Positions 1 through 64,000 of a stretch of 64,000 nucleotides of DNA are shown piece by piece; positions within the stretch are counted from its first letter, which is position 1; every line of letters begins with the position of its first letter. The stretch lies in assembly GCA_016177735.1 (NCBI GenBank), contig JACOUS010000010.1:62001-126000 (forward strand), in the 5' to 3' direction. Below the pieces are notes generated by a model. The model was given only the letters and a program-made list of their open reading frames with translations, was not told the DNA's origin and ran no database searches. The translations under genes were made by a program, and so were the position numbers. The DNA is from Ignavibacteriales bacterium (GTDB taxonomy: Bacteria > Bacteroidota > Ignavibacteria > Ignavibacteriales > Melioribacteraceae).

Positions 1-1
1 G

Positions 2-1984
2 AATGATAAATTCGATACACTTCAGTATAAAAGTTATATCAGGAATTTGAACGGACAGAAATTGATCAAGATTGCAAACCCGTACACTTCCGAATACGAA
101 TTAATAGGCATCGTACCGATAGAATATGAAAATGAAACAATTGGTTATCTGCTTTGTAGTTTGAAATTCCGCGAAGACGGTTTTAATTCGCACGGCATTC
201 CAAAATTTTTGAGTGCGGCAAAAGCCGGCATCTCTTCTGCAACCGATCCTTCCAAGTTGAAGATTTATTTTTTTGAAAAAGGCTGGCTGATAAATACAAA
301 TGGAACAAATCAAATAGATCAGAATACTATAAAAAAAATTTCGAAGACTAATTTTTCAAAACACAACGAAGCATGGCTCAGTATTTCAATCAACCGGCAG
401 ATTCATTTGGTTTACCTGCTCAAATACGGAACCGGCGAAGAAAAGATTGTTGCCGTTGCACTCGAAGAAAATAAGTTTGCATGGAATCTTTCCAATTTTT
501 TCAAAGTGTTTTTCATTCACACGCTCATAATTTCTGCTTTATTCTGTATTTACTCATTCCGCTTTCTGAAAAAGTGGAGAATCTTTTTCGGAAGTTTCAG
601 AACGAAAATTGCTTTTGTGCTGATTATAGTTTCTGCCGTACCGATGATTGTAATCGCAGTCTATATTCGAAATATTTCCGAGAGCAAAGATGTTGAAATA
701 ACCCGCGAGCGTCTTGCCGAACTTGCGCATCAGGTCGATTCTTACATAAAAAAATATTACGGCACAACTTCGTTATCGGATCAACTTCTGTTCGAAAAAA
801 CTTTCAACGATCTCAATATTAATTTTTCCGTTTATGAAAACGGCAAATTGTTTTTCAACAGTGACAAAAATTATTACTCTGCCGGTCTTTTTCCTGAAAT
901 TTTGAATTCGAATGCCGCCTTGAACAGTGCTGTTAATTCTTCAAAAGAAATTTTCTTTAACGAAAAGTTGGATAAGATTTTTTACCATTCATTTTATTTG
1001 CCTTCTACGATAAATTCGCGGCAAATTATTATTCAAGTAAATGATCTATTCAACAAAATAGCGGCTCCGCTGTCAAACAACGAATTGGATGTCTTTTTGT
1101 TTGGTGTCTTTTCGTTGGCACTAATTCTGTTGATAATTTTGAGTGCGATACTCGCACGCCAAATTTCAGCACCAATTAATAATTTAACTCTCGCAACAAG
1201 GTCAATCGGCGCCGGTGATTTGAATGTTGAAGTCGGCAAGAATTATTCGGGAGAGATAAAAGAACTTGCCGAAGGCTTCAACATGATGGTGAAGCAGTTG
1301 AAGAAAAGTCAGATTGAAATGGCATTGCTCGAAAGAGAATCCGCATGGAAAGAAATGGCAAAGCAAGTAGCACACGAAATTAAAAATCCGCTTACGCCGA
1401 TGAAATTATCGGTACAACAATTAACAACCGCGTACAAAGATAAATCGCCGAAGTTTGATTCAATCTTTGAAAAAGTTACATCAACAATTACAACGCAGAT
1501 AGAAACACTCAAAAATATTGCTACGGAGTTTTCCAACTTTGCGCGGATGCCGGCGCCTAATATTGAAAAAGTAAATGTTGCCGGCGTTATCAATAACTCT
1601 CTAAATTTATTTGTGAATGAAAAACTCTCGATTAAATTCAGAAGCGATGAAAATATTTTTGTTGAAGCGGACGCCGATCATTTGAGCCGCACTATTATTA
1701 ATCTTGTTCGCAACTCGATTCAAGCTAACGCGAAGAGTATTCTTATCCAGCTTAAACGTGAAGAAAACCTTTGCAGCGTTCGTTTGATTGACGACGGAAC
1801 CGGGATCGCTGAGGAAGCCGGCGAAAAAATTTTTGAAGAAAATTTTACGACAAAAGCCCAGGGAATGGGACTTGGATTAAGCATGGCAAAAAAATTTATT
1901 GAAAGCATCAACGGCACAATTACGGTTGAAAAAACTTCGAGTGAAGGAACTACCTTTTTAATAACTATTCCGGTTGCAGAATAA
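2..1984 (+). CDS. NtrY-like membrane sensor histidine kinase, 5' end outside window
   Basis: The frame is open to the left edge, so the N-terminus is missing; the TTG at 47 is not a convincing start. Visible parts, numbered from that TTG, are membrane segments near 151-173, 187-206 and 348-371, a HAMP linker after the third segment, and a kinase core with H-box AHEIKNPLTP (His about 443), N-box LVRNSIQAN, G1 DDGTGI, F-box FTTK and G2 MGLGLSMAKKF. All residues needed for autophosphorylation appear present. The HEIKNPLTP form and layout resemble the NtrY family. The stop overlaps the next start (TAATG), so it is probably co-transcribed with the helicase-nuclease gene. Its response regulator, if adjacent, lies upstream. 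Ligand unknown. Confidence 0.9.
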   Translation, partial: NDKFDTLQYKSYIRNLNGQKLIKIANPYTSEYELIGIVPIEYENETIGYLLCSLKFREDGFNSHGIPKFLSAAKAGISSATDPSKLKIYFFEKGWLINTNGTNQIDQNTIKKISKTNFSKHNEAWLSISINRQIHLVYLLKYGTGEEKIVAVALEENKFAWNLSNFFKVFFIHTLIISALFCIYSFRFLKKWRIFFGSFRTKIAFVLIIVSAVPMIVIAVYIRNISESKDVEITRERLAELAHQVDSYIKKYYGTTSLSDQLLFEKTFNDLNINFSVYENGKLFFNSDKNYYSAGLFPEILNSNAALNSAVNSSKEIFFNEKLDKIFYHSFYLPSTINSRQIIIQVNDLFNKIAAPLSNNELDVFLFGVFSLALILLIILSAILARQISAPINNLTLATRSIGAGDLNVEVGKNYSGEIKELAEGFNMMVKQLKKSQIEMALLERESAWKEMAKQVAHEIKNPLTPMKLSVQQLTTAYKDKSPKFDSIFEKVTSTITTQIETLKNIATEFSNFARMPAPNIEKVNVAGVINNSLNLFVNEKLSIKFRSDENIFVEADADHLSRTIINLVRNSIQANAKSILIQLKREENLCSVRLIDDGTGIAEEAGEKIFEENFTTKAQGMGLGLSMAKKFIESINGTITVEKTSSEGTTFLITIPVAE

Positions 1985-4900
1985 TGCCGCAGTTAACTCC
2001 ATATCAAAAAGAAGCGCTCGATTACAAATCGAATATTTTATTGAGTGCCAACGCCGGTTCGGGAAAAACTTTTGTGCTCTCAAAAAGATTTGTTGAAATT
2101 ATTTTAAGCGAAAACGCAGAGCTTGACAGTATTGTTGCAATTACCTTTACCGATAAAGCCGCCGGCGAATTGAATAAAAAAATTGCGAAAGAAATTGAAG
2201 ACAGACTTGAAATAGAAACCGCTGAAACAAATGTGCGCAAGCTTGAATCGGTGCGCCGCCAGCTTGTATCGGCAAATATTTCTACGATCCATTCTTTTTG
2301 TGTAAACGTATTGAGAGAGTTTGCACCCGAAGCCGGTATCGATGCAAACTTTCTACCGGTTGATCAATATACTGCAGACGAACTGTTAACCCTCGCGGTC
2401 GATGAATCAATAAATCATCTCATTAGTTCTTCCGATTATGAAAATAAATTGAAGTACCTGATCAGATTTTTCGGCTCGAAAAGAATTTTGGTTGGTCATC
2501 TGACTAAAGCCGTTGAACAGAGAAAAATCATTGATCAACATCTTTCCGGATTGTACGCAAAGAGTGAAGAAGAAATTGCCGAACATTTTCAAAAAATTTT
2601 TGAAGTACGGTTTGACAAACTTTTTCAGGATAAAATAGAAAGACTAAAAATAGCAGCCACGACAATAAACGATTTTGTTTTAAATCAGCCGAAGACAAAC
2701 GAAACGGCGTCTTCAATAGCCGGAATAATTAAGAAGCTGCTTCCCGGTTTGAAAGCACTTGAGAAAATTGAACTTCTCAAATTACTTGCAGAGGGACTGT
2801 TGACAGACAAAGGGACAATCAAAGTTAGAGGTTACCTAAACAAAAGCAAAGATGATTTTGAAAAAGAGATTGGCATTGTTGAGACAATATTTTCCGAACT
2901 GGACAAATTACTTGAAGTAGAAACCGGCGATAATGCCGATACCGAACTTGCACGATTCGGAAAAAACTTCCTCGACATTTATTCTTTTACTGAAAAAGTA
3001 TATCAATCAAAGAAACAGCAGAAAGGTTATCTCGATTTTGAAGATATACTTCTTCACGCGCAAAAAATTTTGGAACTTAATGACGTGAAAGAATATCTGC
3101 GCAGCAAGTTCAAGTATATCATGATTGATGAATATCAGGATACCAACGAACTGCAGTATAAAATTTTTATGCCGATACTAAGTTATTTACAGCACGGCAA
3201 TTTATTTGTTGTGGGAGATGAGAAACAAAGTATCTACATGTTCCGCGATGCGGATTTAAGAATTTTCAATAAAACAAAAACAGATATCGTAACAGCAGAA
3301 AAAACCGGCAAGCTGTTAAGTCTGCCCCACAGTTTTAGAATGGCGCCGCAGCTTGTACTTTTTACGAACAGACTTTTTGCAAATTTGTTTGAAGGACACG
3401 ATCCCGAGTTGAACGAAGTTGAGTACAGCGAGTTGGTTTGTGCCAAAGATGAAAACGAAAAAGGAGCCGTCGAGTTTTTGCTTGCCGATAAAGAGAAAAA
3501 TATTTCCGAAACGGAATTAACGGTAAACAAAATTATTGAATTGACAACCGATCCCGGCAGTGAAATTGATTTTAGCGGTATCGGAATACTTTGCAGAAAA
3601 AGGAATTTGTTTGAGGAACTTGAAAAAGAATTAACATCGAAAAAAATTCCTTACACAATTGTCGGCGGAAAAGGATTTTATCAGCGCCAGACGATTTATG
3701 ATATTTACAACTACCTCACTTTCCTATTAAATACAAACGATGATTCCGCATTTGTAGGAATATTGCGCTCGCCCTTTTTTAATTTTTCCGATACGGAAAT
3801 TTTTGAATTATCACTCGAAGAGGGAAATAATTTTTTCCAAAAGTTGAACAAATACTCGCACAAATCGGAACAAAGCAAGAAAGCCTTGAAACGATTGAAC
3901 GAGCATTTGAATCTTGCACTCAGCAGTGAAATCTATACTTTGATCAGGCGCATTCTGCTCGATTCCGGTTACTGGGCTGTGGTTGCCGCAAAGAAAAATT
4001 CCAAACAAGAAATAGCCAATCTTGAAAAACTTCTCGTGCTTGTAAGAACTTTTACACAGAAGAGTTTCAAAAATTTGTATGACTTCGCAGCATCGCTTCG
4101 AGAATCTATCGAAACAATGGATGACGAAGGGCAAGCGCAAATAACAAAAGAAGAAAATTCCGTTAAACTGCTCACGATACATCAAGCAAAAGGATTGGAA
4201 TACAAAGCTGTTTTTCTGTACGGATGTAACGGCTATGCGAAAGATGATTCAGTCAAAACAAGAGGATTGAACATTGATAAAGATTTTGGATTTCTTGCCA
4301 AAGTTCCTCTAAACGAAAATTATTTTGAAGAGTATGCAGCTCCGCCGGCATCGGCATTATATAATTACATTAACCGCAGAAAAAATTACGCCGAGATTAA
4401 GCGGCTGCTGTATGTTGCTGTTACACGGGCGATGAACAAACTTTATATCTGCGTAGAACATAAAGAGTATAAATCGCAGAGCGGCTCTTTCTTTGAGATG
4501 TTTTGCAGCGGACTGAATCCCGATTTTGAAAAAGATAATTTGAAACTGAACGGCACTGTTGATTTTATGAAGAGCAATGACAGCAATTATGAATTTTATG
4601 ATAAAGAAATGGAACTCGAGATAAAATTTGCACGCGAGTTAAAAGCGGTTCCCGAATTGAAAATAGATGAAGAAGAGAAAACTGCTGAAAAAATATTTCA
4701 TATAGAAAAAATTGAAGACAGCCCGAAGAAAGAGATTATCTCTGCAACAAAGTTATCAATGTTCAGGCAGTGCCCGGTTAAATATGAACTTACTTATGAT
4801 CTCGGTTTTTCTACTATTTACGATTTGATGAAAAAACACAGAGCAGTGTACGAGTTCAATTATAAGGAAGATGATGAACTAAAGTTGTATGCGGATGTAA

Positions 4901-5508
4901 AGGGAAGGGTAATCCACTCGGTGTTAAAAGAAAATATTACCCGTGAATTTTTGGATGAAGTTATTCGCGGTAAAATCAACAGTGAATCAATTAATGATTT
5001 GAATGCTGCGGAACGTCTGCAAACGCAAATAAAAATTTTGCTCGAGGATTTTTATAATTCAAAATCGTATTCAGCGCTGATTTCCGAAAAGAAATTTCGA
5101 AATGAAATAGAAATCTATTGCGAAGAAGTGGAAAACTATCTTTACGGGATAATCGATAAATTAATTTTTGCGGAAGACAAATTCATTATTGTTGATTACA
5201 AAACCGATGACATCGGCGAAGAACAATTGAAAGAACGAAGCGAAGATTATTTTCATCAACTGAAATTTTATTCTTACATACTCGGCAAACTGTACAAAGA
5301 TTATTCGGTGTTTGAACTCCGGCTGGTTTTCCTAAAGTATCCTGAAAAAGTGATTACGCAAAATGTTGTGCGGAGTGATTTTATAAAATATCAAACTGAA
5401 CTTGACGAATTAATTAATAAAATTTTAGCCGGGGAGTATGAGCCCAATTTAAATCATTGCGGCAAATGCCACTTTGCACTGGAAGGAAACAAATGCGTAA
5501 AATTTTGA
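1984..5508 (+). CDS. AddA/RecB-like UvrD-family helicase with C-terminal PD-(D/E)XK nuclease
   Basis: Predicted ATP-dependent helicase-exonuclease for double-strand break processing. Walker A AGSGKT (about 24-29), Walker B/DEAD-like MIDEYQDT (about 379-386), GDEKQSIYMFRDAD, and a late motif TIHQAKGLEY (about 729) define an SF1 UvrD-type helicase. The C-terminus carries a RecB-type nuclease with VDYKTD (about 1070). One cysteine at about 930 (FRQCP) and three at 1159, 1162 and 1171 resemble the four-cysteine iron-sulfur clamp of AddB/Cas4-type nucleases, which classical AddA lacks. No AddB partner is in the window. 1174 residues is the normal AddA size. Its start overlaps the kinase stop by one base and its end overlaps the amidase gene by 16 bases. 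Confidence 0.92.
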   Translation: MPQLTPYQKEALDYKSNILLSANAGSGKTFVLSKRFVEIILSENAELDSIVAITFTDKAAGELNKKIAKEIEDRLEIETAETNVRKLESVRRQLVSANISTIHSFCVNVLREFAPEAGIDANFLPVDQYTADELLTLAVDESINHLISSSDYENKLKYLIRFFGSKRILVGHLTKAVEQRKIIDQHLSGLYAKSEEEIAEHFQKIFEVRFDKLFQDKIERLKIAATTINDFVLNQPKTNETASSIAGIIKKLLPGLKALEKIELLKLLAEGLLTDKGTIKVRGYLNKSKDDFEKEIGIVETIFSELDKLLEVETGDNADTELARFGKNFLDIYSFTEKVYQSKKQQKGYLDFEDILLHAQKILELNDVKEYLRSKFKYIMIDEYQDTNELQYKIFMPILSYLQHGNLFVVGDEKQSIYMFRDADLRIFNKTKTDIVTAEKTGKLLSLPHSFRMAPQLVLFTNRLFANLFEGHDPELNEVEYSELVCAKDENEKGAVEFLLADKEKNISETELTVNKIIELTTDPGSEIDFSGIGILCRKRNLFEELEKELTSKKIPYTIVGGKGFYQRQTIYDIYNYLTFLLNTNDDSAFVGILRSPFFNFSDTEIFELSLEEGNNFFQKLNKYSHKSEQSKKALKRLNEHLNLALSSEIYTLIRRILLDSGYWAVVAAKKNSKQEIANLEKLLVLVRTFTQKSFKNLYDFAASLRESIETMDDEGQAQITKEENSVKLLTIHQAKGLEYKAVFLYGCNGYAKDDSVKTRGLNIDKDFGFLAKVPLNENYFEEYAAPPASALYNYINRRKNYAEIKRLLYVAVTRAMNKLYICVEHKEYKSQSGSFFEMFCSGLNPDFEKDNLKLNGTVDFMKSNDSNYEFYDKEMELEIKFARELKAVPELKIDEEEKTAEKIFHIEKIEDSPKKEIISATKLSMFRQCPVKYELTYDLGFSTIYDLMKKHRAVYEFNYKEDDELKLYADVKGRVIHSVLKENITREFLDEVIRGKINSESINDLNAAERLQTQIKILLEDFYNSKSYSALISEKKFRNEIEIYCEEVENYLYGIIDKLIFAEDKFIIVDYKTDDIGEEQLKERSEDYFHQLKFYSYILGKLYKDYSVFELRLVFLKYPEKVITQNVVRSDFIKYQTELDELINKILAGEYEPNLNHCGKCHFALEGNKCVKF

Positions 5509-6551
5509 TGAATGCCTTTGCGCTCAGTTTATTGCTGCTATTTTTATCACATTGTTCAGCAGTGCCATTGTTTGAATATCCGCCCGATTGGAAAGAAGCG
5601 GCAAAGAGAGACAGTGTAGTAAAATATTATTCGAAATTTCTTTCGGGTAAAAAAATTTTTTTGGATGCCGGGCACGGCGGTGAAGACAGAAAAAATAAAA
5701 ATCAAGACGGCAATGTTGTTGAAGCGGATGTAAATTTGAAAGTCGTGCAGAACCTTCGCAATTATTTAAATGCTGCCGGCGTCGAAACAATTTTATCGAG
5801 AGATGAAGACAAAACAGTTCCGCTTGCCTACCGCTCGGAGCTGGCAAATAAAAGCGGTGCAGATTTGTTTATCAGCATTCACCACAACGCACCGGCAAAG
5901 TGGGAAGATAATTACACCAATTACACTTCGACATATTATCATGCGAAAGAAACCGATTACGAATACGAGCCTTGCGAAAGAGATTTGGCAAAATATATTC
6001 AGCGCGATCTATCTTATGTAATGGGCAACCCCGGCGGTCTCGGTTCGTTCGACGGAACATATTCCGATTATATTATTTATCCCGGCGAAGGATTTTCTGT
6101 ACTGCGCAAAACTGAAATGCCTTCCGTACTTGTTGAATGCGCTTTCCACACAAACAGGCTTGAAGAACTGAGATTGAACGACAGCGAGTTCAACCAAATT
6201 CAAGCATGGGGAATTTTCCGAGGCATCGGAAAATATTTTCGTTCGGGTATCCCGCAAATTGAATTAATTAGCGACAGCACGAAATTCGAAAACAATCTGC
6301 TGAAACTTTCGTTTGCGTTGATCGATTCGAACGGAATTAATACGAAGTTATTGCAGTTTTTTTTCAACAAAGAGGAAAAGAATTTCTCGTTTGATAAAAC
6401 AACGAACATTCTTTCTGTTGAGATAGAAAATTCAAACGAAGGAGAATACCCGGTGCGCGTAATTTGTGCAAACAAAAACGGGAATCACTCATTGCCTTAT
6501 CATAAAAAATTGTTTGTTAATAATTCCGGTTATTTTTTGTTAAAAGATTAA
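5493..6551 (+). CDS. N-acetylmuramoyl-L-alanine amidase, probable lipoprotein
   Basis: Amidase_3-type zinc enzyme that cleaves the lactyl-L-alanine bond of peptidoglycan. Zinc and catalytic signatures are LDAGHGGED, the Glu in VVEADVN, SIHHNA and VLVECAF. The start at 5493 (352 residues) is chosen because GGAAGG lies six bases upstream; the in-frame upstream methionine at 5457 lies deeper in the preceding gene. The N-terminus MRKILMNAFALSLLLLFLS followed by HC looks like a lipoprotein signal, although His just before the Cys is unusual for a lipobox. The last ~100 residues after the amidase domain are unassigned, perhaps a beta-rich cell-wall or partner-binding module. It overlaps the nuclease gene, so co-expression is likely. 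Confidence 0.9.
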   Translation: MRKILMNAFALSLLLLFLSHCSAVPLFEYPPDWKEAAKRDSVVKYYSKFLSGKKIFLDAGHGGEDRKNKNQDGNVVEADVNLKVVQNLRNYLNAAGVETILSRDEDKTVPLAYRSELANKSGADLFISIHHNAPAKWEDNYTNYTSTYYHAKETDYEYEPCERDLAKYIQRDLSYVMGNPGGLGSFDGTYSDYIIYPGEGFSVLRKTEMPSVLVECAFHTNRLEELRLNDSEFNQIQAWGIFRGIGKYFRSGIPQIELISDSTKFENNLLKLSFALIDSNGINTKLLQFFFNKEEKNFSFDKTTNILSVEIENSNEGEYPVRVICANKNGNHSLPYHKKLFVNNSGYFLLKD

Positions 6552-6629
6552 AGAGAGCAGGCTATAATCAAAATAATGGATTTACTATCATGTCTTTTTT
6601 GTATTTTAATTTTGTAAGACGGTAAAAAC

Positions 6630-7151
6630 ATGACAGGCAAAACATTTCTAAATAATTTAGCGAACGGGAAAGTTGATATTGTTCAATTATTCCTTGAACA
6701 GCTTGAAGAACTCCAAATGAATTATTGCGTTATAGGAGGTTTGGCTGTTAATGCTTATGCAGACCCGGTTGCAAGCCTTGATCTCGATATTGTTCTGGCA
6801 ATCGAAAATATTGAAAAGTTGGTAGAACATGCCGGTAAAATTTTCAGCGTAGAGAAATTTCCACACAGAATAAATTTGCTTCACAGTGGTTCCGATTTGC
6901 GGATCCAATTACAGACTGATTCAAGATATCAATCTTTTATTGATAATGCAGTGACTAAAAAAGTACTGGGATATGAAATGAAAGTTGCTGCATTAGAAGA
7001 TGTTTTGAAAGGAAAAATTTGGGCATACTCGAATGTGGAACGGCGCAAAAGCAAACGTCAAAAAGATTTAGCCGATATTATGAGACTTGTAGAAACTCAT
7101 CCGCATCTTTATGATTTACTGCCGCAAGAAATAAAAACAATAGTTGATTAA
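6630..7151 (+). CDS. nucleotidyltransferase-fold protein (AbiEii/DUF6036-like)
   Basis: A 173-residue protein resembling the minimal nucleotidyltransferase superfamily: GGLAVNAYA followed by SLDLDIVLA supplies the glycine-rich turn and the D-x-D pair expected for metal binding, and later KGKIWAYSNVERRKSKRQKDLADIMRL resembles the helical tail of AbiEii-type proteins (the basic KRQKDLADI stretch is characteristic). It stands alone: no AbiEi-like or HEPN-type partner is adjacent, and no clear ribosome-binding site is visible. It could be an orphan toxin-like transferase or a housekeeping nucleotidyltransferase; substrate unknown. A strong stem-loop starts at its stop codon. Confidence 0.7.
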   Translation: MTGKTFLNNLANGKVDIVQLFLEQLEELQMNYCVIGGLAVNAYADPVASLDLDIVLAIENIEKLVEHAGKIFSVEKFPHRINLLHSGSDLRIQLQTDSRYQSFIDNAVTKKVLGYEMKVAALEDVLKGKIWAYSNVERRKSKRQKDLADIMRLVETHPHLYDLLPQEIKTIVD

Positions 7152-7177
7152 TTCCTCTTTGTTAAAAGAGGAATTAA
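7148..7177. terminator. bidirectional stem-loop terminator between convergent genes
   Basis: A perfect 13-bp stem (TTAATTCCTCTTT with AAAGAGGAATTAA) and a 4-nt loop GTTA. It begins within the stop codon of the nucleotidyltransferase gene and lies 18 bases before the end of the minus-strand transporter gene, so it could serve both directions. Confidence 0.7.
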
Positions 7178-7195
7178 TGGCTATGCGCAAATTAA

Positions 7196-8542
7196 TCATT
7201 GTTCTATTTTTTGTTGATCTGCTTTTCCAGTTACATATCTGAACACAAACAACGCAACAGCCGCAGTCAAACCAATCGCTAAAAAGTAATACCAGATAAC
7301 ATGTGCATTCGAATAATATGCTGCTCGTTCAAGTTCGGTTAATCCAGCCGGCAATGTTTTTGGATCCGGGCAGTATGCATCAAGTAAAAATCCTGACATT
7401 ATAAAACCGGCGAGTGCCGAAAAAAAAGAATGCAAATGACTAAAACCGAGATAAGCACCTTCTTCACCTTTCGGAGCTTGCAAAGAAAAGTATTCCAAAA
7501 ATCGCGGAGAGATAAAACATTCGGCAAGTCCTTGAATTGCAATGCCGATAATCAGCATGAGCGTTAACGGATGCATATCGAACAAACCGAAGATTGATAT
7601 TGAATTGCCGGCAACATTTTGCAGCGGAACGCTGAGCGACATTGCAAACGCTGAAAACGGCATCAGCATCATTCCAACAAGCATTGAAGTTACCGCTTTG
7701 CGTTTCTTCATTAAATTTGTAACGAGAACAACAAACAAAACAACTGCCGCCGGATTTACATTTGCAAGCCACTCCGGTTTTGCATCTTCGCCGAGCAATC
7801 TTATTACATACTTCGGCATCGTTGCATACAACTGCTGTTGAATTATCCAGAAGCCGCTGACGATTAATATCAAAATTATCAACCTTGGTGCGGCAATAAT
7901 TTTTTTCAAAGAATTAAAGACATCGGCAATAGTTTTTCTTTCGTGCGCTGTATCGATTTGTTTAAAAAAGAATATTGCAAAAAGCATTGCTAGAAAAGCC
8001 ATACCGGCGGAAAAGAAATTTACATACTCGAGTCCGAGTCCTTGACGAATATAGGGTACAAAAGTTTTGCCGCTGAATGCGCCTATGTTTACAACCCAGT
8101 AAAAGAGTGCGTATCCGCGCGCGCGATTTTCTTCCGTTGTAGTTTTTGCAACTGTTCCGGTAATTAACGGTTTTATGAATGAGCCGCCCACAAGCGTGAT
8201 GAACAAAAATAAAGTCACTAAAATTTTTGTATGAAAAAGCCCGAGCAGAGTATAACCGATTGTTAACAGAGCAAACGCAAGTATCAATCCGTTTTTAAAA
8301 CCGATCTTATCTGAAAAAGCACCAACGAAAGGAGGAAAGAAATAAAGCAGAGCATAAAATATACCGGCAACAACTCCGGTTTCGGTATCGGTGAAGCCGA
8401 CAATGTCTGTTAGATAAAGTGTGAGAACTATAAAGAATCCGTAATAAGCGGCTCGTTCGCACAACTCCATAAAATTAGCAAACCAAAAATCTTTAGGGAA
8501 TTTCCATTTGATGGGCTGGGGAGAGGATTGTGTTTGTGTCAT
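7196..8542 (-). CDS. POT/PTR2-type MFS transporter
   Basis: A 448-residue major facilitator protein with about a dozen hydrophobic segments. The first helix contains ELCERAAYYG, a match to the E-x-x-E-R-x-x-Y-Y signature of proton-coupled oligopeptide transporters, preceded by FWFANF. The A-motif-like loop after helix 2 is GAFSDKIGFKNG. A proton-driven peptide or peptide-like substrate importer is the likeliest role; the exact substrate cannot be read from sequence. It is transcribed divergently from the GMP reductase-like gene, with 166 bases between them, and no operon partner is evident. Confidence 0.85.
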   Translation of the reverse strand: MTQTQSSPQPIKWKFPKDFWFANFMELCERAAYYGFFIVLTLYLTDIVGFTDTETGVVAGIFYALLYFFPPFVGAFSDKIGFKNGLILAFALLTIGYTLLGLFHTKILVTLFLFITLVGGSFIKPLITGTVAKTTTEENRARGYALFYWVVNIGAFSGKTFVPYIRQGLGLEYVNFFSAGMAFLAMLFAIFFFKQIDTAHERKTIADVFNSLKKIIAAPRLIILILIVSGFWIIQQQLYATMPKYVIRLLGEDAKPEWLANVNPAAVVLFVVLVTNLMKKRKAVTSMLVGMMLMPFSAFAMSLSVPLQNVAGNSISIFGLFDMHPLTLMLIIGIAIQGLAECFISPRFLEYFSLQAPKGEEGAYLGFSHLHSFFSALAGFIMSGFLLDAYCPDPKTLPAGLTELERAAYYSNAHVIWYYFLAIGLTAAVALFVFRYVTGKADQQKIEQ

Positions 8543-8708
8543 GAAACCTCGAAAAAATTTTTGCGCAAATTAGAAAAATTAGCTCAATTAAAAAATTGGC
8601 GGCGAATTTTTTCAGTCAATTTTTTTTGAATACAAGACAAGATTTCAAATAAAAAATTCTATAGATTCATCCCCGGTCTTTGCCAAAAAAATAATTTTTG
8701 AGGTTAAT

Positions 8709-9725
8709 ATGAAAATCTACACCAAACAAGACTTGAACGACTACTCTTTATCATTGACGTACGATGACATCAGTTTAATACCTACACGAATATCACAAGT
8801 AAAAACACGCAGCGAGGTGAATACAAAATTTAAATTCCTCGGATTGGAATTGAGTGTGCCGGTTATCTCAAGCCCGATGGACACTGTTACCGGAATCGAA
8901 ATGGCGAAAGAACTTACCAATCTTGGTTGTATCGGAATTGTTAATAGGTTTGATTCATCTGTGAAAGAATTATTTGCAAACGGAAATCTTGCCGATGGAA
9001 TGCGGGCGGTTTCAATAAGCTTAACATCCGATGAACAGTTGATTGAAAGAGCATCCGAAAATAATATGATTGTGTGCATCGATACTGCAAATGCAAACAA
9101 CGCATACGTTCTAAAAAAATGTGAAGAGATAAAATCAAAATACAAAGTGAAGGTTATAGTCGGCAATATTGCAAACGGTGCAACATTGAAACAGCTTTCG
9201 GATGCCGGTGCAGATGCTGTTAGAATTGGAATCGGCGGGGGAAGTATGTGTACAACTTCTGTTCAAACCGGAATCGGAATTGGTCAGGTTTCTTCGCTCA
9301 TCGATGTTTACTATACAAGAAAAAAAGAGAAGCTCGATATTGCATTGATTGCAGACGGCGGAATTAAAGGTCCCGGCGATGTTGCAAAAGCTCTTGCATG
9401 CGGTGCGGATATTGTAATGCTCGGAAGAATGCTTGCCGGCACGAAAGAAACTCCGGGTGAAGTAATAAAATATGATGATCAACTTTGGAAAAAATACCGC
9501 GGTTCTGCATCGTTCGGCGTGAAGATGAAGAATGAATTTATTGAGGGCGAAGAAACTTTAGTACCGTACAAAGGTTCTGTTAAAAATGTTGTGAACGGAA
9601 TTTCGGACGGCTTGCGAAGTGCGATGAGTTATTTGAACTGTGAAAGTCTCGATGATCTAAAAAACATTGATTCGTTTGCAGTGCTGAGTACTAGCTCGTA
9701 TCTCGAAAGACTGCCGAGAAAATAA
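8709..9725 (+). CDS. GMP reductase / IMP dehydrogenase family enzyme without CBS domains
   Basis: A TIM-barrel purine oxidoreductase of 338 residues. The N-terminus [12 protein letters not shown], the segment [11 protein letters not shown], the catalytic-cysteine loop [34 protein letters not shown] and VPYKGSV are family hallmarks. There is no CBS insertion between barrel strands and the length equals GMP reductase, so conversion of GMP to IMP is favoured over IMP dehydrogenase. The loop differs from the usual GPGS(I/V)CTTR of both subfamilies (GGGS and CTTS here), so the assignment is uncertain. It is a single gene, followed by a GC-rich terminator. Confidence 0.8.
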
Positions 9726-9756
9726 ATTAATTTGAAATCCCTTTCATAGAAAAGAC

Positions 9757-9777
9757 GTCCCCGATTTTATCGGGGGC
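9757..9777. terminator. GC-rich hairpin terminator between convergent genes
   Basis: GTCCCCGAT pairs with ATCGGGGGC (one G-T pair) around a TTT loop, followed on the plus strand by a T-rich tract (GTGATTTTTATTT). It lies between the ends of the purine enzyme gene (plus) and copA (minus). Confidence 0.75.
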
Positions 9778-9791
9778 GCTGTGATTTTTAT

Positions 9792-12014
9792 TTACTCTAA
9801 TTTTGCTCGCTTCAGTCTCAAAGAATTTGTGACAACGGAAACGGAACTAAGCGACATTGCAAGTGCCGCAATCATTGGATTAAGCAGACCGAATGCCGCA
9901 AGCGGTATTAGTACAGTGTTATAAATGAATGCCCAAAATAAATTCTGTTTGATTGTACTCAAAGTTGCGTTCGAAAGTTTTACAGCTTTTGATACACCGC
10001 TCAAATTGCCTTGCACTAAAGTGATTTGTGCTGTTTCAATTGCAACATCGGTACCGGTTCCAATTGCAATGCCGAGATCTGCTTGAGCAAGTGCCGGTGC
10101 ATCGTTAATTCCATCGCCAACCATTGCGACAATTTCTCCGCTCTGCTGATAACGTTGAACAATCATTGCTTTGTCTTCGGGATAAACTTCCGCTTTAAAT
10201 TCTTCGATACCGATTTGTTGAGCAATTGTTTCCGCCGCAATTTTATTATCGCCGGTAAGCATAACTGTTTTGATATTCATTCCGTTTAATTTAGCAATTG
10301 CCTCGGATGCATTGGGCTTGAGCTGATCTTCGATTGCAATAACTCCTTTTAGTTCAGATTCGATTGCAGCAAAGATAACCGTCTTTCCTTTGCTCGATAA
10401 ATTCTGAAACAGCTCATCGACAATTTCTGTTTTGATCGAAAATTCTTTCATGAAATTTTTATTTCCGATCACCAAAATTTTTCCGTCAACAATTCCTGTT
10501 ATTCCCGATCCGGAATAACTCATAAAAGTTTCCGGCTCGGATAATTTTATGTTCACGGACTTTGCCCGCTCAACAATTGCCAATGCGAGCGGGTGTTCGG
10601 ATTTCGATTCGAGTGACGCAGACAATCTCAACAATTCATTCTCATCGGCACCGAATGAATGAACGGAAGTAACCGCCGGCTTGCCTAGTGTAATCGTTCC
10701 GGTTTTATCAAAAATTATTGTTTTGATTTTGTGTGCGATCTCGATGCTCTCGCCGTTTCGAATTAGTATTCCGTTTTGTGCACCCAAACCGGTTCCTACC
10801 ATTATTGCTGTTGGTGTTGCAAGCCCCAACGCACACGGGCAAGCAATAATTAACACGGCTACAAAATTTATAAGTGCTGTATTGAATGAATGATCCGGGG
10901 AAAAAATAATCCAGCCGATGAAAGTAATTACAGCAAGCAGAATAACAACCGGCACAAAAATTCCGGCAATCTTATCAACCAATTTTTGAATCGGCGGCTT
11001 TGTTGCTTGTGCATGTTCCACAAGTTTTATGATTTGACCGAGAACGGAATTATCTCCGGTTTCGGTTACTCTAAAATTGAATGTGCCGTTTTTATTAATT
11101 GTTCCGCCGATAATTTTTGAGTCGATTGTTTTTTCAACCGGAATACTTTCGCCGGTCAACATTGATTCATCAACTGCAGAGTTCCCCGAAATAATTATTC
11201 CGTCTGCTGGAATTTTTTCGCCGGGTTTAATAACAACAACATCGCCGGTTTTTAATGCCGCAATCGGGATTTGTTTTTCTTTATCATTAACAATTATAAT
11301 TGCCGTTTTTGGTTTTAGCTCAAGAAGCTTTTTGATAGCGCCTTTTGTTTTTCTTTTGGCGTTGTGTTCCAAAACTCTGCCCATCAAAATGAGTGTGATA
11401 ATAACAGCGGCAGTTTCGAAATACACATGCGGCTCTGTATTTCCATCGAGAATAAAATCGGGAAAGAGAGTAACAAGCACGCTGTATCCGTAAGCTGCAC
11501 CGGTTCCGATTGCAACAAGCGAATTCATTTCTGCGGAAAAATGTTTCAGGTTTGTCCAGAATATTTTAAAGAACCTTCTTCCCGAAATAAAAATTGCCGG
11601 CGTAGTTAGTACAAGCAGAATTTTTCTTGTTTCATCGTGTGTAAAAGACCAGACTAAATGGAAGAAATGATAATCCATCAGCATGCTGATTAAAAAAATC
11701 GGGATTGTTAAAACAAGTGCAAATAGGAATTCTTTTTTCAGTGTGATGTAAGATTCGTCGATTTCGTCATGTTGGTGTTCTTCATGATTTTTTTTATCGC
11801 TGCTGTCAACCTTCAATTCGTAACCGTGATCATGTATGGCTTTTGCAATTTCGTTAAGATCAACATTTTCATTATCTGTTTCAAAGGAGACTTTTTCGGT
11901 TGCAAGATTTACGCTTACATTTTTAACGCCGTCAAACTTGCCGATTATTTTTTCGACGCGAGTTACACAGCTCGCACAAGTCATTCCTTCTACCGGTATA
12001 TCGTAGTTTTTCAT
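9792..12014 (-). CDS. copA: copper-translocating P1B-type ATPase
   Basis: A 740-residue Cu(I)-exporting ATPase. One N-terminal heavy-metal-associated domain has GMTCASC at residues 10-16. Then come eight expected membrane helices, the TGES actuator motif (LTGESIPVEK), the CPC metal-site motif in IACPCALGLATP (about 391-393), phosphorylation site DKTGT (about 435), SEHPLA in the nucleotide domain and GDGINDAPALAQAD (about 631). An H/D-rich spacer (DKKNHEEHQHDEIDE) after the HMA may also bind metal. It is last in the minus-strand order regulator, copZ, copA, with a 5-base gap after copZ, and removes cytosolic copper handed over by CopZ. Confidence 0.95.
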   Translation of the reverse strand: MKNYDIPVEGMTCASCVTRVEKIIGKFDGVKNVSVNLATEKVSFETDNENVDLNEIAKAIHDHGYELKVDSSDKKNHEEHQHDEIDESYITLKKEFLFALVLTIPIFLISMLMDYHFFHLVWSFTHDETRKILLVLTTPAIFISGRRFFKIFWTNLKHFSAEMNSLVAIGTGAAYGYSVLVTLFPDFILDGNTEPHVYFETAAVIITLILMGRVLEHNAKRKTKGAIKKLLELKPKTAIIIVNDKEKQIPIAALKTGDVVVIKPGEKIPADGIIISGNSAVDESMLTGESIPVEKTIDSKIIGGTINKNGTFNFRVTETGDNSVLGQIIKLVEHAQATKPPIQKLVDKIAGIFVPVVILLAVITFIGWIIFSPDHSFNTALINFVAVLIIACPCALGLATPTAIMVGTGLGAQNGILIRNGESIEIAHKIKTIIFDKTGTITLGKPAVTSVHSFGADENELLRLSASLESKSEHPLALAIVERAKSVNIKLSEPETFMSYSGSGITGIVDGKILVIGNKNFMKEFSIKTEIVDELFQNLSSKGKTVIFAAIESELKGVIAIEDQLKPNASEAIAKLNGMNIKTVMLTGDNKIAAETIAQQIGIEEFKAEVYPEDKAMIVQRYQQSGEIVAMVGDGINDAPALAQADLGIAIGTGTDVAIETAQITLVQGNLSGVSKAVKLSNATLSTIKQNLFWAFIYNTVLIPLAAFGLLNPMIAALAMSLSSVSVVTNSLRLKRAKLE

Positions 12015-12019
12015 TTCGG

Positions 12020-12220
12020 TTACTTTCTAATTTTGTATCCGGCTTCTTCAATTGCTTTTTCTATTTGTTCGGTTTTTACTTTTGAGTCGTCAAAATTTAC
12101 CGAAGCAGAACCGATTTGTACGTTGAACGATTCCAATTCTAATTTGGATAATTCTTTTTTAACAGCCATAACACAGTGGTTGCAGCTCATTCCGTCGATC
12201 TGAAATTCTTTGGTAGTCAT
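12020..12220 (-). CDS. copZ: CopZ-like copper chaperone (single HMA domain)
   Basis: A 66-residue HMA domain protein with the metal-binding GMSCNHC motif near the N-terminus (Met-x-Cys-x-x-Cys) and the beta-alpha-beta-beta-alpha-beta pattern ending in AIEEAGYKIRK. AGGAAGAAAAAA precedes the start on the minus strand. It is immediately upstream of copA, so it probably carries Cu(I) to that pump. Alternative metals (Hg, Zn) cannot be excluded, but the CopA partner favours copper. Confidence 0.88.
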   Translation of the reverse strand: MTTKEFQIDGMSCNHCVMAVKKELSKLELESFNVQIGSASVNFDDSKVKTEQIEKAIEEAGYKIRK

Positions 12221-12336
12221 TTTTTTCTTCCTGAATTTTTATTAATTGACACACGTAAAAATAGTATGCCGGAAAAATTATCTGTTATATAATTTTGAAA
12301 ATTTGTTACAGAATATTTTGTTGGTAGAAGGTGAGT

Positions 12337-12930
12337 TTATGAAAGTTTGTCTATCGGTCTGCGCATATTTTGTGTAATGTTTTTAAACTCGCTTGCAGAA
12401 AAACCGGTTATTTTTTTGAATTGATTTGACAAATGCTGAACACTGCTGTAGCCGAGTTTGTATGCGATTTCGCTTAAAGTCAGCTCGCCGTATTTCAAAA
12501 ATTCTTTTGCGCGTTCAATCTTCTGAATGATTATGTATTGTTCAATCGTTATGCTTTCCAACGATGAAAAAAGTGTGCTCATGTAACGGTAATCCAAACC
12601 GATTTCTTTTTCCAACAGTTTCGAAAAATTTTTTGACACACTTAAAAATTCTTCATTGCCGTAAATAGTCTCTATAATAATATTCTTAACTTTTTCTATG
12701 ATTTTTACTTTCTTGTCTTCGATTAATTCGAACCCGTTCTGCTCTAACATTTCTCTGATTATCTCAAGGGTCTCTTTGTTTATTATTGATTCGGTTTCAA
12801 CTTCGCCGAGCGAAATTTTTTTAATAACGATGCTGAGCTTTTCCAATTCTTCTTTAACAACTCTTATGCAGCGATTGCACACCATATTTTTAATATACAA
12901 ATGGTTCATTGCATCGAAGTAATTTTTCAT
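12337..12930 (-). CDS. HMA-AraC fusion regulator of the copper operon
   Basis: A 197-residue protein. Residues about 9-60 look like a degenerate heavy-metal-associated domain with M-V-C-N-R-C at the metal-loop position, and the last ~100 residues are an AraC-type double helix-turn-helix (LSEIAYKLGYSSVQHLSNQFKKITGF). It is the first gene of the minus-strand set with copZ and copA, so copper-sensing transcription control of that set is the natural inference. The annotated ATG gives the N-terminus MKNYFDAMNHLYIKN; the second methionine (12909) is an equally plausible start because the conserved part begins there. The gap to copZ (116 bases) may hold an operator or internal promoter. Confidence 0.85.
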   Translation of the reverse strand: MKNYFDAMNHLYIKNMVCNRCIRVVKEELEKLSIVIKKISLGEVETESIINKETLEIIREMLEQNGFELIEDKKVKIIEKVKNIIIETIYGNEEFLSVSKNFSKLLEKEIGLDYRYMSTLFSSLESITIEQYIIIQKIERAKEFLKYGELTLSEIAYKLGYSSVQHLSNQFKKITGFSASEFKNITQNMRRPIDKLS

Positions 12931-12967
12931 AAATAAATTTGTTTGTTATGAAGAGGAGCAAATATTT

Positions 12968-13525
12968 TTACTCTTTCACGTTGAGTGTAAACATATCGTT
13001 ATCTTCATCATCGGAGTATTTGTCGATAACATCATCGCCGAGAGTACCAAGTTTTTTTTCTTCGGGCGGTTTGGCATCTATTTTCTTTTTTGGTTTACGG
13101 ATATCTTTTTCTTGTTCCGGTTTTCCGGGTGTAAGATTTTTTACGATTTCGATTCTATCGCCGCCGGGCTTGGGTTTTTCTTTTCTATCTGAGCTGTGAT
13201 GCGAATCTTTTCTTTTTGATTCTGACTTATGATGATGATCTTTCCGTCTTTCAACATTTTCTTTACGCTGTTGAGGAACAAGAATTTGTTCTTTTTGAAT
13301 TGGATTTTCTTGCGGATGATAATGAATAGGCTTTGTAATTCGTTGTACTACTTTTTTTACGGATTCTTCCGCTCGAATCACGGGGTTTGCAAGTCGTTGT
13401 GCCGGAGTTTCAACCAAGCCGTTCTTCTGGCGGATTTTATATATTGTATATGAAATTACAATTGTGAAAAAAGCCAGAACGATTACAATTTGCAATACTG
13501 TGTATATGATTGGTACTAATTCCAT
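12968..13525 (-). CDS. single-pass membrane protein with long charged tail, paralogue A
   Basis: No known family recognised. 185 residues: an extracytoplasmic-looking N-terminus MELVPIIYTVLQ leading into one membrane helix (about 7-29), then a strongly basic and histidine-rich, probably disordered tail, and an acidic end (YSDDEDNDMF). The start at 13525 (ATG) is chosen over the TTG at 13552 because its N-terminus MELVPIIYT matches that of the neighbouring gene product (MSLVPIIYT). A second shared block is RIEIVKNLT. It lies 66 bases after the paralogue on the same strand and so is probably co-transcribed with it. Function unknown; anchoring or scaffolding at the inner membrane is a guess. Confidence 0.75.
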   Translation of the reverse strand: MELVPIIYTVLQIVIVLAFFTIVISYTIYKIRQKNGLVETPAQRLANPVIRAEESVKKVVQRITKPIHYHPQENPIQKEQILVPQQRKENVERRKDHHHKSESKRKDSHHSSDRKEKPKPGGDRIEIVKNLTPGKPEQEKDIRKPKKKIDAKPPEEKKLGTLGDDVIDKYSDDEDNDMFTLNVKE

Positions 13526-13591
13526 AAACACAAAATAAAAAAAATAAATCAATCAAAACAATTTAGTACTGTAAACATTCTGCCAAATAAG

Positions 13592-14197
13592 TTATATACT
13601 TTTGGCGATTGGCGGGGCAACTATTGCATAGAGATCGCAGTCGTCTGCAGAATCTTCATAGAAATTCAAGATGTTCAAATGCGATAACTCTTGCGAATAT
13701 GGATTGCTGTTTCGGGCATTTATTTCTGAAGTAATTCTCTTCGGCTGATTCCTTTCGGTTAGATTCATAATTTCAATTCGAGTTCTGGTCATCTGATTTC
13801 TGTTAACAACTTTAATGTTTGTTGTTCCGTAATTGTTTCGTTCCTCTTCGCGAAAATTTCTTTGGGGGTTATTTTTTCTATAACCTCGTTCTTCTTGTCC
13901 AAAATAATTAGAAGGAACAATTACCGGATTATGGTTTCTTCTTTCCCGGTCGTAGATTGTTTCTTTTTTCTCGGTATAGTTTGCGCTCTGATTTGGATAA
14001 TTGTAAACAGCTTGTGTTTGATGATTTATTATTGGTTTTGGCGCAGAATAAATATTTAACTGGTTTCTTTTCACTTCTTCAATTACCGGATTATTTTTTA
14101 CCCGAGCTTTGAATGAAATATACGAAATGAGTAGAACGAACATTAAGAAACCAAAGAAGATTATTAAGCTTGTATATATAATAGGAACCAGAGACAT
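13592..14197 (-). CDS. single-pass membrane protein with disordered tail, paralogue B
   Basis: No known family recognised. 201 residues: N-terminus MSLVPIIYTSLIIFFGF and one membrane helix (about 6-29), then an Asn/Arg/Gln/Glu-rich low-complexity tail. It shares three blocks with the next gene product: LVPIIYT at the N-terminus, RIEIMNLT in the tail and an acidic Tyr-containing stretch near the C-terminus (YEDSADDCDLY). AAGGAAAA lies before the ATG on the minus strand. It is divergent from the HU gene, with 255 bases between them. Confidence 0.78.
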   Translation of the reverse strand: MSLVPIIYTSLIIFFGFLMFVLLISYISFKARVKNNPVIEEVKRNQLNIYSAPKPIINHQTQAVYNYPNQSANYTEKKETIYDRERRNHNPVIVPSNYFGQEERGYRKNNPQRNFREEERNNYGTTNIKVVNRNQMTRTRIEIMNLTERNQPKRITSEINARNSNPYSQELSHLNILNFYEDSADDCDLYAIVAPPIAKSI

Positions 14198-14452
14198 TTT
14201 CGTTTTCCTTTTTATGACATATTTTTTTACTCAAATGCTGTACCAAATAGTATTTCACGATTTTTATTCGAAAAGGTACTTCCCCGCGATCAATTTCCTT
14301 TGAAATGTACTATTACGAAACAGAAGGAATGATAATATGTATCATAAAAGTAGTGTTGCCGTAAGTCCTTATAGAATTGGATATTAATAGAAGTTTTGAT
14401 ATTTTTTGCCGCTGATTTTTTGACAGTATCAGAAAAACGAGGAAAGAATAAA

Positions 14453-14749
14453 ATGACCAAAGCCGATATAGTTGAAAAAGTTGCACTTGGTACCGGACTT
14501 ACTAAATTGGAAACCGAGGCAATTATAGAAGGTTTTTTGAATACCGTAATACATGCACTACGGGAAGGCAGAGGAATAGAAATTAGAGGGTTTGGCAGCT
14601 ATAAAGTTAAGAAGAAGAAAGCTCGCAATGCCCGTAATCCGCGTACCGGTGAAAAGGTTTTTGTTGCAGAGCATTATGTTCCGGTTTTTAAATTCTCAAA
14701 AGATTTTAAAACTGCTGTAGATTCCGGATTAAAGGAGAACGTTTCCTAA
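14453..14749 (+). CDS. HU/IHF-family nucleoid DNA-binding protein
   Basis: 98 residues from ATG 14453, supported by GAGGAAAG upstream; an in-frame upstream extension adds 19 atypical residues and is rejected. The sequence has the HU fold: helix pair MTKADIVEKVALGTGLTKLE, then the DNA-bending arm GFGSYKVKKKKARNARNPRTG with the conserved Asn-Pro that intercalates in DNA, and a C-terminal helix. It binds DNA non-specifically or at bent sites as a dimer. Its stop overlaps the next ATG (TAATG), coupling it to the zinc-ribbon/TPR gene. Confidence 0.93.
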   Translation: MTKADIVEKVALGTGLTKLETEAIIEGFLNTVIHALREGRGIEIRGFGSYKVKKKKARNARNPRTGEKVFVAEHYVPVFKFSKDFKTAVDSGLKENVS

Positions 14750-15516
14750 TGTCTTTAGAGAAAGACAAAAATATTTGTTCAGTTTGCGGCGAAGTTGTTG
14801 ATGTAAACGATAAATTCTGTTCTTCTTGCGGTTCTGTAATTAACAGCAAAAATATTACCGAAACCGTTACGAAAGCGAATGACCGGCAATCTGCAAAAGT
14901 GAAAACGATTTCAGAAAAAAAAATAAAAGCTAACACAAAAGAAACGGGCGAAAAAAATCAGGTAAAAAAATTATCGGGTACTAAATTATTATATATCTCG
15001 TTCTTTCTAATTTTTGTGCTGGCGGTAATACTTTATTCTTCGGGAGTTTTTGATCAACCGTCAGAGCCGTCTTCTTCGCAAGAGGTAAGCAGTTTTCACG
15101 GTGGAGTTGATTTGCAGAACCTTCAGAGAATCAATGATTTGGAAAACGAGTTGAAACAAAATCCCGATCAGAAAAAACTTTTGGAACTTGCACATTTATT
15201 AAACGATTCCGGTTTCAAAGAGAAAGCAATTGAAAAGTATAAAGATTATTTGAAAAACGATTCTAAGAATCCTGATGTACTTGTTGACATGGGAGTTTGT
15301 TATTATGATTTGGGCAAATATGAAGAAGCAGTTAAACAAATGAAAGAAGCCTTGAAACATAAACCCGATCACCAAATAGCTCATCTTAATTTGGGAGTTA
15401 TCTCAATTGCGAACGGCAAAAATGATGAAGCAGTTGTGTGGTGGAAAAAAACAGTTTCGATAAATCCGAATTCTGATATAGCAAAAAGAGCACAAGAATT
15501 AATTAATTCACATTAA
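14749..15516 (+). CDS. zinc-ribbon, transmembrane, TPR-repeat protein
   Basis: 255 residues in three parts: an N-terminal zinc ribbon (CSVCGE then CSSCGS, about residues 10-30), a basic linker with one membrane helix (LLYISFFLIFVLAVILYSSG, about 80-100), and a C-terminal TPR pair (PDVLVDMGVCYYDLGKYEEA then HQIAHLNLGVISIANGKNDEA) with flanking helices. The topology suggests a cytosolic zinc ribbon and a periplasmic TPR scaffold. TPR proteins of this layout often assemble envelope complexes; no specific partner is visible. It is coupled to HU by a one-base overlap. Confidence 0.85.
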   Translation: MSLEKDKNICSVCGEVVDVNDKFCSSCGSVINSKNITETVTKANDRQSAKVKTISEKKIKANTKETGEKNQVKKLSGTKLLYISFFLIFVLAVILYSSGVFDQPSEPSSSQEVSSFHGGVDLQNLQRINDLENELKQNPDQKKLLELAHLLNDSGFKEKAIEKYKDYLKNDSKNPDVLVDMGVCYYDLGKYEEAVKQMKEALKHKPDHQIAHLNLGVISIANGKNDEAVVWWKKTVSINPNSDIAKRAQELINSH

Positions 15517-15535
15517 TCTTAATCGGAGGTAGTAA

Positions 15536-15631
15536 ATGCCTTGCGGCAGAAAAAGAAAACGCCATAAAATGGCAACTCATAAGCGGAAGAAACGCTTGAG
15601 AAAGAACAGACATAAAAAGAAATTGAGATAA
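15536..15631 (+). CDS. AURKAIP1/COX24-domain tiny basic protein (31 aa)
   Basis: A 31-residue ORF of which more than half is Lys or Arg, beginning MPCGRKRKRHKMATHKRKKR. It matches the recurrent MPSGKKRKRHK-type protein seen in Bacteroidota relatives, annotated as AURKAIP1/COX24-domain and related to mitochondrial ribosomal protein mS38; ribosome association is therefore likely, from family knowledge only. GGAGGT lies six bases before the ATG, a strong translation signal. It sits 19 bases after the TPR gene and 30 bases before tRNA-Thr, which fits a translation-related transcript. Confidence 0.88.
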   Translation: MPCGRKRKRHKMATHKRKKRLRKNRHKKKLR

Positions 15632-15661
15632 CGATCTTTTAGAATATCAGTTCTTTGAAAA

Positions 15662-15734
15662 GCCACCTTAGCTCAGCTGGTAGAGCAGCGCATTCGTAAT
15701 GCGCGGGTCGGGAGTTCAAGTCTCCCAGGTGGCT
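15662..15734 (+). tRNA. tRNA-Thr (anticodon CGT)
   Basis: A 73-nt cloverleaf: acceptor stem GCCACCT / AGGTGGC with discriminator T, D-arm with AGCTCAGCTGGTAGAGC, anticodon stem GCGCA / TGCGC enclosing TTCGTAA (anticodon CGT at 15695-15697), and T-arm GGGAGTTCAAGTCTCCC. No 3' CCA is encoded. Confidence 0.96.
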
Positions 15735-16100
15735 CTATAGTTTTTGAGTTTTTCAAAAATCTGTTTTTAATTCACTTCGACAAATTTCTCCACCAAAAAC
15801 TTTCCCACGAAAAATTGTTTGAACAACTTCCGGCTGAAATTATTTATTGTAATGCGCGGGTCGGGGACACTGCCTTGTCATCGCTTTGGGAAAATTCTCC
15901 ACATAATTTTTTACCCGAAATAATTTTTTTCTCAAAGTTTGATTTTCCCTTATTATTCTAATATCAGACCTTTTGGAAATCCTTTTCATATTTCAAAAAA
16001 AGAAAAAACTAATTCATTCCCATACGCTTAATATTTCCTCCAAGGGAAATATTAAATAGCTCACTTCATAGAAAAAACTCAATTTTTTAGGAAAAAAATC
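15735..16100. other. intergenic region between tRNA-Thr and mraZ promoter
   Basis: No convincing ORF. It holds a 17-nt exact copy of part of tRNA-Thr at 15849-15865 and an 11-bp inverted repeat at 16028-16055 (TTAATATTTCC with GGAAATATTAA, 6-nt loop). That inverted repeat lies about 45 bases upstream of the mraZ -35 box and lacks a T-run, so it may be an operator or an old terminator. Confidence 0.6.
15849..15865 (+). repeat. 17-nt duplicate of the tRNA-Thr anticodon/variable region
   Basis: GTAATGCGCGGGTCGGG here is identical to 15696-15712 inside tRNA-Thr. Flanking bases do not continue the match and no cloverleaf can be formed, so this is a fragment and not a second tRNA. Confidence 0.8.
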
Positions 16101-16130
16101 TTGACAATCCCATAACAAATCAGTTATTTT
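16101..16130 (+). promoter_or_regulatory. sigma70-like promoter of the dcw cluster
   Basis: TTGACA at 16101-16106 and TATTTT at 16125-16130 with an 18-bp spacer, 49 bases before the mraZ start. The same hexamers recur before the TonB receptor gene with a 17-bp spacer. Confidence 0.65.
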
Positions 16131-16139
16131 GCAATCAAG

Positions 16140-16174
16140 TGGGGGAAAGTGTTGAATAATCCCAAATAGTGGGG
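16140..16174. promoter_or_regulatory. phased array of MraZ-type boxes
   Basis: Pentamers at exact 10-base intervals: TGGGG (16140), TGTTG (16150), TCCCA (16160, the reverse complement of TGGGA) and TGGGG (16170), ending four bases before the mraZ ATG. In E. coli, MraZ represses its own operon through TGGGN repeats separated by 5 bases; the same spacing here supports autoregulation. One box is inverted and one degenerate. Confidence 0.6.
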
Positions 16175-16178
16175 ACAT

Positions 16179-16628
16179 ATGTTTTTAGGCAGTTTCAAAT
16201 ACTCGGTAGATGCAAAAGGAAGAATCAGCATTCCTTCGAAATTCAGGAAGTATGTGAACGAAGCCGCTAACGAAACGTTTATAATGACACGGGGAATTGT
16301 TCAGTGCATCGATATATATCCGCATGATTTCTGGAAAGAAGAAGTTCTTGTTCGCGTAAACCAACTTGATGATTTTGATGCCGATGAATCTTCTTTCAAA
16401 AGAATGCTTTTGGAATTGGCAGCTGAAGACAAACTTGATTCTCAGTCGAGACTGCTCATCCCAAAAAATCTTTTGGAATTTGCCGGCATCGATAAAGAAG
16501 TTTTAATACTCGGACAGAACAAAAAAATTGAAATCTGGAACGCGGAGATTTATGAAGCACATAAGAAAGAAAACTCAAAACCATTTGCAGAAATTGCTAA
16601 ACAGGTAATGCAGAAAAAAACGAAATGA
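16179..16628 (+). CDS. mraZ: transcriptional regulator MraZ
   Basis: 149 residues with two SpoVT/AbrB-like swapped-hairpin modules, each carrying the D-x-x-x-R signature (DAKGR near residue 9; DSQSR near 90). MraZ forms a ring that binds repeats before its own gene and controls the dcw operon. It is first in the cluster, follows a promoter and phased TGGGN boxes, and its stop overlaps rsmH by four bases (ATGA). Size and position are typical. Confidence 0.95.
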   Translation: MFLGSFKYSVDAKGRISIPSKFRKYVNEAANETFIMTRGIVQCIDIYPHDFWKEEVLVRVNQLDDFDADESSFKRMLLELAAEDKLDSQSRLLIPKNLLEFAGIDKEVLILGQNKKIEIWNAEIYEAHKKENSKPFAEIAKQVMQKKTK

Positions 16629-17545
16629 ATCAACATGTGCCGGTTCTCTTAAAAGAGAGCGTTGATTTATTAATAACAAGCAAAGAGGGTGTTTACTTTG
16701 ACGGCACTGCGGGATTCGGCGGTCATTCAAAAGAAATTCTAAAAAATCTTGGCAAAAAAGGAAGACTAATTGCGACAGATAAAGATCCGGATGCTTTTAA
16801 ATTTTGCAAAGAACATTTCGAAGACGATAAACGATTTACGATTTACAATACCGGTTTTACAGATATATCAACAATTCTTAAAATTGAGTTCATTGAAAAA
16901 CTTGACGGCATCTTTGTAGATCTAGGGGTTTCTTCCTATCAACTCGATAACATTCAATCGGGGTTCACTTTTAGAGAAGACGCACCCCTTGATCTAAGGA
17001 TGAATAAAAACATTGGAGTACCGGCTTCGCATGTGTTGAACACTTTTGATGCCAAAGAAATTGCCGATATACTTTTCAAATATGGAGAAGAAAAAAATTC
17101 CAGACAGATCGCCAAAAGAATTGTTGAAGAACGGAAGAACACAAAATTTGCTACAACTTTTCAGTTGAGAGCCATAATAGAAAAGATGGTACCCGAAAGA
17201 TTTCACACGAAAACATTATCGAGAGTATTTCAGGCATTAAGAATTTTTGTGAACAATGAATTGGAAGAGTTACAGCAGTTTTTAGATAAGTCTGTTGATT
17301 TAATTAACACCGGCGGAAGAATTGTCGTGTTAGCATATCACTCGCTTGAAGACAGAATAGTAAAAGAAAAATTCAGGTACGAAGCTTTGAAATGTGTTTG
17401 TCCGCCGGAAATACCTATATGTGTCTGCGGCAAAGTACAAAAATTAAAATTGATTACAACAAAACCCATCGTGCCGGGTGAAGAAGAAATTATTAATAAT
17501 AAAAGAGCACGAAGCGCAAAACTTAGAACGGCTGAAAGAGTTTGA
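16625..17545 (+). CDS. rsmH: 16S rRNA m4C1402 methyltransferase RsmH
   Basis: 306 residues. The N-terminus NQHVPVLLKESVDLL and the SAM motif FDGTAGFGGHSKEIL are diagnostic, with GIFVDLGVSSYQLD and the C-terminal NKRARSAKLRTAER. It methylates N4 of C1402 in 16S rRNA. It overlaps mraZ by four bases; ftsL starts three bases after its stop. Confidence 0.97.
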   Translation: MNQHVPVLLKESVDLLITSKEGVYFDGTAGFGGHSKEILKNLGKKGRLIATDKDPDAFKFCKEHFEDDKRFTIYNTGFTDISTILKIEFIEKLDGIFVDLGVSSYQLDNIQSGFTFREDAPLDLRMNKNIGVPASHVLNTFDAKEIADILFKYGEEKNSRQIAKRIVEERKNTKFATTFQLRAIIEKMVPERFHTKTLSRVFQALRIFVNNELEELQQFLDKSVDLINTGGRIVVLAYHSLEDRIVKEKFRYEALKCVCPPEIPICVCGKVQKLKLITTKPIVPGEEEIINNKRARSAKLRTAERV

Positions 17546-17547
17546 GA

Positions 17548-17868
17548 ATGAAAGGAACACCACTAAAAAAGTTTATAATAATTGTTGTTGGAATTGCAGC
17601 GCTACTCTTTTTATACGTGGCAATTTTAACCGAGATCAAAAATTTGAACAAAGAAAGATTGAATAAGATAGAAGCGTTGAACGAAAGACATAACAGAATT
17701 GAAACAAAAATTGTTGAGATACAAAAATTAACAGCGGAAGATAGGATTGTAAAAATTGCAGTTGATTCATTAAAAATGATTAGACCGCAAGAAAATTTTG
17801 AAACGATTCATGTTTCGAAAGAACAGGTTGAGCAAATAGAAAGACTGGTAAACGAAAAATATGATTAA
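17548..17868 (+). CDS. ftsL: FtsL-like division protein
   Basis: 106 residues: a short cytosolic tail, one membrane helix (FIIIVVGIAALLFLYVAIL) and a periplasmic coiled coil (KNLNKERLNKIEALNERH). FtsL sequences diverge strongly, so the call rests on size, topology and position between rsmH and ftsI. ATG 17548 is preferred to the TTG at 17542, which overlaps the rsmH stop. It overlaps ftsI by eight bases. In the divisome it would work with FtsQ and an FtsB not found in the window. Confidence 0.82.
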   Translation: MKGTPLKKFIIIVVGIAALLFLYVAILTEIKNLNKERLNKIEALNERHNRIETKIVEIQKLTAEDRIVKIAVDSLKMIRPQENFETIHVSKEQVEQIERLVNEKYD

Positions 17869-19882
17869 TTACAGGGCATTAATAATTACAGGATTTTTAT
17901 TCATAGCATTTGTAGCGCTGGCTATAAAACTTTTCAACATACAAATAGCCAACAACGAATATTACGCCCTGATTGCCGAACGACAACAAAACAAACCTCA
18001 AATTGTGAAAGCAGAAAGAGGTTTGATTAAAGATATAAACGGGGAAGTACTTTGTTACACGAGAGACAATATTTCTTTTTTTGTTGATACACGCATGATG
18101 GACGATAAAAAAGTTGATTCGATTGCCGCGCTGTTTTCAAAAGTAATAGGCAAGCCGAAAAATTATTATAAAAATATTATTGCCGAAGGCGTGCGAAATG
18201 TATGTGTTGAAAAAAAAGTACCGATGGATAAAGCGCTGATACTAAAAAAAGCCGCAATCGAAGGACTCTTTTATGAAGAAGATTTTACGCGTGTTTATCC
18301 ATACGGAAGTCTTGCTTCGCATGTGATTGGCTATGTTGATAAAGAAATGAAAGGCGTTGAAGGAATCGAAAAAATTTACAATGATAAGTTAACCGGCACT
18401 GACGGTAATTATGTTTTTGAAAGAGATGTAATCGGCAGAATAATTTCCGTCGATGAAAATTTATCGGAAGCACCGGCAGCCGGAGATAATATCAACTTGA
18501 CGATTAATAAAACATATCAAAAAATTTTGGAAGAAGAACTCGCAAACGGTCTAAAAAAATTCGGCGGCGCATCCGCACTTGGCATTATTATGAATCCGAA
18601 CACCGGCGAGATTTATGCGTTAACAAATAATCCTGATTTCGATCCCGCTAATTATGAAGTATTCACTGCCGCATCGAGAAGAAACAGAACCCTGACCGAT
18701 ACGTACGAACCAGGCTCGACAATGAAATCAATTATTATGTCGATTCTTCTCGACCAAAATCTTGTACAAGAAAACGAAGTGATTAATACCGAAAACGGAA
18801 CCTACATAATTAAGAAAGCAAAAATATCCGATACACATCCGCATGCACAATTAACGGTAAAAGAAATTTTGGAACAGTCGAGTAATGTTGGTATTGCAAA
18901 ACTTGTGGGCAGATTAAACGATGAACTGCTTTATAAGTATTTGCGCGATTTCGGATTCAGCAATTCAACATCAATTGATCTTCCCGGCGAAGCCGAAGGA
19001 TTTTTGAAAAAGCCCGGGAATTTTAATCCGTTAACAAAACCGTTTCTTTCTTTCGGCTACGAAATTTCCGTTACACCTCTGCAGATGATTTCGGCTTACA
19101 GTGCAATTGTAAACGGCGGTACACTTTATCAGCCATACATTCTTAAATTAATCACAAATCCAAACGGAATTGTGATCGAAGAAAACAGACCAAAAAAAAT
19201 TAGAACCGTAATTGGCAAATCGGCTTCGGAAAAGATGAAGAATTTTATGGTAGGAGTAATTGAAAACGGAACCGGTACTGCGGCACAACTCGATAACGTT
19301 TTAGTCGGCGGTAAAACCGGCACCTCACAAAAATTGGTAGATAAAAGTTATTCGAGCAGTAAACACAATTCTTCTTTTGTGGGGTTTTTCCCGGCGGACA
19401 ATCCCAAAATAATCTGTTTGATTCTTGTTGATGCGCCGGAAGTTGGAAAATACGGCGGATTAGTTGCCGCACCGATTTTTCATGACGTTGCGAAAAGGAT
19501 TATCGAAGCAGATTTGAATCTTGTACCGGATAAACAAAAAATTGTCCGCGAGAAAAATTTGGTTGATCAATTAATTGCAGATATTAAATCTGCGCCGGTC
19601 AATACATCAAAAAGTTATTTGAATGTTCCTTCGCCTTCGAAGAATGAAACAAACGTGAGAAGAATTTTCAAACTGAATGAAACAATTATGCCGAATCTTA
19701 TAAACACTTCGATGAGAGATGCAATTGCACAGTTAAATCAATTGGGACTTAAATACAAAATTGTTGGGAACGGCAAAGTAACATGGCACAGCATCGAACC
19801 CGGTACTGCAATTACAGCTGGCGATACTTGTTTTGTAAAATGTGAACAGTCGAAAAAATTAAATTCCGTGAGAATGCGTTGA
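17861..19882 (+). CDS. ftsI: division transpeptidase FtsI (PBP3) with C-terminal PASTA domain
   Basis: 673 residues. One N-terminal membrane helix, a PBP dimer domain (ERGLIKDINGEVLC) and a transpeptidase domain with PGSTMKS (active Ser about 285), SSN (about 341) and GGKTGT (about 485). A PASTA domain begins near residue 609 (MPNLINTSMRDAIAQLNQLG); such C-terminal PASTA domains are typical of SpoVD-like and Bacteroidota FtsI, not E. coli FtsI. It cross-links septal peptidoglycan with FtsW. The stop overlaps the murE ATG by one base. Confidence 0.95.
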   Translation: MINYRALIITGFLFIAFVALAIKLFNIQIANNEYYALIAERQQNKPQIVKAERGLIKDINGEVLCYTRDNISFFVDTRMMDDKKVDSIAALFSKVIGKPKNYYKNIIAEGVRNVCVEKKVPMDKALILKKAAIEGLFYEEDFTRVYPYGSLASHVIGYVDKEMKGVEGIEKIYNDKLTGTDGNYVFERDVIGRIISVDENLSEAPAAGDNINLTINKTYQKILEEELANGLKKFGGASALGIIMNPNTGEIYALTNNPDFDPANYEVFTAASRRNRTLTDTYEPGSTMKSIIMSILLDQNLVQENEVINTENGTYIIKKAKISDTHPHAQLTVKEILEQSSNVGIAKLVGRLNDELLYKYLRDFGFSNSTSIDLPGEAEGFLKKPGNFNPLTKPFLSFGYEISVTPLQMISAYSAIVNGGTLYQPYILKLITNPNGIVIEENRPKKIRTVIGKSASEKMKNFMVGVIENGTGTAAQLDNVLVGGKTGTSQKLVDKSYSSSKHNSSFVGFFPADNPKIICLILVDAPEVGKYGGLVAAPIFHDVAKRIIEADLNLVPDKQKIVREKNLVDQLIADIKSAPVNTSKSYLNVPSPSKNETNVRRIFKLNETIMPNLINTSMRDAIAQLNQLGLKYKIVGNGKVTWHSIEPGTAITAGDTCFVKCEQSKKLNSVRMR

Positions 19883-21360
19883 TGAAACTGACAGAGTTAT
19901 TAAATAAGGTGAGAGTTATTCAAGTTACCGGCAATGCGGAACTGAAAGAAATTAATTCGATAACGATTGATTCGAGAACTGCAGAGAAGAATTCTATTTT
20001 TTTTGCAATTGATGGTTTTAAAACAGACGGGCACAAATTTATTCCCGATGCTATTAATAAAGGCGTGGATGCAGTTGTTCTGAAAAATGCAGATGCGGTG
20101 CCGGATCAAATTTTTTCACATTCCGGCGCTGTTAAAATTGTAGTTGAAGATACAAGAAAGTCTCTCGCTGAGTTTTCAAATATTTTTTTCAACGAACCTT
20201 CCAAAAAGTTAACGATGGTTGGCATCACCGGCACGAAAGGGAAAACTACAACCGCATTTTATGTAAAAAATATTTTTCAACATACCGGATCAAAAACCGG
20301 GCTGCTCGGCACAATCGCAAATTACATCGGCGATAAAGAAGTTAAAACGATGCTCACAACTCCGCAGCCGCACGAGATAAATTTTTTGTTGAACGAAATG
20401 GTAAAAAACGACTGCCGCAGTTGTGTAATGGAAGTTTCCTCTCACGCACTCGATTTGCACAGAGTTGACGGAGTGGATTACAACATCGCGATTCATACAA
20501 ACATAACTTCCGACCACATGGATTATCACAAGACATTAGAACACTACCTGAAATCGAAAAAAATTCTTTTTGATATGCTCGGCACAGACGGAAAAATTAT
20601 TTACAATATCGATGACCCGAATTTTGAAGAGTTAATTAAAGATTCGAAAGCAGAAAAACATTCGTATGGAACTAAAGAGAACGCAGAATTCAGAATGCAG
20701 AATGTAGAATTTAATTTGGATGGAACGAGTTTCGATCTTGTTTATGAAGGAAAGGAATATCATTTGCAGACAAGTTTGGTCGGACATTTCAATGCATACA
20801 ATGCAACTGCCGCTTTTGCCGCCGCAGTGTTGAGCGGAATTGATACTGATACTGCAGTCGAAGGAGTGAAAACAACTCCGCAAGTGCCCGGAAGATTTGA
20901 AGTGGTATCCAAAAAAAATAAAAGAGTTATAATAGATTATTCGCACACATCGGATAGTTTGAAGCAAGCGCTCACTGCAATTGATCACATCGTAAAAAAT
21001 AAAAGACCGGTTTACACAGTATTCGGATGCGGCGGCGACCGTGATAGAACAAAAAGACCCGTAATGGGAAACATCGCTTCAACAATGAGCAACAGAGTTT
21101 ATGTTACATCCGATAATCCGCGCGCTGAAGATCCTTATTTCATCATCGATGAAATTCTTAAAGGAATTAAGTTGAACAACTACAGAGTAATTGAGAATCG
21201 TGAAGAAGCTATCCGCACCGCAATTTTTGAAAGCGAAGATGATGCTGTCATTTTAATTGCCGGCAAAGGTCACGAGAATTATCAGGAAATAATGGGTGTT
21301 CGAAAACATTTTTCGGATAAAGAAATTTCAGAAAAATATTTGGAAGAATGGGCAAAATAA
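19882..21360 (+). CDS. murE: UDP-MurNAc-L-Ala-D-Glu:meso-DAP ligase MurE
   Basis: 492 residues from ATG 19882; the TTG one codon earlier is also possible. P-loop TGTKGKTTT (about 116) and the Mur-ligase central and C-terminal domains are clear. SDNPRAEDP near residue 410 contains DNPR, the motif of meso-diaminopimelate-adding MurE, so the peptidoglycan is predicted to be the DAP type. It overlaps murF by 13 bases. Confidence 0.96.
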   Translation: MKLTELLNKVRVIQVTGNAELKEINSITIDSRTAEKNSIFFAIDGFKTDGHKFIPDAINKGVDAVVLKNADAVPDQIFSHSGAVKIVVEDTRKSLAEFSNIFFNEPSKKLTMVGITGTKGKTTTAFYVKNIFQHTGSKTGLLGTIANYIGDKEVKTMLTTPQPHEINFLLNEMVKNDCRSCVMEVSSHALDLHRVDGVDYNIAIHTNITSDHMDYHKTLEHYLKSKKILFDMLGTDGKIIYNIDDPNFEELIKDSKAEKHSYGTKENAEFRMQNVEFNLDGTSFDLVYEGKEYHLQTSLVGHFNAYNATAAFAAAVLSGIDTDTAVEGVKTTPQVPGRFEVVSKKNKRVIIDYSHTSDSLKQALTAIDHIVKNKRPVYTVFGCGGDRDRTKRPVMGNIASTMSNRVYVTSDNPRAEDPYFIIDEILKGIKLNNYRVIENREEAIRTAIFESEDDAVILIAGKGHENYQEIMGVRKHFSDKEISEKYLEEWAK

Positions 21361-22736
21361 AATTAACACTCGAAGATTTATTTAACGTACCCTCTGCCGT
21401 AATCTACAACCCGGATTGTTACAAACCCGTCTCTATTATTGAAATTGATTCACGCAAAGTAAAAAGAAACTCGTTGTTTGTTGCAATTAAAGGCGAACAT
21501 TTTGATGCGCACGATTTTGTTTTAGATGCGGTAAAAAAAGGTGCAAGTGCTGTTGTAATCAACACAGACGAATTAAAGAAGTTCAATGGTCTCGAAATAC
21601 CGGTGATAACTGTTGACGACACAACATCAGCATACGGAGAGTTTGCAAAAATTTGGCGGAAGAAACTTAACGCAAAAATTGTTTCGCTTACCGGAAGTAA
21701 CGGAAAGACAACAACGAAAGAGATGATTGCTGTTCTGCTTGCGGAAAAATTTAATGTTATGAAGACGGAAGCTAACAACAACAATCACATCGGTGTGCCG
21801 CTCACAATTTTTTCTGCTGACGAAAAATGCGAAGCACTCGTCCTTGAACAAGGAACAAATCATTTCGGAGAAATTGAATACTCTGCAAAAATATCGCAGC
21901 CGGATTTTGCACTGATAACAAACATCGGCGATTCGCATCTCGAATTTTTGAAAAATAGAAACGGTGTGTACAAAGAAAAATCCGCTTTGCTAAAAGTTAC
22001 GGCACAACACGGCGGAGTGGTTTTCATAAATAATGATGACCCGATTCTTGGCAAGACTAAAAAGAATTATCAGAACAAAATCACTTATGGTTTTAAAAAC
22101 ACGGTTAACGTAAAAGGAAAAATTCTCGGATTCACCGAAGACGGAAGAACGAAGATTCAAATAACGCACAACAAAAAAAGTTTTACTGTAACGCTTCCGG
22201 TTTACGGAGAAGCAAACGCAAATAATTTTTTGGCTGCATCCGCCGTTGCATTAAAATTGGGATTGACACAAAAACAGATAATTGGCGGAACGCAAAAATT
22301 AAAACCGGTTTACGGAAGGCTCGCAGTTAAAAAATTTAATAATGCAGTTCTGATTGACGACACTTACAATTCAAATCCCGAATCTGTGAAAGCCGCAGTG
22401 GAAGTAGTAAAAAAAATCAAAACATACAATTACAAAATTATCGTTCTTGGTGATATGTTTGAACTCGGAAAAAGTTCGGAGAAGTTACACAAAGGTTTAG
22501 CGAAAATATTTACAGATAAAAAGAATTTGATTGTTCTCACGCTCGGCGATAAGATGAAGCTTCTGCACACTGCGTTAACACACAAAAAAATTAAGTCCAT
22601 TCACTTCAATTCACGCGAAGCACTATCACTTTATCTGCGGTACGAAGAAATCGAGAGTTCTGTTATTCTCGTAAAAGGTTCGCGCGGAATGAAGATGGAA
22701 GAATTTGTAAACCAACTGGAGAAAAGGTTTGAGTAA
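21348..22736 (+). CDS. murF: UDP-MurNAc-tripeptide:D-Ala-D-Ala ligase MurF
   Basis: 462 residues. P-loop LTGSNGKTTTKEM (about 114-121), EANNNNHIGVPLT and DDTYNSNPESVKAAV identify MurF, which adds D-Ala-D-Ala to the UDP-MurNAc-tripeptide in the cytosol. It starts within the end of murE and its stop overlaps mraY by one base. No ddl gene is present in the window. Confidence 0.96.
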   Translation: MGKIKLTLEDLFNVPSAVIYNPDCYKPVSIIEIDSRKVKRNSLFVAIKGEHFDAHDFVLDAVKKGASAVVINTDELKKFNGLEIPVITVDDTTSAYGEFAKIWRKKLNAKIVSLTGSNGKTTTKEMIAVLLAEKFNVMKTEANNNNHIGVPLTIFSADEKCEALVLEQGTNHFGEIEYSAKISQPDFALITNIGDSHLEFLKNRNGVYKEKSALLKVTAQHGGVVFINNDDPILGKTKKNYQNKITYGFKNTVNVKGKILGFTEDGRTKIQITHNKKSFTVTLPVYGEANANNFLAASAVALKLGLTQKQIIGGTQKLKPVYGRLAVKKFNNAVLIDDTYNSNPESVKAAVEVVKKIKTYNYKIIVLGDMFELGKSSEKLHKGLAKIFTDKKNLIVLTLGDKMKLLHTALTHKKIKSIHFNSREALSLYLRYEEIESSVILVKGSRGMKMEEFVNQLEKRFE

Positions 22737-23845
22737 TGTTTTACTATCTCTTTGATTACATCAACGAAACATTTAATCCGCCGGGATTCGATCTTTTCAG
22801 ATACTTGTCTTTTCGATCGGTGCTTGCGGCAATTACTGCGCTTCTGATCTCGTTTTATTTCGGTCCGAAAATTATTGCAAGACTAAAACGCAGACAAGTT
22901 GATCAGCCGATACGCGAAGAAGGTCCGCAGACTCACAAAAAGAAAGCCGGCACTCCTACAATGGGCGGTTTGATTATTCTTGTTTCGGTTGTTGTTCCGG
23001 TTTTGTTGTGGGGAGATTTAAAAAGTGTTTTCATACTTCTCGTTTTGTTTGCAACGGTTGTGCTCGGCTTGGTTGGTTTTCTCGATGATTATCTAAAAGT
23101 TGTAAAAAAACTTCCGAAGGGATTGATTGCACGGTACAAATTGCTCGGTCAGGTTTTTGTTGGACTGGTTGTTGGTATTTCAATTTATTACTTACCGGAA
23201 TTTTCGCAGTACAACACTCAAACAACTTTACCATTCTTTAAAAATTTAAATTGGGATTTTGCCTATCTCTACATTCCGTGGGTTGTTTTCATAATTACGG
23301 CAACATCAAACGCGGTTAACTTAACTGACGGACTTGACGGGCTTGCAATCGGAACAATAATAATTGTAATGCTCGCACTCGCAATTATTTCCTACATAAC
23401 CGGAAATATTATTTACGCTGATTACCTGAATATAATTTATCTGCCGGGCAGCGGCGAGCTGACTGTTTTTATTGCCGCACTTATCGGTGCGGGACTCGGA
23501 TTTCTCTGGTTCAATTTTTATCCGGCACAAGTTTTTATGGGAGACACCGGCTCGCTTGCTCTCGGCGGTGCTTTCGGTGTTATGATGATTTTAATAAAGA
23601 AAGATTTGCTCATTCCGATTTTGGGAGGAATTTATTTTGCGGAAACTTTATCGGTGATTATTCAGCGTCTTTATTTCAAATACACAAAGAAAAAGTACGG
23701 CGAGGGCAGAAGAGTTTTTAAGATGGCGCCCATTCATCATCACTTCGAACAGATAAATTGGGCTGAACCGAAAATCGTAATTCGTTTTTATATCATCACA
23801 ATTATTCTTGCGATAATTAGTCTTGCTTCGTTCAAGGTAAGGTAA
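22736..23845 (+). CDS. mraY: phospho-MurNAc-pentapeptide translocase MraY
   Basis: 369 residues, about ten membrane helices. Signatures include HKKKAGTPTMGG, the metal-binding FLDDYLK and NLTDGLDGLA, FMGDTGSLALGG and MAPIHHHFE. It transfers phospho-MurNAc-pentapeptide to undecaprenyl phosphate to make lipid I. It overlaps both neighbours by one base. Confidence 0.97.
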   Translation: MFYYLFDYINETFNPPGFDLFRYLSFRSVLAAITALLISFYFGPKIIARLKRRQVDQPIREEGPQTHKKKAGTPTMGGLIILVSVVVPVLLWGDLKSVFILLVLFATVVLGLVGFLDDYLKVVKKLPKGLIARYKLLGQVFVGLVVGISIYYLPEFSQYNTQTTLPFFKNLNWDFAYLYIPWVVFIITATSNAVNLTDGLDGLAIGTIIIVMLALAIISYITGNIIYADYLNIIYLPGSGELTVFIAALIGAGLGFLWFNFYPAQVFMGDTGSLALGGAFGVMMILIKKDLLIPILGGIYFAETLSVIIQRLYFKYTKKKYGEGRRVFKMAPIHHHFEQINWAEPKIVIRFYIITIILAIISLASFKVR

Positions 23846-25191
23846 TGGATATCACGAATAAAAAAATATCGATCGTCGGCGCGGTAAGAAGCGGAATAGG
23901 TGCGGCGAAACTTGCAAAGAAATTGGGTGCTGTTCCTTTTGTAAGTGATAATGCAGCGAAGGAAAAACTTGCCGAACAGATTTTCGTTTTGGAAAAAGAA
24001 GGGATCGCTTACGAATACGGCGGACACACGGAAAAAATCTACGATTGCGATTTTATTATCACGAGTCCGGGTGTACCGACAGATTCGCCGGTTTTGAAAA
24101 CTGCGGCAGAAAGAAAAATAAAAATTATCAGCGAAGTTGAATTTGCTTCGTGGTTCTGCAAAGGCGGAATAATTTCAATTACCGGCACGAATGGAAAAAC
24201 AACGGTTACATCGCTGATGACACACACGTTGAACGAATGCGGAGTTAAAACTTACTCTGCCGGAAATATCGGCAACGCTTTTTCGGAAATCGTTCTCGAT
24301 GTAAAAGAAAACGAATATGTATCGCTCGAAACATCAAGTTTCCAGCTTGACTTCACGGATAAATTCAAGCCGAGATTTTCTTTGATACTGAATGTTACGC
24401 CGGATCATCTTGATAGATACAACAACAGCTTTGATGAATACACGGCATCAAAAATAAAAATTGCGGCAAACCAAAATGAAGATGATTTTTTTGTTTACAA
24501 CGCAGATGATCAACACACATTTCAAACGATGAAAAACAGCAGAGTGCAGAAAATTTCTTTCTCGCAGACGAAAGAAGTTGCTGTCGGTGCGTACGTTAAA
24601 AATCATAAAATGTTTTTCTCATGGTTCGGTTCGGTTGAAGAAGTTTGCCCGGTGAGCAGTCTATTTATAAAAGGTGAGCACAACGCTGCAAATGCGCTCG
24701 CGGTTCTTTCTGTTGTGAAAACTTTGAACATGCCGAATAAAAAAATCCGCGAAGCATTCGGTTCATTTAACGGTGTTGAACACAGAATCGAATTTGTACG
24801 AGAGTTGAACGGCGTTGAATACTACAATGATTCGAAAGCCACAAATGTAGATTCTGTTTGGTACGCGCTGAGAAGTTTCGATAAACCGTTGTACTTGATA
24901 CTCGGCGGTAAAGACAAAGGAAATAATTACGATCAGATACTTGAACTCGTTCAAAAAAATGTGAAGAAAATTTATGCAATCGGTTCATCGGCAAAAAAAG
25001 TTTACGATTATTTCAACTCGATTGTTGATACGGAAATAAAAAATTCTTTGGAAGAATGTGTTCAATCGGCAAACAAAGAAGCAAAGAGCGGATCGGTTTT
25101 GTTGTTGTCTCCGGCATGTGCCAGCTTCGATATGTTTGATAATTACGAACACCGCGGAAAAGTTTTCAAACAAGCTGTGAATGATTTATAG
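23845..25191 (+). CDS. murD: UDP-MurNAc-L-Ala:D-Glu ligase MurD
   Basis: 448 residues. The N-terminal Rossmann part begins KISIVGAVRSGIGAA, followed by P-loop TGTNGKTTV (about 112-119), NVTPDHLDRY and YNDSKATNVDS, then GGKDKGNNYD and LLSPACASFDMF, all MurD hallmarks. It adds D-glutamate to UDP-MurNAc-L-Ala. The TAG stop is followed directly by an ATG that opens a short unexplained stretch before ftsW. Confidence 0.96.
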   Translation: MDITNKKISIVGAVRSGIGAAKLAKKLGAVPFVSDNAAKEKLAEQIFVLEKEGIAYEYGGHTEKIYDCDFIITSPGVPTDSPVLKTAAERKIKIISEVEFASWFCKGGIISITGTNGKTTVTSLMTHTLNECGVKTYSAGNIGNAFSEIVLDVKENEYVSLETSSFQLDFTDKFKPRFSLILNVTPDHLDRYNNSFDEYTASKIKIAANQNEDDFFVYNADDQHTFQTMKNSRVQKISFSQTKEVAVGAYVKNHKMFFSWFGSVEEVCPVSSLFIKGEHNAANALAVLSVVKTLNMPNKKIREAFGSFNGVEHRIEFVRELNGVEYYNDSKATNVDSVWYALRSFDKPLYLILGGKDKGNNYDQILELVQKNVKKIYAIGSSAKKVYDYFNSIVDTEIKNSLEECVQSANKEAKSGSVLLLSPACASFDMFDNYEHRGKVFKQAVNDL

Positions 25192-25375
25192 ATGAGAGGG
25201 CGCAGCCGCCCCAAACTTTTCCAGCTTGTTCCGATTGAATTGTTCGCTAAAATAAAATGATGATAGCAAAAAATAATTTAGGATCGTATTTGTCAAGAAG
25301 AATTAAATATTTGAAAAGAACCAGCTCTATAAATTTTCTTATTCATATCAAAGAAAGTTTGGGACAGAGATAGGC
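25192..25375 (+). other. murD-ftsW gap tiled by two micro-ORFs
   Basis: The only sizeable gap inside the mraZ-ftsW block. Two short frames fill it exactly: 22 codons from ATG 25192 (directly after the murD stop) to TGA 25260, then 37 codons from ATG 25260 (overlapping that stop) to TAG 25373, two bases before ftsW. The second product is basic (SRRIKYLKR). Neither has a Shine-Dalgarno sequence and neither resembles a known protein. A weak hairpin GGGCG / CGCCC lies at 25198-25211. They may be real coupled peptides, a decayed gene, or chance. Confidence 0.3.
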
Positions 25376-26488
25376 ATGAGAGGACTGGCAAAAATATTAA
25401 TTGTGCTTGTTGTTGCGTTGATGCTGTTGGGCGCTATTATTGTTTTTACCGCAAGCGGTACATACAGCGTAACAAAATTCAACAGTCTTTATTTTTTGTT
25501 TAAGGCACATTTATGGAAAGTTCTCGCCGCGCTTATTTGCCTCGTTGTATTTGCGCATGTTCCGTATGATTTGTACAGGCAGCACAGTAAAAAATTATTA
25601 TTTGGAATCATCGGCGTTTTAATTCTCACATTAATGTTTGCGCCGAAAGTTAAAGGTGCTGCACGATGGATCGATCTCGGTTTCATGCAGTTCCAACCTT
25701 CGGAAGCAGCAAAACTAATTTTGATAATGCATATCGCAGTAATGATTGAAAGACAAGGCGAACTGTTACATGATTTCAAAAACGGTTTTATCTACACATT
25801 AATTTGGATAGGTATCATTAGCGGGCTTGTAATTCTTCAGCCTAACGTAAGTACAAGTTTGATAATTGCAATTACAGGCTTTGCTGTTTTGTACGCCGGC
25901 GGCGCAAGACTTAAACACATTATGCTCACTTTTATTTCAGCCGGCGGTCTTGCCGGAATGGTTACTATGTTGTTCAAACATTCGCGGGAAAGAGTTCTTA
26001 CTTTTATAGAAAGTTTAGTAAGTGGCGGCGACATAAATATTCAAGTTAGACAAGCAAAGATTGCGCTCGGCAGCGGGGGAATGTTTGGTGTCGGATTGGG
26101 GCACAGCAGGCAAAGCGATTTGTTTCTCCCGGAATCTTACGGAGATTTTATTTTCTCGATTCTCGGCGAAGAGATTGGATTTATCGGTGCAGTAGGAGTT
26201 TTGTTTTTGTATCTCGCATTGTTTGTTATTTGTCTGGTCATTGCAAAAAAAGCACATGATAAATTCGGTCAGCTTCTCGTTTTCGGACTCGGTTTCAATA
26301 TTCTCGTGAGCGCATTTATCAATGCCGGAGTAGTAACGGGACTGCTGCCAACAACCGGAATAACATTGCCGTTTATCAGCTTCGGCGGAACTTCGATTAT
26401 TTTATTCGGCGTCTCTGCCGGAATTATTGTGAATGTTGCCCGGCAAACTTTGAAGACGGAAGAATTGAGGATTGCGCAAGTAGGATGA
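25376..26488 (+). CDS. ftsW: septal peptidoglycan polymerase FtsW (SEDS family)
   Basis: 370 residues, about ten membrane helices. Recognisable SEDS segments are KGAARWIDLG, FQPSEAAKL, LGEEIGFIGA, GLLPTTGITLPFISFGGTS. SEDS proteins polymerise lipid II glycan strands, here with FtsI. It overlaps murG by four bases (ATGA). Confidence 0.96.
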   Translation: MRGLAKILIVLVVALMLLGAIIVFTASGTYSVTKFNSLYFLFKAHLWKVLAALICLVVFAHVPYDLYRQHSKKLLFGIIGVLILTLMFAPKVKGAARWIDLGFMQFQPSEAAKLILIMHIAVMIERQGELLHDFKNGFIYTLIWIGIISGLVILQPNVSTSLIIAITGFAVLYAGGARLKHIMLTFISAGGLAGMVTMLFKHSRERVLTFIESLVSGGDINIQVRQAKIALGSGGMFGVGLGHSRQSDLFLPESYGDFIFSILGEEIGFIGAVGVLFLYLALFVICLVIAKKAHDKFGQLLVFGLGFNILVSAFINAGVVTGLLPTTGITLPFISFGGTSIILFGVSAGIIVNVARQTLKTEELRIAQVG

Positions 26489-27588
26489 CGAACAGATCAC
26501 CATATCGTTTCATATTAGCCGGCGGCGGAACGGGCGGGCATCTTTATCCGGCACTCGCCGTTGCCCAGCAGTTACGCGAGATGAAACCCGAATCGGAAAT
26601 TTTGTTTATCGGTACAAAAAATAAAATTGAAGCGAGAGTTGTTCCCGAATACGGTTTTAATTTCAGAACAATTTGGATAAGCGGATTTTCAAGAAGGCTT
26701 ACATTAAACAATATTTTGTTTCCGTTAAAAGTGTTTGTCTCAGCTTTTCAATCGCTTAGAATTAGTTTTGGTTTCAAGCCGCGTGTCGCAATCGGATGCG
26801 GTGCGTATGTATCGGGTCCGGTTATTTGGTCTGCTTCGGTGATTGGCGCAAAAATAATTTTGCTTGAACAGAACAGTTATCCCGGAATTACAAACAGACT
26901 TCTGGAAAAGAAAGCGGATGAAATTCATATCACGTTTGAAGAATCGAAAAAATATTTCAGGGAAAAAGAAAAGTTACACGTTACCGGCAACCCGGTGCGG
27001 ATCAATTTAAAACTTGGCGATAAAGTTGAATCGCTGAAAAAGTTTGGACTCGATGGAACAAAAAAAACTTTGCTTGTTGTTGGAGGAAGTCTCGGCGCAC
27101 GAACAATTAATGAAGCTGTTGCCGATTCGATAGTTGAGCTGACAGCAAAAGGTTTACAGATAATTTGGCAGACGGGGCAATCATATTTTGAAAAGTACAA
27201 AACATTGGAAAGCAGTTCGGTGAAAGTAATGCCATTTATCTCTGATATGTCTTCGGCATTCACTACGTGTGATTTGATTTTGGCGCGCTCCGGCGCAACA
27301 ACAATTGCCGAAGCGGCTAATCTTGGCTTGCCTGTAATTTTTGTTCCGTCAACAAATGTTGCGGCTAATCATCAATTCAAGAATGCAAAAGCTTTGAGCG
27401 ATAACGGTGCCGCAATTCTTATTGAAGATAAAAATTTGAAGACGGAATTGGTTACGGCAGTTTTGCAAATTATTAATGATGAAAAAAGACTGAACGAGTT
27501 GAAAAAAAATATTTCGGCATTTTCAAAACCGGATGCGGCAAAGTTGATTGCCGAAAGGGCTATTAAACTTGCAGAAGGGGTGTTATAA
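26485..27588 (+). CDS. murG: lipid II synthase MurG
   Basis: 367 residues, GT28 fold. The glycine-rich loop AGGGTGGHLYPALAVA at the N-terminus, ARSGATTIAEAANLGLPVIFVPS and the later Asn-His-Q (AANHQFKNA) are diagnostic. It transfers GlcNAc from UDP-GlcNAc to lipid I at the inner membrane. It follows ftsW with a four-base overlap, with murC 12 bases downstream. Confidence 0.96.
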   Translation: MTNRSPYRFILAGGGTGGHLYPALAVAQQLREMKPESEILFIGTKNKIEARVVPEYGFNFRTIWISGFSRRLTLNNILFPLKVFVSAFQSLRISFGFKPRVAIGCGAYVSGPVIWSASVIGAKIILLEQNSYPGITNRLLEKKADEIHITFEESKKYFREKEKLHVTGNPVRINLKLGDKVESLKKFGLDGTKKTLLVVGGSLGARTINEAVADSIVELTAKGLQIIWQTGQSYFEKYKTLESSSVKVMPFISDMSSAFTTCDLILARSGATTIAEAANLGLPVIFVPSTNVAANHQFKNAKALSDNGAAILIEDKNLKTELVTAVLQIINDEKRLNELKKNISAFSKPDAAKLIAERAIKLAEGVL

Positions 27589-27600
27589 GGAACAAATATT

Positions 27601-28992
27601 ATGATGATGCACACAATTAAAAATGTACACTTCGTTGGAATTGGCGGCATAGGAATGAGCGGCATCGCAGAAATTTTGTTGAGTCAAGGTTTCAATATCA
27701 CCGGTTCCGATCTTGCAAAGACAGATGTTACCGAGCGGTTGGAAAATTTGGGAATAAAAATATACGAAGGACATTCAACAGAAAATTTGAAAGAGGCAGA
27801 TGTTGTTGTTTATTCTTCGGCGGTTACACTCGATAATCCCGAAGTCAAAGCCGCAGTCGAAAGAAAAATTCCGGTGATTAAAAGATCCGAAATGCTTGCC
27901 GAATGTATGCGCATGAAATACGGAATCGGAATTGCCGGCACACACGGAAAAACAACTACAACATCAATGGTTGGATTGGTGTTAACAGAAGCCGGAATAG
28001 ATCCCACAATTATAGTCGGCGGAAAATTGAGCAGTCTCGGTGGAACAAATGCACGGCTCGGCAAAGGCGAGTACATCGTTGTCGAAGCCGATGAATTCGA
28101 CAGAACATTTTTGAAATTGGCGCCGGTGATTGCGGCTATCACAACTTTGGAAAAAGAACATCTCGATACTTACAAAGATTTGGATGATATAAAATCGGCT
28201 TTCATAGAATTTGCAAACAAAGTTCCGTTCTTCGGTTTTGTTGTGCTCTGTTTGGATGAACCGGCTTTGCAAGATGTTATCCCGTTAATCAACAAAAAGA
28301 TTTTTACGTACGGGCTTTCGCCGCAAGCAGATATTCGTGCAACGAATATTAAGCATGATAAAAACTTTTCCGAATTCACCGTTACTTATCTCGGCAAAGA
28401 ACTCGGGCAAATTAAACTCAACATTCCCGGACTTCACAACGTGAAGAATTCCCTTGCAGCGTTAACGATAGCAAAAGAAATGGGAGTTGAATTCAACATA
28501 ATTAAAAAAGCACTCGAATCTTTCGCCGGTGTTTACAGAAGATTTGAAACAAAGTATGATAACGATGTTATGGTGATTGATGATTACGGTCATCACCCGA
28601 CGGAAATTGATGTAACACTCGATGGAATAAGAAGAGGATGGAACAGAAGATTGGTAGCGGTATTTCAGCCTCATCTTTATTCACGGACAAAAGATTTTTA
28701 TGCCGAGTTCGGCAGATCGTTTCTCAACTCCGATGTTTTCATTTGCACCGATGTTTATCCGGCACGCGAAAAACCGATTGAAGGAATCAGCGGCGAGTTG
28801 ATTGCCAACTCTGCAAAAAATTTCGGACACAAAAATGTTTACTACGAACCGGATAAAACGAAGCTGCCTGAACTGTTAAAAAATATTTATAAGAAGGGTG
28901 ATATAATTATCACGCTTGGCGCCGGAGATATCTGGAAATTCGGCGGGAAGTTTATTGATTATTTGAAAGTATCGCCGCGAGGCGGAAAATAA
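27601..28992 (+). CDS. murC: UDP-MurNAc:L-alanine ligase MurC
   Basis: 463 residues. The start VHFVGIGGIGMSGIAE, P-loop AGTHGKTTTT (about 113-121), YGHHPTEI and FQPHLYSRT are MurC signatures. It adds L-Ala to UDP-MurNAc. Three consecutive in-frame ATG/ATG/M codons (27601, 27604, 27610) leave the precise start open; TAAGGAAC upstream supports this region. murB, often next in other dcw clusters, is absent here. A hairpin and a structured repeat follow. Confidence 0.95.
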   Translation: MMMHTIKNVHFVGIGGIGMSGIAEILLSQGFNITGSDLAKTDVTERLENLGIKIYEGHSTENLKEADVVVYSSAVTLDNPEVKAAVERKIPVIKRSEMLAECMRMKYGIGIAGTHGKTTTTSMVGLVLTEAGIDPTIIVGGKLSSLGGTNARLGKGEYIVVEADEFDRTFLKLAPVIAAITTLEKEHLDTYKDLDDIKSAFIEFANKVPFFGFVVLCLDEPALQDVIPLINKKIFTYGLSPQADIRATNIKHDKNFSEFTVTYLGKELGQIKLNIPGLHNVKNSLAALTIAKEMGVEFNIIKKALESFAGVYRRFETKYDNDVMVIDDYGHHPTEIDVTLDGIRRGWNRRLVAVFQPHLYSRTKDFYAEFGRSFLNSDVFICTDVYPAREKPIEGISGELIANSAKNFGHKNVYYEPDKTKLPELLKNIYKKGDIIITLGAGDIWKFGGKFIDYLKVSPRGGK

Positions 28993-29043
28993 AATTTGGT
29001 GAATGGGGACTAAAGTCCCTACTACTGTATAGTGTTCTTAAAC

Positions 29044-29069
29044 TTTCCACTATCTAAAGATAGTGGAAA
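29044..29069. repeat. perfect 12-bp inverted repeat after murC
   Basis: TTTCCACTATCT and AGATAGTGGAAA separated by AA. It could fold as a ~10-bp hairpin between murC and ftsQ. No T-run follows (ATTATATT), so attenuation or mRNA processing fits as well as termination. Confidence 0.65.
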
Positions 29070-29081
29070 TTATATTCTGAT

Positions 29082-29180
29082 AAAATTGCCACGAGATTTT
29101 CCGTGTAAACGGAATCCCGCAAAGCGGTGATATCTCGTGGGATAAATTAAGGAAATTAAAAGCGGCTTTAGCCGCAATTT
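29082..29180. repeat. structured dispersed repeat, copy 1
   Basis: An outer 9-bp stem CCACGAGAT / ATCTCGTGG (29089-29097 with 29132-29140) encloses two hairpins: TTCCGT-GTAA-ACGGAA and CCGC-AAA-GCGG (extended by ATC/GAT). A third hairpin GCGGC-TTTA-GCCGC follows at 29162-29175. The same arrangement recurs at 54546-54645. Confidence 0.8.
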
Positions 29181-29217
29181 GAGCAGAGTAAATTTTAAGA
29201 GAAGTAATTAAAAATTG

Positions 29218-29991
29218 ATGACAAAAAAACAAAAAATATTCGGCGTGATTGTTCTTGTACTTCTGCTCGGTACAATCGGGTATTTATCGTTTGCCGTTAA
29301 AACCGATTCCGAATTCAAAATAGAAATCATTTCGCTTGAAGGAAACATTCATCTTTCAAAAGAAGATTATATGAAGTTCGCAAACTTGTCGGACCGGAAA
29401 GAATATTCGCAATTAACGATGCAGATAATAAAAGATAGAATTGAAAAACATCCTTACGTTCAAAGCGCCGATGTTCGTTACGATGGAAAGGGAAAAGTAT
29501 CCGTAAAAGTAAATGAAAAAGTTTTTGATTCACTTTTGATGAACGGCGAAGAGCAGTACATCTTAACCGAAAACTTGCAAGTTCTGCCGTTTATGTCTGA
29601 AACAAAAAAAATAGACTACCCCGTGATTTCAAATGCGTGGATAAATAAAATTAAAATTTTGTCGTCGTTAAAAAATAACGGTGATGTTGTAACAGCATCG
29701 AAAATAATTTCGGGAATAAAACTAATTAATGCCGAATTGTATGACGGGCTTTCAAATATTGATATGCGGAACGGCGGAGATATACTTTTATCCTTTTCAT
29801 TTCTCGATTACCCCGTTATTGTTGGCAGAGGAAATGAAATTAGAAAAATTGTTTACTTCAACAGTTTTTGGACTTACTTAAAAGGGAAAGAAATTAACAA
29901 CTACATGGAATACGTTGACTTGCGGTACAGCAATCATGTTTACCTGGGAATAACACAAGAAAATTTAGAAGCGGGGGAAAAACAATCATGA
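29218..29991 (+). CDS. ftsQ: FtsQ/DivIB-like division protein
   Basis: 257 residues from ATG 29218 (a TTG at 29215 precedes it). A short cytosolic tail, one membrane helix (IFGVIVLVLLLGTIGYLSFAV), a POTRA-like domain (ISLEGNIHLSKEDYMKFANL, then IEKHPYVQSADVRYDGKGKVSVKVNEK) and an FtsQ beta domain ending YVDLRYSNHVYLG. Family sequence conservation is low, but topology, the YVDLRY motif and position before ftsA make the call firm. It overlaps ftsA by four bases. Confidence 0.9.
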   Translation: MTKKQKIFGVIVLVLLLGTIGYLSFAVKTDSEFKIEIISLEGNIHLSKEDYMKFANLSDRKEYSQLTMQIIKDRIEKHPYVQSADVRYDGKGKVSVKVNEKVFDSLLMNGEEQYILTENLQVLPFMSETKKIDYPVISNAWINKIKILSSLKNNGDVVTASKIISGIKLINAELYDGLSNIDMRNGGDILLSFSFLDYPVIVGRGNEIRKIVYFNSFWTYLKGKEINNYMEYVDLRYSNHVYLGITQENLEAGEKQS

Positions 29992-31229
29992 AGAAAAATG
30001 TAATTGCCGGATTGGATCTTGGAACAACAAAAGTGTGCGCAGTAATTGCAGAGCGTACGGAAAGCACAACAAATATTTTGGGATTCGGTGTTGCACCCTC
30101 CGAAGGTTTGAACAGAGGTTTGGTTGCAAACATTTCCAAAACTGCAGAAGCAATTACCGAGGCAATGAACATCGCATCCAACAGAGCCGGATTGACTGTG
30201 AAAGAAATAAATGTTGGAGTTGCCGGAGAGCATATTACGAGTCTGCGCCACAGAAATTATGTAACGATTAATAATCCCGAAAACGAAATAACACAGAGTG
30301 ATTTGGAAAGATTGAAATCAGATGTGCAAACAATCCGTATTCCATCCGACAGACAAATTCTTCACATCATTCCCGAAGAATATTTTGTTGATTATCAGGG
30401 CGGAATAGACGACCCGATCGGAATGTGCGGCTCGCGTTTGGAAGCTGTTAATCATGTTGTGCTCGCTTCGGTTCCGGCAATGCAGAATATTAAAAGATCT
30501 GTTGAACGCGCCGGGCTTGTTGTCAAAGATTACATTCTTCAGCCGATTGCATCGAGTTTATCCGTGCTCGAAGAGAATGAAAAAGATTTAGGCGTGTTGT
30601 TGATTGATATCGGCGGCGGAACGACAGACATTGCAATCATTCACCGCAAAGCGATTAAGCATACAAAAGTTATCGGAGTTGCGGGCAGTCAAGTTACTAA
30701 TGATATCCGCGAAACATTGGGAATTGTAACTGCCGATGCCGAACAATTGAAAAAAGAACACGGCTACGCAACGGAAAATGCAATCATCAAAGACGAAGAT
30801 ATTTTTATCAAAGGAGTCGGTGCGAGAGGAAACATAAAAATTCCGGTTACACTGCTAACGCAAATTATCAGCGTGCGGATGAAAGAACTTTTCACGTTGA
30901 TCGATAACGAACTCAGAAATTCAGGATTCAAAAATAAAATTAAAGCCGGCGTTGTATTAACCGGCGGCGGTTCACTGCTGAAAGGATGCACCGAACTTGC
31001 CGAAGAAGTTTTCGGATTGCCGTCAAGAATGGGAGTTCCTCTGGAACTCGGTACGGGTCTTTCAAACGAAGTTGAAAGCCCAGAGTTTGCTACTGTTGCC
31101 GGATTGATAAAAGGGATACCGGGGCAGAGTTCATCCGAAAATTTTACAACTGTCAAAACAACGACTGATAAAAAAATAAATATCACAAAAGTTTTTAGAA
31201 GAGTGCAAGATTTTTTTGATAATCTTTAA
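29988..31229 (+). CDS. ftsA: cell division protein FtsA
   Basis: 413 residues, actin-like ATPase. Phosphate loops GLDLGTTKVCAVI and LLIDIGGGTTDIAII, plus the adenosine motif VVLTGGGSLLKG. The C-terminus INITKVFRRVQDFFDNL can form the amphipathic membrane-targeting helix. FtsA tethers FtsZ filaments to the membrane. It follows ftsQ with a four-base overlap and lies 24 bases before ftsZ. Confidence 0.97.
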   Translation: MKKNVIAGLDLGTTKVCAVIAERTESTTNILGFGVAPSEGLNRGLVANISKTAEAITEAMNIASNRAGLTVKEINVGVAGEHITSLRHRNYVTINNPENEITQSDLERLKSDVQTIRIPSDRQILHIIPEEYFVDYQGGIDDPIGMCGSRLEAVNHVVLASVPAMQNIKRSVERAGLVVKDYILQPIASSLSVLEENEKDLGVLLIDIGGGTTDIAIIHRKAIKHTKVIGVAGSQVTNDIRETLGIVTADAEQLKKEHGYATENAIIKDEDIFIKGVGARGNIKIPVTLLTQIISVRMKELFTLIDNELRNSGFKNKIKAGVVLTGGGSLLKGCTELAEEVFGLPSRMGVPLELGTGLSNEVESPEFATVAGLIKGIPGQSSSENFTTVKTTTDKKINITKVFRRVQDFFDNL

Positions 31230-31253
31230 AACACACCACAACAAGGAGGAATC

Positions 31254-32525
31254 ATGTTAAAATTCGTTACACTCGATCGCGAAGAACCCAAGCGGTTATC
31301 GGCACAATTGAAGGTAGTTGGAGTAGGCGGCGGCGGATGCAATGCCATCGACAGCATGATAAACCGCGGTTTACGGGGCGTTGAATTTGTTGCCGTCAAC
31401 ACGGATGCACAAGTTCTCGATGAAAGCGTCGCTAACCAGAAAATTCAAATCGGTACTGCAGTAACACGCGGGCTCGGTGCCGGCGCAGATCCCAATGTTG
31501 GCAAAAAAGCCGCAGAAGAAGACAGAGAAAAAATTTCGCGGGTGCTCGATGGAAGCGATATGGTTTTTGTTACTGCCGGAATGGGCGGAGGAACCGGAAC
31601 CGGCGCCGCTCCAATTGTTGCTTCGGTTGCCAAAAGTCTCGGCGCTCTCGTGATTGGTATTGTAACAAAACCGTTTTCGTGGGAAGGCAAACAAAGAATG
31701 AAAAATGCCGACGACGGAATCAAAGAATTGAAACAGTACGTTGACAGCTTGATTGTAATTCCGAACAGCAGAATACTCAGCATCATCGATACGGCAACAG
31801 CCGCGCGAGCCGCTTTCGATAAACCGAATGAAATTCTTTACGAAGCCACTCGCGGCATTGCAGACATTATCACAATCAAAGGAATTATCAACGTTGATTT
31901 TGCAGATGTCCGCACTGTTATGCGCGACAGCGGTCATGCATTAATGGGATGCGGAATTTCGAGCGGTGAGAACCGTGCAGTTGAAGCCGCACAAAAAGCG
32001 ATCTCATCGCCTCTGCTCGAAGGTGTTTCGATTAAAGGTGCGAAAAATATTTTATTGAATGTTTCCGGTGCTCACAACATGACAATGCAAGAAATTGAAG
32101 CCGGCAACCAGATTATTTTTGAAGCCGCCGGTGAAGAAGCTAACGTAATATTCGGTGTTGTGAACAAAGATGAAATGTCGGAGTACATTTCTTACACAGT
32201 CATCGCAACCGGATTTGCTTCCGATGCAAAGATGAACAGCATTAGTTCTATCAAAAAAGAAAAAGAAGAGAAAGCAAAAGAAAAGAAAAATATTTCTGTC
32301 GGTGCGTTCTCCAAAAGTAAAATGGAAATTGATCAATCTGCAGATTTGAGTATTCCAACTATTCTGCGTGTGAAAGGCAAAGACCCGGAATTGTTCGGAG
32401 ATGATTCGATTATCAGAAGCGGATACAAAAGCGAATCAAACACTTTTGATGATGAAGAAGAGCTCCCACGTAGAAATTATGATGAAGAAGACAGCTCTTC
32501 GTTCTTGAGAAAAATTATGGACTAG
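31254..32525 (+). CDS. ftsZ: tubulin-like division GTPase FtsZ
   Basis: 423 residues. Nucleotide-binding GVGGGGCNAIDSM and tubulin signature GMGGGTGTGAAP (about 108-118); T7-loop region NVDFADVRTVM. AAGGAGG lies before the ATG, the strongest ribosome-binding site in the cluster, matching FtsZ's high abundance. The C-terminal tail is odd: an IP-x-x-LR motif (SIPTILRVKG, about 366) resembling the FtsA-binding peptide is followed by some 50 acidic residues, ending SSSFLRKIMD. It is the last gene of the dcw cluster, followed by a TACGA repeat and a long-stem terminator. Confidence 0.97.
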   Translation: MLKFVTLDREEPKRLSAQLKVVGVGGGGCNAIDSMINRGLRGVEFVAVNTDAQVLDESVANQKIQIGTAVTRGLGAGADPNVGKKAAEEDREKISRVLDGSDMVFVTAGMGGGTGTGAAPIVASVAKSLGALVIGIVTKPFSWEGKQRMKNADDGIKELKQYVDSLIVIPNSRILSIIDTATAARAAFDKPNEILYEATRGIADIITIKGIINVDFADVRTVMRDSGHALMGCGISSGENRAVEAAQKAISSPLLEGVSIKGAKNILLNVSGAHNMTMQEIEAGNQIIFEAAGEEANVIFGVVNKDEMSEYISYTVIATGFASDAKMNSISSIKKEKEEKAKEKKNISVGAFSKSKMEIDQSADLSIPTILRVKGKDPELFGDDSIIRSGYKSESNTFDDEEELPRRNYDEEDSSSFLRKIMD

Positions 32526-32529
32526 TTTC

Positions 32530-32620
32530 AAGTACGAGGTACGAATAAAAGTACGAAGTACGAAAGAAATATGAAATACGAAGTACGATCCGCCGTAGGC
32601 GGAACGAAGTACGAGGTACG
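32530..32620. repeat. TACGA-rich repeat with GC hairpin, copy 1
   Basis: About eight TACGA units, mostly as GTACGAAGTACGA-type pairs, surround a hairpin TCCGCC-GTA-GGCGGA at 32589-32603. A 33-base block (32584-32616) is identical to 55308-55340. It starts just after the ftsZ stop. Confidence 0.85.
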
Positions 32621-32701
32621 AAAATAAATTTTGGATTTGCTAAACTTTACACTCTACGTTCGTAACTCTACACTCGGAGTGAGATTCTTATCCTGAATAA
32701 A

Positions 32702-32772
32702 AAAGGCTGTTATTGATTTTCCCTTGTTGTGGTGACGAGTGATTCTAAGAAAATCAATACAGCCTTTATTTT
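32702..32772 (+). terminator. long-stem terminator of the dcw cluster
   Basis: AAAGGCTGT-T-ATTGATTTTC at 32702-32721 pairs with GAAAATCAATACAGCCTTT at 32749-32767 (one bulged T) around a 27-nt loop, followed by ATTTTTA. It lies 177 bases after ftsZ and before the next promoter. Confidence 0.75.
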
Positions 32773-32846
32773 TACCCAGCCGAAATTTTTGTTTTAGAAC
32801 CGGAATTGCTAATTTTAGCGCACCGAAAAACAACTATCCTAATTTG

Positions 32847-33584
32847 ATGAAGAAAATATTAATCGCCTTACTTTTCGTTTTAACACTCAATATTAATGCC
32901 CAGGAAGGGGAAGATGTAGGCTGGGTTGCCCGTTTCGGAATTGCCGGCGGCATTTCTCCAACATGGTTTTTCCCGAATCTTGATCAAGTTAATCAAGAAA
33001 TCAAAGATGCTAAGTTGAAAGGACTTTCCACATCCGGAATGGCTTTGTGGGGCGGCGGCGGTTATGCTTATATAATGTTTGTTGATAATTTAAGGTTGGG
33101 CGGAATAGGTCTAGGCGGAACTACAAGTACTAGCGGAAATGTTGACGGCTACAACAAAGAAGTAAAATATAATTTTGGTTTCGGCGGATTGACGGTTGAG
33201 TACACGCTTCCATTCATAAAATATGTCGGTGTTTCTATTGGTGCAATTCTCGGTGCCGGTTCGCAAAGTGTTGAGATTTATCAAAGCAACACTAATTACA
33301 CATGGAATAATATTTGGGATAAAGTTCAGCAAGGTGGAATTGTAATGACCGATGATGAGAGCGATAAAATTTCTAATTCATTTCTACTTTTTGCACCAAC
33401 GCTAAATCTCGACGTACCCGTAAACAGATTTATTGCTTTGAGAGTCGGCGCCGGCTACACATTCACTTTTAATAATGATTGGGAAGTTAACAACGGAAGA
33501 AGCATCGGCGGCGTTCCAAACAATTTTGATGCAAATAATTTTTTCATTCAAACCGGAATCTATTTCGGATTTTTCGCTTATTAA
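32847..33584 (+). CDS. secreted outer-membrane beta-barrel-like protein
   Basis: 245 residues from ATG 32847, chosen because a clean signal peptide MKKILIALLFVLTLNINA follows with likely cleavage before QEGED. The mature protein is glycine-rich with alternating hydrophobic strands (LGGIGLGGT, FGFGGLTVEY, VGVSIGAILGAG, ALRVGAGYTF) and ends in IYFGFFAY, an aromatic C-terminal residue typical of BamA-inserted barrels. No closer family recognised. It is six bases before rfbB and so may be co-transcribed with the polysaccharide genes. Confidence 0.8.
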   Translation: MKKILIALLFVLTLNINAQEGEDVGWVARFGIAGGISPTWFFPNLDQVNQEIKDAKLKGLSTSGMALWGGGGYAYIMFVDNLRLGGIGLGGTTSTSGNVDGYNKEVKYNFGFGGLTVEYTLPFIKYVGVSIGAILGAGSQSVEIYQSNTNYTWNNIWDKVQQGGIVMTDDESDKISNSFLLFAPTLNLDVPVNRFIALRVGAGYTFTFNNDWEVNNGRSIGGVPNNFDANNFFIQTGIYFGFFAY

Positions 33585-33589
33585 TTTTT

Positions 33590-34609
33590 ATGAATACTAA
33601 AAACATTCTTATAACCGGCGGCGCCGGGTTTATCGGGAGTAATTTTATCAATTACATTCTTTCTTCGCGCGATGATTGGAATGTTATTAATATTGATAAA
33701 CTTACTTACGCCGGTAATCTTGAAAATCTGAAAGGGAGTGAAAAGAAAAAAAATTATTCTTTTGTTAAAGGTGATATTACTAATAACGAATTGATTGATT
33801 ACGTCTTCAAAAAATTTTCTATCCGGTATGTAATTAATTTTGCTGCGGAGTCGCATGTTGATAGAAGCATTCTCGGTTCGGAAGTTTTTTACCGTACAAA
33901 TGTAATCGGCACAAATGTTTTGTTGGAAGCGTCGCGCCGCTACGGAATTGAAAAGTTTGTTCAGATATCCACCGACGAAGTTTACGGAAGCCTCGGTGCG
34001 GATGGATTATTTACAGAGCAGACGCCGCTTTCACCCAACAGTCCGTATTCATCAAGCAAAGCCGCGGCTGATATGGCGGCGTTATCGTTTTATCATACTT
34101 ACGGAGTTCCGGTTGTTGTTACGCGATGTTCAAATAATTACGGACCATTGCAGTTTCCCGAAAAATTAATTCCGCTGATGATTATAAATTCTCTCAACAA
34201 CAAAAAACTTCCGGTTTACGGTGACGGCTTAAATGTGCGAGATTGGATCTACGTTACCGATCATAACAAAGCTGTTGAACTTGTTTTTGAAAATGGAAAA
34301 ACTGGGGAAGTTTACAATATCGGCGCAAGCCGCGAAATGAAAAACATCGACATTGTGAAATTAATATTGAGTAAATTGGATAAGTCGTTTAACTTGATTG
34401 AGTACGTGAAAGATCGTCCGGGGCACGACCGCAGATATGCAATTGATTCCTCCAAAATACAAAATGAACTCGGATGGAAACCGGAATATGAATTTGAATC
34501 TGCGATAGAAAAAACTATCGACTGGTACTTGAATAACAAAAACTGGTGGGAAAGAATTATCAACGGTTCGTATAAAGATTATTATGATCAACAGTACGGG
34601 AAAGGATAA
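33590..34609 (+). CDS. rfbB: dTDP-glucose 4,6-dehydratase
   Basis: 339 residues, extended SDR fold. NAD-binding ITGGAGFIGSNF, catalytic STDEVYGS with the Asp-Glu pair, and YSSSKAAAD (Tyr-x-x-x-Lys). It converts dTDP-glucose to dTDP-4-keto-6-deoxyglucose, the entry point to rhamnose and other deoxysugars. rfbA, rfbC and rfbD are not in the window. It is followed by an inverted-repeat-bounded GxxExxY cassette that separates it from the exporter gene. Confidence 0.95.
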   Translation: MNTKNILITGGAGFIGSNFINYILSSRDDWNVINIDKLTYAGNLENLKGSEKKKNYSFVKGDITNNELIDYVFKKFSIRYVINFAAESHVDRSILGSEVFYRTNVIGTNVLLEASRRYGIEKFVQISTDEVYGSLGADGLFTEQTPLSPNSPYSSSKAAADMAALSFYHTYGVPVVVTRCSNNYGPLQFPEKLIPLMIINSLNNKKLPVYGDGLNVRDWIYVTDHNKAVELVFENGKTGEVYNIGASREMKNIDIVKLILSKLDKSFNLIEYVKDRPGHDRRYAIDSSKIQNELGWKPEYEFESAIEKTIDWYLNNKNWWERIINGSYKDYYDQQYGKG

Positions 34610-34617
34610 CAGAAAAA

Positions 34618-35130
34618 ATAGAACGCGGATAACCCGCCAATAAGCGGCGGGCAAGCTCTGATTGAGCGGATTATCACGGATTTATTTGAGGTAAATCGTG
34701 CTGTATTCAGACTTAACACAAAAAATTATCGAAGCTTTTTATAAAGTTTATAATACGCTTGGTTACGGATTTTTAGAAAAGGTTTATGAAAATGCAATGC
34801 GGATTGAGTTGACGAAAATGAATTTGAAAGTTGAAAGTCAGAAAAATATTAAAGTGCATTACAACGGTTATCAAGTTGGAGATTACTTTGCAGATTTAAT
34901 TGTTGATGATGTTGTGATTATAGAATTAAAAGCTGCGGATGCAATATGCGAGGAACACGAAGCACAATTGGTAAATTATTTAAAAGCAACAAATATAGAA
35001 GTAGGTTTGCTTTTGAATTTTGGAAAGAAGCCGGAATTCAAAAGAAAAATGTTTGGCAACGAAAACAAAAAAATAATCAATTGATCAAATCCGCTTTTAT
35101 CCGCTAAATCGGATTTGATCCGCGTTCTAT
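34618..35130. mobile_element. inverted-repeat-bounded GxxExxY cassette
   Basis: ATAGAACGCGGAT at 34618-34630 and its exact reverse complement at 35118-35130 enclose the GxxExxY gene. Inside them a second imperfect inverted pair is visible: AGCGGATTATCACGGATTT at the left and the complement of AGCGGATAAAAGCGGATTT at the right. No transposase is encoded. It sits cleanly between two polysaccharide genes, which suggests an inserted non-autonomous unit. Confidence 0.55.
34698..35084 (+). CDS. GxxExxY family protein
   Basis: 128 residues with the name-giving motif GYGFLEKVYENA, followed by a PD-(D/E)XK-like core: YFADLIVDDVVIIELKA (D and E-x-K positions), then EEHEAQLVNYLKATN. The fold suggests a nuclease or nucleic-acid-binding relic; the family has no established function. 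Such genes recur as scattered singletons in Bacteroidota, Ignavibacteria and Planctomycetes. Here it is enclosed by inverted repeats and has nothing obvious to do with polysaccharide synthesis. Confidence 0.9.
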   Translation: MLYSDLTQKIIEAFYKVYNTLGYGFLEKVYENAMRIELTKMNLKVESQKNIKVHYNGYQVGDYFADLIVDDVVIIELKAADAICEEHEAQLVNYLKATNIEVGLLLNFGKKPEFKRKMFGNENKKIIN

Positions 35131-35195
35131 AAAAAAATATTCTGCGGCAGATAGAAAAATTTATCTGCATTATTCTTAAAAAATTGGTTCTGATT

Positions 35196-36659
35196 ATGAA
35201 AAAAAACTTTTTTCTTTTAATAATATTGTTCACCACTTCGCTCTTTGCACAAGAAGATGAAAGAAAAACAACATCGCAGTTGAACTTGCTTTTATCGCAG
35301 CCGATTACAGTTACAGTCGGAGGCGATTTTATTGTGACCGGCTCATTCACTGCATTTAAAACTCAGCGGCTCGATCATTTTATCACAACACTCTTCAACG
35401 AAGCCGAACAAAATATCCTCTCCGGCAAAAATGATATTCAAGTTATCAAACAACTCAGCAAAGAAATCAACAAGTTTGCACTTCGCAGCATTACTTTAAA
35501 AAGAACAAGCGGCGAAGATCTCAAAATTGATCTGCTCAAGTTCCGAATGACAGGCGATTTCAAATACAACCCCTACTTGCAAAATGATGACGTAATTATT
35601 TTCCCTTCATACGATGTTGAAAAAAATATTGTATCGATTGAAGGCGCAGTGAACAAGCCGGGGAAATTTCAATTCGTTGAAAGCGATAAACTTTCCGATG
35701 CAATTATTTTTTCCGGCGGTTTGAATAATGCGTATGACAATATTAACAAGGCAGAAATTTCACGACTCAATAATTCCGGTGATAAAGAAGAATTGTTAAA
35801 CGTAAACATCACTGATGATTTTGAATTGAAGAGCGGCGACAGAATCAGAATTCTTGCCGATGAAAACAATAAAAGAGATTACAAAGTTTTGGTGCTCGGC
35901 GAAGTAAAGAATCCAGGATTTGTTTATGTAACCGGCGGCGGTACGGCACTTCCCGAAATAATCAGCAGAGCCGGCGGATTCAAACAGAATGCAGATCTTA
36001 AACGTGCGGAGCTAATCAGAAATTATAATTCGATAGAGATGCTTCAAAAATATAATCTCGCACAAGAATATTCGAACAGCTCCGAGCAGATGCTTTTGCC
36101 GGAAACTATGCTTCAATTAAAACAACAAAAAGAATTATTTGCAATGGCGCGTCTTTCAAATCTTACAAGCGAAGATTCTCTCTTCTTTAAACTTGATAAC
36201 GAACTGAGAATGCTGCGCGCGGAAAGTTTGGCGGATTTCACTCAACTGAATGATGCAGAGTCGGATGCAAGCAATTTCGTTGTCCGCGACGGCGATTTGA
36301 TTTTAATCCCCGAAAAATTTGATTACGTTTATGTATTCGGTCAGGTTCCGAAAGCCGGGTATTTCAAATATCAATCGGGTGAGAATTACAAATACTACAT
36401 TGAAAAAGCCGGCGGACTTGCAGAGACTGCAAAAGACGGCGATGATGAAATTGTGGTGATCAAAGGAAAAGAAATGAACTGGGTAGCGAAGGAAAAAGAA
36501 AAATTAAATCTGGAACCCGGCGATTATATTTACGTCCCGAAAGAAGTACCGAAAACTTTCTGGCAAAGTTTTTCACGTGTAGGTGAAGCAATTGGAATTG
36601 CCGGTAGTGCCGCAACAATTATTTTATTAATCATGCAATTAAATCCGAATAATAGGTAG
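35196..36659 (+). CDS. SLBB-domain polysaccharide export protein
   Basis: 487 residues from ATG 35196 (signal peptide MKKNFFLLIILFTTSLFA, cleavage before QEDE); the upstream TTG is rejected. At least three SLBB/beta-grasp repeats are visible: VSIEGAVNKPGKFQF, VLVLGEVKNPGFVYV and VYVFGQVPKAGYFKY, each followed by a helix with GG(L/F). The C-terminus has one hydrophobic helix (IGIAGSAATIILLIMQL). Related to Wza-type outer-membrane exporters but without a clear Poly_export N-terminal domain or lipobox. It is four bases before the Wzz-like gene, consistent with a Wzx/Wzy-dependent export machine. Confidence 0.85.
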   Translation: MKKNFFLLIILFTTSLFAQEDERKTTSQLNLLLSQPITVTVGGDFIVTGSFTAFKTQRLDHFITTLFNEAEQNILSGKNDIQVIKQLSKEINKFALRSITLKRTSGEDLKIDLLKFRMTGDFKYNPYLQNDDVIIFPSYDVEKNIVSIEGAVNKPGKFQFVESDKLSDAIIFSGGLNNAYDNINKAEISRLNNSGDKEELLNVNITDDFELKSGDRIRILADENNKRDYKVLVLGEVKNPGFVYVTGGGTALPEIISRAGGFKQNADLKRAELIRNYNSIEMLQKYNLAQEYSNSSEQMLLPETMLQLKQQKELFAMARLSNLTSEDSLFFKLDNELRMLRAESLADFTQLNDAESDASNFVVRDGDLILIPEKFDYVYVFGQVPKAGYFKYQSGENYKYYIEKAGGLAETAKDGDDEIVVIKGKEMNWVAKEKEKLNLEPGDYIYVPKEVPKTFWQSFSRVGEAIGIAGSAATIILLIMQLNPNNR

Positions 36660-36663
36660 ATAA

Positions 36664-37917
36664 ATGACAGAACCATTAAATCAAAACGCACAGCAAGAAA
36701 CAGTCGGTTCTACATTTTTTGAATTTTTGACTATCACGGTAAAGTACCGGTGGTTTTTATTTTGGTTTGTCTTTACGATAACAGCCGGTGCAACTGCTTA
36801 TGCACTGCTCGCACCGAAGTGGTATAAATCAACCGCATCTGTTCTGCCGGCGGAGAAAAATGATCTGCTCTCAACTCTTTCGGGTATTTCAAGTTTGGCA
36901 AAAGGTTTTTCTGCAAGCAAAGGATTGGCTGCATTAACCGGCGGAAATTCCGAGACCGACAGATACATGGCTATTTTGATGAGTGCTACAGTTACGAATG
37001 ACATCATTAAAAAGTTTGATCTCCGTAAAGAATACGATTATGAAGATGATTACTATGAAAAAGTTGTAAAGGAATGGCAGTCGAATCTTGAACTGGAAAT
37101 TCAAGATGAAGGAAATTTAACGATTACGGTTTACGATAAAGATCCACGTAAAGCCGCAGACATAGCCAATTATATGGTTGAACGGTTGAACGAACTTAAC
37201 ACTAAATTAGGTGTAACAAACGCAACGGCTAACAGAGAGTTTGTTGAGAAACGTTATCTGCAGAATGTTGCCGATATCAACAGCCTTGAAGATGGGATGA
37301 GAAGTTTTCAGGAAAAGTACGGCGTTATTGCCGTGCCGGAACAGCTTGAAGCTACTGTGAAATCAATGTCATCTATTTATGTTGATCTTTACAAAAAAGA
37401 AGTTGAGTTCAATGTTTTAAAACAAACTTACGGTGTTGATCATCCCATGTTAACAACAGCAAAAATAGAATTGAACGAACTGCAGAAGAAGATTGATCAG
37501 TTAAATGCCGGCACGGATAAATCCCAGCAAGATGTAAAATTATTGATTCCATTCAAGCAAGCGCCGGAACTTGGAAACGAGTACTTGAAAATTTACCGCA
37601 ACCTCGAAATACAATACAAAATTTTAGAATTTGTTCAGCCGTTGTACGAGCAAGCCCGTGTAGAAGAAGCGCGCAACACGCCGAGTGTTCTCGTTTTAGA
37701 TAAAGCCGGTCCGGCAGACCGAAAAGCGAAACCGAAAGGAACGATTTATGCTTCGGTAGCGGCTATTGTTTCATTAATTTTAGGTTATTTCATAATTTTT
37801 TTCCATGTATTGCTTCACAAAATGAAAGAAAGCAATTTTGAATTATACGAGTATATTACAACTTCACTGAGAAATGATTTTAAGATCGTTAGAGTTAAGG
37901 ATAGGAAAATTTCTTAA
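36664..37917 (+). CDS. Wzz-like chain-length determinant protein
   Basis: 417 residues. Two membrane helices, near residues 30-50 and 360-385, flank a long periplasmic coiled-coil region (EFVEKRYLQNVADINSLEDGMRSFQEKYG). A proline/glycine-bearing segment before the second helix (PSVLVLDKAGPADRKAKPKG) is typical of Wzz/PCP proteins. No BY-kinase domain is attached. It would set polymer length together with Wzy. Its stop overlaps the flippase ATG by one base. Confidence 0.88.
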   Translation: MTEPLNQNAQQETVGSTFFEFLTITVKYRWFLFWFVFTITAGATAYALLAPKWYKSTASVLPAEKNDLLSTLSGISSLAKGFSASKGLAALTGGNSETDRYMAILMSATVTNDIIKKFDLRKEYDYEDDYYEKVVKEWQSNLELEIQDEGNLTITVYDKDPRKAADIANYMVERLNELNTKLGVTNATANREFVEKRYLQNVADINSLEDGMRSFQEKYGVIAVPEQLEATVKSMSSIYVDLYKKEVEFNVLKQTYGVDHPMLTTAKIELNELQKKIDQLNAGTDKSQQDVKLLIPFKQAPELGNEYLKIYRNLEIQYKILEFVQPLYEQARVEEARNTPSVLVLDKAGPADRKAKPKGTIYASVAAIVSLILGYFIIFFHVLLHKMKESNFELYEYITTSLRNDFKIVRVKDRKIS

Positions 37918-39350
37918 TGTCGGAATTAAAGAAAATAAGTAGAAATTCTATTTTTTCTTTCCTATCAACTTTTTTTAGGTTATTTGCAAACGTAATTCTT
38001 TTCTGGTTGATTGCTAGATATTATGGAAAAGAAATATTTGGGCAATTTACAATAGCACAAACTTTCGCTTCGTTTTTTGTTCTCTTTGCTGATTTTGGTC
38101 TTGATGTATTATTAACAACTGAACTGCCAAGGAATCTTAACAATTCTAACAATTTCTTTAACAAACTTTTTTCGATAAAATTAATTCTTTCGTTTCTATC
38201 TTTTTGTGGTATGATAATCGTTTCATTTATTAGCAATTTCAGTACTCAGGTTAGAGACTTATTAATTATTTTTAGTTTTTATGCTGTGCTTACTACGCTC
38301 ACAAATTTTTTATTTGCATTGTTCAGAGGTAATGAAAAATTTGAATACGAAGCTAAGGTTTCGTTTTTAACCAATTTTGGTGCACTGTTTGTTGTTTGCA
38401 TATTTATGCTTATTAAAGAAGATATAATTATTATTTCTATAGTATTTGCTTTTATAAGATTGATGGGATTGTTAGTTACATTATCTTATGCTTTTCATAT
38501 TCAACCGAACATATCGTTTAAGCTTAATTTTAATAGTTCGAGTGTTGTTATTAAGAAAGTACTCATCTTTGGTTTATTTTTGATTTTTGGAAATTTATAT
38601 TTTCAACTCGATACGATCCTACTTTCTTTTTGGAAAGGAGAAGAAAGTGTGGGTGTTTATCAATCAGTATTTAGATTAATTTTATTGCCATTATTCATAC
38701 CGGACATATTAGTCAATAGTCTTATGCCAACACAGTCCCGTTTAAATTCTGAAAATTTTGAGAAATGGAAAACAGTAGGTTTTCTATTAAATAAATTTTT
38801 AATAATTATTTCGATTCCACTAAGTATATCTATATTTTTTTCTTCAGAACAACTGATTCACCTGATTTATGGAAAAAAAGAATATGCCCAAGCCATACCT
38901 ATTTTGAAAATTTTCTCGATGATAATCTTTGTTAGATTTATTTCAGAAACGCATGGGTTGATGTTAACAACTTCAAACAGACAGAAAAAGAGAATGCTTG
39001 TTGTTTTGTTTGCAACGATTATTAATTTTGTTATTAACTGGTTTGTTATTCCTAAATTTGGCATAAATGGCGCAGCGATAACATCGCTTATAACCAACAC
39101 ATTTGTTAGTGTACTTTTTATTTATTTGACAAAACATGAGACAGGCAGTTGGAATAAAATTTTTATTAATCCAACATTAATAATTGTTGTTATCTTAATT
39201 TCGGCTTCCTTTTGGATAATTAACATTTTAGGAGTTTGGTATCTTGGTGTCATACCGTTTACACTATATTTTATTATTGCATTCAAGAAATTACTCACCG
39301 AAAATGAAAAAAAATATTTCTCAGAATTAAAATTCATAAAAAACTATTGA
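37917..39350 (+). CDS. Wzx-type oligosaccharide flippase
   Basis: 477 residues, about 12-14 hydrophobic helices; the N-terminus SELKKISRNSIFSFLSTFFRLFANVILFWLIARYYG and GRNEKF-like loop RGNEKFEYEAK fit the polysaccharide biosynthesis/MOP flippase family. It would move undecaprenyl-linked repeat units to the periplasm. It marks the start of the AT-rich block: 38401-38460 has only 9 G/C in 60. Coupled to wzz by one base. Confidence 0.87.
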   Translation: MSELKKISRNSIFSFLSTFFRLFANVILFWLIARYYGKEIFGQFTIAQTFASFFVLFADFGLDVLLTTELPRNLNNSNNFFNKLFSIKLILSFLSFCGMIIVSFISNFSTQVRDLLIIFSFYAVLTTLTNFLFALFRGNEKFEYEAKVSFLTNFGALFVVCIFMLIKEDIIIISIVFAFIRLMGLLVTLSYAFHIQPNISFKLNFNSSSVVIKKVLIFGLFLIFGNLYFQLDTILLSFWKGEESVGVYQSVFRLILLPLFIPDILVNSLMPTQSRLNSENFEKWKTVGFLLNKFLIIISIPLSISIFFSSEQLIHLIYGKKEYAQAIPILKIFSMIIFVRFISETHGLMLTTSNRQKKRMLVVLFATIINFVINWFVIPKFGINGAAITSLITNTFVSVLFIYLTKHETGSWNKIFINPTLIIVVILISASFWIINILGVWYLGVIPFTLYFIIAFKKLLTENEKKYFSELKFIKNY

Positions 39351-39375
39351 TATAGTATTGTAAGATAAATTTGAT

Positions 39376-40629
39376 ATGTCATTAACCTCAGTATTATTTT
39401 TTTTATTTTTTTTCCTCTTAATAATGAGTTCTTTCAGGACTGGAGCTGATTTATTTTCGCCGTCGAGAATTTTTGGCATAGTGTGGTCATTGACTATAGG
39501 TTTAACAGAGTTAAAGTTAAGCAGACTTCAACACCAATGGAATAATTATGAATGGCTCGTGCTGTTTATAGGAATTTTTTCATTTTTTGTAGGATCGTTT
39601 GTAGTATATGTGTCGAATTTTCAAAAAAAAATTGTATCACTAAGTAATATTCGGTTATTTTTTACACGAAAAGTTGTCGATGAAAAGAAGTTTCGTAGCA
39701 TAATTTTTATACTTTTTGGAATTTATGCATTTTCTTTTTTAGGTAATTATCTAATAGAGGGATATTTACCAGTCTTTCATGAAAGATCTGCGCAGTCAAG
39801 AATGTTTTGGGGAGTATTTGGTATTGGACTGACTGTGCATGTTGCTACTCCGCTAATATTGTTTACAGTGTCGTTTATAAACTTAACTAAACCTGAGAGA
39901 ACAATTAAATTTTTATCTATAGTTATTATCGTTATTACGTTTCTTACCTATCTAACTATATTACAAAGATTTAATCTGATTTTTGCGATCGTTGCTACTG
40001 TAACAATACTTTACTACTCCAGCAATTTTCTTAAAGTGAGAAATGTTCTTATTGCTTTTACTATTTTCATTGGGTTAATGTATTCTGTCCAATTTTTAAG
40101 ATTTAGTTCAATAGCGCTGAGCTATATGTTTTCGATCGCCCAAATGAAATTTAGTTTTAAGTATGCGATATTTACTGAACCATACATGTATTTTGTGATG
40201 AATCTTGAGAATCTTGTAAGAGGGATAAGTAAGTTGGAAGAACATACTTATGGATATTATACATTTGAATTCATGTTATCTTTATTTGGTATAAAAAACC
40301 TTGCAATGGAATACTTTAATTTCAAGAACTTTCTTTTTTTGAATAGTAGTTATAACACTTATTCTATGTTTTGGGATTATTACAGAGATTTTGGAATAAT
40401 TGGACTTAGTTTTATTCCCTTTACGTTAGGTGCACTAAGTTCAATAATCTATTACAAAATGCTTAGTAAACCATCGTTCACATTAATCTCAAGTTATACA
40501 ATTGTTATGTTTATAATATGTATATCATTTTTTGAAAACGTTATTGGATTATTGCATTTTATTTTTAACACGATATTAATTATCTCTATAGCAAGGATTG
40601 TACAAATAAAAACTTACAAAACCGACTAG
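39376..40629 (+). CDS. Wzy-type O-antigen/oligosaccharide polymerase
   Basis: 417 residues, about ten hydrophobic helices with a large periplasmic loop between late helices (NLENLVRGISKLEEHTYGYYTFEFML). Wzy proteins share topology more than sequence; the call relies on that topology and on neighbours (Wzz, Wzx, glycosyltransferases). It would join lipid-linked repeat units in the periplasm. It lies within the AT-rich block. Confidence 0.75.
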   Translation: MSLTSVLFFLFFFLLIMSSFRTGADLFSPSRIFGIVWSLTIGLTELKLSRLQHQWNNYEWLVLFIGIFSFFVGSFVVYVSNFQKKIVSLSNIRLFFTRKVVDEKKFRSIIFILFGIYAFSFLGNYLIEGYLPVFHERSAQSRMFWGVFGIGLTVHVATPLILFTVSFINLTKPERTIKFLSIVIIVITFLTYLTILQRFNLIFAIVATVTILYYSSNFLKVRNVLIAFTIFIGLMYSVQFLRFSSIALSYMFSIAQMKFSFKYAIFTEPYMYFVMNLENLVRGISKLEEHTYGYYTFEFMLSLFGIKNLAMEYFNFKNFLFLNSSYNTYSMFWDYYRDFGIIGLSFIPFTLGALSSIIYYKMLSKPSFTLISSYTIVMFIICISFFENVIGLLHFIFNTILIISIARIVQIKTYKTD

Positions 40630-40676
40630 TTAGTACTAAATTTACAAAGAATTCACTGGATTGTTTTGGTAAATTC

Positions 40677-41597
40677 ATGCCACCCAAAGTTAGCATAGTA
40701 ATATTAAATTGGAATGGACTTAATGATACCATAGATTGCCTGGAGTCATTAAGTAAGATCGATTATGAAAATCATGAAATTATAATTGTCGATAACAATT
40801 CAACTGGGGAAGATGTTAAGAGATTAAAGGAACTATTCGGAAATTACATTAAGAAAATAATTGTTAACAAAGAAAATCTGGGTTTTTCAGGTGGTAATAA
40901 TGTTGGAATTAAATACGCTTTGAAAAATAATACAGACGTCGTATTGTTACTAAACAACGATACTATTGTCGAGGCTAATTTCTTGTCCAAATTAGTCAAA
41001 ACTAGTATTACCTACCCAGATGCTGGTGTGCTAACACCGATGATTAATTATTATACAGATAAAAAAACCGTTTGGTTTGCTGGTGGATATATAAGTAGAA
41101 CTAGGGTTACTGGAATTCCGCTTGGTATAGGTAAGCCAGAACATCTATTCTCTAAAAATAAATATTGCACCTTTGCCTCAGGTTGCTGCATGTATATTAA
41201 GAAAGAAGTGTTTGAAAAAGTTGGATTCTTGGATGAAAATTATTTTCTGTACCTTGAAGATACAGATTTTAGCTGGAGAGTACTCGCCTCAGGATTTAAA
41301 ATTTTGTACGAATCCTCAAGTAAAATTTATCATAAAGTTGGTTCAACGATGTCAAAAGCTAACTCGATGTTAAACGTTTATTTTAATATTCGTAATCGCT
41401 TGTTCTTTGCAAAAAAAAATCTAGGGATACAGTATTGTTTCCTTGCAATAGTTATTGTGCTTATTTCACTAACCGTTGGATTAATTTTTGGTAATAAAAA
41501 AAATGATACGATCAGGGCAACTTTTTTCGCAATTAATGATTTTTGGCAAAACAAGATGAGAAAGGGTAGTTTCGATAAAATTATCTCTTTCATGTAG
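40677..41597 (+). CDS. family 2 glycosyltransferase (rhamnosyltransferase-like)
   Basis: 306 residues, GT-A fold. SIVILNWNGLNDTIDCLESL at the N-terminus, IVDNNSTG, NLGFSGGNNVGI, LLLNNDTIVEANFL (metal-binding DxD-type position NND) and EDTDFSWR. A single hydrophobic helix lies near the C-terminus (FLAIVIVLISLTVGLIFG). Sequence style resembles WbbL-like rhamnosyltransferases, which would agree with rfbB upstream. Acceptor unknown. Confidence 0.88.
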   Translation: MPPKVSIVILNWNGLNDTIDCLESLSKIDYENHEIIIVDNNSTGEDVKRLKELFGNYIKKIIVNKENLGFSGGNNVGIKYALKNNTDVVLLLNNDTIVEANFLSKLVKTSITYPDAGVLTPMINYYTDKKTVWFAGGYISRTRVTGIPLGIGKPEHLFSKNKYCTFASGCCMYIKKEVFEKVGFLDENYFLYLEDTDFSWRVLASGFKILYESSSKIYHKVGSTMSKANSMLNVYFNIRNRLFFAKKNLGIQYCFLAIVIVLISLTVGLIFGNKKNDTIRATFFAINDFWQNKMRKGSFDKIISFM

Positions 41598-41713
41598 GAA
41601 GTTCGAATTAGATATTTTGATTCAATCAGAAGTTAAAATATTGTTTTGTCTTAGTTTTTGGACTGTAAATAAAATAGAAGACCGTAACACATTTTCAAAA
41701 TATTAATATAAAA

Positions 41714-42457
41714 ATGATCATTCAAAAAATTGTAAGATTATTTGCTCAAAAATTTATGCCCAAATTAGCATATCCTATTATAACAGGACCGTTAAAAGGG
41801 ATAAAATTTATTCATGGAGCTTTAGTAGGACCGAGTTTGGGTGCTAGTGTTTATTTAAATAAAATTGAAAAGAAACAAACAAATGAATTTATATATCAAG
41901 TTAAACCTGAGGATATTGTTTTTGATATAGGTGCCAATGTTGGATACTATACAATGTTAGCTTCACGAATTGTTGGGGAAAAAGGAAAAGTATTTTCGTT
42001 TGAACCTGTTGTGAGAAACTTAGTTTATCTTTATAATCATATAAAACTAAACAAATTAAAAAACGTAGTGATACTGCCGTTTGCTTGTTCAGAAGAATCA
42101 GAATTGGAATTATTCTTGTTCGGTCCAAACTTTGCACAAGGCCATATTGAAAATAATTTCAAAATTTTAGAATTTGATTCTGAATCGCAGACATTTGTCA
42201 ATACAATTACAATTGATAAATTTACTAGCATATCCGGTGTAATGCCCAATATAATTAAAATTGATGTTGAAGGATCTGAATTGTTTGTGTTAAAAGGTGC
42301 TAAAGAAACTATGACTAAACATAAACCAAAAATATTTCTTTCAATTCATTCAAATGATCTTGAAATAATTTGCAAAGAATATCTAAAAGATTTTTCTTAT
42401 CAGTTCATTCTTCTTGATGAAAAGGAACGTCCATCAGTTGAATATTTGTGCTATTGA
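41714..42457 (+). CDS. FkbM family methyltransferase
   Basis: 247 residues with SAM-binding VFDIGANVGYYTMLASRIVG, then FSFEPVVRNLVYL and IIKIDVEGSELFVLKGA. FkbM-type enzymes methylate sugar hydroxyls or related acceptors, so this probably decorates the polysaccharide repeat unit. It lies in the AT-rich block with ~115 bases of AT-rich sequence before it. Confidence 0.88.
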   Translation: MIIQKIVRLFAQKFMPKLAYPIITGPLKGIKFIHGALVGPSLGASVYLNKIEKKQTNEFIYQVKPEDIVFDIGANVGYYTMLASRIVGEKGKVFSFEPVVRNLVYLYNHIKLNKLKNVVILPFACSEESELELFLFGPNFAQGHIENNFKILEFDSESQTFVNTITIDKFTSISGVMPNIIKIDVEGSELFVLKGAKETMTKHKPKIFLSIHSNDLEIICKEYLKDFSYQFILLDEKERPSVEYLCY

Positions 42458-42538
42458 TTTGCGGAATTTATAAACTATATGTATGTAACAACATTTCCTC
42501 TGATGTATTTCAATAATTAACTTTGAGTAAATTTATCA

Positions 42539-43660
42539 ATGAAAATAGCAATTGATGCAAGAGTATTAAACAAGGGAATTACCGGAACCGGTAGATATTT
42601 AATGAATATACTTGATGGTTTGCAAAAAGAACCTACTAGGCATGATTTTTATTTGCTCACCTCTAACAAAGATCTTTTTAAAAAATCGATTTTCAAGGTA
42701 ATGGCTATAAAAGAATTTGGATACTTAGATAAAATATATTCGCCTTTTTGGCTAAATATAATTCTACCCAAATTACTAAAGGAAATGAATTTCGACGTTT
42801 ACTTTACTACAAATATTTTAGTACCAATTGTAAATTTATCGAGGGTAAAAAAAATATCTGTGGTGCACGATGTTATACACAAAGTTCATAAAGAATATTA
42901 TCCTTTATTGTACCGTGCTTATTTGGATTTTTTCTTACCATTCTCATTAAAAAAATCTGATAAAATTATTACTGTTTCTGAATATTCTAAGCGGGATATA
43001 ATCCAATATTATGGAATAACAGAGGGCAAAATTTCTGTTGTTCCAGCAAATGTGGCTACAAACTTTCGACCTATAGATAGAGAGAATTCAATATTACAAG
43101 AAAAAATTAGTTATAAATATAGTTTGCCGAAGCAATTTATGCTATTTGTAGGCAGTATTGAAAAGCGTAAAAATATTATTTCCTTAATAAAAATTGCTGT
43201 GGAGTTAAACAATAAAGGTATTGATCTGCCTTTGATATTAATTGGTAAGCCTGGATACGGTTTTGAGGAATGTAAAAAATTTATTGACAAAAATTATCGT
43301 TTTGTAAGATATTTAGATTTTGTAAATGATAACGATCTTGTTTATTTATATAATAAAGCGTTAGTATTTGTATTCCCATCTTTATATGAAGGATTTGGAA
43401 TTCCACCTCTGGAAGCAATGCAATGTGGGACACCGGTAATTGCATCAAACACTTCTTCGTTGCCTGAAGTAATTGGAGATGGTGGCATTCTTCTAGATCC
43501 CGATGATATTAGTGCATTTGTTAATGAAATTATGAAGTTATATAATAATAAAGATTATTATTATGAGTGGAAAAGTAAAGGACTCGAACGTTCAAAAAAG
43601 TTTAGCATAAAAGGCACGGCTCAAAAATTAATAGAACAATTTGATAACTTTGAAAATTAG
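42539..43660 (+). CDS. family 4 glycosyltransferase
   Basis: 373 residues, GT-B fold. KIAIDARVLNKGITGTGRYLMN at the start and VFPSLYEGFGIPPLEAMQCGTPVIASNTSSLPEV near the end (E-x7-E nucleotide-sugar motif) are characteristic of mannosyltransferase-like GT4 enzymes. It is followed after one base by a GT2 gene, suggesting they act in sequence on the same repeat unit. Confidence 0.9.
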   Translation: MKIAIDARVLNKGITGTGRYLMNILDGLQKEPTRHDFYLLTSNKDLFKKSIFKVMAIKEFGYLDKIYSPFWLNIILPKLLKEMNFDVYFTTNILVPIVNLSRVKKISVVHDVIHKVHKEYYPLLYRAYLDFFLPFSLKKSDKIITVSEYSKRDIIQYYGITEGKISVVPANVATNFRPIDRENSILQEKISYKYSLPKQFMLFVGSIEKRKNIISLIKIAVELNNKGIDLPLILIGKPGYGFEECKKFIDKNYRFVRYLDFVNDNDLVYLYNKALVFVFPSLYEGFGIPPLEAMQCGTPVIASNTSSLPEVIGDGGILLDPDDISAFVNEIMKLYNNKDYYYEWKSKGLERSKKFSIKGTAQKLIEQFDNFEN

Positions 43661-43661
43661 C

Positions 43662-44447
43662 ATGACCGATATTTCTATTGTTCTTATCACCTGGAAAATG
43701 AAGTCCCTTCTTGAAAGACTTCTAATATCACTTTATAAATATTCTGAGGGTTTTGATTTTGAGTTAATTATAATAGACAATAACTCTCAGGATGGTACAG
43801 TTGAGATGATAGAAGAAAAATATCAGAATACAATTTTAATTAAGAATAAAGAGAACCTTGGTGTTGCACCGGCCAGAAATCAGGGGCTAAAAATTGCTAA
43901 AGGGAAATACATTTTAATTCTTGATGCAGATATGGAATTGACAGAAAATTCTTTACTTCAGTTATTTCAGTTTATGGAACGGGATAAAGAATGTGGTCTG
44001 GTAGGCTGTAAGCTTACTGATGTGAATGGTACTTTACAATATTCATGCAAAAAATTTCCAAGTATTTTTTCTTTGTTTGCAAGAAGATTAGAAGGATTTA
44101 GTTTGATTAGAAATTCCAAATTGCTCAATGAACATTTAATGACTGAATGGAATCATAACGAGATTGGCGAAGTTGATTATGTAATCGGTGCTTGTCAATT
44201 TTTTAGAAGAGATGTGATGGAAAAGATTGGTTACTATGACGATAAAATTTTTTATGGACCGGAAGACATAGATTATTGCATTCGTGTATGGGAAGCCGCT
44301 TGGAAAGTAAAATATTATCCTTTTACCAGCATTATTCATCACGAGCAAAGAATTACAAAAAAAGCTTTGTTCTCAAAGATTACTTTGAAACATCTTGTGG
44401 GGATTTATTATATCTTCAATAAATATAACGGCAAACTAACTAGGTAG
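43662..44447 (+). CDS. family 2 glycosyltransferase
   Basis: 261 residues from ATG 43662, one base after the preceding stop; the in-frame start at 43641 overlaps that gene and is less likely. DISIVLITWKM at the N-terminus, IIIDNNSQDGT, NLGVAPARNQGLKIAKGKYILILDADMEL (DAD metal site), YDDKIFYGPEDIDYCIR. Typical GT-A enzyme of polysaccharide clusters. It is the last gene of the AT-rich block. Confidence 0.88.
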   Translation: MTDISIVLITWKMKSLLERLLISLYKYSEGFDFELIIIDNNSQDGTVEMIEEKYQNTILIKNKENLGVAPARNQGLKIAKGKYILILDADMELTENSLLQLFQFMERDKECGLVGCKLTDVNGTLQYSCKKFPSIFSLFARRLEGFSLIRNSKLLNEHLMTEWNHNEIGEVDYVIGACQFFRRDVMEKIGYYDDKIFYGPEDIDYCIRVWEAAWKVKYYPFTSIIHHEQRITKKALFSKITLKHLVGIYYIFNKYNGKLTR

Positions 44448-44550
44448 TGTTCGATTAGTTGTTAGATAACGAGCCAATTAAAATTATTTCCCCAAACAAT
44501 TGCCTTGAAACCGCAACAAAGTTATTTTGACCTGACAAAAAATTGAACTC

Positions 44551-45693
44551 ATGATTTTGATTCCCGAAATATTGTTTTACCTGACTTTCTTTTTGATTCT
44601 CAATTCATTTCTCATTTATCCCATTGTTGTTTATCTGCTCAGTCGAAGCAAAAGCAAAAATACTGTCATGCAGCCATGCGAGCCGACAGTTTCTGTTTTG
44701 GTTGCCGCGAATGAATTAACCGCAGAACAAATCCGAAAATTTGAAGAGATTGATTACGATAAAACAAAATTCGAATTGCTTGTTGGAATCAGCAGTTCTT
44801 CTGCCGAAGTGGATAATGACGTAAAAAATTCGCAAATGAAAATTTCGTTTTACGAAAACAAAAAAAGTAATGCGGAAATTTTGAATGACCTATCCGTAAA
44901 AGCAGCGAATGAGATATTGCTTTTCATAAATGCAGATACTCTGTTCGATAAAAATATTTTGAAAACAATTACACAAAATTTTACAGAGCCGACAGTTGGC
45001 GGAGTTTGTGGAAAATCATTATTAATCGGCGGCGAAAAGAACACGATTGAGTACCACCCCAAAAACATATTTGCTCGATACAAGAATTTAATCGAGCAAG
45101 CCGAAGACAAATGCGGTGTTGTAATCAGCAGCGGCACGGAAGTTTTTGCAATAAGACGGGAACTATATAAATCGATTCCGGTCGAAGTTCCGATCAATAT
45201 AAATTTATTTTCCTCTCTTTCTGTAATTGAACAAGGCTGCAAATTTACTTGCAGTGGTAAACCCGTCTCGTACAGAAATAAAACAGAATATTCTACTGCC
45301 GGGCACGACAAAAAAAATCCCGAAGCCGTTTCGGATTTTTACACAGTATCTTTTTTTAAGAATCTGTTTTGGAACAAAAACAAATTTTTGAGTTATGCTT
45401 TTTTGTCGCGCAAAATAACAGATCTTTCATTGCCGGGTTTATTACTGTTGTTGTTTCTATTCAGTTTTTTACTTGCCAATGAAAACCTTTTTATAAGCAA
45501 AATATATTTTCTGCAGCTTGCGTTTTACTTGCTTGCGCTCGGCGGATATCTTTTATCGTCAATAAATGTACAGCTCACAATTTTTTCGTTACCATATTAT
45601 TTTGTTATGAAGAACGCTGCTGTAGCCAAAGGCTTCATCAAATTCCGGAAAGAAAAACAGAACGCAAATAAATTACTAACTGAGATAAATTAA
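44551..45693 (+). CDS. membrane-bound family 2 glycosyltransferase
   Basis: 380 residues. An N-terminal helix (FYLTFFLILNSFLIYPIVVYLL), a GT-A catalytic domain (TVSVLVAANE, LLFINADTLFDKNIL with NAD as the DxD site, SSGTEVFAIRRELY) and three C-terminal helices. This topology is like processive or lipid-linked GT2 enzymes. The nucleotide-binding N-terminal motif is less canonical than in neighbouring GT2s. It overlaps lhgO by one base. GC content is back to the regional norm. Confidence 0.8.
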   Translation: MILIPEILFYLTFFLILNSFLIYPIVVYLLSRSKSKNTVMQPCEPTVSVLVAANELTAEQIRKFEEIDYDKTKFELLVGISSSSAEVDNDVKNSQMKISFYENKKSNAEILNDLSVKAANEILLFINADTLFDKNILKTITQNFTEPTVGGVCGKSLLIGGEKNTIEYHPKNIFARYKNLIEQAEDKCGVVISSGTEVFAIRRELYKSIPVEVPININLFSSLSVIEQGCKFTCSGKPVSYRNKTEYSTAGHDKKNPEAVSDFYTVSFFKNLFWNKNKFLSYAFLSRKITDLSLPGLLLLLFLFSFLLANENLFISKIYFLQLAFYLLALGGYLLSSINVQLTIFSLPYYFVMKNAAVAKGFIKFRKEKQNANKLLTEIN

Positions 45694-46889
45694 TGGTTTA
45701 TGATATTGTAGTAATTGGCGCCGGAATAGTTGGGCTTGCATCGAGTTTAAAACTGCTCGAGAAAAATCCTTCTTTAAAATTATTGATCATCGAAAAAGAA
45801 GATTCGATTGCAAAGCATCAAACCGGCAACAACAGCGGAGTAATTCATTCGGGAATTTACTACAAGCCCGGAAGTCTCAAAGCACAAAATTGCGTGCGCG
45901 GTTACAAAATGCTTTTGGAGTTTTGTGAAAAGAATAATGTAGAACATAAAATTTGCGGTAAAGTAATTGTTGCAGTATTTCCGGAAGAAATTCCTTACAT
46001 GGAAAAACTTTTGGAAAGAGGAAAGGAAAACGGCTTAACCGGTCTGCGCAGACTTAGCAGAGAAGAAGTAAAGGAAATTGAACCGCACGTTGAATGTTCT
46101 GCCGGGATATTAGTCCCACAAACCGGAATAATCGATTATAAAGAAGTTGCAAAAAAATATTTGGAGATTATACAAAACTACGGCGGACAAATTCAGTTCA
46201 ATCAAACAATAACCGGAATAAAAATAAAAGCAGATTACTGCGAAGTGAGTACTGAAAACGGTTCGTTCGAATCAAAGTTTGTTGTAACATGTTCGGGTTT
46301 GTATTCGGATCGAATTGCAAAGATGACACATCCAGATTTACCGATACGAATAATTCCGTTCCGCGGCGAGTACTACAAAATCAAAAAAGAGAAAAGACAT
46401 TTTGTTAAGTCGTTAATTTATCCGGTTCCCGATCCGTCATTTCCGTTTCTCGGAGTTCACTTTACAAGAATGATTGACGGTGAAGTTGAAGCCGGACCGA
46501 ATGCCGTGCTTGCCTTCAAACGCGAAGGTTATTCCAAAACAAGTTTTAGCGTGAGAGACACAATCGAAACTTTTTTGTGGAAAGGATTTCATCAAGTAGT
46601 TAAAAAGAATTGGAAGACCGGGCTCGGAGAATATTACCGTTCGTTAAACAAAAGAGCATTTGTGAAGGAACTGCAGAAAATGATCCCTGAAATTCATAGC
46701 GATGATTTGGAAAAAGGCGGAGCGGGAGTCCGTGCGCAAGCGTGCAGCAAAGACGGCGGTTTGCTCGATGATTTTTATATTGTAGAGGATAAAAGAATTT
46801 TTCATGTTTGCAACGCGCCTTCTCCGGCGGCTACAAGTTCGTTGTCAATCGGAGATTATATTTCTGAAAAAGTTTTGGCACGGTTATAA
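45693..46889 (+). CDS. lhgO: L-2-hydroxyglutarate dehydrogenase/oxidase LhgO
   Basis: 398 residues, FAD-dependent DAO fold. Dinucleotide motif VVIGAGIVGLASSLKLLE, HQTGNNSGVIHSGIYYKPGSLKA and PFRGEYYKIK, then GAGVRAQACSKDGGLLDDF are the LhgO signatures. It oxidises L-2-hydroxyglutarate to 2-oxoglutarate, a metabolite-repair reaction, passing electrons to the quinone pool. Its position inside the polysaccharide genes, overlapping a glycosyltransferase by one base, is unexpected; a sugar-acid substrate is an alternative. Confidence 0.88.
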   Translation: MVYDIVVIGAGIVGLASSLKLLEKNPSLKLLIIEKEDSIAKHQTGNNSGVIHSGIYYKPGSLKAQNCVRGYKMLLEFCEKNNVEHKICGKVIVAVFPEEIPYMEKLLERGKENGLTGLRRLSREEVKEIEPHVECSAGILVPQTGIIDYKEVAKKYLEIIQNYGGQIQFNQTITGIKIKADYCEVSTENGSFESKFVVTCSGLYSDRIAKMTHPDLPIRIIPFRGEYYKIKKEKRHFVKSLIYPVPDPSFPFLGVHFTRMIDGEVEAGPNAVLAFKREGYSKTSFSVRDTIETFLWKGFHQVVKKNWKTGLGEYYRSLNKRAFVKELQKMIPEIHSDDLEKGGAGVRAQACSKDGGLLDDFYIVEDKRIFHVCNAPSPAATSSLSIGDYISEKVLARL

Positions 46890-47019
46890 AAAACTTTGTG
46901 TGTTCTGCACTTGACCGGCGTTTTTTTGACGGAACTTTGCGAGATATTTCTTTTGGGGCAATGGGCATATAGCAAAGAGCACAGAGAAAAAATTTGGAAT
47001 AGTAAGTGAGAAAAATTAA

Positions 47020-48423
47020 TTGAACAAAAAAATTGAAAGAAGTTTTATACTCATCACGGATTTTATCACCGTGAATCTCTCATTTATATTTTTTTATCTT
47101 TTGAGAGTAGAGAGCGGAATCTTTGATCTCATTTCTCGCCCGGATTTTCTTCTGCCGCTGTTTGCAGTTTACATTTACTGGCTTCTGGTTTTTACATTTG
47201 TTGGAATGTACCGCACATGGTTTGCAGTTTCCCGTTTCGATGAACTCTCCACACTTTTCAAAGCTACATTCGTTGGAATTTTTGTTCTCTTCTTTTTAAT
47301 TGTTTACGATGATTACTTGAGCGGCACGAAAGCAACTTTTCCGTTTTACATTTTTGTTTACTGGGGAATTTTTTTAGTATTTGTCGGAGCCGGCAGATTA
47401 ACAATCAGAAGCGTGCAGAGAAATCTTTTGATCAAAGGTTTCGGAAGAAGAAACGCGCTGATCATCGGTTACAATCAAAAGGCAAATGAAATACACAGCA
47501 CAATTATCAGTCATAGAGCACTTGGACTTGATGTTGTTGGTTATGCCGCTGTTTATGCACATAATTTAGACAAAGAGTACAAAGGCATAAAAGTATGCGG
47601 CACAGTGAATAATCTGGAAAAATTGATTGACGAGTTTAACATAAAAAATATTATCGTCGCTCTCGAGTATCGTCAAGAAGATATTCTGCTTGATGTTATT
47701 GCACGATGCGAAGGAAAAAATGTTGAAATAAAAATTGTACCCGATCTGTACGATATAATAAGCGGGCAAGCGAGAACAATGCAGATTTACGGTATGCCGC
47801 TGATTGATGTTATGCCGGAGCTGATGCCGGAATGGGAAAAAAAATTAAAACGCTTGATGGACATTTCGCTTTCTTTCATTCTGCTTGCCGTAACTTTGCC
47901 GGTAACTTTATTGACTGCAATTGCGATTAAACTCGATAGCAGAGGTCCCGTTTTTTATCGTCAGGAAAGAATGGGTATGAGCGGGAAGATTTTTAAAATC
48001 GTCAAGTTCAGAACGATGGTTGCAGATGCGGAAAAACATACGGGACCGGTTTGGTCCTCGAAAGGAGATCCGCGGATAACACACATTGGGGCGTTGATAA
48101 GAAAAGTACGCATTGATGAAATTCCGCAAGTGTTTAATGTTTTTAAAGGCGATATGAGTTTTGTCGGTCCGCGTCCTGAAAGACCGTTCTTTGTTGAGCA
48201 GTTATCGCAAGAAATTCCGCTTTACAAAAGAAGATTGAAAGTTCGTCCGGGCATCACCGGCTGGGCGCAAGTTAAACACAAGTACGATGAATCGGTTGAA
48301 GATGTGAAAACAAAACTCCGCTACGATTTGTTTTATATCGAGAACATGAGCTTGAGAATGGATTTTAAAATAATTTTCAGAACAATTTTTGTTGTACTTT
48401 TTGGAAAAGGACACTACGAGTAA
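47020..48423 (+). CDS. polyprenyl-phosphate sugar-1-phosphate transferase (WcaJ/WbaP type)
   Basis: 467 residues starting at TTG 47020, the first codon after an in-frame TAA. Four N-terminal helices, a CoA-binding-like Rossmann domain (NALIIGYNQKANEI) and a PGT domain: FYRQERMGMSGKIFKIVKFRTM, RIDEIPQVFNV (catalytic Asp-Glu, about 365), SFVGPRPERP and RPGITGWAQV. It starts repeat-unit synthesis by loading a sugar phosphate on undecaprenyl phosphate. A nested palindrome follows its stop. Confidence 0.92.
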   Translation: MNKKIERSFILITDFITVNLSFIFFYLLRVESGIFDLISRPDFLLPLFAVYIYWLLVFTFVGMYRTWFAVSRFDELSTLFKATFVGIFVLFFLIVYDDYLSGTKATFPFYIFVYWGIFLVFVGAGRLTIRSVQRNLLIKGFGRRNALIIGYNQKANEIHSTIISHRALGLDVVGYAAVYAHNLDKEYKGIKVCGTVNNLEKLIDEFNIKNIIVALEYRQEDILLDVIARCEGKNVEIKIVPDLYDIISGQARTMQIYGMPLIDVMPELMPEWEKKLKRLMDISLSFILLAVTLPVTLLTAIAIKLDSRGPVFYRQERMGMSGKIFKIVKFRTMVADAEKHTGPVWSSKGDPRITHIGALIRKVRIDEIPQVFNVFKGDMSFVGPRPERPFFVEQLSQEIPLYKRRLKVRPGITGWAQVKHKYDESVEDVKTKLRYDLFYIENMSLRMDFKIIFRTIFVVLFGKGHYE

Positions 48424-48441
48424 TTTGTATATAGCAATTTA

Positions 48442-48532
48442 CTTTGCGAACTCTTCGCCTTCTCAGCGCACTCTGCGCTTACCCGCCGTTTTTTGGCGGG
48501 GTTAAAGCTTTTAAAACGCAGAGATCGCAAAG
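48442..48532. repeat. nested palindrome after the sugar transferase gene
   Basis: Three concentric inverted pairs: CTTTGCGA (48442) with TCGCAAAG (48525), CTCTGCG (48471) with CGCAGAG (48517), and CCCGCC (48482) with GGCGGG (48495). It may act as a terminator or be a mobile repeat. Confidence 0.7.
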
Positions 48533-48615
48533 GATGCGCAGAGCTTCCACACAAAAACAAGAACAAGCGCAGAGAAATAAACTTTTGGACAAGAATATGC
48601 TGAGTAATCTATAAT

Positions 48616-49332
48616 ATGAAAACACTTGTAATAATACCGACATACGACGAGATCAATAACATTCAAAAAATGATTCCGGCAATTCTCGAATCGTATCCCG
48701 AATTGAACATTCTGATTGTTGATGATAATTCGCCGGACGGCACCGCCGATTCTGTAAAAAGTTTTTCCGAAAAAGATAAACGTGTTTTCCTGATAAAGCG
48801 CGAAGGGAAACTTGGATTAGGGACAGCGTACGTTGAAGGATTCAAATTCATGCTGTCGAATGGCTACGATGCAGTCATTCAGATGGATGCGGATTTTTCG
48901 CACGACCCGAAAGAACTTGCGGCATTTTTGGAAACTATAAAAAATTATGATCTCGTAATCGGAAGCCGCTACATCGAGGGTGTGCGTGTAATTAATTGGC
49001 CCATCAGAAGGCTGCTGCTCAGTTACTTTGCAAATCTTTACACAAGAATAATCACCGGCATGCCGGTAAAAGATGCAACCGGCGGATTCAAATGTTTCAG
49101 AAGAGAAGTTCTTCAATCAATCAATCTCGAAAAAATTCATTCCAACGGCTACTCATTTCAAATCGAGATGAACTACATTGCGTGGAAAAAGAAATTCAAA
49201 CTGGTTGAAATACCGATAACGTTTGTTGACCGCGTTCACGGTACATCAAAGATGTCCAAAAAAATTGTACACGAAGCAATAACCATGGTTTGGAAACTGA
49301 GAATAAAATCAATCTTCGGCACATTAAATTGA
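48616..49332 (+). CDS. DPM1/Ppm-like polyprenol-phosphate glycosyltransferase
   Basis: 238 residues, GT2. TLVIIPTYDEINNIQKMIPAIL, LIVDDNSPDGTADSV, GLGTAYVEGFKF, AVIQMDADFSHDPKEL (DAD site), LVIGSRYIEGV, ATGGFKCFRREVL and EIPITFVDRVHGTSKMSKK match dolichol-phosphate-mannose synthase and bacterial Ppm1 without membrane anchors. It would make polyprenyl-phosphate mannose or a similar donor, probably for protein O-glycosylation or envelope glycans. Seven bases separate it from the next gene. Confidence 0.9.
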   Translation: MKTLVIIPTYDEINNIQKMIPAILESYPELNILIVDDNSPDGTADSVKSFSEKDKRVFLIKREGKLGLGTAYVEGFKFMLSNGYDAVIQMDADFSHDPKELAAFLETIKNYDLVIGSRYIEGVRVINWPIRRLLLSYFANLYTRIITGMPVKDATGGFKCFRREVLQSINLEKIHSNGYSFQIEMNYIAWKKKFKLVEIPITFVDRVHGTSKMSKKIVHEAITMVWKLRIKSIFGTLN

Positions 49333-49339
49333 TTAGCGG

Positions 49340-51334
49340 ATGCTTGACCTATCAATAATAATAGTTAACTACAACGTTAAAGAGTTCGCGCTGAACCTTC
49401 TGGCATCGATTAACAAAGCGCTGAAAAATATTTCTTCGGAAATAATTTTGGTTGACAATGCTTCCGATGACGGCAGTGTAGAGTTGATAGGCGAAAAATA
49501 TCCCGATGTAAAAATTATCGTCAACAAAAATAATGTTGGATTCGGCTCAGCAAACAATCAAGCTCTCGAAATAGCAAAAGGAAAATATCTTCTGTTGATT
49601 AATCCCGATACAATTGTTAAAGAAGATACTTTTGCAAAGATGATTGAATTCTTCGAAGCAAATCCGCAAGCCGGAATTGCCGGATGTAAAGTTTTGAATC
49701 CCGACGGTTCGTTACAGCTTGCATGCAGAAGAGGCTTTCCGGGTCCGTGGACTTCATTCACGAAAGTTATGGGCTTGAGCACACTTTTTCCGAAGAGCAG
49801 ATTGTTTGCAAAATATAATCTCACCTACCTCGATGAAAACCAGACGTACGAAGTTGATGCTGTAAGCGGTGCATTTTTGATGATGCGGAAAAGTGTTTAC
49901 GAAAAGATCGGCGGCTTCGACCGGCAGTTTTTCATGTACGGCGAAGACCTCGATCTTTGTTATCGCACACAGCAAGCCGGCTGGAAAGTTTATTACGTGA
50001 ACTCAACCGAAATTATTCATTACAAAGGAGAGAGTACAAAGCGCAGCAGCATCGACGAAACAAAAATTTTTTACGATGCGATGCATCTTTTTGTGCGCAA
50101 ACATTTTTCTTCTTCTTTTCTTGTTGAAGTTATTTTGCAGACCGCAATCCTTTTCCGCAGACTGATTGCTTTTGCAAATGTTTACAAACTTGCACTGGTA
50201 GGAATTGCAGTCGATTTCGGAATTTTTAGTGTATCGGTTTATCTCGCAGAAAAAATTTATGCAAATGAAAGATGGATCGGTTTTCCGCAGTTTGCAATTC
50301 CGTGGGTCTATTTTGCGCCGGCGCTTCTGCAGATCTTTATTTCGATCATCGGCGGTGCATATAAAAAAATTACTCTTTCCGTTCTTCGCTGTACCGTTTC
50401 GCTCTTTGCCGGAATGATTGTGCTTGCGGCGCTGACTTATTTTTTCAAACAATTTGCGTTCAGCCGTGCTGTTGTTCTAATTACTTATATCATTGCTTTC
50501 TTTTCGTTTTCACTTTGGAGAATTTTATTAAAAGTTGTATTCAAGGTTGGTCTTGATGCAAATACGCGAAAAGGGAGAACACTAATTGTTGGAAACGAAG
50601 CGAGAGCCGGCGACCTCGCATCAAAATTAAAATCCGATTTGACAAGTTTGTATCAGGTTGTGGGAATTATCGGGCTTACAAGAAAAATGATTGGCGAATC
50701 AATCGGCAATTACAAAGTGCTCGGCGCACTCGATAACATCGGTAAAGTTATCGCGGAGAAAAAAATCAACAAAGTAATTTTTTCGTCCGAAGGGGTTTCG
50801 TTCAATCAAATGTTTGCAGTTGTTTCGGAATGCCAGGGTATGAACGTTGAATTCATGGTTGCCGGCAACGAGCTTGATTATCTTGTGGGGAAATCTTCAA
50901 TATCAATGCTTGATGATATTCCGCTTTTAAAAGTTCAGTACAATATTTCTTCTTTCGTTCACAAAAAAACAAAACAGATATTCGATTTCTTTTTCAGTTT
51001 AATCTTAATTTTACTTTTGGTTCACCCTTTCATATATTTATTTCAAAAGTTCACGTCGAAAAAGAGCGACTTAATTCAATTCATACTCGGAGTTCCAAAA
51101 GTATTAAGTGGAGAAAAAAGTTTTGTAGGACCACGCAGTTCAACGCACATCGGTGAACTTTATATTGGCAAAACCGGGTTGACCGGTTTTTGGTTTGTTG
51201 AAAGCATAAATGAAAATGATACCGATGAAATGAACAAGCTCGATCTTTTTTATGCGAAGAACCAGAATATCTGGCTCGACTTTGAAATTCTTGGAAGAAC
51301 ATTTTCGAAAATATTTTTTAGGACGGAGTTATAA
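49340..51334 (+). CDS. GT2 glycosyltransferase fused to a degenerate WcaJ-like module
   Basis: 664 residues. Residues 1 to ~265 are a full GT2 domain ([64 protein letters not shown]). Then come about four membrane helices, a Rossmann part ([18 protein letters not shown]) and a C-terminal stretch that aligns with the end of sugar transferases ([44 protein letters not shown]). The PGT catalytic parts KFRTM and DE-P-Q present in the gene at 47020 are missing, so this half is probably inactive and structural. It overlaps accA by one base. Confidence 0.87.
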
Positions 51335-52284
51335 TGGCAAAAAACGTTCTTGATTTTGAAAAACCGATTATTGAATTAGAAAACAAAATCGAGGAAATGA
51401 GAAAGTATGAAGGGCATCTTGATATTTCCGATGAAATTAAAACGCTTGAAGAAAAAGTTTTACAGCTCAAAAAAAATATTTATGATAACCTAACGCGCTG
51501 GCAGAGAGTACAGCTTGCACGCCACCCCGAAAGACCTTACACACTCGATTACATTTACATGATTACGGAAAATTTTGTTGAACTTCATGGTGACCGTTTG
51601 TTTAAAGATGATCATGCGATAGTCGGCGGCTTTGCATCGCTTGATGAATACAAAGTAATGATAATCGGTCATCAAAAAGGGCGCGATACAAAATCAAACT
51701 TGTTTAGAAATTTCGGAATGCCGAATCCCGAAGGTTACAGAAAAGCATTGCGCTTGATGAAGCTTGCTGAAAAATTCGGGAAGCCGGTTATTGCGATGCT
51801 CGATACGCCCGGTGCGTATCCAGGGTTAGAAGCCGAACAGCGCGGACAAGCGGAAGCAATCGCGCGCAATCTTCTCGAGATGAGCCGCCTTCGTGTTCCG
51901 ATAATAATTACAATTATCGGCGAAGGTGCAAGCGGCGGCGCGCTCGGTATTGGAATCGGCGATAGAATTTTGATGTTGCAGAATACATGGTACTCGGTTA
52001 TCAGTCCGGAATCTTGTTCAAGTATTTTATGGCGGAGCTGGGATTACAAAGAACAAGCTGCCGAATCCTTAAAACTAACTGCCGAAGATTTACTCGAACA
52101 AAAGATTATTGATCGAATAATTCCCGAACCGCTCGGCGGCGCACACAAAGATCATCAAGTAATGGCAAACAGATTAAAAGCGGTACTCAAAGAAGAACTT
52201 GCGGCACTTATTAAAGTTAAGCCCGATAAACTTGTTCAGAACCGTTTGGAAAAATTCGGCAAGATGGGAGTATTCCAAGAATAA
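51334..52284 (+). CDS. accA: acetyl-CoA carboxylase carboxyltransferase alpha subunit
   Basis: 316 residues. [16 protein letters not shown] at the start, [52 protein letters not shown] split across the carboxyltransferase core, [21 protein letters not shown] and [12 protein letters not shown] are AccA hallmarks. It forms malonyl-CoA with AccB, AccC and AccD (none in the window). Its overlap with a glycosyltransferase gene implies shared transcription of lipid and envelope-glycan functions. Confidence 0.96.
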
Positions 52285-52431
52285 TATTCAATGCTCAAAT
52301 CCCAAATAACAAATTGAATTGAGATTGAGTAATGTTGTTAATGAATTGTTAATATTTTGATCCATAATCTAAAAAGTGTGCGTGAAATGTATGTTTATCT
52401 ATTTGAACTCATCTCCCAACCCTCTCTTAAA

Positions 52432-52460
52432 CTTGTCCGCCGAAGGTCGGGCTTGTCCGC
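52432..52460. repeat. GC-rich 29-nt repeat, copy 1
   Basis: Contains the internal direct repeat CTTGTCCGC flanking CGAAGGTCGGG. It matches 55498-55526 at 27 of 29 positions. It lies in the 270-base accA-thioesterase gap, which otherwise holds nothing recognisable apart from a lone CGTGGCAATTTT at 52522 that matches the end of the structured repeat in reverse. Confidence 0.7.
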
Positions 52461-52554
52461 CCTCTTCTTGGCTGGGGTGAGGTCATTATTTATTGTAGCT
52501 TTTCACGCAGTCTCTAATGGTCGTGGCAATTTTTTTTGTGGATAAAATATAATT

Positions 52555-52980
52555 ATGCTCACTCACACTACGGAAATTCGTGTCCGGTATGCAGACACAG
52601 ATAAAATGGAATTTGTTTACAACGGTAAATATCTCGAATACTTTGAAGTCGGGAGAACGGAGCTGCTTCGTTCTGTTGGCTTAGCTTATAGCGAAGTTGA
52701 AAAAATGGGTTACCAGCTTCCTCTGCTTGAAGCCGGTTTAAAATATTTCAACCCGGCTCGTTACGATGATCTGCTTTTGATTAAGGCATCTGTTCACGAA
52801 CTTTACTCTCCCAAAGTTCACATCGTTTACGAAGTGAAAAGAAAAACAGACGATGAATTAATTGCCGAGGGTTTTACGACACATATTTTTATGAAAGCCG
52901 AAACAAAGAAAGCGGTTCGTCCTCCTAAAATTTATGTTGATGCGCTGGCACCTTTTTTCAAAAAAGAAATTGTTGTATAA
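52555..52980 (+). CDS. YbgC-type acyl-CoA thioesterase
   Basis: 141 residues, hot-dog fold. IRVRYADTDKMEFVYNGKYLEYFEVGRTELLR carries the thioesterase Asp and the helix-start pattern of YbgC/FadM proteins (the usual Gly is replaced by Glu in DKMEFVY), followed by ARYDDLLLIKASV. It hydrolyses acyl-CoA, in some families associated with Tol-Pal or phospholipid turnover. Next gene begins 35 bases on. No Shine-Dalgarno visible. Confidence 0.88.
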   Translation: MLTHTTEIRVRYADTDKMEFVYNGKYLEYFEVGRTELLRSVGLAYSEVEKMGYQLPLLEAGLKYFNPARYDDLLLIKASVHELYSPKVHIVYEVKRKTDDELIAEGFTTHIFMKAETKKAVRPPKIYVDALAPFFKKEIVV

Positions 52981-53015
52981 AGTTTCGCGGGCTCGATCCG
53001 CACTTATCTTTTAAA

Positions 53016-54503
53016 ATGATAGAAAAGATTAAAGAACTCACCAAAGACACTGCGATATATGGTATTAGTACAATCGTTGGAAGATTTCTCGGATTTGTGC
53101 TGACCCCTTTTTATACCCATGTTCTGCCGGATACAGCAGAAATGGGAATCTTCAACAATTATTACGCCGCGATTGCCTTTCTAAATGTAATTTTTATTTA
53201 CGGAATGGATTCGGCATTCATGAAGTATGCTTCTTTAACTTCCGGTACTGAAAAGAAAAAAATTTTTTCAACCGGTTTTATTGCCGTAATTATCTCTTCG
53301 ATATTATTTGCGCTTGTGTTGTTTGTTCTGCAGACTCCTTTTCTCAACTATCTCGATATTCCGCAAAAGTTTTTGCAAGGCGATCCCAATAAATTTTTCC
53401 GATTCTTCTATTATCTGATTTTGATTTTAATTCTCGATACGATCACTTTAATTCCGTTTGCATACTTGAGACTGGAAAGAAAATCAAAAAGGTTTGCGTT
53501 GATTAGATTGATTAACATTTTTTTGAATCTTGTTCTCAATCTGATTTTCTTTTTGGTTCTTCGCTGGGGACTTGAATCGATCTTTATTGCGAATCTTATT
53601 GCTTCGCTGCTCAATCTTGTTTTATTGATGCCTGATATTTTAAGGAATTTTGAGAAGAGAGTTGACAAAGAGTTGTTGAAGAAAATGTTAATCTTCGGAA
53701 TTCCATATTTACCGGCAAGTATTTCCGCAACGATTGTGCAGGTGATTGACAGACCGATAGTAGAAAAATTAACTAACTACGAAACGCTCGGTGTTTATTC
53801 TGCATCTTACAAACTCGGCACATTGATGATGCTTGTAGTAATGATGTTTCAGTTTGCGTGGCAGCCCTTCTTTTTAACAAATGCTAAAGAAGAAAACGCA
53901 AAAGATATTTTCGCAAAAGTGCTCACTCTATTTGTTCTCTTTACAAGCTTTTTGTGGGTTGTCATTTCTTTGTTTATCGATGATGTAGTTAAGATGGAAT
54001 TTTTCGGGCTATCGCTTTACAAGCAAGAATATCATGAAGGACTTGTGATCGTGCCGATAGTTCTTCTCGGTTACTTGTTCAACGGAATCTATTATAACTT
54101 CCAAGCCGGAATTTATATCGAGGATAAGACAAAATATTTTCCGATTGTTACCGGAATTGGCGCTGTTGTGAACGTTGCTGTAAATTTTTTGTTGATACCT
54201 GAAATCGGAATTATAGGTGCGGCACTCGCTACACTTGCGGCGTACATTGCGATGGCTGTTTCGCTTTTTTATTTCTCGCAAAAATTTTATAAAGTTAAAT
54301 ATGAATACAACCGCATCACAAAAATTTTGTCTTTGTTGTTTGCAACAACGGGAGTTTATTATTATATATTTTATAACTTCGGGTTGACGCTCGCAATCAA
54401 GTTTGTGATGTTGATCGGATTTATTTCGGCAGTCTTTGTTCTGCGCATCATTACTAAAGATGAATTTGTAAAACTCAGCAAAATGTTGTTGAGGGGGAAG
54501 TAA
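53016..54503 (+). CDS. second polysaccharide flippase (MOP superfamily)
   Basis: 495 residues, about 14 membrane helices. The N-terminus LTKDTAIYGISTIVGRFLGFVLTPFYTHVL and the middle segment FGIPYLPASISATIVQVIDRPIVEKL are typical of polysaccharide biosynthesis C-terminal-domain proteins. Unlike the Wzx at 37917, its base composition equals that of the housekeeping genes, so it may serve a conserved glycan or lipid-linked substrate instead of the variable polymer. Confidence 0.87.
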   Translation: MIEKIKELTKDTAIYGISTIVGRFLGFVLTPFYTHVLPDTAEMGIFNNYYAAIAFLNVIFIYGMDSAFMKYASLTSGTEKKKIFSTGFIAVIISSILFALVLFVLQTPFLNYLDIPQKFLQGDPNKFFRFFYYLILILILDTITLIPFAYLRLERKSKRFALIRLINIFLNLVLNLIFFLVLRWGLESIFIANLIASLLNLVLLMPDILRNFEKRVDKELLKKMLIFGIPYLPASISATIVQVIDRPIVEKLTNYETLGVYSASYKLGTLMMLVVMMFQFAWQPFFLTNAKEENAKDIFAKVLTLFVLFTSFLWVVISLFIDDVVKMEFFGLSLYKQEYHEGLVIVPIVLLGYLFNGIYYNFQAGIYIEDKTKYFPIVTGIGAVVNVAVNFLLIPEIGIIGAALATLAAYIAMAVSLFYFSQKFYKVKYEYNRITKILSLLFATTGVYYYIFYNFGLTLAIKFVMLIGFISAVFVLRIITKDEFVKLSKMLLRGK

Positions 54504-54818
54504 GGAAAATTTTTCTTTCGACCTCGATAGAATTTGTTTGTGAAGAAATTGCCGCGAATTTTCCCGTGTAAACGGGATCCCGCTCAGCGGTGATAAGTCG
54601 TGGTGTTAAGATAACAAAAGCATAAGCGGCTTCAGCCGCAGTTTAATTTTCGAATTGCGACTATCCGAAGGATTCCTACGGAAAAGTCGAAATTATCTTT
54701 TATTCCGACCCCACACCTGAAGGTTGTGGCAATTTTAAAAATATAGAAATAAAATAGTTGTTTTTTTTGAAGGGCGAATCCTACTTAATTCTATTAACTG
54801 TACTTTAAGGAAAAAATT
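54504..54818. other. flippase-dut intergenic region
   Basis: 315 bases without a credible ORF, mostly taken by copy 2 of the structured repeat and a following hairpin region (CGACT at 54658 with AGTCG at 54685, enclosing TCCG / CGGA). The last ~80 bases are AT-rich and should include the dut promoter; TTTAAGGAAAAAATT precedes the dut start. Confidence 0.6.
54546..54735. repeat. structured dispersed repeat, copy 2
   Basis: Same design as copy 1 at 29082: outer stem CCGCGA / TCGTGG, inner hairpins TCCCGT-GTAA-ACGGGA and ATCCCGC-TCA-GCGG, third hairpin GCGGC-TTCA-GCCGC (54626-54639). A distal GTGGCAATTT (54726-54735) is the reverse complement, with one mismatch, of the left end AAATTGCCGC, so this copy may be a complete unit of about 190 bases. 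Confidence 0.75.
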
Positions 54819-55274
54819 ATGGAAGAAATTCAAATAAAGATAAATAGAATCTCTGATCAGTTTGCAGATATCCCTTTGCCGGAATACGCAACCGAAGGAA
54901 GCAGCGGTCTCGATTTACGCGCCGCCGTTGAAGATGAAATTATAATTGGAAAAGGGAAAGTTGCACTTGTTCCTACAAATTTGCGGATTGAAATTCCGTT
55001 TGGTTACGAAGTACAAGTGCGTCCGCGAAGCGGCTTGGCGGCTAAACACGGAGTAGGTGTTCTAAATTCTCCCGGTACAATTGATTCGGATTACCGCGGT
55101 GAAGTAAAAGTTATTCTTTTCAATTTTGGCACAGAAGATTTTTCAATTAAACGCGGCGACCGGATTGCGCAAATGGTATTATCGAAAGTTTATAAAATGA
55201 TTATCGAAGAAACACACGCTTTAAATGGAAGTCAAAGAGGCGAAGGAGGTTTCGGGCACACCGGAACAAAATAA
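54819..55274 (+). CDS. dut: dUTP diphosphatase
   Basis: 151 residues with all five dUTPase motifs: EGSSGLDLRAA, RPRSGLAAKHG, NSPGTIDSDYRGE, RGDRIAQMVL and the C-terminal arm RGEGGFGHTG. It hydrolyses dUTP to dUMP as a trimer. It precedes dnaE by about 300 bases of repeat-rich sequence. Confidence 0.97.
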   Translation: MEEIQIKINRISDQFADIPLPEYATEGSSGLDLRAAVEDEIIIGKGKVALVPTNLRIEIPFGYEVQVRPRSGLAAKHGVGVLNSPGTIDSDYRGEVKVILFNFGTEDFSIKRGDRIAQMVLSKVYKMIIEETHALNGSQRGEGGFGHTGTK

Positions 55275-55275
55275 G

Positions 55276-55385
55276 TACGAAGTACGAGGGACAATACAAG
55301 TACGAAATACGATCCGCCGTAGGCGGAACGAAGTACGAGGGACAATACAAGTAAGATGTACGAAATACGAGGGACGAATGAAATG
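55276..55385. repeat. TACGA-rich repeat with GC hairpin, copy 2
   Basis: About eight TACGA units and the hairpin TCCGCC-GTA-GGCGGA; block 55308-55340 is identical to 32584-32616. A second internal unit GAGGGACAATACAAGTA is itself repeated. Starts right after the dut stop. Confidence 0.85.
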
Positions 55386-55497
55386 CGAAAGGCAAATTAA
55401 AATACGATGGGCGGAAAATTATTTACGATTTACTAATTACGATTTAGGAAAACAAGTACGAGATACAAATTCCAGGTAGCAATTAACAACTATCAAG

Positions 55498-55526
55498 CTT
55501 GCCCGCCGAAGGTCGGGCTTGCCCGC
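55498..55526. repeat. GC-rich 29-nt repeat, copy 2
   Basis: Internal direct repeat CTTGCCCGC on both sides of CGAAGGTCGGG; 27 of 29 identical to 52432-52460. The two differences fall at the same place in each internal unit (T,T in copy 1; C,C here). Confidence 0.7.
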
Positions 55527-55580
55527 AGTCTTTAAGGCGGGCATCCAAAATATCCAGAAACCAGTGACGAGAAAAAGAGA

Positions 55581-58500
55581 ATGTCGGATTTTATTCACAT
55601 ACATAATCATTCACATTATAGTCTGCAAGATGGTGCGTGCACAGTTGAGGATTTAGTTGCTGCCGCTAAAAGAAATGACATGCACGCTGTCGCATTAACC
55701 GATCACGGTGTTATGTTCGGCGTTTCCGAATTTTATAAAAAAGCGAAGAAGGAAGGAATCAAACCGCTGATCGGGATGGAAGCGTATATCGTTGTTGACA
55801 AAACAAGATTTGATAAAAGCAGCGGCATCGAAGACGGAAAGAAAAAATCGAAACATTACAATCATCTTCTTCTGCTTGCCAAAAATAAAACCGGTTACAA
55901 AAATTTAATGAAGCTCACGAGCATCGGTCACACGGAAGGTTTTTATTACAGACCCAGAATCGATCTCGAAGTTTTGCGTAAGTACAGCGATGGATTGATT
56001 TGTACTTCTGCTTGTCCAGCCGGACCAATTTCAACTCATTTAATAAATGACGATTGGGCGAAAGCGCGGCAGACAGCAATCACACTAAAAGAAATTTTTG
56101 ATCAGGATTTCTATCTCGAAATTCAAGATCACGGAATGGATATAGAACAGCCGATTTTGAGCGGCATGCCGAAGCTTGCAAAAGAGATCGGTGCAAAACT
56201 TGTTGCAACAAATGATATTCATTACATCGAAAAAGATCACGCGATTGCACATAATATTTTAATTATGCTCGGCGATAAAACCGGTACGGCGAATTACGAG
56301 GAATTGAGATACGGCACTAATCAAATCTATTTTAAAACTGCCGATGAGATGAAAAAGATTTTTAAGAATTACAAAGGTGCAATCGAAAACACGCTTGAGA
56401 TTGAACAGAAGATTGATCTCAAACTTGATTTCGAAGGTCACCACTTTCCAATTTTTCCAATTCCCGAAAATTTCGCAGCAAAATCTTTGGAAGAATATTT
56501 GAATCAGCTTGCTTATGATAAACTCGATAAACGAATCAGAAAAATTACGCCCGAAGTTGAAGAGAGATTCAAATTCGAACTCGATGTAATTAATAAAATG
56601 GGTTACGCCGGATATTTTTTAATTGTTCAGGATTTTATCAACGCATCGAAAGCACGTGGAATACCGGTGGGACCCGGACGCGGTAGTGCCGCCGGAAGTT
56701 TGGTTGCGTATGTTTTGGGAATTACAAATGTAAATCCGCTTGAATATAATTTGCTCTTCGAAAGATTTTTGAATCCGGCGCGTAAATCGATGCCCGATAT
56801 CGACGTTGACTTTGCCGATAACCAGCGCGGCGAAGTTATCAGTTATGTAAAAGAAAAGTACGGCGAAAATTCAGTTGCACAGATTATTACTTTCAACCGT
56901 CTCTCTTCAAAACAAGTTATCCGCGATGTTGCGCGTGTTCTAAAAATTCCGATTCCGCAAGTTGATAATATCACAAAATGGATTCCTTCAAAATTCGGAA
57001 GAGTATTTACGATTGATCAAGCTCTCGATGAAGTTCCGGAATTACAGTGGCTGAAAAAAACCGACGACCCGGTGATGAAAGAACTTCTCAAATATGCCCG
57101 CATACTTGAAGGAATGAATCGCAACGCTTCAAAGCATGCCGCCGGCGTTGTTATTACTCCGGGTGACGTCAGCGATTTTGTTCCGCTTGCAACATACGGG
57201 GACGACGGCGATGTTGTTACGCAATTTAACATGAAAGATCTTGAAGATGCCGGTATTTTAAAAATGGATTTTCTCGGTCTTGATACGCTTTCGATAATCC
57301 GCGATACTTTGGAACTTGTAAAACAAACGCGTGGAATCGAAATAGATATTGATGAAATTCCGGTTGACGATAAAAATACTTATGAACTTTTCGGACGCGG
57401 ACAAACAACAGCAGTATTCCAGTTTGAATCTGCCCCGATGCGCGAGTATCTGAAAAAATTGAAGCCGAACAGTATTTCGGATCTTTCTGCGATGAATGCT
57501 TTATACCGTCCCGGTCCGATGGAATTTATCGATGACTTCATTGCGCGCAAACACGGTAAAAAGAAAATTGAATATTCGCACCCGGTGCTCGAAACAATTC
57601 TCAAAGAAACTTACGGTATTATTGTTTATCAGGAACAGGTAATTCAGATTGCGAATAGAGTTGCGGGAATGAGTTTGGCGGAGGCTGATCTTTTGCGCAG
57701 AGCAATGGGCAAAAAAGATCTCGCGGCAATGAAACAGCAGAAAGAAAAATTTGTTGAAGGCGCAGAGAAGAACAATATCAGTAAAAAAAATGCGGAAGAA
57801 ATTTTTGATGCGGTTGATAAGTTTGCCAATTACGGATTTAACAAATCGCACGCGGTTGCCTACAGTGTGGTAGCATATCAAACGGCATATTTAAAAACAC
57901 ATTTCCTCGAAGAATTTCTTGCGGCAAATCTTTCCAATAAATACGACAGCACCGAAAAAGTTACAATTCTTTTGGAAGACTGCAGAAAACTCGGCGTAAA
58001 AGTTCAGCCGCCGGATATTAATCATCCGACCGTTATGTTCAAAGTTATTAGCGGCAAAATAATTTTTGGAATGTCCGCAATAAAAAATGTTGGCGTGCAA
58101 GCTGTCGAAGGAATAAAAAGAGCACACGAAAATTTGCAGAGAGATTTTAAGACCATCTACGATTTTTGTTCGAACGTAGATACTCGCGTTGTAAATAAAC
58201 GCGCGCTCGAAGGTTTGGTATTGGCGGGTGCTTTTGATTCACTCGGCGGAAACCGTGCACAACTTTTTGCTGCAATTGAAGAAGCGCTCGATATAGGAAG
58301 TAAAATGAAATCCGCAATAGAATCTCACAGCGATAGTCTTTTTGGTTCCACTCCTTCCGAAGATCATTTTGAAGAACCGGCACTTCCGGATGTTAAAGCG
58401 TGGGATGATAAAGATCTTCTTGCAAAAGAAAGGCAAGTACTCGGATTCTATTTGAGCAATCATCCTCTTCATAAATATGAAATAGAATACAATTCGTTTG

Positions 58501-59036
58501 CAACTGTTCATCTCGGCGAGCCGACGACATTTAATTTCAACGATCAAGTTCGTGCATGCGGAGTTATTACTGATGTTACACCGAAGACAGATAAATCAGG
58601 CAGAAGAATGGCATTCTTCAAACTGGATGATTTTTCCGGTTCGTGCGACTGCATAATGTTTTCGAAAGCATTCAACGAGTACAGCGAATTAATTGCACTG
58701 GAATCAACTGTGATGATAAAAGGAAAACTTGAAAGCAGCGGCGATACAATTAAATTACATGTTGACGAAACATTTTCGCTGGATAGTGCGCGTAATAAAT
58801 TAACTAAAAGAATCGGATTGATTTTAGATTCGAATCTGCATGATGAATATGTTGTTACTCATCTAAAATTATTGATGGAAGAGAACGAGGGGAATCTACC
58901 GGTACTTGTTTGTGTAAAAGAAAATGGTTCACAGCGGGAGTTTTTGATCGAGTACAAAGTGACACTGTCGGATAAATTTGTTGAGAGCATCAAAAATTTA
59001 TTGGGCAATGAAGCGATAATATTTTTCCCAAATTAA
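55581..59036 (+). CDS. dnaE: DNA polymerase III subunit alpha
   Basis: 1151 residues, replicative polymerase. N-terminal PHP domain (HIHNHSHYSLQDGACT, ALTDHGVMFG) with metal-ligand-like histidines; PHP-linked exonuclease function is possible but not demonstrated. The polymerase core has GPGRGSAAGSLVAY and PDIDVDFADNQRG (about 404-411, catalytic Asp), then YQEQVIQIA and NYGFNKSHAVAYS. The C-terminal OB fold (VRACGVITDVTPKTDKSGRRMAF) follows. Length and order are those of DnaE1, not DnaE2 or PolC. Confidence 0.97.
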   Translation: MSDFIHIHNHSHYSLQDGACTVEDLVAAAKRNDMHAVALTDHGVMFGVSEFYKKAKKEGIKPLIGMEAYIVVDKTRFDKSSGIEDGKKKSKHYNHLLLLAKNKTGYKNLMKLTSIGHTEGFYYRPRIDLEVLRKYSDGLICTSACPAGPISTHLINDDWAKARQTAITLKEIFDQDFYLEIQDHGMDIEQPILSGMPKLAKEIGAKLVATNDIHYIEKDHAIAHNILIMLGDKTGTANYEELRYGTNQIYFKTADEMKKIFKNYKGAIENTLEIEQKIDLKLDFEGHHFPIFPIPENFAAKSLEEYLNQLAYDKLDKRIRKITPEVEERFKFELDVINKMGYAGYFLIVQDFINASKARGIPVGPGRGSAAGSLVAYVLGITNVNPLEYNLLFERFLNPARKSMPDIDVDFADNQRGEVISYVKEKYGENSVAQIITFNRLSSKQVIRDVARVLKIPIPQVDNITKWIPSKFGRVFTIDQALDEVPELQWLKKTDDPVMKELLKYARILEGMNRNASKHAAGVVITPGDVSDFVPLATYGDDGDVVTQFNMKDLEDAGILKMDFLGLDTLSIIRDTLELVKQTRGIEIDIDEIPVDDKNTYELFGRGQTTAVFQFESAPMREYLKKLKPNSISDLSAMNALYRPGPMEFIDDFIARKHGKKKIEYSHPVLETILKETYGIIVYQEQVIQIANRVAGMSLAEADLLRRAMGKKDLAAMKQQKEKFVEGAEKNNISKKNAEEIFDAVDKFANYGFNKSHAVAYSVVAYQTAYLKTHFLEEFLAANLSNKYDSTEKVTILLEDCRKLGVKVQPPDINHPTVMFKVISGKIIFGMSAIKNVGVQAVEGIKRAHENLQRDFKTIYDFCSNVDTRVVNKRALEGLVLAGAFDSLGGNRAQLFAAIEEALDIGSKMKSAIESHSDSLFGSTPSEDHFEEPALPDVKAWDDKDLLAKERQVLGFYLSNHPLHKYEIEYNSFATVHLGEPTTFNFNDQVRACGVITDVTPKTDKSGRRMAFFKLDDFSGSCDCIMFSKAFNEYSELIALESTVMIKGKLESSGDTIKLHVDETFSLDSARNKLTKRIGLILDSNLHDEYVVTHLKLLMEENEGNLPVLVCVKENGSQREFLIEYKVTLSDKFVESIKNLLGNEAIIFFPN

Positions 59037-59119
59037 TCAAGATTTTTCAATCATAAGAAAGGTTTGATTTCTAAATCGTATTTCTTAAGTTTGTGCCACG
59101 TTTAATTAAAGAGGGATAA

Positions 59120-59944
59120 ATGGAGAAGAAATGGGCGTTAATACTTGGCGCTTCGAGCGGGTTCGGCGGTTCTTCTGCCGTAGAGCTTGCAAAAAACGGT
59201 TATAATATTTTCGGTGTTCATCTAGACCGCCAAGCAACTATGCCGCTGGTTCAGCAAATTGTTAAAAAAATTGAAAAGACCGGTCAGCAAGCTGTGTTCT
59301 TTAATATCAATGCGGCTGATCATATTAAAATAAATGATACACTTGATGAAATAAAAGAAAGATTTACTACCAAAGAACATCCTCACGTTCATGTATTAAT
59401 ACATTCACTTGCTTTCGGAACATTGAAACCGTACGTCGCAAAAAATCCAAACGACTGCGTCTCTCCTTCGCAGATGAGTATGACACTTGATGTTATGGCG
59501 CATTCATTAGTTTATTGGACACAAGGTTTGGTGCATAGAGATTTGCTTGCACAAGGCGGAAGAATATTTGCATTAACAAGCGCCGGCTCGCACACAGTAA
59601 TTCCAAATTACGGTGCAGTCTCTGCGGCAAAAGCAGCGCTCGAAGCGCACATCCGCCAGCTTGCAGTTGAACTTGGCGCGATGAGAATTACATGTAATTC
59701 GATTATGGCTGGAATTACCGATACACCGGCTGGAAGAAAAATTCCAATGTTCGATAAAATGCTTCAAGCGGCTAAACATAAAAATCCGCAAGGCAAGTTA
59801 ACCACCCCCGACGAAGTAGCCAAAGCTATTGTTGCTTTATGTGATGAGAAGTGCGAGTGGATTTCAGGAAACGTAATTGGTGTTGACGGCGGCGAGTACG
59901 TTGTTAATTATATCGGCGAAAAGACGAATACCGGAATCAAATAA
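59120..59944 (+). CDS. enoyl-ACP reductase-like SDR (FabI/FabL type)
   Basis: 274 residues. Nucleotide-binding ILGASSGFGGSSAVELAK, IHSLAFGTLKP and the active-site pattern Y-G-A-V-S-A-A-K, i.e. Tyr-x6-Lys as in FabI and FabL instead of the Tyr-x3-Lys of ordinary SDRs. This favours an enoyl-ACP reductase for the last step of fatty acid elongation; the GASSGFG loop is closer to FabL. It precedes an acyl-CoA dehydrogenase gene by 14 bases. AGAGGG precedes the start. Confidence 0.78.
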   Translation: MEKKWALILGASSGFGGSSAVELAKNGYNIFGVHLDRQATMPLVQQIVKKIEKTGQQAVFFNINAADHIKINDTLDEIKERFTTKEHPHVHVLIHSLAFGTLKPYVAKNPNDCVSPSQMSMTLDVMAHSLVYWTQGLVHRDLLAQGGRIFALTSAGSHTVIPNYGAVSAAKAALEAHIRQLAVELGAMRITCNSIMAGITDTPAGRKIPMFDKMLQAAKHKNPQGKLTTPDEVAKAIVALCDEKCEWISGNVIGVDGGEYVVNYIGEKTNTGIK

Positions 59945-59958
59945 TTTCGGAATAGATC

Positions 59959-61104
59959 ATGACTGAATTTACTTTTACTGAAGAGCAGAAAATGCTCCGC
60001 GAGATGGCTCGCGATTTTGTTAACAATGAAATCAAACCAATTGCATCTAAAATTGATGCTGAAGAAAAAATTCCCGACGAGCTTGTAAAAAAACTTGGCG
60101 AGCTTGGATTTTTGGGAGTTTCATTTCCCGAAGAATACGGCGGCGGCGGATTTGGAGAAATCGGTTACTGCTTAATGCAAGAAGAAGTTGCGCGCGGCTG
60201 CATGTCAACTGCAACTTTCATCGGTGCGCATCAATCAATTGGGGCAAATGTTATTTACATCGGCGGAACCGAAGAACAAAAACAAAAATATCTTGTGCCG
60301 CTTGCAAAAGGCGAAAAGATCGGCGCGTTTTGTTTAACGGAAGCTCAAGCCGGTTCCGATTCGTTTAATGTAAAAACCCGCGCAGAACTTGACGGCAATG
60401 AGTGGGTTTTGAACGGCGAAAAACTTTGGATTACAAACGGCGGTATCGCAAATATTGTAAGTGTGTTTGCACGGACATCAAAAGGTGTTACTGCTTTTAT
60501 TGTTGAAACCAGCACACCGGGATTTCAAGCCGGTCCGCCCGAAAAGAAAATGGGAATAAAAGGAAGTTCAACAAATCCGATCACTTTTGATAACGTTCGC
60601 ATCCCGAAAGAAAATCTTATTGGTGTTGACGGGCGCGGATTTATTCTTGCAATGAAAACGCTCGATGCCGGCAGACTCGGATTGGGTGCCGCATGTCTTG
60701 GTGCTTCAAAAGAACTTTTGGAAATGTCTGCACGTTATGCTAAACAACGAAAACAATTCGATCAAACGATATCAAATTTTCAAGCTGTTCAATTTATGCT
60801 TGCAGAAATGGCAAGTTTGGTCTTCGCGATGGAATCGATGGTTTACAGAACAGCAATAGATTATGATTTGAAAAAAGATATCTCGAGACAATCTGCAACA
60901 GTAAAATTATTCTGCTCGGAATCTCTCGATAAGATTGCCGATCTTGCTGTTCAGGTACACGGCGGAATGGGGTACTCGCGCGAACTTCCAATCGAAAGAT
61001 TTTACCGCGATTCTCGAATCAACAGAATTTTTGAAGGCACAAACGAAATTCAAAAAGGAATTATTGCACGCGAAGTACTTAAGAAAAACGGAGTGTTGAA
61101 TTAG
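59959..61104 (+). CDS. acyl-CoA dehydrogenase
   Basis: 381 residues, flavoenzyme. FTEEQKMLREMARDFVNNE at the start, AFCLTEAQAGSD and WITNGG around FAD, QVHGGMGYSRELPIERFYRDSRI and IFEGTNEIQKGIIAR with the catalytic Glu of short/medium-chain (butyryl-CoA type) enzymes. It oxidises acyl-CoA to enoyl-CoA, or the reverse with suitable partners. No Etf genes are in the window. Confidence 0.93.
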   Translation: MTEFTFTEEQKMLREMARDFVNNEIKPIASKIDAEEKIPDELVKKLGELGFLGVSFPEEYGGGGFGEIGYCLMQEEVARGCMSTATFIGAHQSIGANVIYIGGTEEQKQKYLVPLAKGEKIGAFCLTEAQAGSDSFNVKTRAELDGNEWVLNGEKLWITNGGIANIVSVFARTSKGVTAFIVETSTPGFQAGPPEKKMGIKGSSTNPITFDNVRIPKENLIGVDGRGFILAMKTLDAGRLGLGAACLGASKELLEMSARYAKQRKQFDQTISNFQAVQFMLAEMASLVFAMESMVYRTAIDYDLKKDISRQSATVKLFCSESLDKIADLAVQVHGGMGYSRELPIERFYRDSRINRIFEGTNEIQKGIIAREVLKKNGVLN

Positions 61105-61131
61105 AAATTTAATAAAGGAGTAAATGAAAAG

Positions 61132-61452
61132 ATGAAGCCAGCTACTTTTACAGATAGTAATTTTGATGCAGAAGCCTTAAAGTCGGATGTTCCGGTAGTT
61201 GTAGATTTTTGGGCTGCATGGTGCGGTCCATGCCGCATGATTGCACCAATCATCGAAGAACTTGCCGATGAATACCAGGGAAAAATAAAAGTCGGTAAAC
61301 TTGATGTTGATGAAAATCAGCAGACAGCTATAAAGTACGGTGTACGCAGCATCCCGACAGTTTTGTTTTTGAAAGGCGGCGAAGTGAAAGATACAATCAT
61401 CGGTGCCGTACCGAAAACAATTTTTGTTGAAAAGCTTAACAAACTTGTTTAA
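61132..61452 (+). CDS. trxA: thioredoxin
   Basis: 106 residues with the redox-active WCGPC in VVVDFWAAWCGPCRMIAPIIEEL, the cis-Pro loop RSIPTVLFLKGG and the D in KLDVDENQ. General disulfide reductase. AAAGGAG lies 11 bases upstream of the ATG. Confidence 0.96.
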   Translation: MKPATFTDSNFDAEALKSDVPVVVDFWAAWCGPCRMIAPIIEELADEYQGKIKVGKLDVDENQQTAIKYGVRSIPTVLFLKGGEVKDTIIGAVPKTIFVEKLNKLV

Positions 61453-61590
61453 CAAGTAGATTATTTTTTCTTTTTCAGAAAGTAGATTGAAAAGGAAAAT
61501 CAATCGGCAGCAAAAATAAATTATAATGAGTGAGGCAGAGTTAACACACAAAGTATTTTTGATTCATTAATAAAAAGGAAATCAGATTAG

Positions 61591-63174
61591 ATGAGCAAAA
61601 AAGTTTTGATAAGTGAAAAAGTAAATCAGAAACTCATAAATATATTAGAAGAAAATTCTTTGCATGTTGATTACAAGCCGGATTTAAAGAAAGATGAACT
61701 GTTAAATATTATTCATAATTACCAGATATTAATTGTTAGAAGCGCAACACAAGCCGACACGGAAATAATTTCACACGGAAAAAATTTAGAATTGATTGGG
61801 CGAGCCGGCACCGGCGTTGATAATGTTGATGTTGATGCGGCTACAAGAAAAGGTATCATCGTAATGAATACACCCGGCGGAAATACAATATCTGCCGCAG
61901 AACATACTTTTTCGATGATGCTCTCCTTGTGCAGAAAAATTCCGCAAGCCGATCGTTCAATGAAAGAAAAAAAATGGGATCGAAAATCATTTTCGGGAAC
62001 CGAACTTCTCGGGAAAAATTTGGGTGTTATCGGTCTCGGAAAAATTGGTAGAGAAGTAGCAATTAGAGCAAAAGCATTCGGCATGAATATTCTCGGTTAC
62101 GATCCTTTGCTTGCCGAAGACGTTGCAATTGAATTGGGCATCAAACTTCTGCCGCTCGAATCGTTAATAAAAGAATCGGATATAATTACACTTCACGTTC
62201 CGCTTACCGATGAAACAAAATATATTCTTTCCGAAAAATCATTGGCACAATGCAAAGACGGCGTTAAATTGGTTAACTGTGCTCGCGGCGGATTGATTGA
62301 CGAAAGTGCGTTATTGAATGCTTTGAATTCAGGAAAAGTAAGCGGCGCGGCACTTGATGTTTTTGAAAATGAACCACCGCAAAATTTTGATTTGATCAAC
62401 CACCCGAAAACTGTCTGCACTCCGCATCTCGGTGCATCAACTGAAGAAGCACAAGAAAAAGTTGCCGTACAGTTGGCACAACAAATTGTTGATTGGAATT
62501 CCGGCAAAGAAGTTATCGGTAATGTTAATGCCGCATCAATTAAAATGCTGCTCGATGAAAAGATCAGACCATTTGCAGAACTCGCCGAAAGAATTGGAAC
62601 ATTTCATTCGCAATTAATTCCGGCGAACATTACCAAAATAATTTTAACAACAGCCGGACCGTATCTCGCAAAAAATTCCGAATTGCTAAAAGTTGCACTG
62701 TTAAAAGGGTTGTTGAAAAATCTTGTTGTAGAGCCGGTGAATTTTGTTAATGCTTCAGCTATTGCCGAAGAGATGGGTATTCATATCGAAGAAATAAAAA
62801 GTCAGCCGGATGGAATTTATTCCAATCTTTTCAGCGCAGAAATTAAATCTAAGGAAGATGGAAAAACAATCAGCGGTACTGTACTGATTAATAATGATTA
62901 CAGAATTGTTTCTTTTGATGGTTACCAAATAGAATTCAAACCCGAAGGCAACATTCTAATCTATTATAATATAGATAAGCCGGGGGTGCTTTCAAAAGTT
63001 AGTCCATTACTTGCGAAGTCAAACATTAATATTGCCGGTCTTTCGCTCAGTCGTTCGGGCAAAGGGAAGAAAGCTGTTACGATAATTAATATTGATGAAG
63101 CCGCCGATAAAAATATTCTTGATGAGATGAAGAAGCTTGAAGAGGTAGAAGATGTTTATTTCGTCGGATTTTAA
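61591..63174 (+). CDS. serA: D-3-phosphoglycerate dehydrogenase
   Basis: 527 residues, long form. NAD-binding VIGLGKIGREVAIRAKAFGM, catalytic NCARGGLIDE (Arg) and PHLGASTEEAQEK (His), an allosteric-substrate-binding domain, and a C-terminal ACT domain (YYNIDKPGVLSKVSPLLAKSNINIAGLSLSR split by family convention). It oxidises 3-phosphoglycerate in serine synthesis and the ACT domain probably senses serine. AAAAGGAAATC precedes the start. Confidence 0.96.
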   Translation: MSKKVLISEKVNQKLINILEENSLHVDYKPDLKKDELLNIIHNYQILIVRSATQADTEIISHGKNLELIGRAGTGVDNVDVDAATRKGIIVMNTPGGNTISAAEHTFSMMLSLCRKIPQADRSMKEKKWDRKSFSGTELLGKNLGVIGLGKIGREVAIRAKAFGMNILGYDPLLAEDVAIELGIKLLPLESLIKESDIITLHVPLTDETKYILSEKSLAQCKDGVKLVNCARGGLIDESALLNALNSGKVSGAALDVFENEPPQNFDLINHPKTVCTPHLGASTEEAQEKVAVQLAQQIVDWNSGKEVIGNVNAASIKMLLDEKIRPFAELAERIGTFHSQLIPANITKIILTTAGPYLAKNSELLKVALLKGLLKNLVVEPVNFVNASAIAEEMGIHIEEIKSQPDGIYSNLFSAEIKSKEDGKTISGTVLINNDYRIVSFDGYQIEFKPEGNILIYYNIDKPGVLSKVSPLLAKSNINIAGLSLSRSGKGKKAVTIINIDEAADKNILDEMKKLEEVEDVYFVGF

Positions 63175-63565
63175 AGTGCAAAAAATGGGTTAGCACCGTA
63201 TTAAAACCTTGACAAAGAATCAGTCATGTGTTATTTTCGATTAAAAAATGAGGGGTTTTTCCCGAATTAACCTTGTTTGGGAAAAAGACAAGATTTGAAA
63301 ATGACTTTCAGAAATTTTCAATTCGCTTCAAAAAATAGAGCTTATATTACTTGTATGGCATTAGACTCGACTATCATACACAAGGTTCCGAAAAAATTAG
63401 GGCAAAAAATCAGCACCATCATTAAGAAGAAGATTGTAATTAACTAACTAAATTAGTAATCAATAAACTCTTTAAAAGAAGGAGGCAATTATTGACATTT
63501 AATTACAAGTTTTTCACTTCAAAAAAACCCTTTCTTAATTAACTCAACAAATTAAGGAGTAAAGT
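63175..63565 (+). other. serA-TonB receptor intergenic region and leader
   Basis: 391 bases. It holds the promoter at 63209, then a leader of over 300 bases with hairpin TTTTTCCC (63256) / GGGAAAAA (63279). Two short frames are possible: 48 codons from ATG 63301 to 63447, and 16 codons from TTG 63492 to 63542 with GGAGG six bases upstream. Neither is a recognised protein. Confidence 0.5.
63209..63237 (+). promoter_or_regulatory. sigma70-like promoter of the TonB receptor gene
   Basis: TTGACA at 63209-63214 and TATTTT at 63232-63237, 17-bp spacer; same hexamers as the mraZ promoter. It lies about 330 bases before the receptor ATG. Confidence 0.6.
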
Positions 63566-64000
63566 ATGCATCGAAGGATTTTTTACTTTTTGCTATTTCT
63601 TGCTCTTTGTCCTGTATTATTAACTGCTGGTACAAAGGGTAGGATAAAGGGAAAAGTAGTTGACTTGCAAACAGGCGAAGCACTAATTGGTGCAAACGTA
63701 TTGGTTATTGGTACAACAACCGGTGCGGCAACTGATGCAAGCGGCGATTTTCTCTTACAAAATTTGGATGCCGGTGTTTATCAAGTTCGTGCATCATACC
63801 TTGGTTATCAATCTATTACTATTTCCAATGTGAGAGTTAATGCCGATCTCACCACCTACATTGATTTCGAATTACCAAGCGAAGACATTCAAGTAGGTAC
63901 AGTAGAAATTGTTGCACAAAAACCACTTATTCAAAAAGATAACACTAATGCCGTAAGAATAACAAGCAGTGATGATATTGAAGCTCTTCCGGTACGTAAT
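63566..64000 (+). CDS. TonB-dependent receptor with carboxypeptidase-regulatory-like N-terminus, 3' end outside window
   Basis: 145 codons are visible and the frame is open to the right edge. A signal peptide (MHRRIFYFLLFLALCPVLLTAG), then a CarboxypepD_reg-like beta-sandwich (IKGKVVDLQTGEALIGANVLV, TDASGDFLLQNLDAGVYQVRASYLGY), then a linker into the plug domain (VEIVAQKPLIQKD, SSDDIEALPVRN). AAGGAG precedes ATG 63566. It would be an energy-coupled outer-membrane importer or a SusC/OAR-like protein; substrate unknown. Confidence 0.88.
   Translation, partial: MHRRIFYFLLFLALCPVLLTAGTKGRIKGKVVDLQTGEALIGANVLVIGTTTGAATDASGDFLLQNLDAGVYQVRASYLGYQSITISNVRVNADLTTYIDFELPSEDIQVGTVEIVAQKPLIQKDNTNAVRITSSDDIEALPVRN

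Follow-up and report, generated by a model that had tools for sequence, protein, structure and literature searches.

Two intergenic regions of an Ignavibacteriales bacterium contain the same elaborately folded sequence, and the question raised by this dispersed repeat is whether it is an RNA element or a palindromic mobile repeat, two readings which the initial annotation of the locus had left side by side. The stretch analysed here (the window) comprises 64,000 nucleotides of contig JACOUS010000010.1. The two copies which that annotation had described were both found at their places on reading the sequence, copy 1 between murC and ftsQ and copy 2 before dut, and a BLAST search of the genome aligned copies at different loci across 99 nt at 93% identity.

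Sequence and fold of the two copies

The compensatory change reported for the first inner hairpin is present in the sequence, the pair T29100-A29113 of copy 1 corresponding to C54563-G54576 of copy 2, and the loops differ as described (AAA versus TCA, and TTTA versus TTCA). The statement that the stems hold needs one correction for copy 2, in which the outer stem contains a wobble pair (G54554 with T54601) and a mismatch (A54558 with G54597). Folding of copy 1 was far more stable than that of shuffled sequences, with z scores of -5.8 as DNA and -5.3 as RNA, and none of 200 shuffles was as good. The overall architecture, an outer stem closing two hairpins and followed by a third hairpin, was likewise recovered; we read it as a single unit in which two REP hairpins bear tags in inverted orientation, the loop of the first one being filled by a two-hairpin cassette. 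An alignment of whole units, which retained 37 of the 40 copies identified by BLAST (L029, L040 and L042 were dropped because of a misaligned right hairpin), gave the order AATTG tag and 8-bp hairpin, A-rich spacer, short hairpin and CAATT, with the tags at the outer feet of the inverted pair (AATTG on the left, AATT on the right). The features of both copies and their surroundings are as follows.

29006..29019, no strand assigned: short hairpin GGGAC-TAAA-GTCCC (short REP in inverted orientation), read from the sequence, inside the 222-nt murC-ftsQ gap that has no counterpart in relatives
29047..29066, minus strand: 8-bp REP hairpin CCACTATC-TAAA-GATAGTGG in inverted orientation with the degenerate tag GGAAATT, read from the sequence
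29082-29144: core of copy 1, between murC and ftsQ, read from the sequence
29084..29088, plus strand: AATTG tag, at the base of the REP hairpin (alignment positions 3-7, invariant or at least 90% conserved in the 40 copies)
29089..29140, plus strand: REP hairpin, 8-bp outer stem formed by 29089-29096 with 29133-29140
29097-29099 and 29132, plus strand: loop bases TTT and A of the REP hairpin of copy 1 (sequence, fold and pair counts)
29100..29131, plus strand: 32-nt two-hairpin cassette (29100-29113 and 29114-29131) between loop bases TTT and A (comparison with plain TTYA-loop REPs, and pair counts)
29141..29161, no strand assigned: A-rich spacer, variable in the alignment
29162..29179, minus strand: short hairpin GCGGC-TTTA-GCCGC followed by CAATT (inverted tag), read from the sequence; among the 37 aligned copies AATT shows little or no variation
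54545-54607: core of copy 2, in the flippase-dut gap, before dut, read from the sequence
54547..54603, plus strand: REP of copy 2, with tag 54547-54551, outer stem 54552-54559 with 54596-54603, and cassette 54563-54594 (sequence and model search)
54626..54643, minus strand: short hairpin GCGGC-TTCA-GCCGC of copy 2 with CAGTT (inverted tag with one change), read from the sequence
54658..54689, minus strand: short REP whose TTT^A site carries a filling of 20 nt with two hairpins, reading CGAC-TTT, 20 nt, A-GTCG on this strand (by eye)

The hairpin at 29047..29066 has counterparts at other copies that carry GATAGTGGCAATT and inserts. Upstream of several copies (e.g. L002-L004 and L018), the CCACTATC..GATAGTGG hairpin often bears inserts such as CTTGCCCGC...GCGGG, single or in tandem, which are located elsewhere in its loop.

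Copy number and covariation

BLAST analysis of the genome (3.87 Mb, 44 contigs) gave 41 matches, of which 40 are copies and the other is a weak fragment (E 0.36). Two copies alone are insufficient to judge covariation, so more were needed, and these supply it. A covariance model was built from the 63-nt core of the 40 BLAST copies. Its search of the same genome returned 79 matches, 62 of which are copies at E <= 1.2e-10; the other 17 are 12 plain hairpins of 31-32 nt and five opposite-strand matches to the same copies. Among 43 of the 62 copies examined, 39 lie outside ORF calls and four inside.

In the 40 copies (39 distinct rows), standard pairs occupy 93.6% of the alignment cells, compared to 28-43% in control structures slid along the alignment. 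Changes on both sides of a pair were counted in 41 cells, versus a shuffle mean of 16, and none of 500 shuffles was as high. Counted by pair, double changes affect 6 of 21 pairs, which is not clearly above shuffles (35 of 500 reach 6), and the number of further pair types (17) does not exceed them (207 of 500). For one pair of the outer stem, 17 rows have G-C, 15 have C-G and the bases of 7 do not pair. Another nineteen copies, which were found by the model and had not been used in building it (three of the 22 new matches were omitted because their length was not 63 nt), showed 93.0% paired cells and 23 double-changed cells (0 of 500 shuffles), in a set that leans toward the fold because it was found by the model itself; neither the number of its double-changed pairs (168 of 500) nor that of its further pair types (265 of 500) was above shuffles. 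Tested statistically, double-changed cells thus exceed shuffles in both sets, and the suggested selection on structure is supported by pair covariation in the 40 copies, the 19 further copies and nine copies from other genomes (see below). The predicted three-way junction has been kept through compensatory changes.

A REP hairpin with a cassette in its loop

Plain forms of the hairpin were sought, as an 8-bp stem directly after an AATTG or AATAG tag, in 461 kb, comprising the window and 20 hand-picked stretches, several of which had been selected to contain known copies or Y1 genes. The scan gave 49 hits, including 21 with a 4-nt loop and six with a cassette loop (36 nt in five, 39 nt in one); the other 22 look like the 23 hits that the reversed control produced. 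Nine of the 21 plain 4-nt loops are located in the stretch of the Y1 gene on contig C38, and one, with a different stem, at the Y1 gene L036.

The plain REP loop consists of four bases, mostly TTTA or TTCA. All six cassette loops of the scan start with TTT and end with A, which the scan had not demanded, and among the 40 copies TTT is found in 38 rows and A in 37. Since plain loops read TTYA and cassette loops TTT...A, the cassette sits between loop bases three and four. The element can accordingly be described as a plain REP whose loop carries, at this point, a two-hairpin cassette of 32 nt, resulting in a predicted three-way junction. The type of stem tracks the cassette loop, AAA being present in 15 of 16 GAGA stems versus 5 of 24 other stems. 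Because the two are linked, the cassette-bearing REP probably spread as one unit, following one or few acquisitions.

Association of the plain form with Y1 transposase genes

Four Y1_Tnp genes are encoded in the genome (L034, L035, L036 and L037). The products of L034-L036 score above the cut-off for NF033573 (IS200/IS605) and below that for REP_Tyr_transpos, and L037 scores above the cut-off for REP_Tyr_transpos (NF047646). The gene L035 on contig C38 is flanked on both sides by arrays of hairpins of the form AATTG-CCACGATG-TTTA-CATCGTGG and related ones. Its 151-aa product, which contains the motifs DHIH, WQ and YINNQEEHH, is a predicted Y1 HUH transposase that fits the signature of TnpAY1 subclass 1.2, given as Y---Q--HH and DH[IV]H in the available text of Quentin et al. 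2018 (PMC6006769). By sequence, relatives of the protein with solved structures include the ISHp608 transposase. Regular expressions identified the Y motif Y---Q--HH in 31 of 32 proteins and the HuH pattern (D, E or N in first position) in 30. Of 160 genomes examined in the order, 119 have relatives of L035, but the 32-nt cassette is common just here, so that the gene alone does not explain the cassette.

The association of gene and hairpin was analysed for the 30 best L035-type loci in the order, own locus included, which are closest relatives sharing descent, though the letters of their stems vary. A hairpin with a perfect 8-bp stem and a 4-nt loop was found within about 150 nt upstream in 24 and downstream in 22 of these 30 loci, on both sides in 17 and on at least one side in 29. 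Among the control windows at two genes, taken from one family alone, it was present in 1 of 29 upstream and 1 of 29 downstream of murC, and in 0 of 29 and 1 of 29, respectively, at the flippase gene; windows at a distance of 740-900 nt from the Y1 gene were devoid of it (0 of 53). Outside the order, in other orders and classes of the phylum, the association is less strong: at least one such hairpin accompanies 10 of 18 Y1 loci, compared to 3 of 36 distal windows, and the other eight of these loci have none. Seven named relatives of the Y1 protein include five with a nearby hairpin, among them Candidatus Jettenia and a Chitinophagales MAG (some of the five probably represent the same organisms as other loci of the order set), and two, from Sphingobacteriia and Akkermansiaceae, with no such hairpin nearby.

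REPs flanking a Y1 gene, which is the criterion for a REPtron, were observed for the plain form only; in this genome, none of the cassette-form matches of the model is next to a Y1 gene. The unit shares its tag, stem style and loop site with the plain repeats that flank the Y1 HUH gene of the same genome, and the C38-type Y1 protein is its likely mobiliser.

The other Y1 genes have palindromes of different kinds. L034 (~1215-1480 and 1968-1985) and L036 (~1350-1475 and 1970-1995), which like L035 are of the subclass 1.2 type, are flanked by palindromes of their own, of the CCTCTACGAGG type and the CACCCCGA-TGAA-TCGGGGTG type. Upstream of L037 (G000:C26, ~1115-1178), a hairpin pair extends from GTAG to CTAC, and downstream there is a similar pair in which a few bases separate GTAG from the foot; REP systems with and without GTAG hence occur together in one genome. 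The gene for the closest relative of the C38 Y1 protein (L088/L249, G069:C289; 75% identical) has one in-frame TGA across the match and AATTG-tagged REPs on both sides.

Occurrence in other genomes

When applied to 164 genomes of the order, the covariance model had matches in 19 at E <= 1e-3. Matches of more than 50 bits were confined to the genome studied here, and most of the others are plain 31-nt hairpins. The cassette pattern occurs in four of 160 genomes of the order, at 25 places here, four in G005, one in G029 and two in G069. G005, G012, G069 and G113 contain a shorter version of 42 nt, whose loop is filled at the same site by a cassette of 22 nt. The search of related genomes, which had been recommended along with the initial annotation, thus led to nine shorter versions in four other genomes, in which 97.2% of the cells pair and 8 of 16 pairs are double-changed (0 of 500 shuffles). 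The scan behind this set demanded seven or eight of the eight outer pairs, so outer pairing is given by construction, and its reversed control yielded 13 hits; the informative part is the two inner helices, whose pairing had not been a scan condition and in which five of the eight pairs are double-changed. Omitted from the set were filled REPs with one outer-stem mismatch (L238 in G005 and L247 in G029), two REPs with other fillings (L236, minus strand, and L239), and four cassette-like sequences without a clear GC-rich outer stem (L243, L244, L245 and L248). Cassette-like sequences of the latter kind were noted in G069 (L243, L244), G061 (L248) and G121 (L251); like the mismatched stems of L238 and L247, they complicate the interpretation. 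The fillings in L236 (minus strand, ~463) and L239 (minus strand, ~353) of G005 are 30 and 28 nt in length and again bounded by TTY and A, and they are unlike the two-hairpin cassettes.

The exact cassette core had no match in the collection of named genomes, to which the genome studied here perhaps does not belong. A looser half-cassette pattern was found in two of 395 genomes of the phylum (36 places here and one in G121), in a sample that excluded G069 with its two 32-nt cassettes. A general scan for TTT, two hairpins and A was too noisy to be counted, with 50 and 20 hits in reversed controls, and only its tagged hits with a GC-rich stem were used, by eye.

Fillings of 22, 28, 30 and 32 nt, which differ in their letters, are thus found between TTY and A of 8-bp REPs. 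Together with the 20-nt filling of the short REP at 54658-54689 (seen by eye) and the existence of cassette-like pieces outside GC-rich stems, they would suit an explanation in which the filling itself is a minimal mobile palindrome, comparable to the paired ends of IS200/IS605, with the TTY^A site of extruded REP loops as its target. We regard this as unlikely, because a freely inserting filling fits poorly with the co-occurrence of stem type and cassette loop (AAA in 15 of 16 GAGA stems, 5 of 24 others), no transposase for it is known, and the counts of the general filling scan were no better than those of its reversed control, the other scan having had 13 control hits.

Gene junctions and orientation

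The murC-ftsQ junction was read in 30 loci, own included, of the 76 genomes with a match. The gap measures 222 nt here, whereas it ranges from -41 to +25 nt in 28 relatives belonging to the family, among them G097 (25 nt), the only further member of the genus that was searched; in a 29th relative, whose locus is cut by the contig (L148), an ATG occurs at +4. For the flippase-dut junction, 29 relatives' loci were compared (55 genomes with a match, own included), of which 27 were measurable. Here the gap is 315 nt, versus 7-135 nt in 22 of the 27; the other five are three gaps of 303-318 nt with other sequence, one with an extra gene (535 nt), and one with different palindromes of its own (L231, 280 nt). 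The element was seen in none of the 27 gaps read. At locus L223 (G143) there is an apparent extra small gene between flippase and dut. Both copies of the window accordingly occupy junctions that lack the element in the readable relatives (29 and 27, respectively), i.e. their presence is lineage-specific. An empty site that matches to the very base was not found, and the ends of the unit are therefore defined by conservation.

A cis-acting RNA is expected to hold a single orientation. Within the 43 of 62 copies examined, 35 have both neighbouring genes called; 16 of them point with and 14 against same-strand neighbours, three lie between divergent and two between convergent genes. Searches of Rfam at gathering score identified just a tRNA (15662-15734) in the window and assigned the element to no family; at E <= 1, 241 bases gave three weak matches to sRNAs (E 0.012-0.79), far below gathering scores. 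The even orientation, the lack of an Rfam family at gathering score, the absence of the element from the same junctions in readable relatives, and the tag and loop site held in common with repeats at Y1 genes all argue against dispersed copies of a structured RNA element (a cis-regulator, attenuator or small RNA) in which compensatory changes would preserve an RNA fold. Such an element would agree with the very stable RNA fold, with G-U among the standard pairs, and with the location of 30 of the 35 copies between same-strand genes, due to which many are probably transcribed; on balance we consider it quite improbable, and of the two readings offered by the initial annotation it is the mobile repeat that is favoured. 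That the copies are transcription terminators or mRNA-stabilising hairpins, seemingly mobile through intergenic turnover, is highly improbable, as termination requires none of the features observed, neither 93% identity across 99 nt at different loci nor conserved tags nor a three-way junction, even though 28900-29300 contains four terminator-like sites (0.4 in shuffles), three of them within the inserted stretch and on both strands.

Relation to known REP systems and possible mode of spread

We consider it likely that the repeat belongs to a REP family without GTAG and represents a non-autonomous, mobile DNA element resembling a REPIN, and judging from the sequence comparisons it is probably mobile. 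Like REPINs or BIMEs, i.e. REP doublets linked to RAYT or TnpAREP, it consists of short inverted palindrome pairs with a tag at the outer foot, is dispersed and mostly extragenic, and its plain form adjoins a Y1 HUH transposase gene. It differs from them in combining one long hairpin, whose loop houses the two-hairpin cassette, with a short one, and in its tag, AATTG or AATAG, in place of the 5' GT[AG]G tetranucleotide that is the criterion for GTAG REPs. The initial annotation had recognised no described family, which is correct with respect to Rfam, but the unit appears to work like a REP or REPIN.

A long structured loop has precedent in the GTAG-14 and GTAG-3 REPs, for which large self-complementary loops of up to 27 bp have been reported (Di Nocera et al. 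2013, PMC3733652); these REPs are GTAG-tagged, the interior of their loops is formed by complementary residues, and a two-hairpin junction is not described in the available portion of that paper. For TnpAY1 subclass 1.2, Table 1 of Quentin et al. 2018 has 'no' under REP, and the program used in that study, according to the accessible text, looked for GT[AG]G tags (PMC6006769). The genes considered here differ from the subclass as presented there in being flanked by REPs, which lack a GT[AG]G tag. Among the open-licence papers listed by literature searches, no title or abstract opening describes the element or subclass 1.2 REPs, and neither is described in the available part of the 2025 RepRanger paper (PMC12306157).

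Published TnpAREP proteins act on folded single-stranded REPs, and from a Marinomonas REP with a TTTA loop SELEX picks T12, T13 and A15 (PMC8266576, 2021, available text). The Marinomonas REPtron resembles the present system in its 4-base TTTA loop; unlike the latter it has a GTAG motif, and loop filling is not described in the same portion of the paper. The TTYA loops observed here fit the bases selected by SELEX, and we propose that the Y1 protein may read T-T and A. The repeat would fold in single-stranded DNA, for instance on the lagging-strand template, and the Y1 protein would recognise the tag, the stem and these loop bases, cut copies and join them to new sites. Tolerance of the cassette may be due to the position of TTT and A, which would remain next to the outer stem, with the two hairpins presumably pointing away, and the cassette-bearing repeat would then have spread as a unit in this lineage.

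A broader proposal, which we put forward tentatively and hold to be possible rather than probable, is that the proteins of subclass 1.2 are true REP transposases, to which a separate class of REPs lacking GTAG belongs throughout Bacteroidota, and that the TTY^A loop is an insertion site for two-hairpin cassettes of 20-32 nt. If this is true, the resulting REPs would be nested and contain a three-way junction, and no smaller mobile palindromes of a nested kind may exist. The finding gives a common branch of single-strand transposases, REP-less according to the 2018 listing, a probable substrate with a different tag, and it provides a natural series of loops, from plain TTYA to three-way junction, for asking how a Y1 protein reads a DNA hairpin. 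In this organism, the insertion lies between murC and ftsQ, genes that almost touch in the relatives examined.
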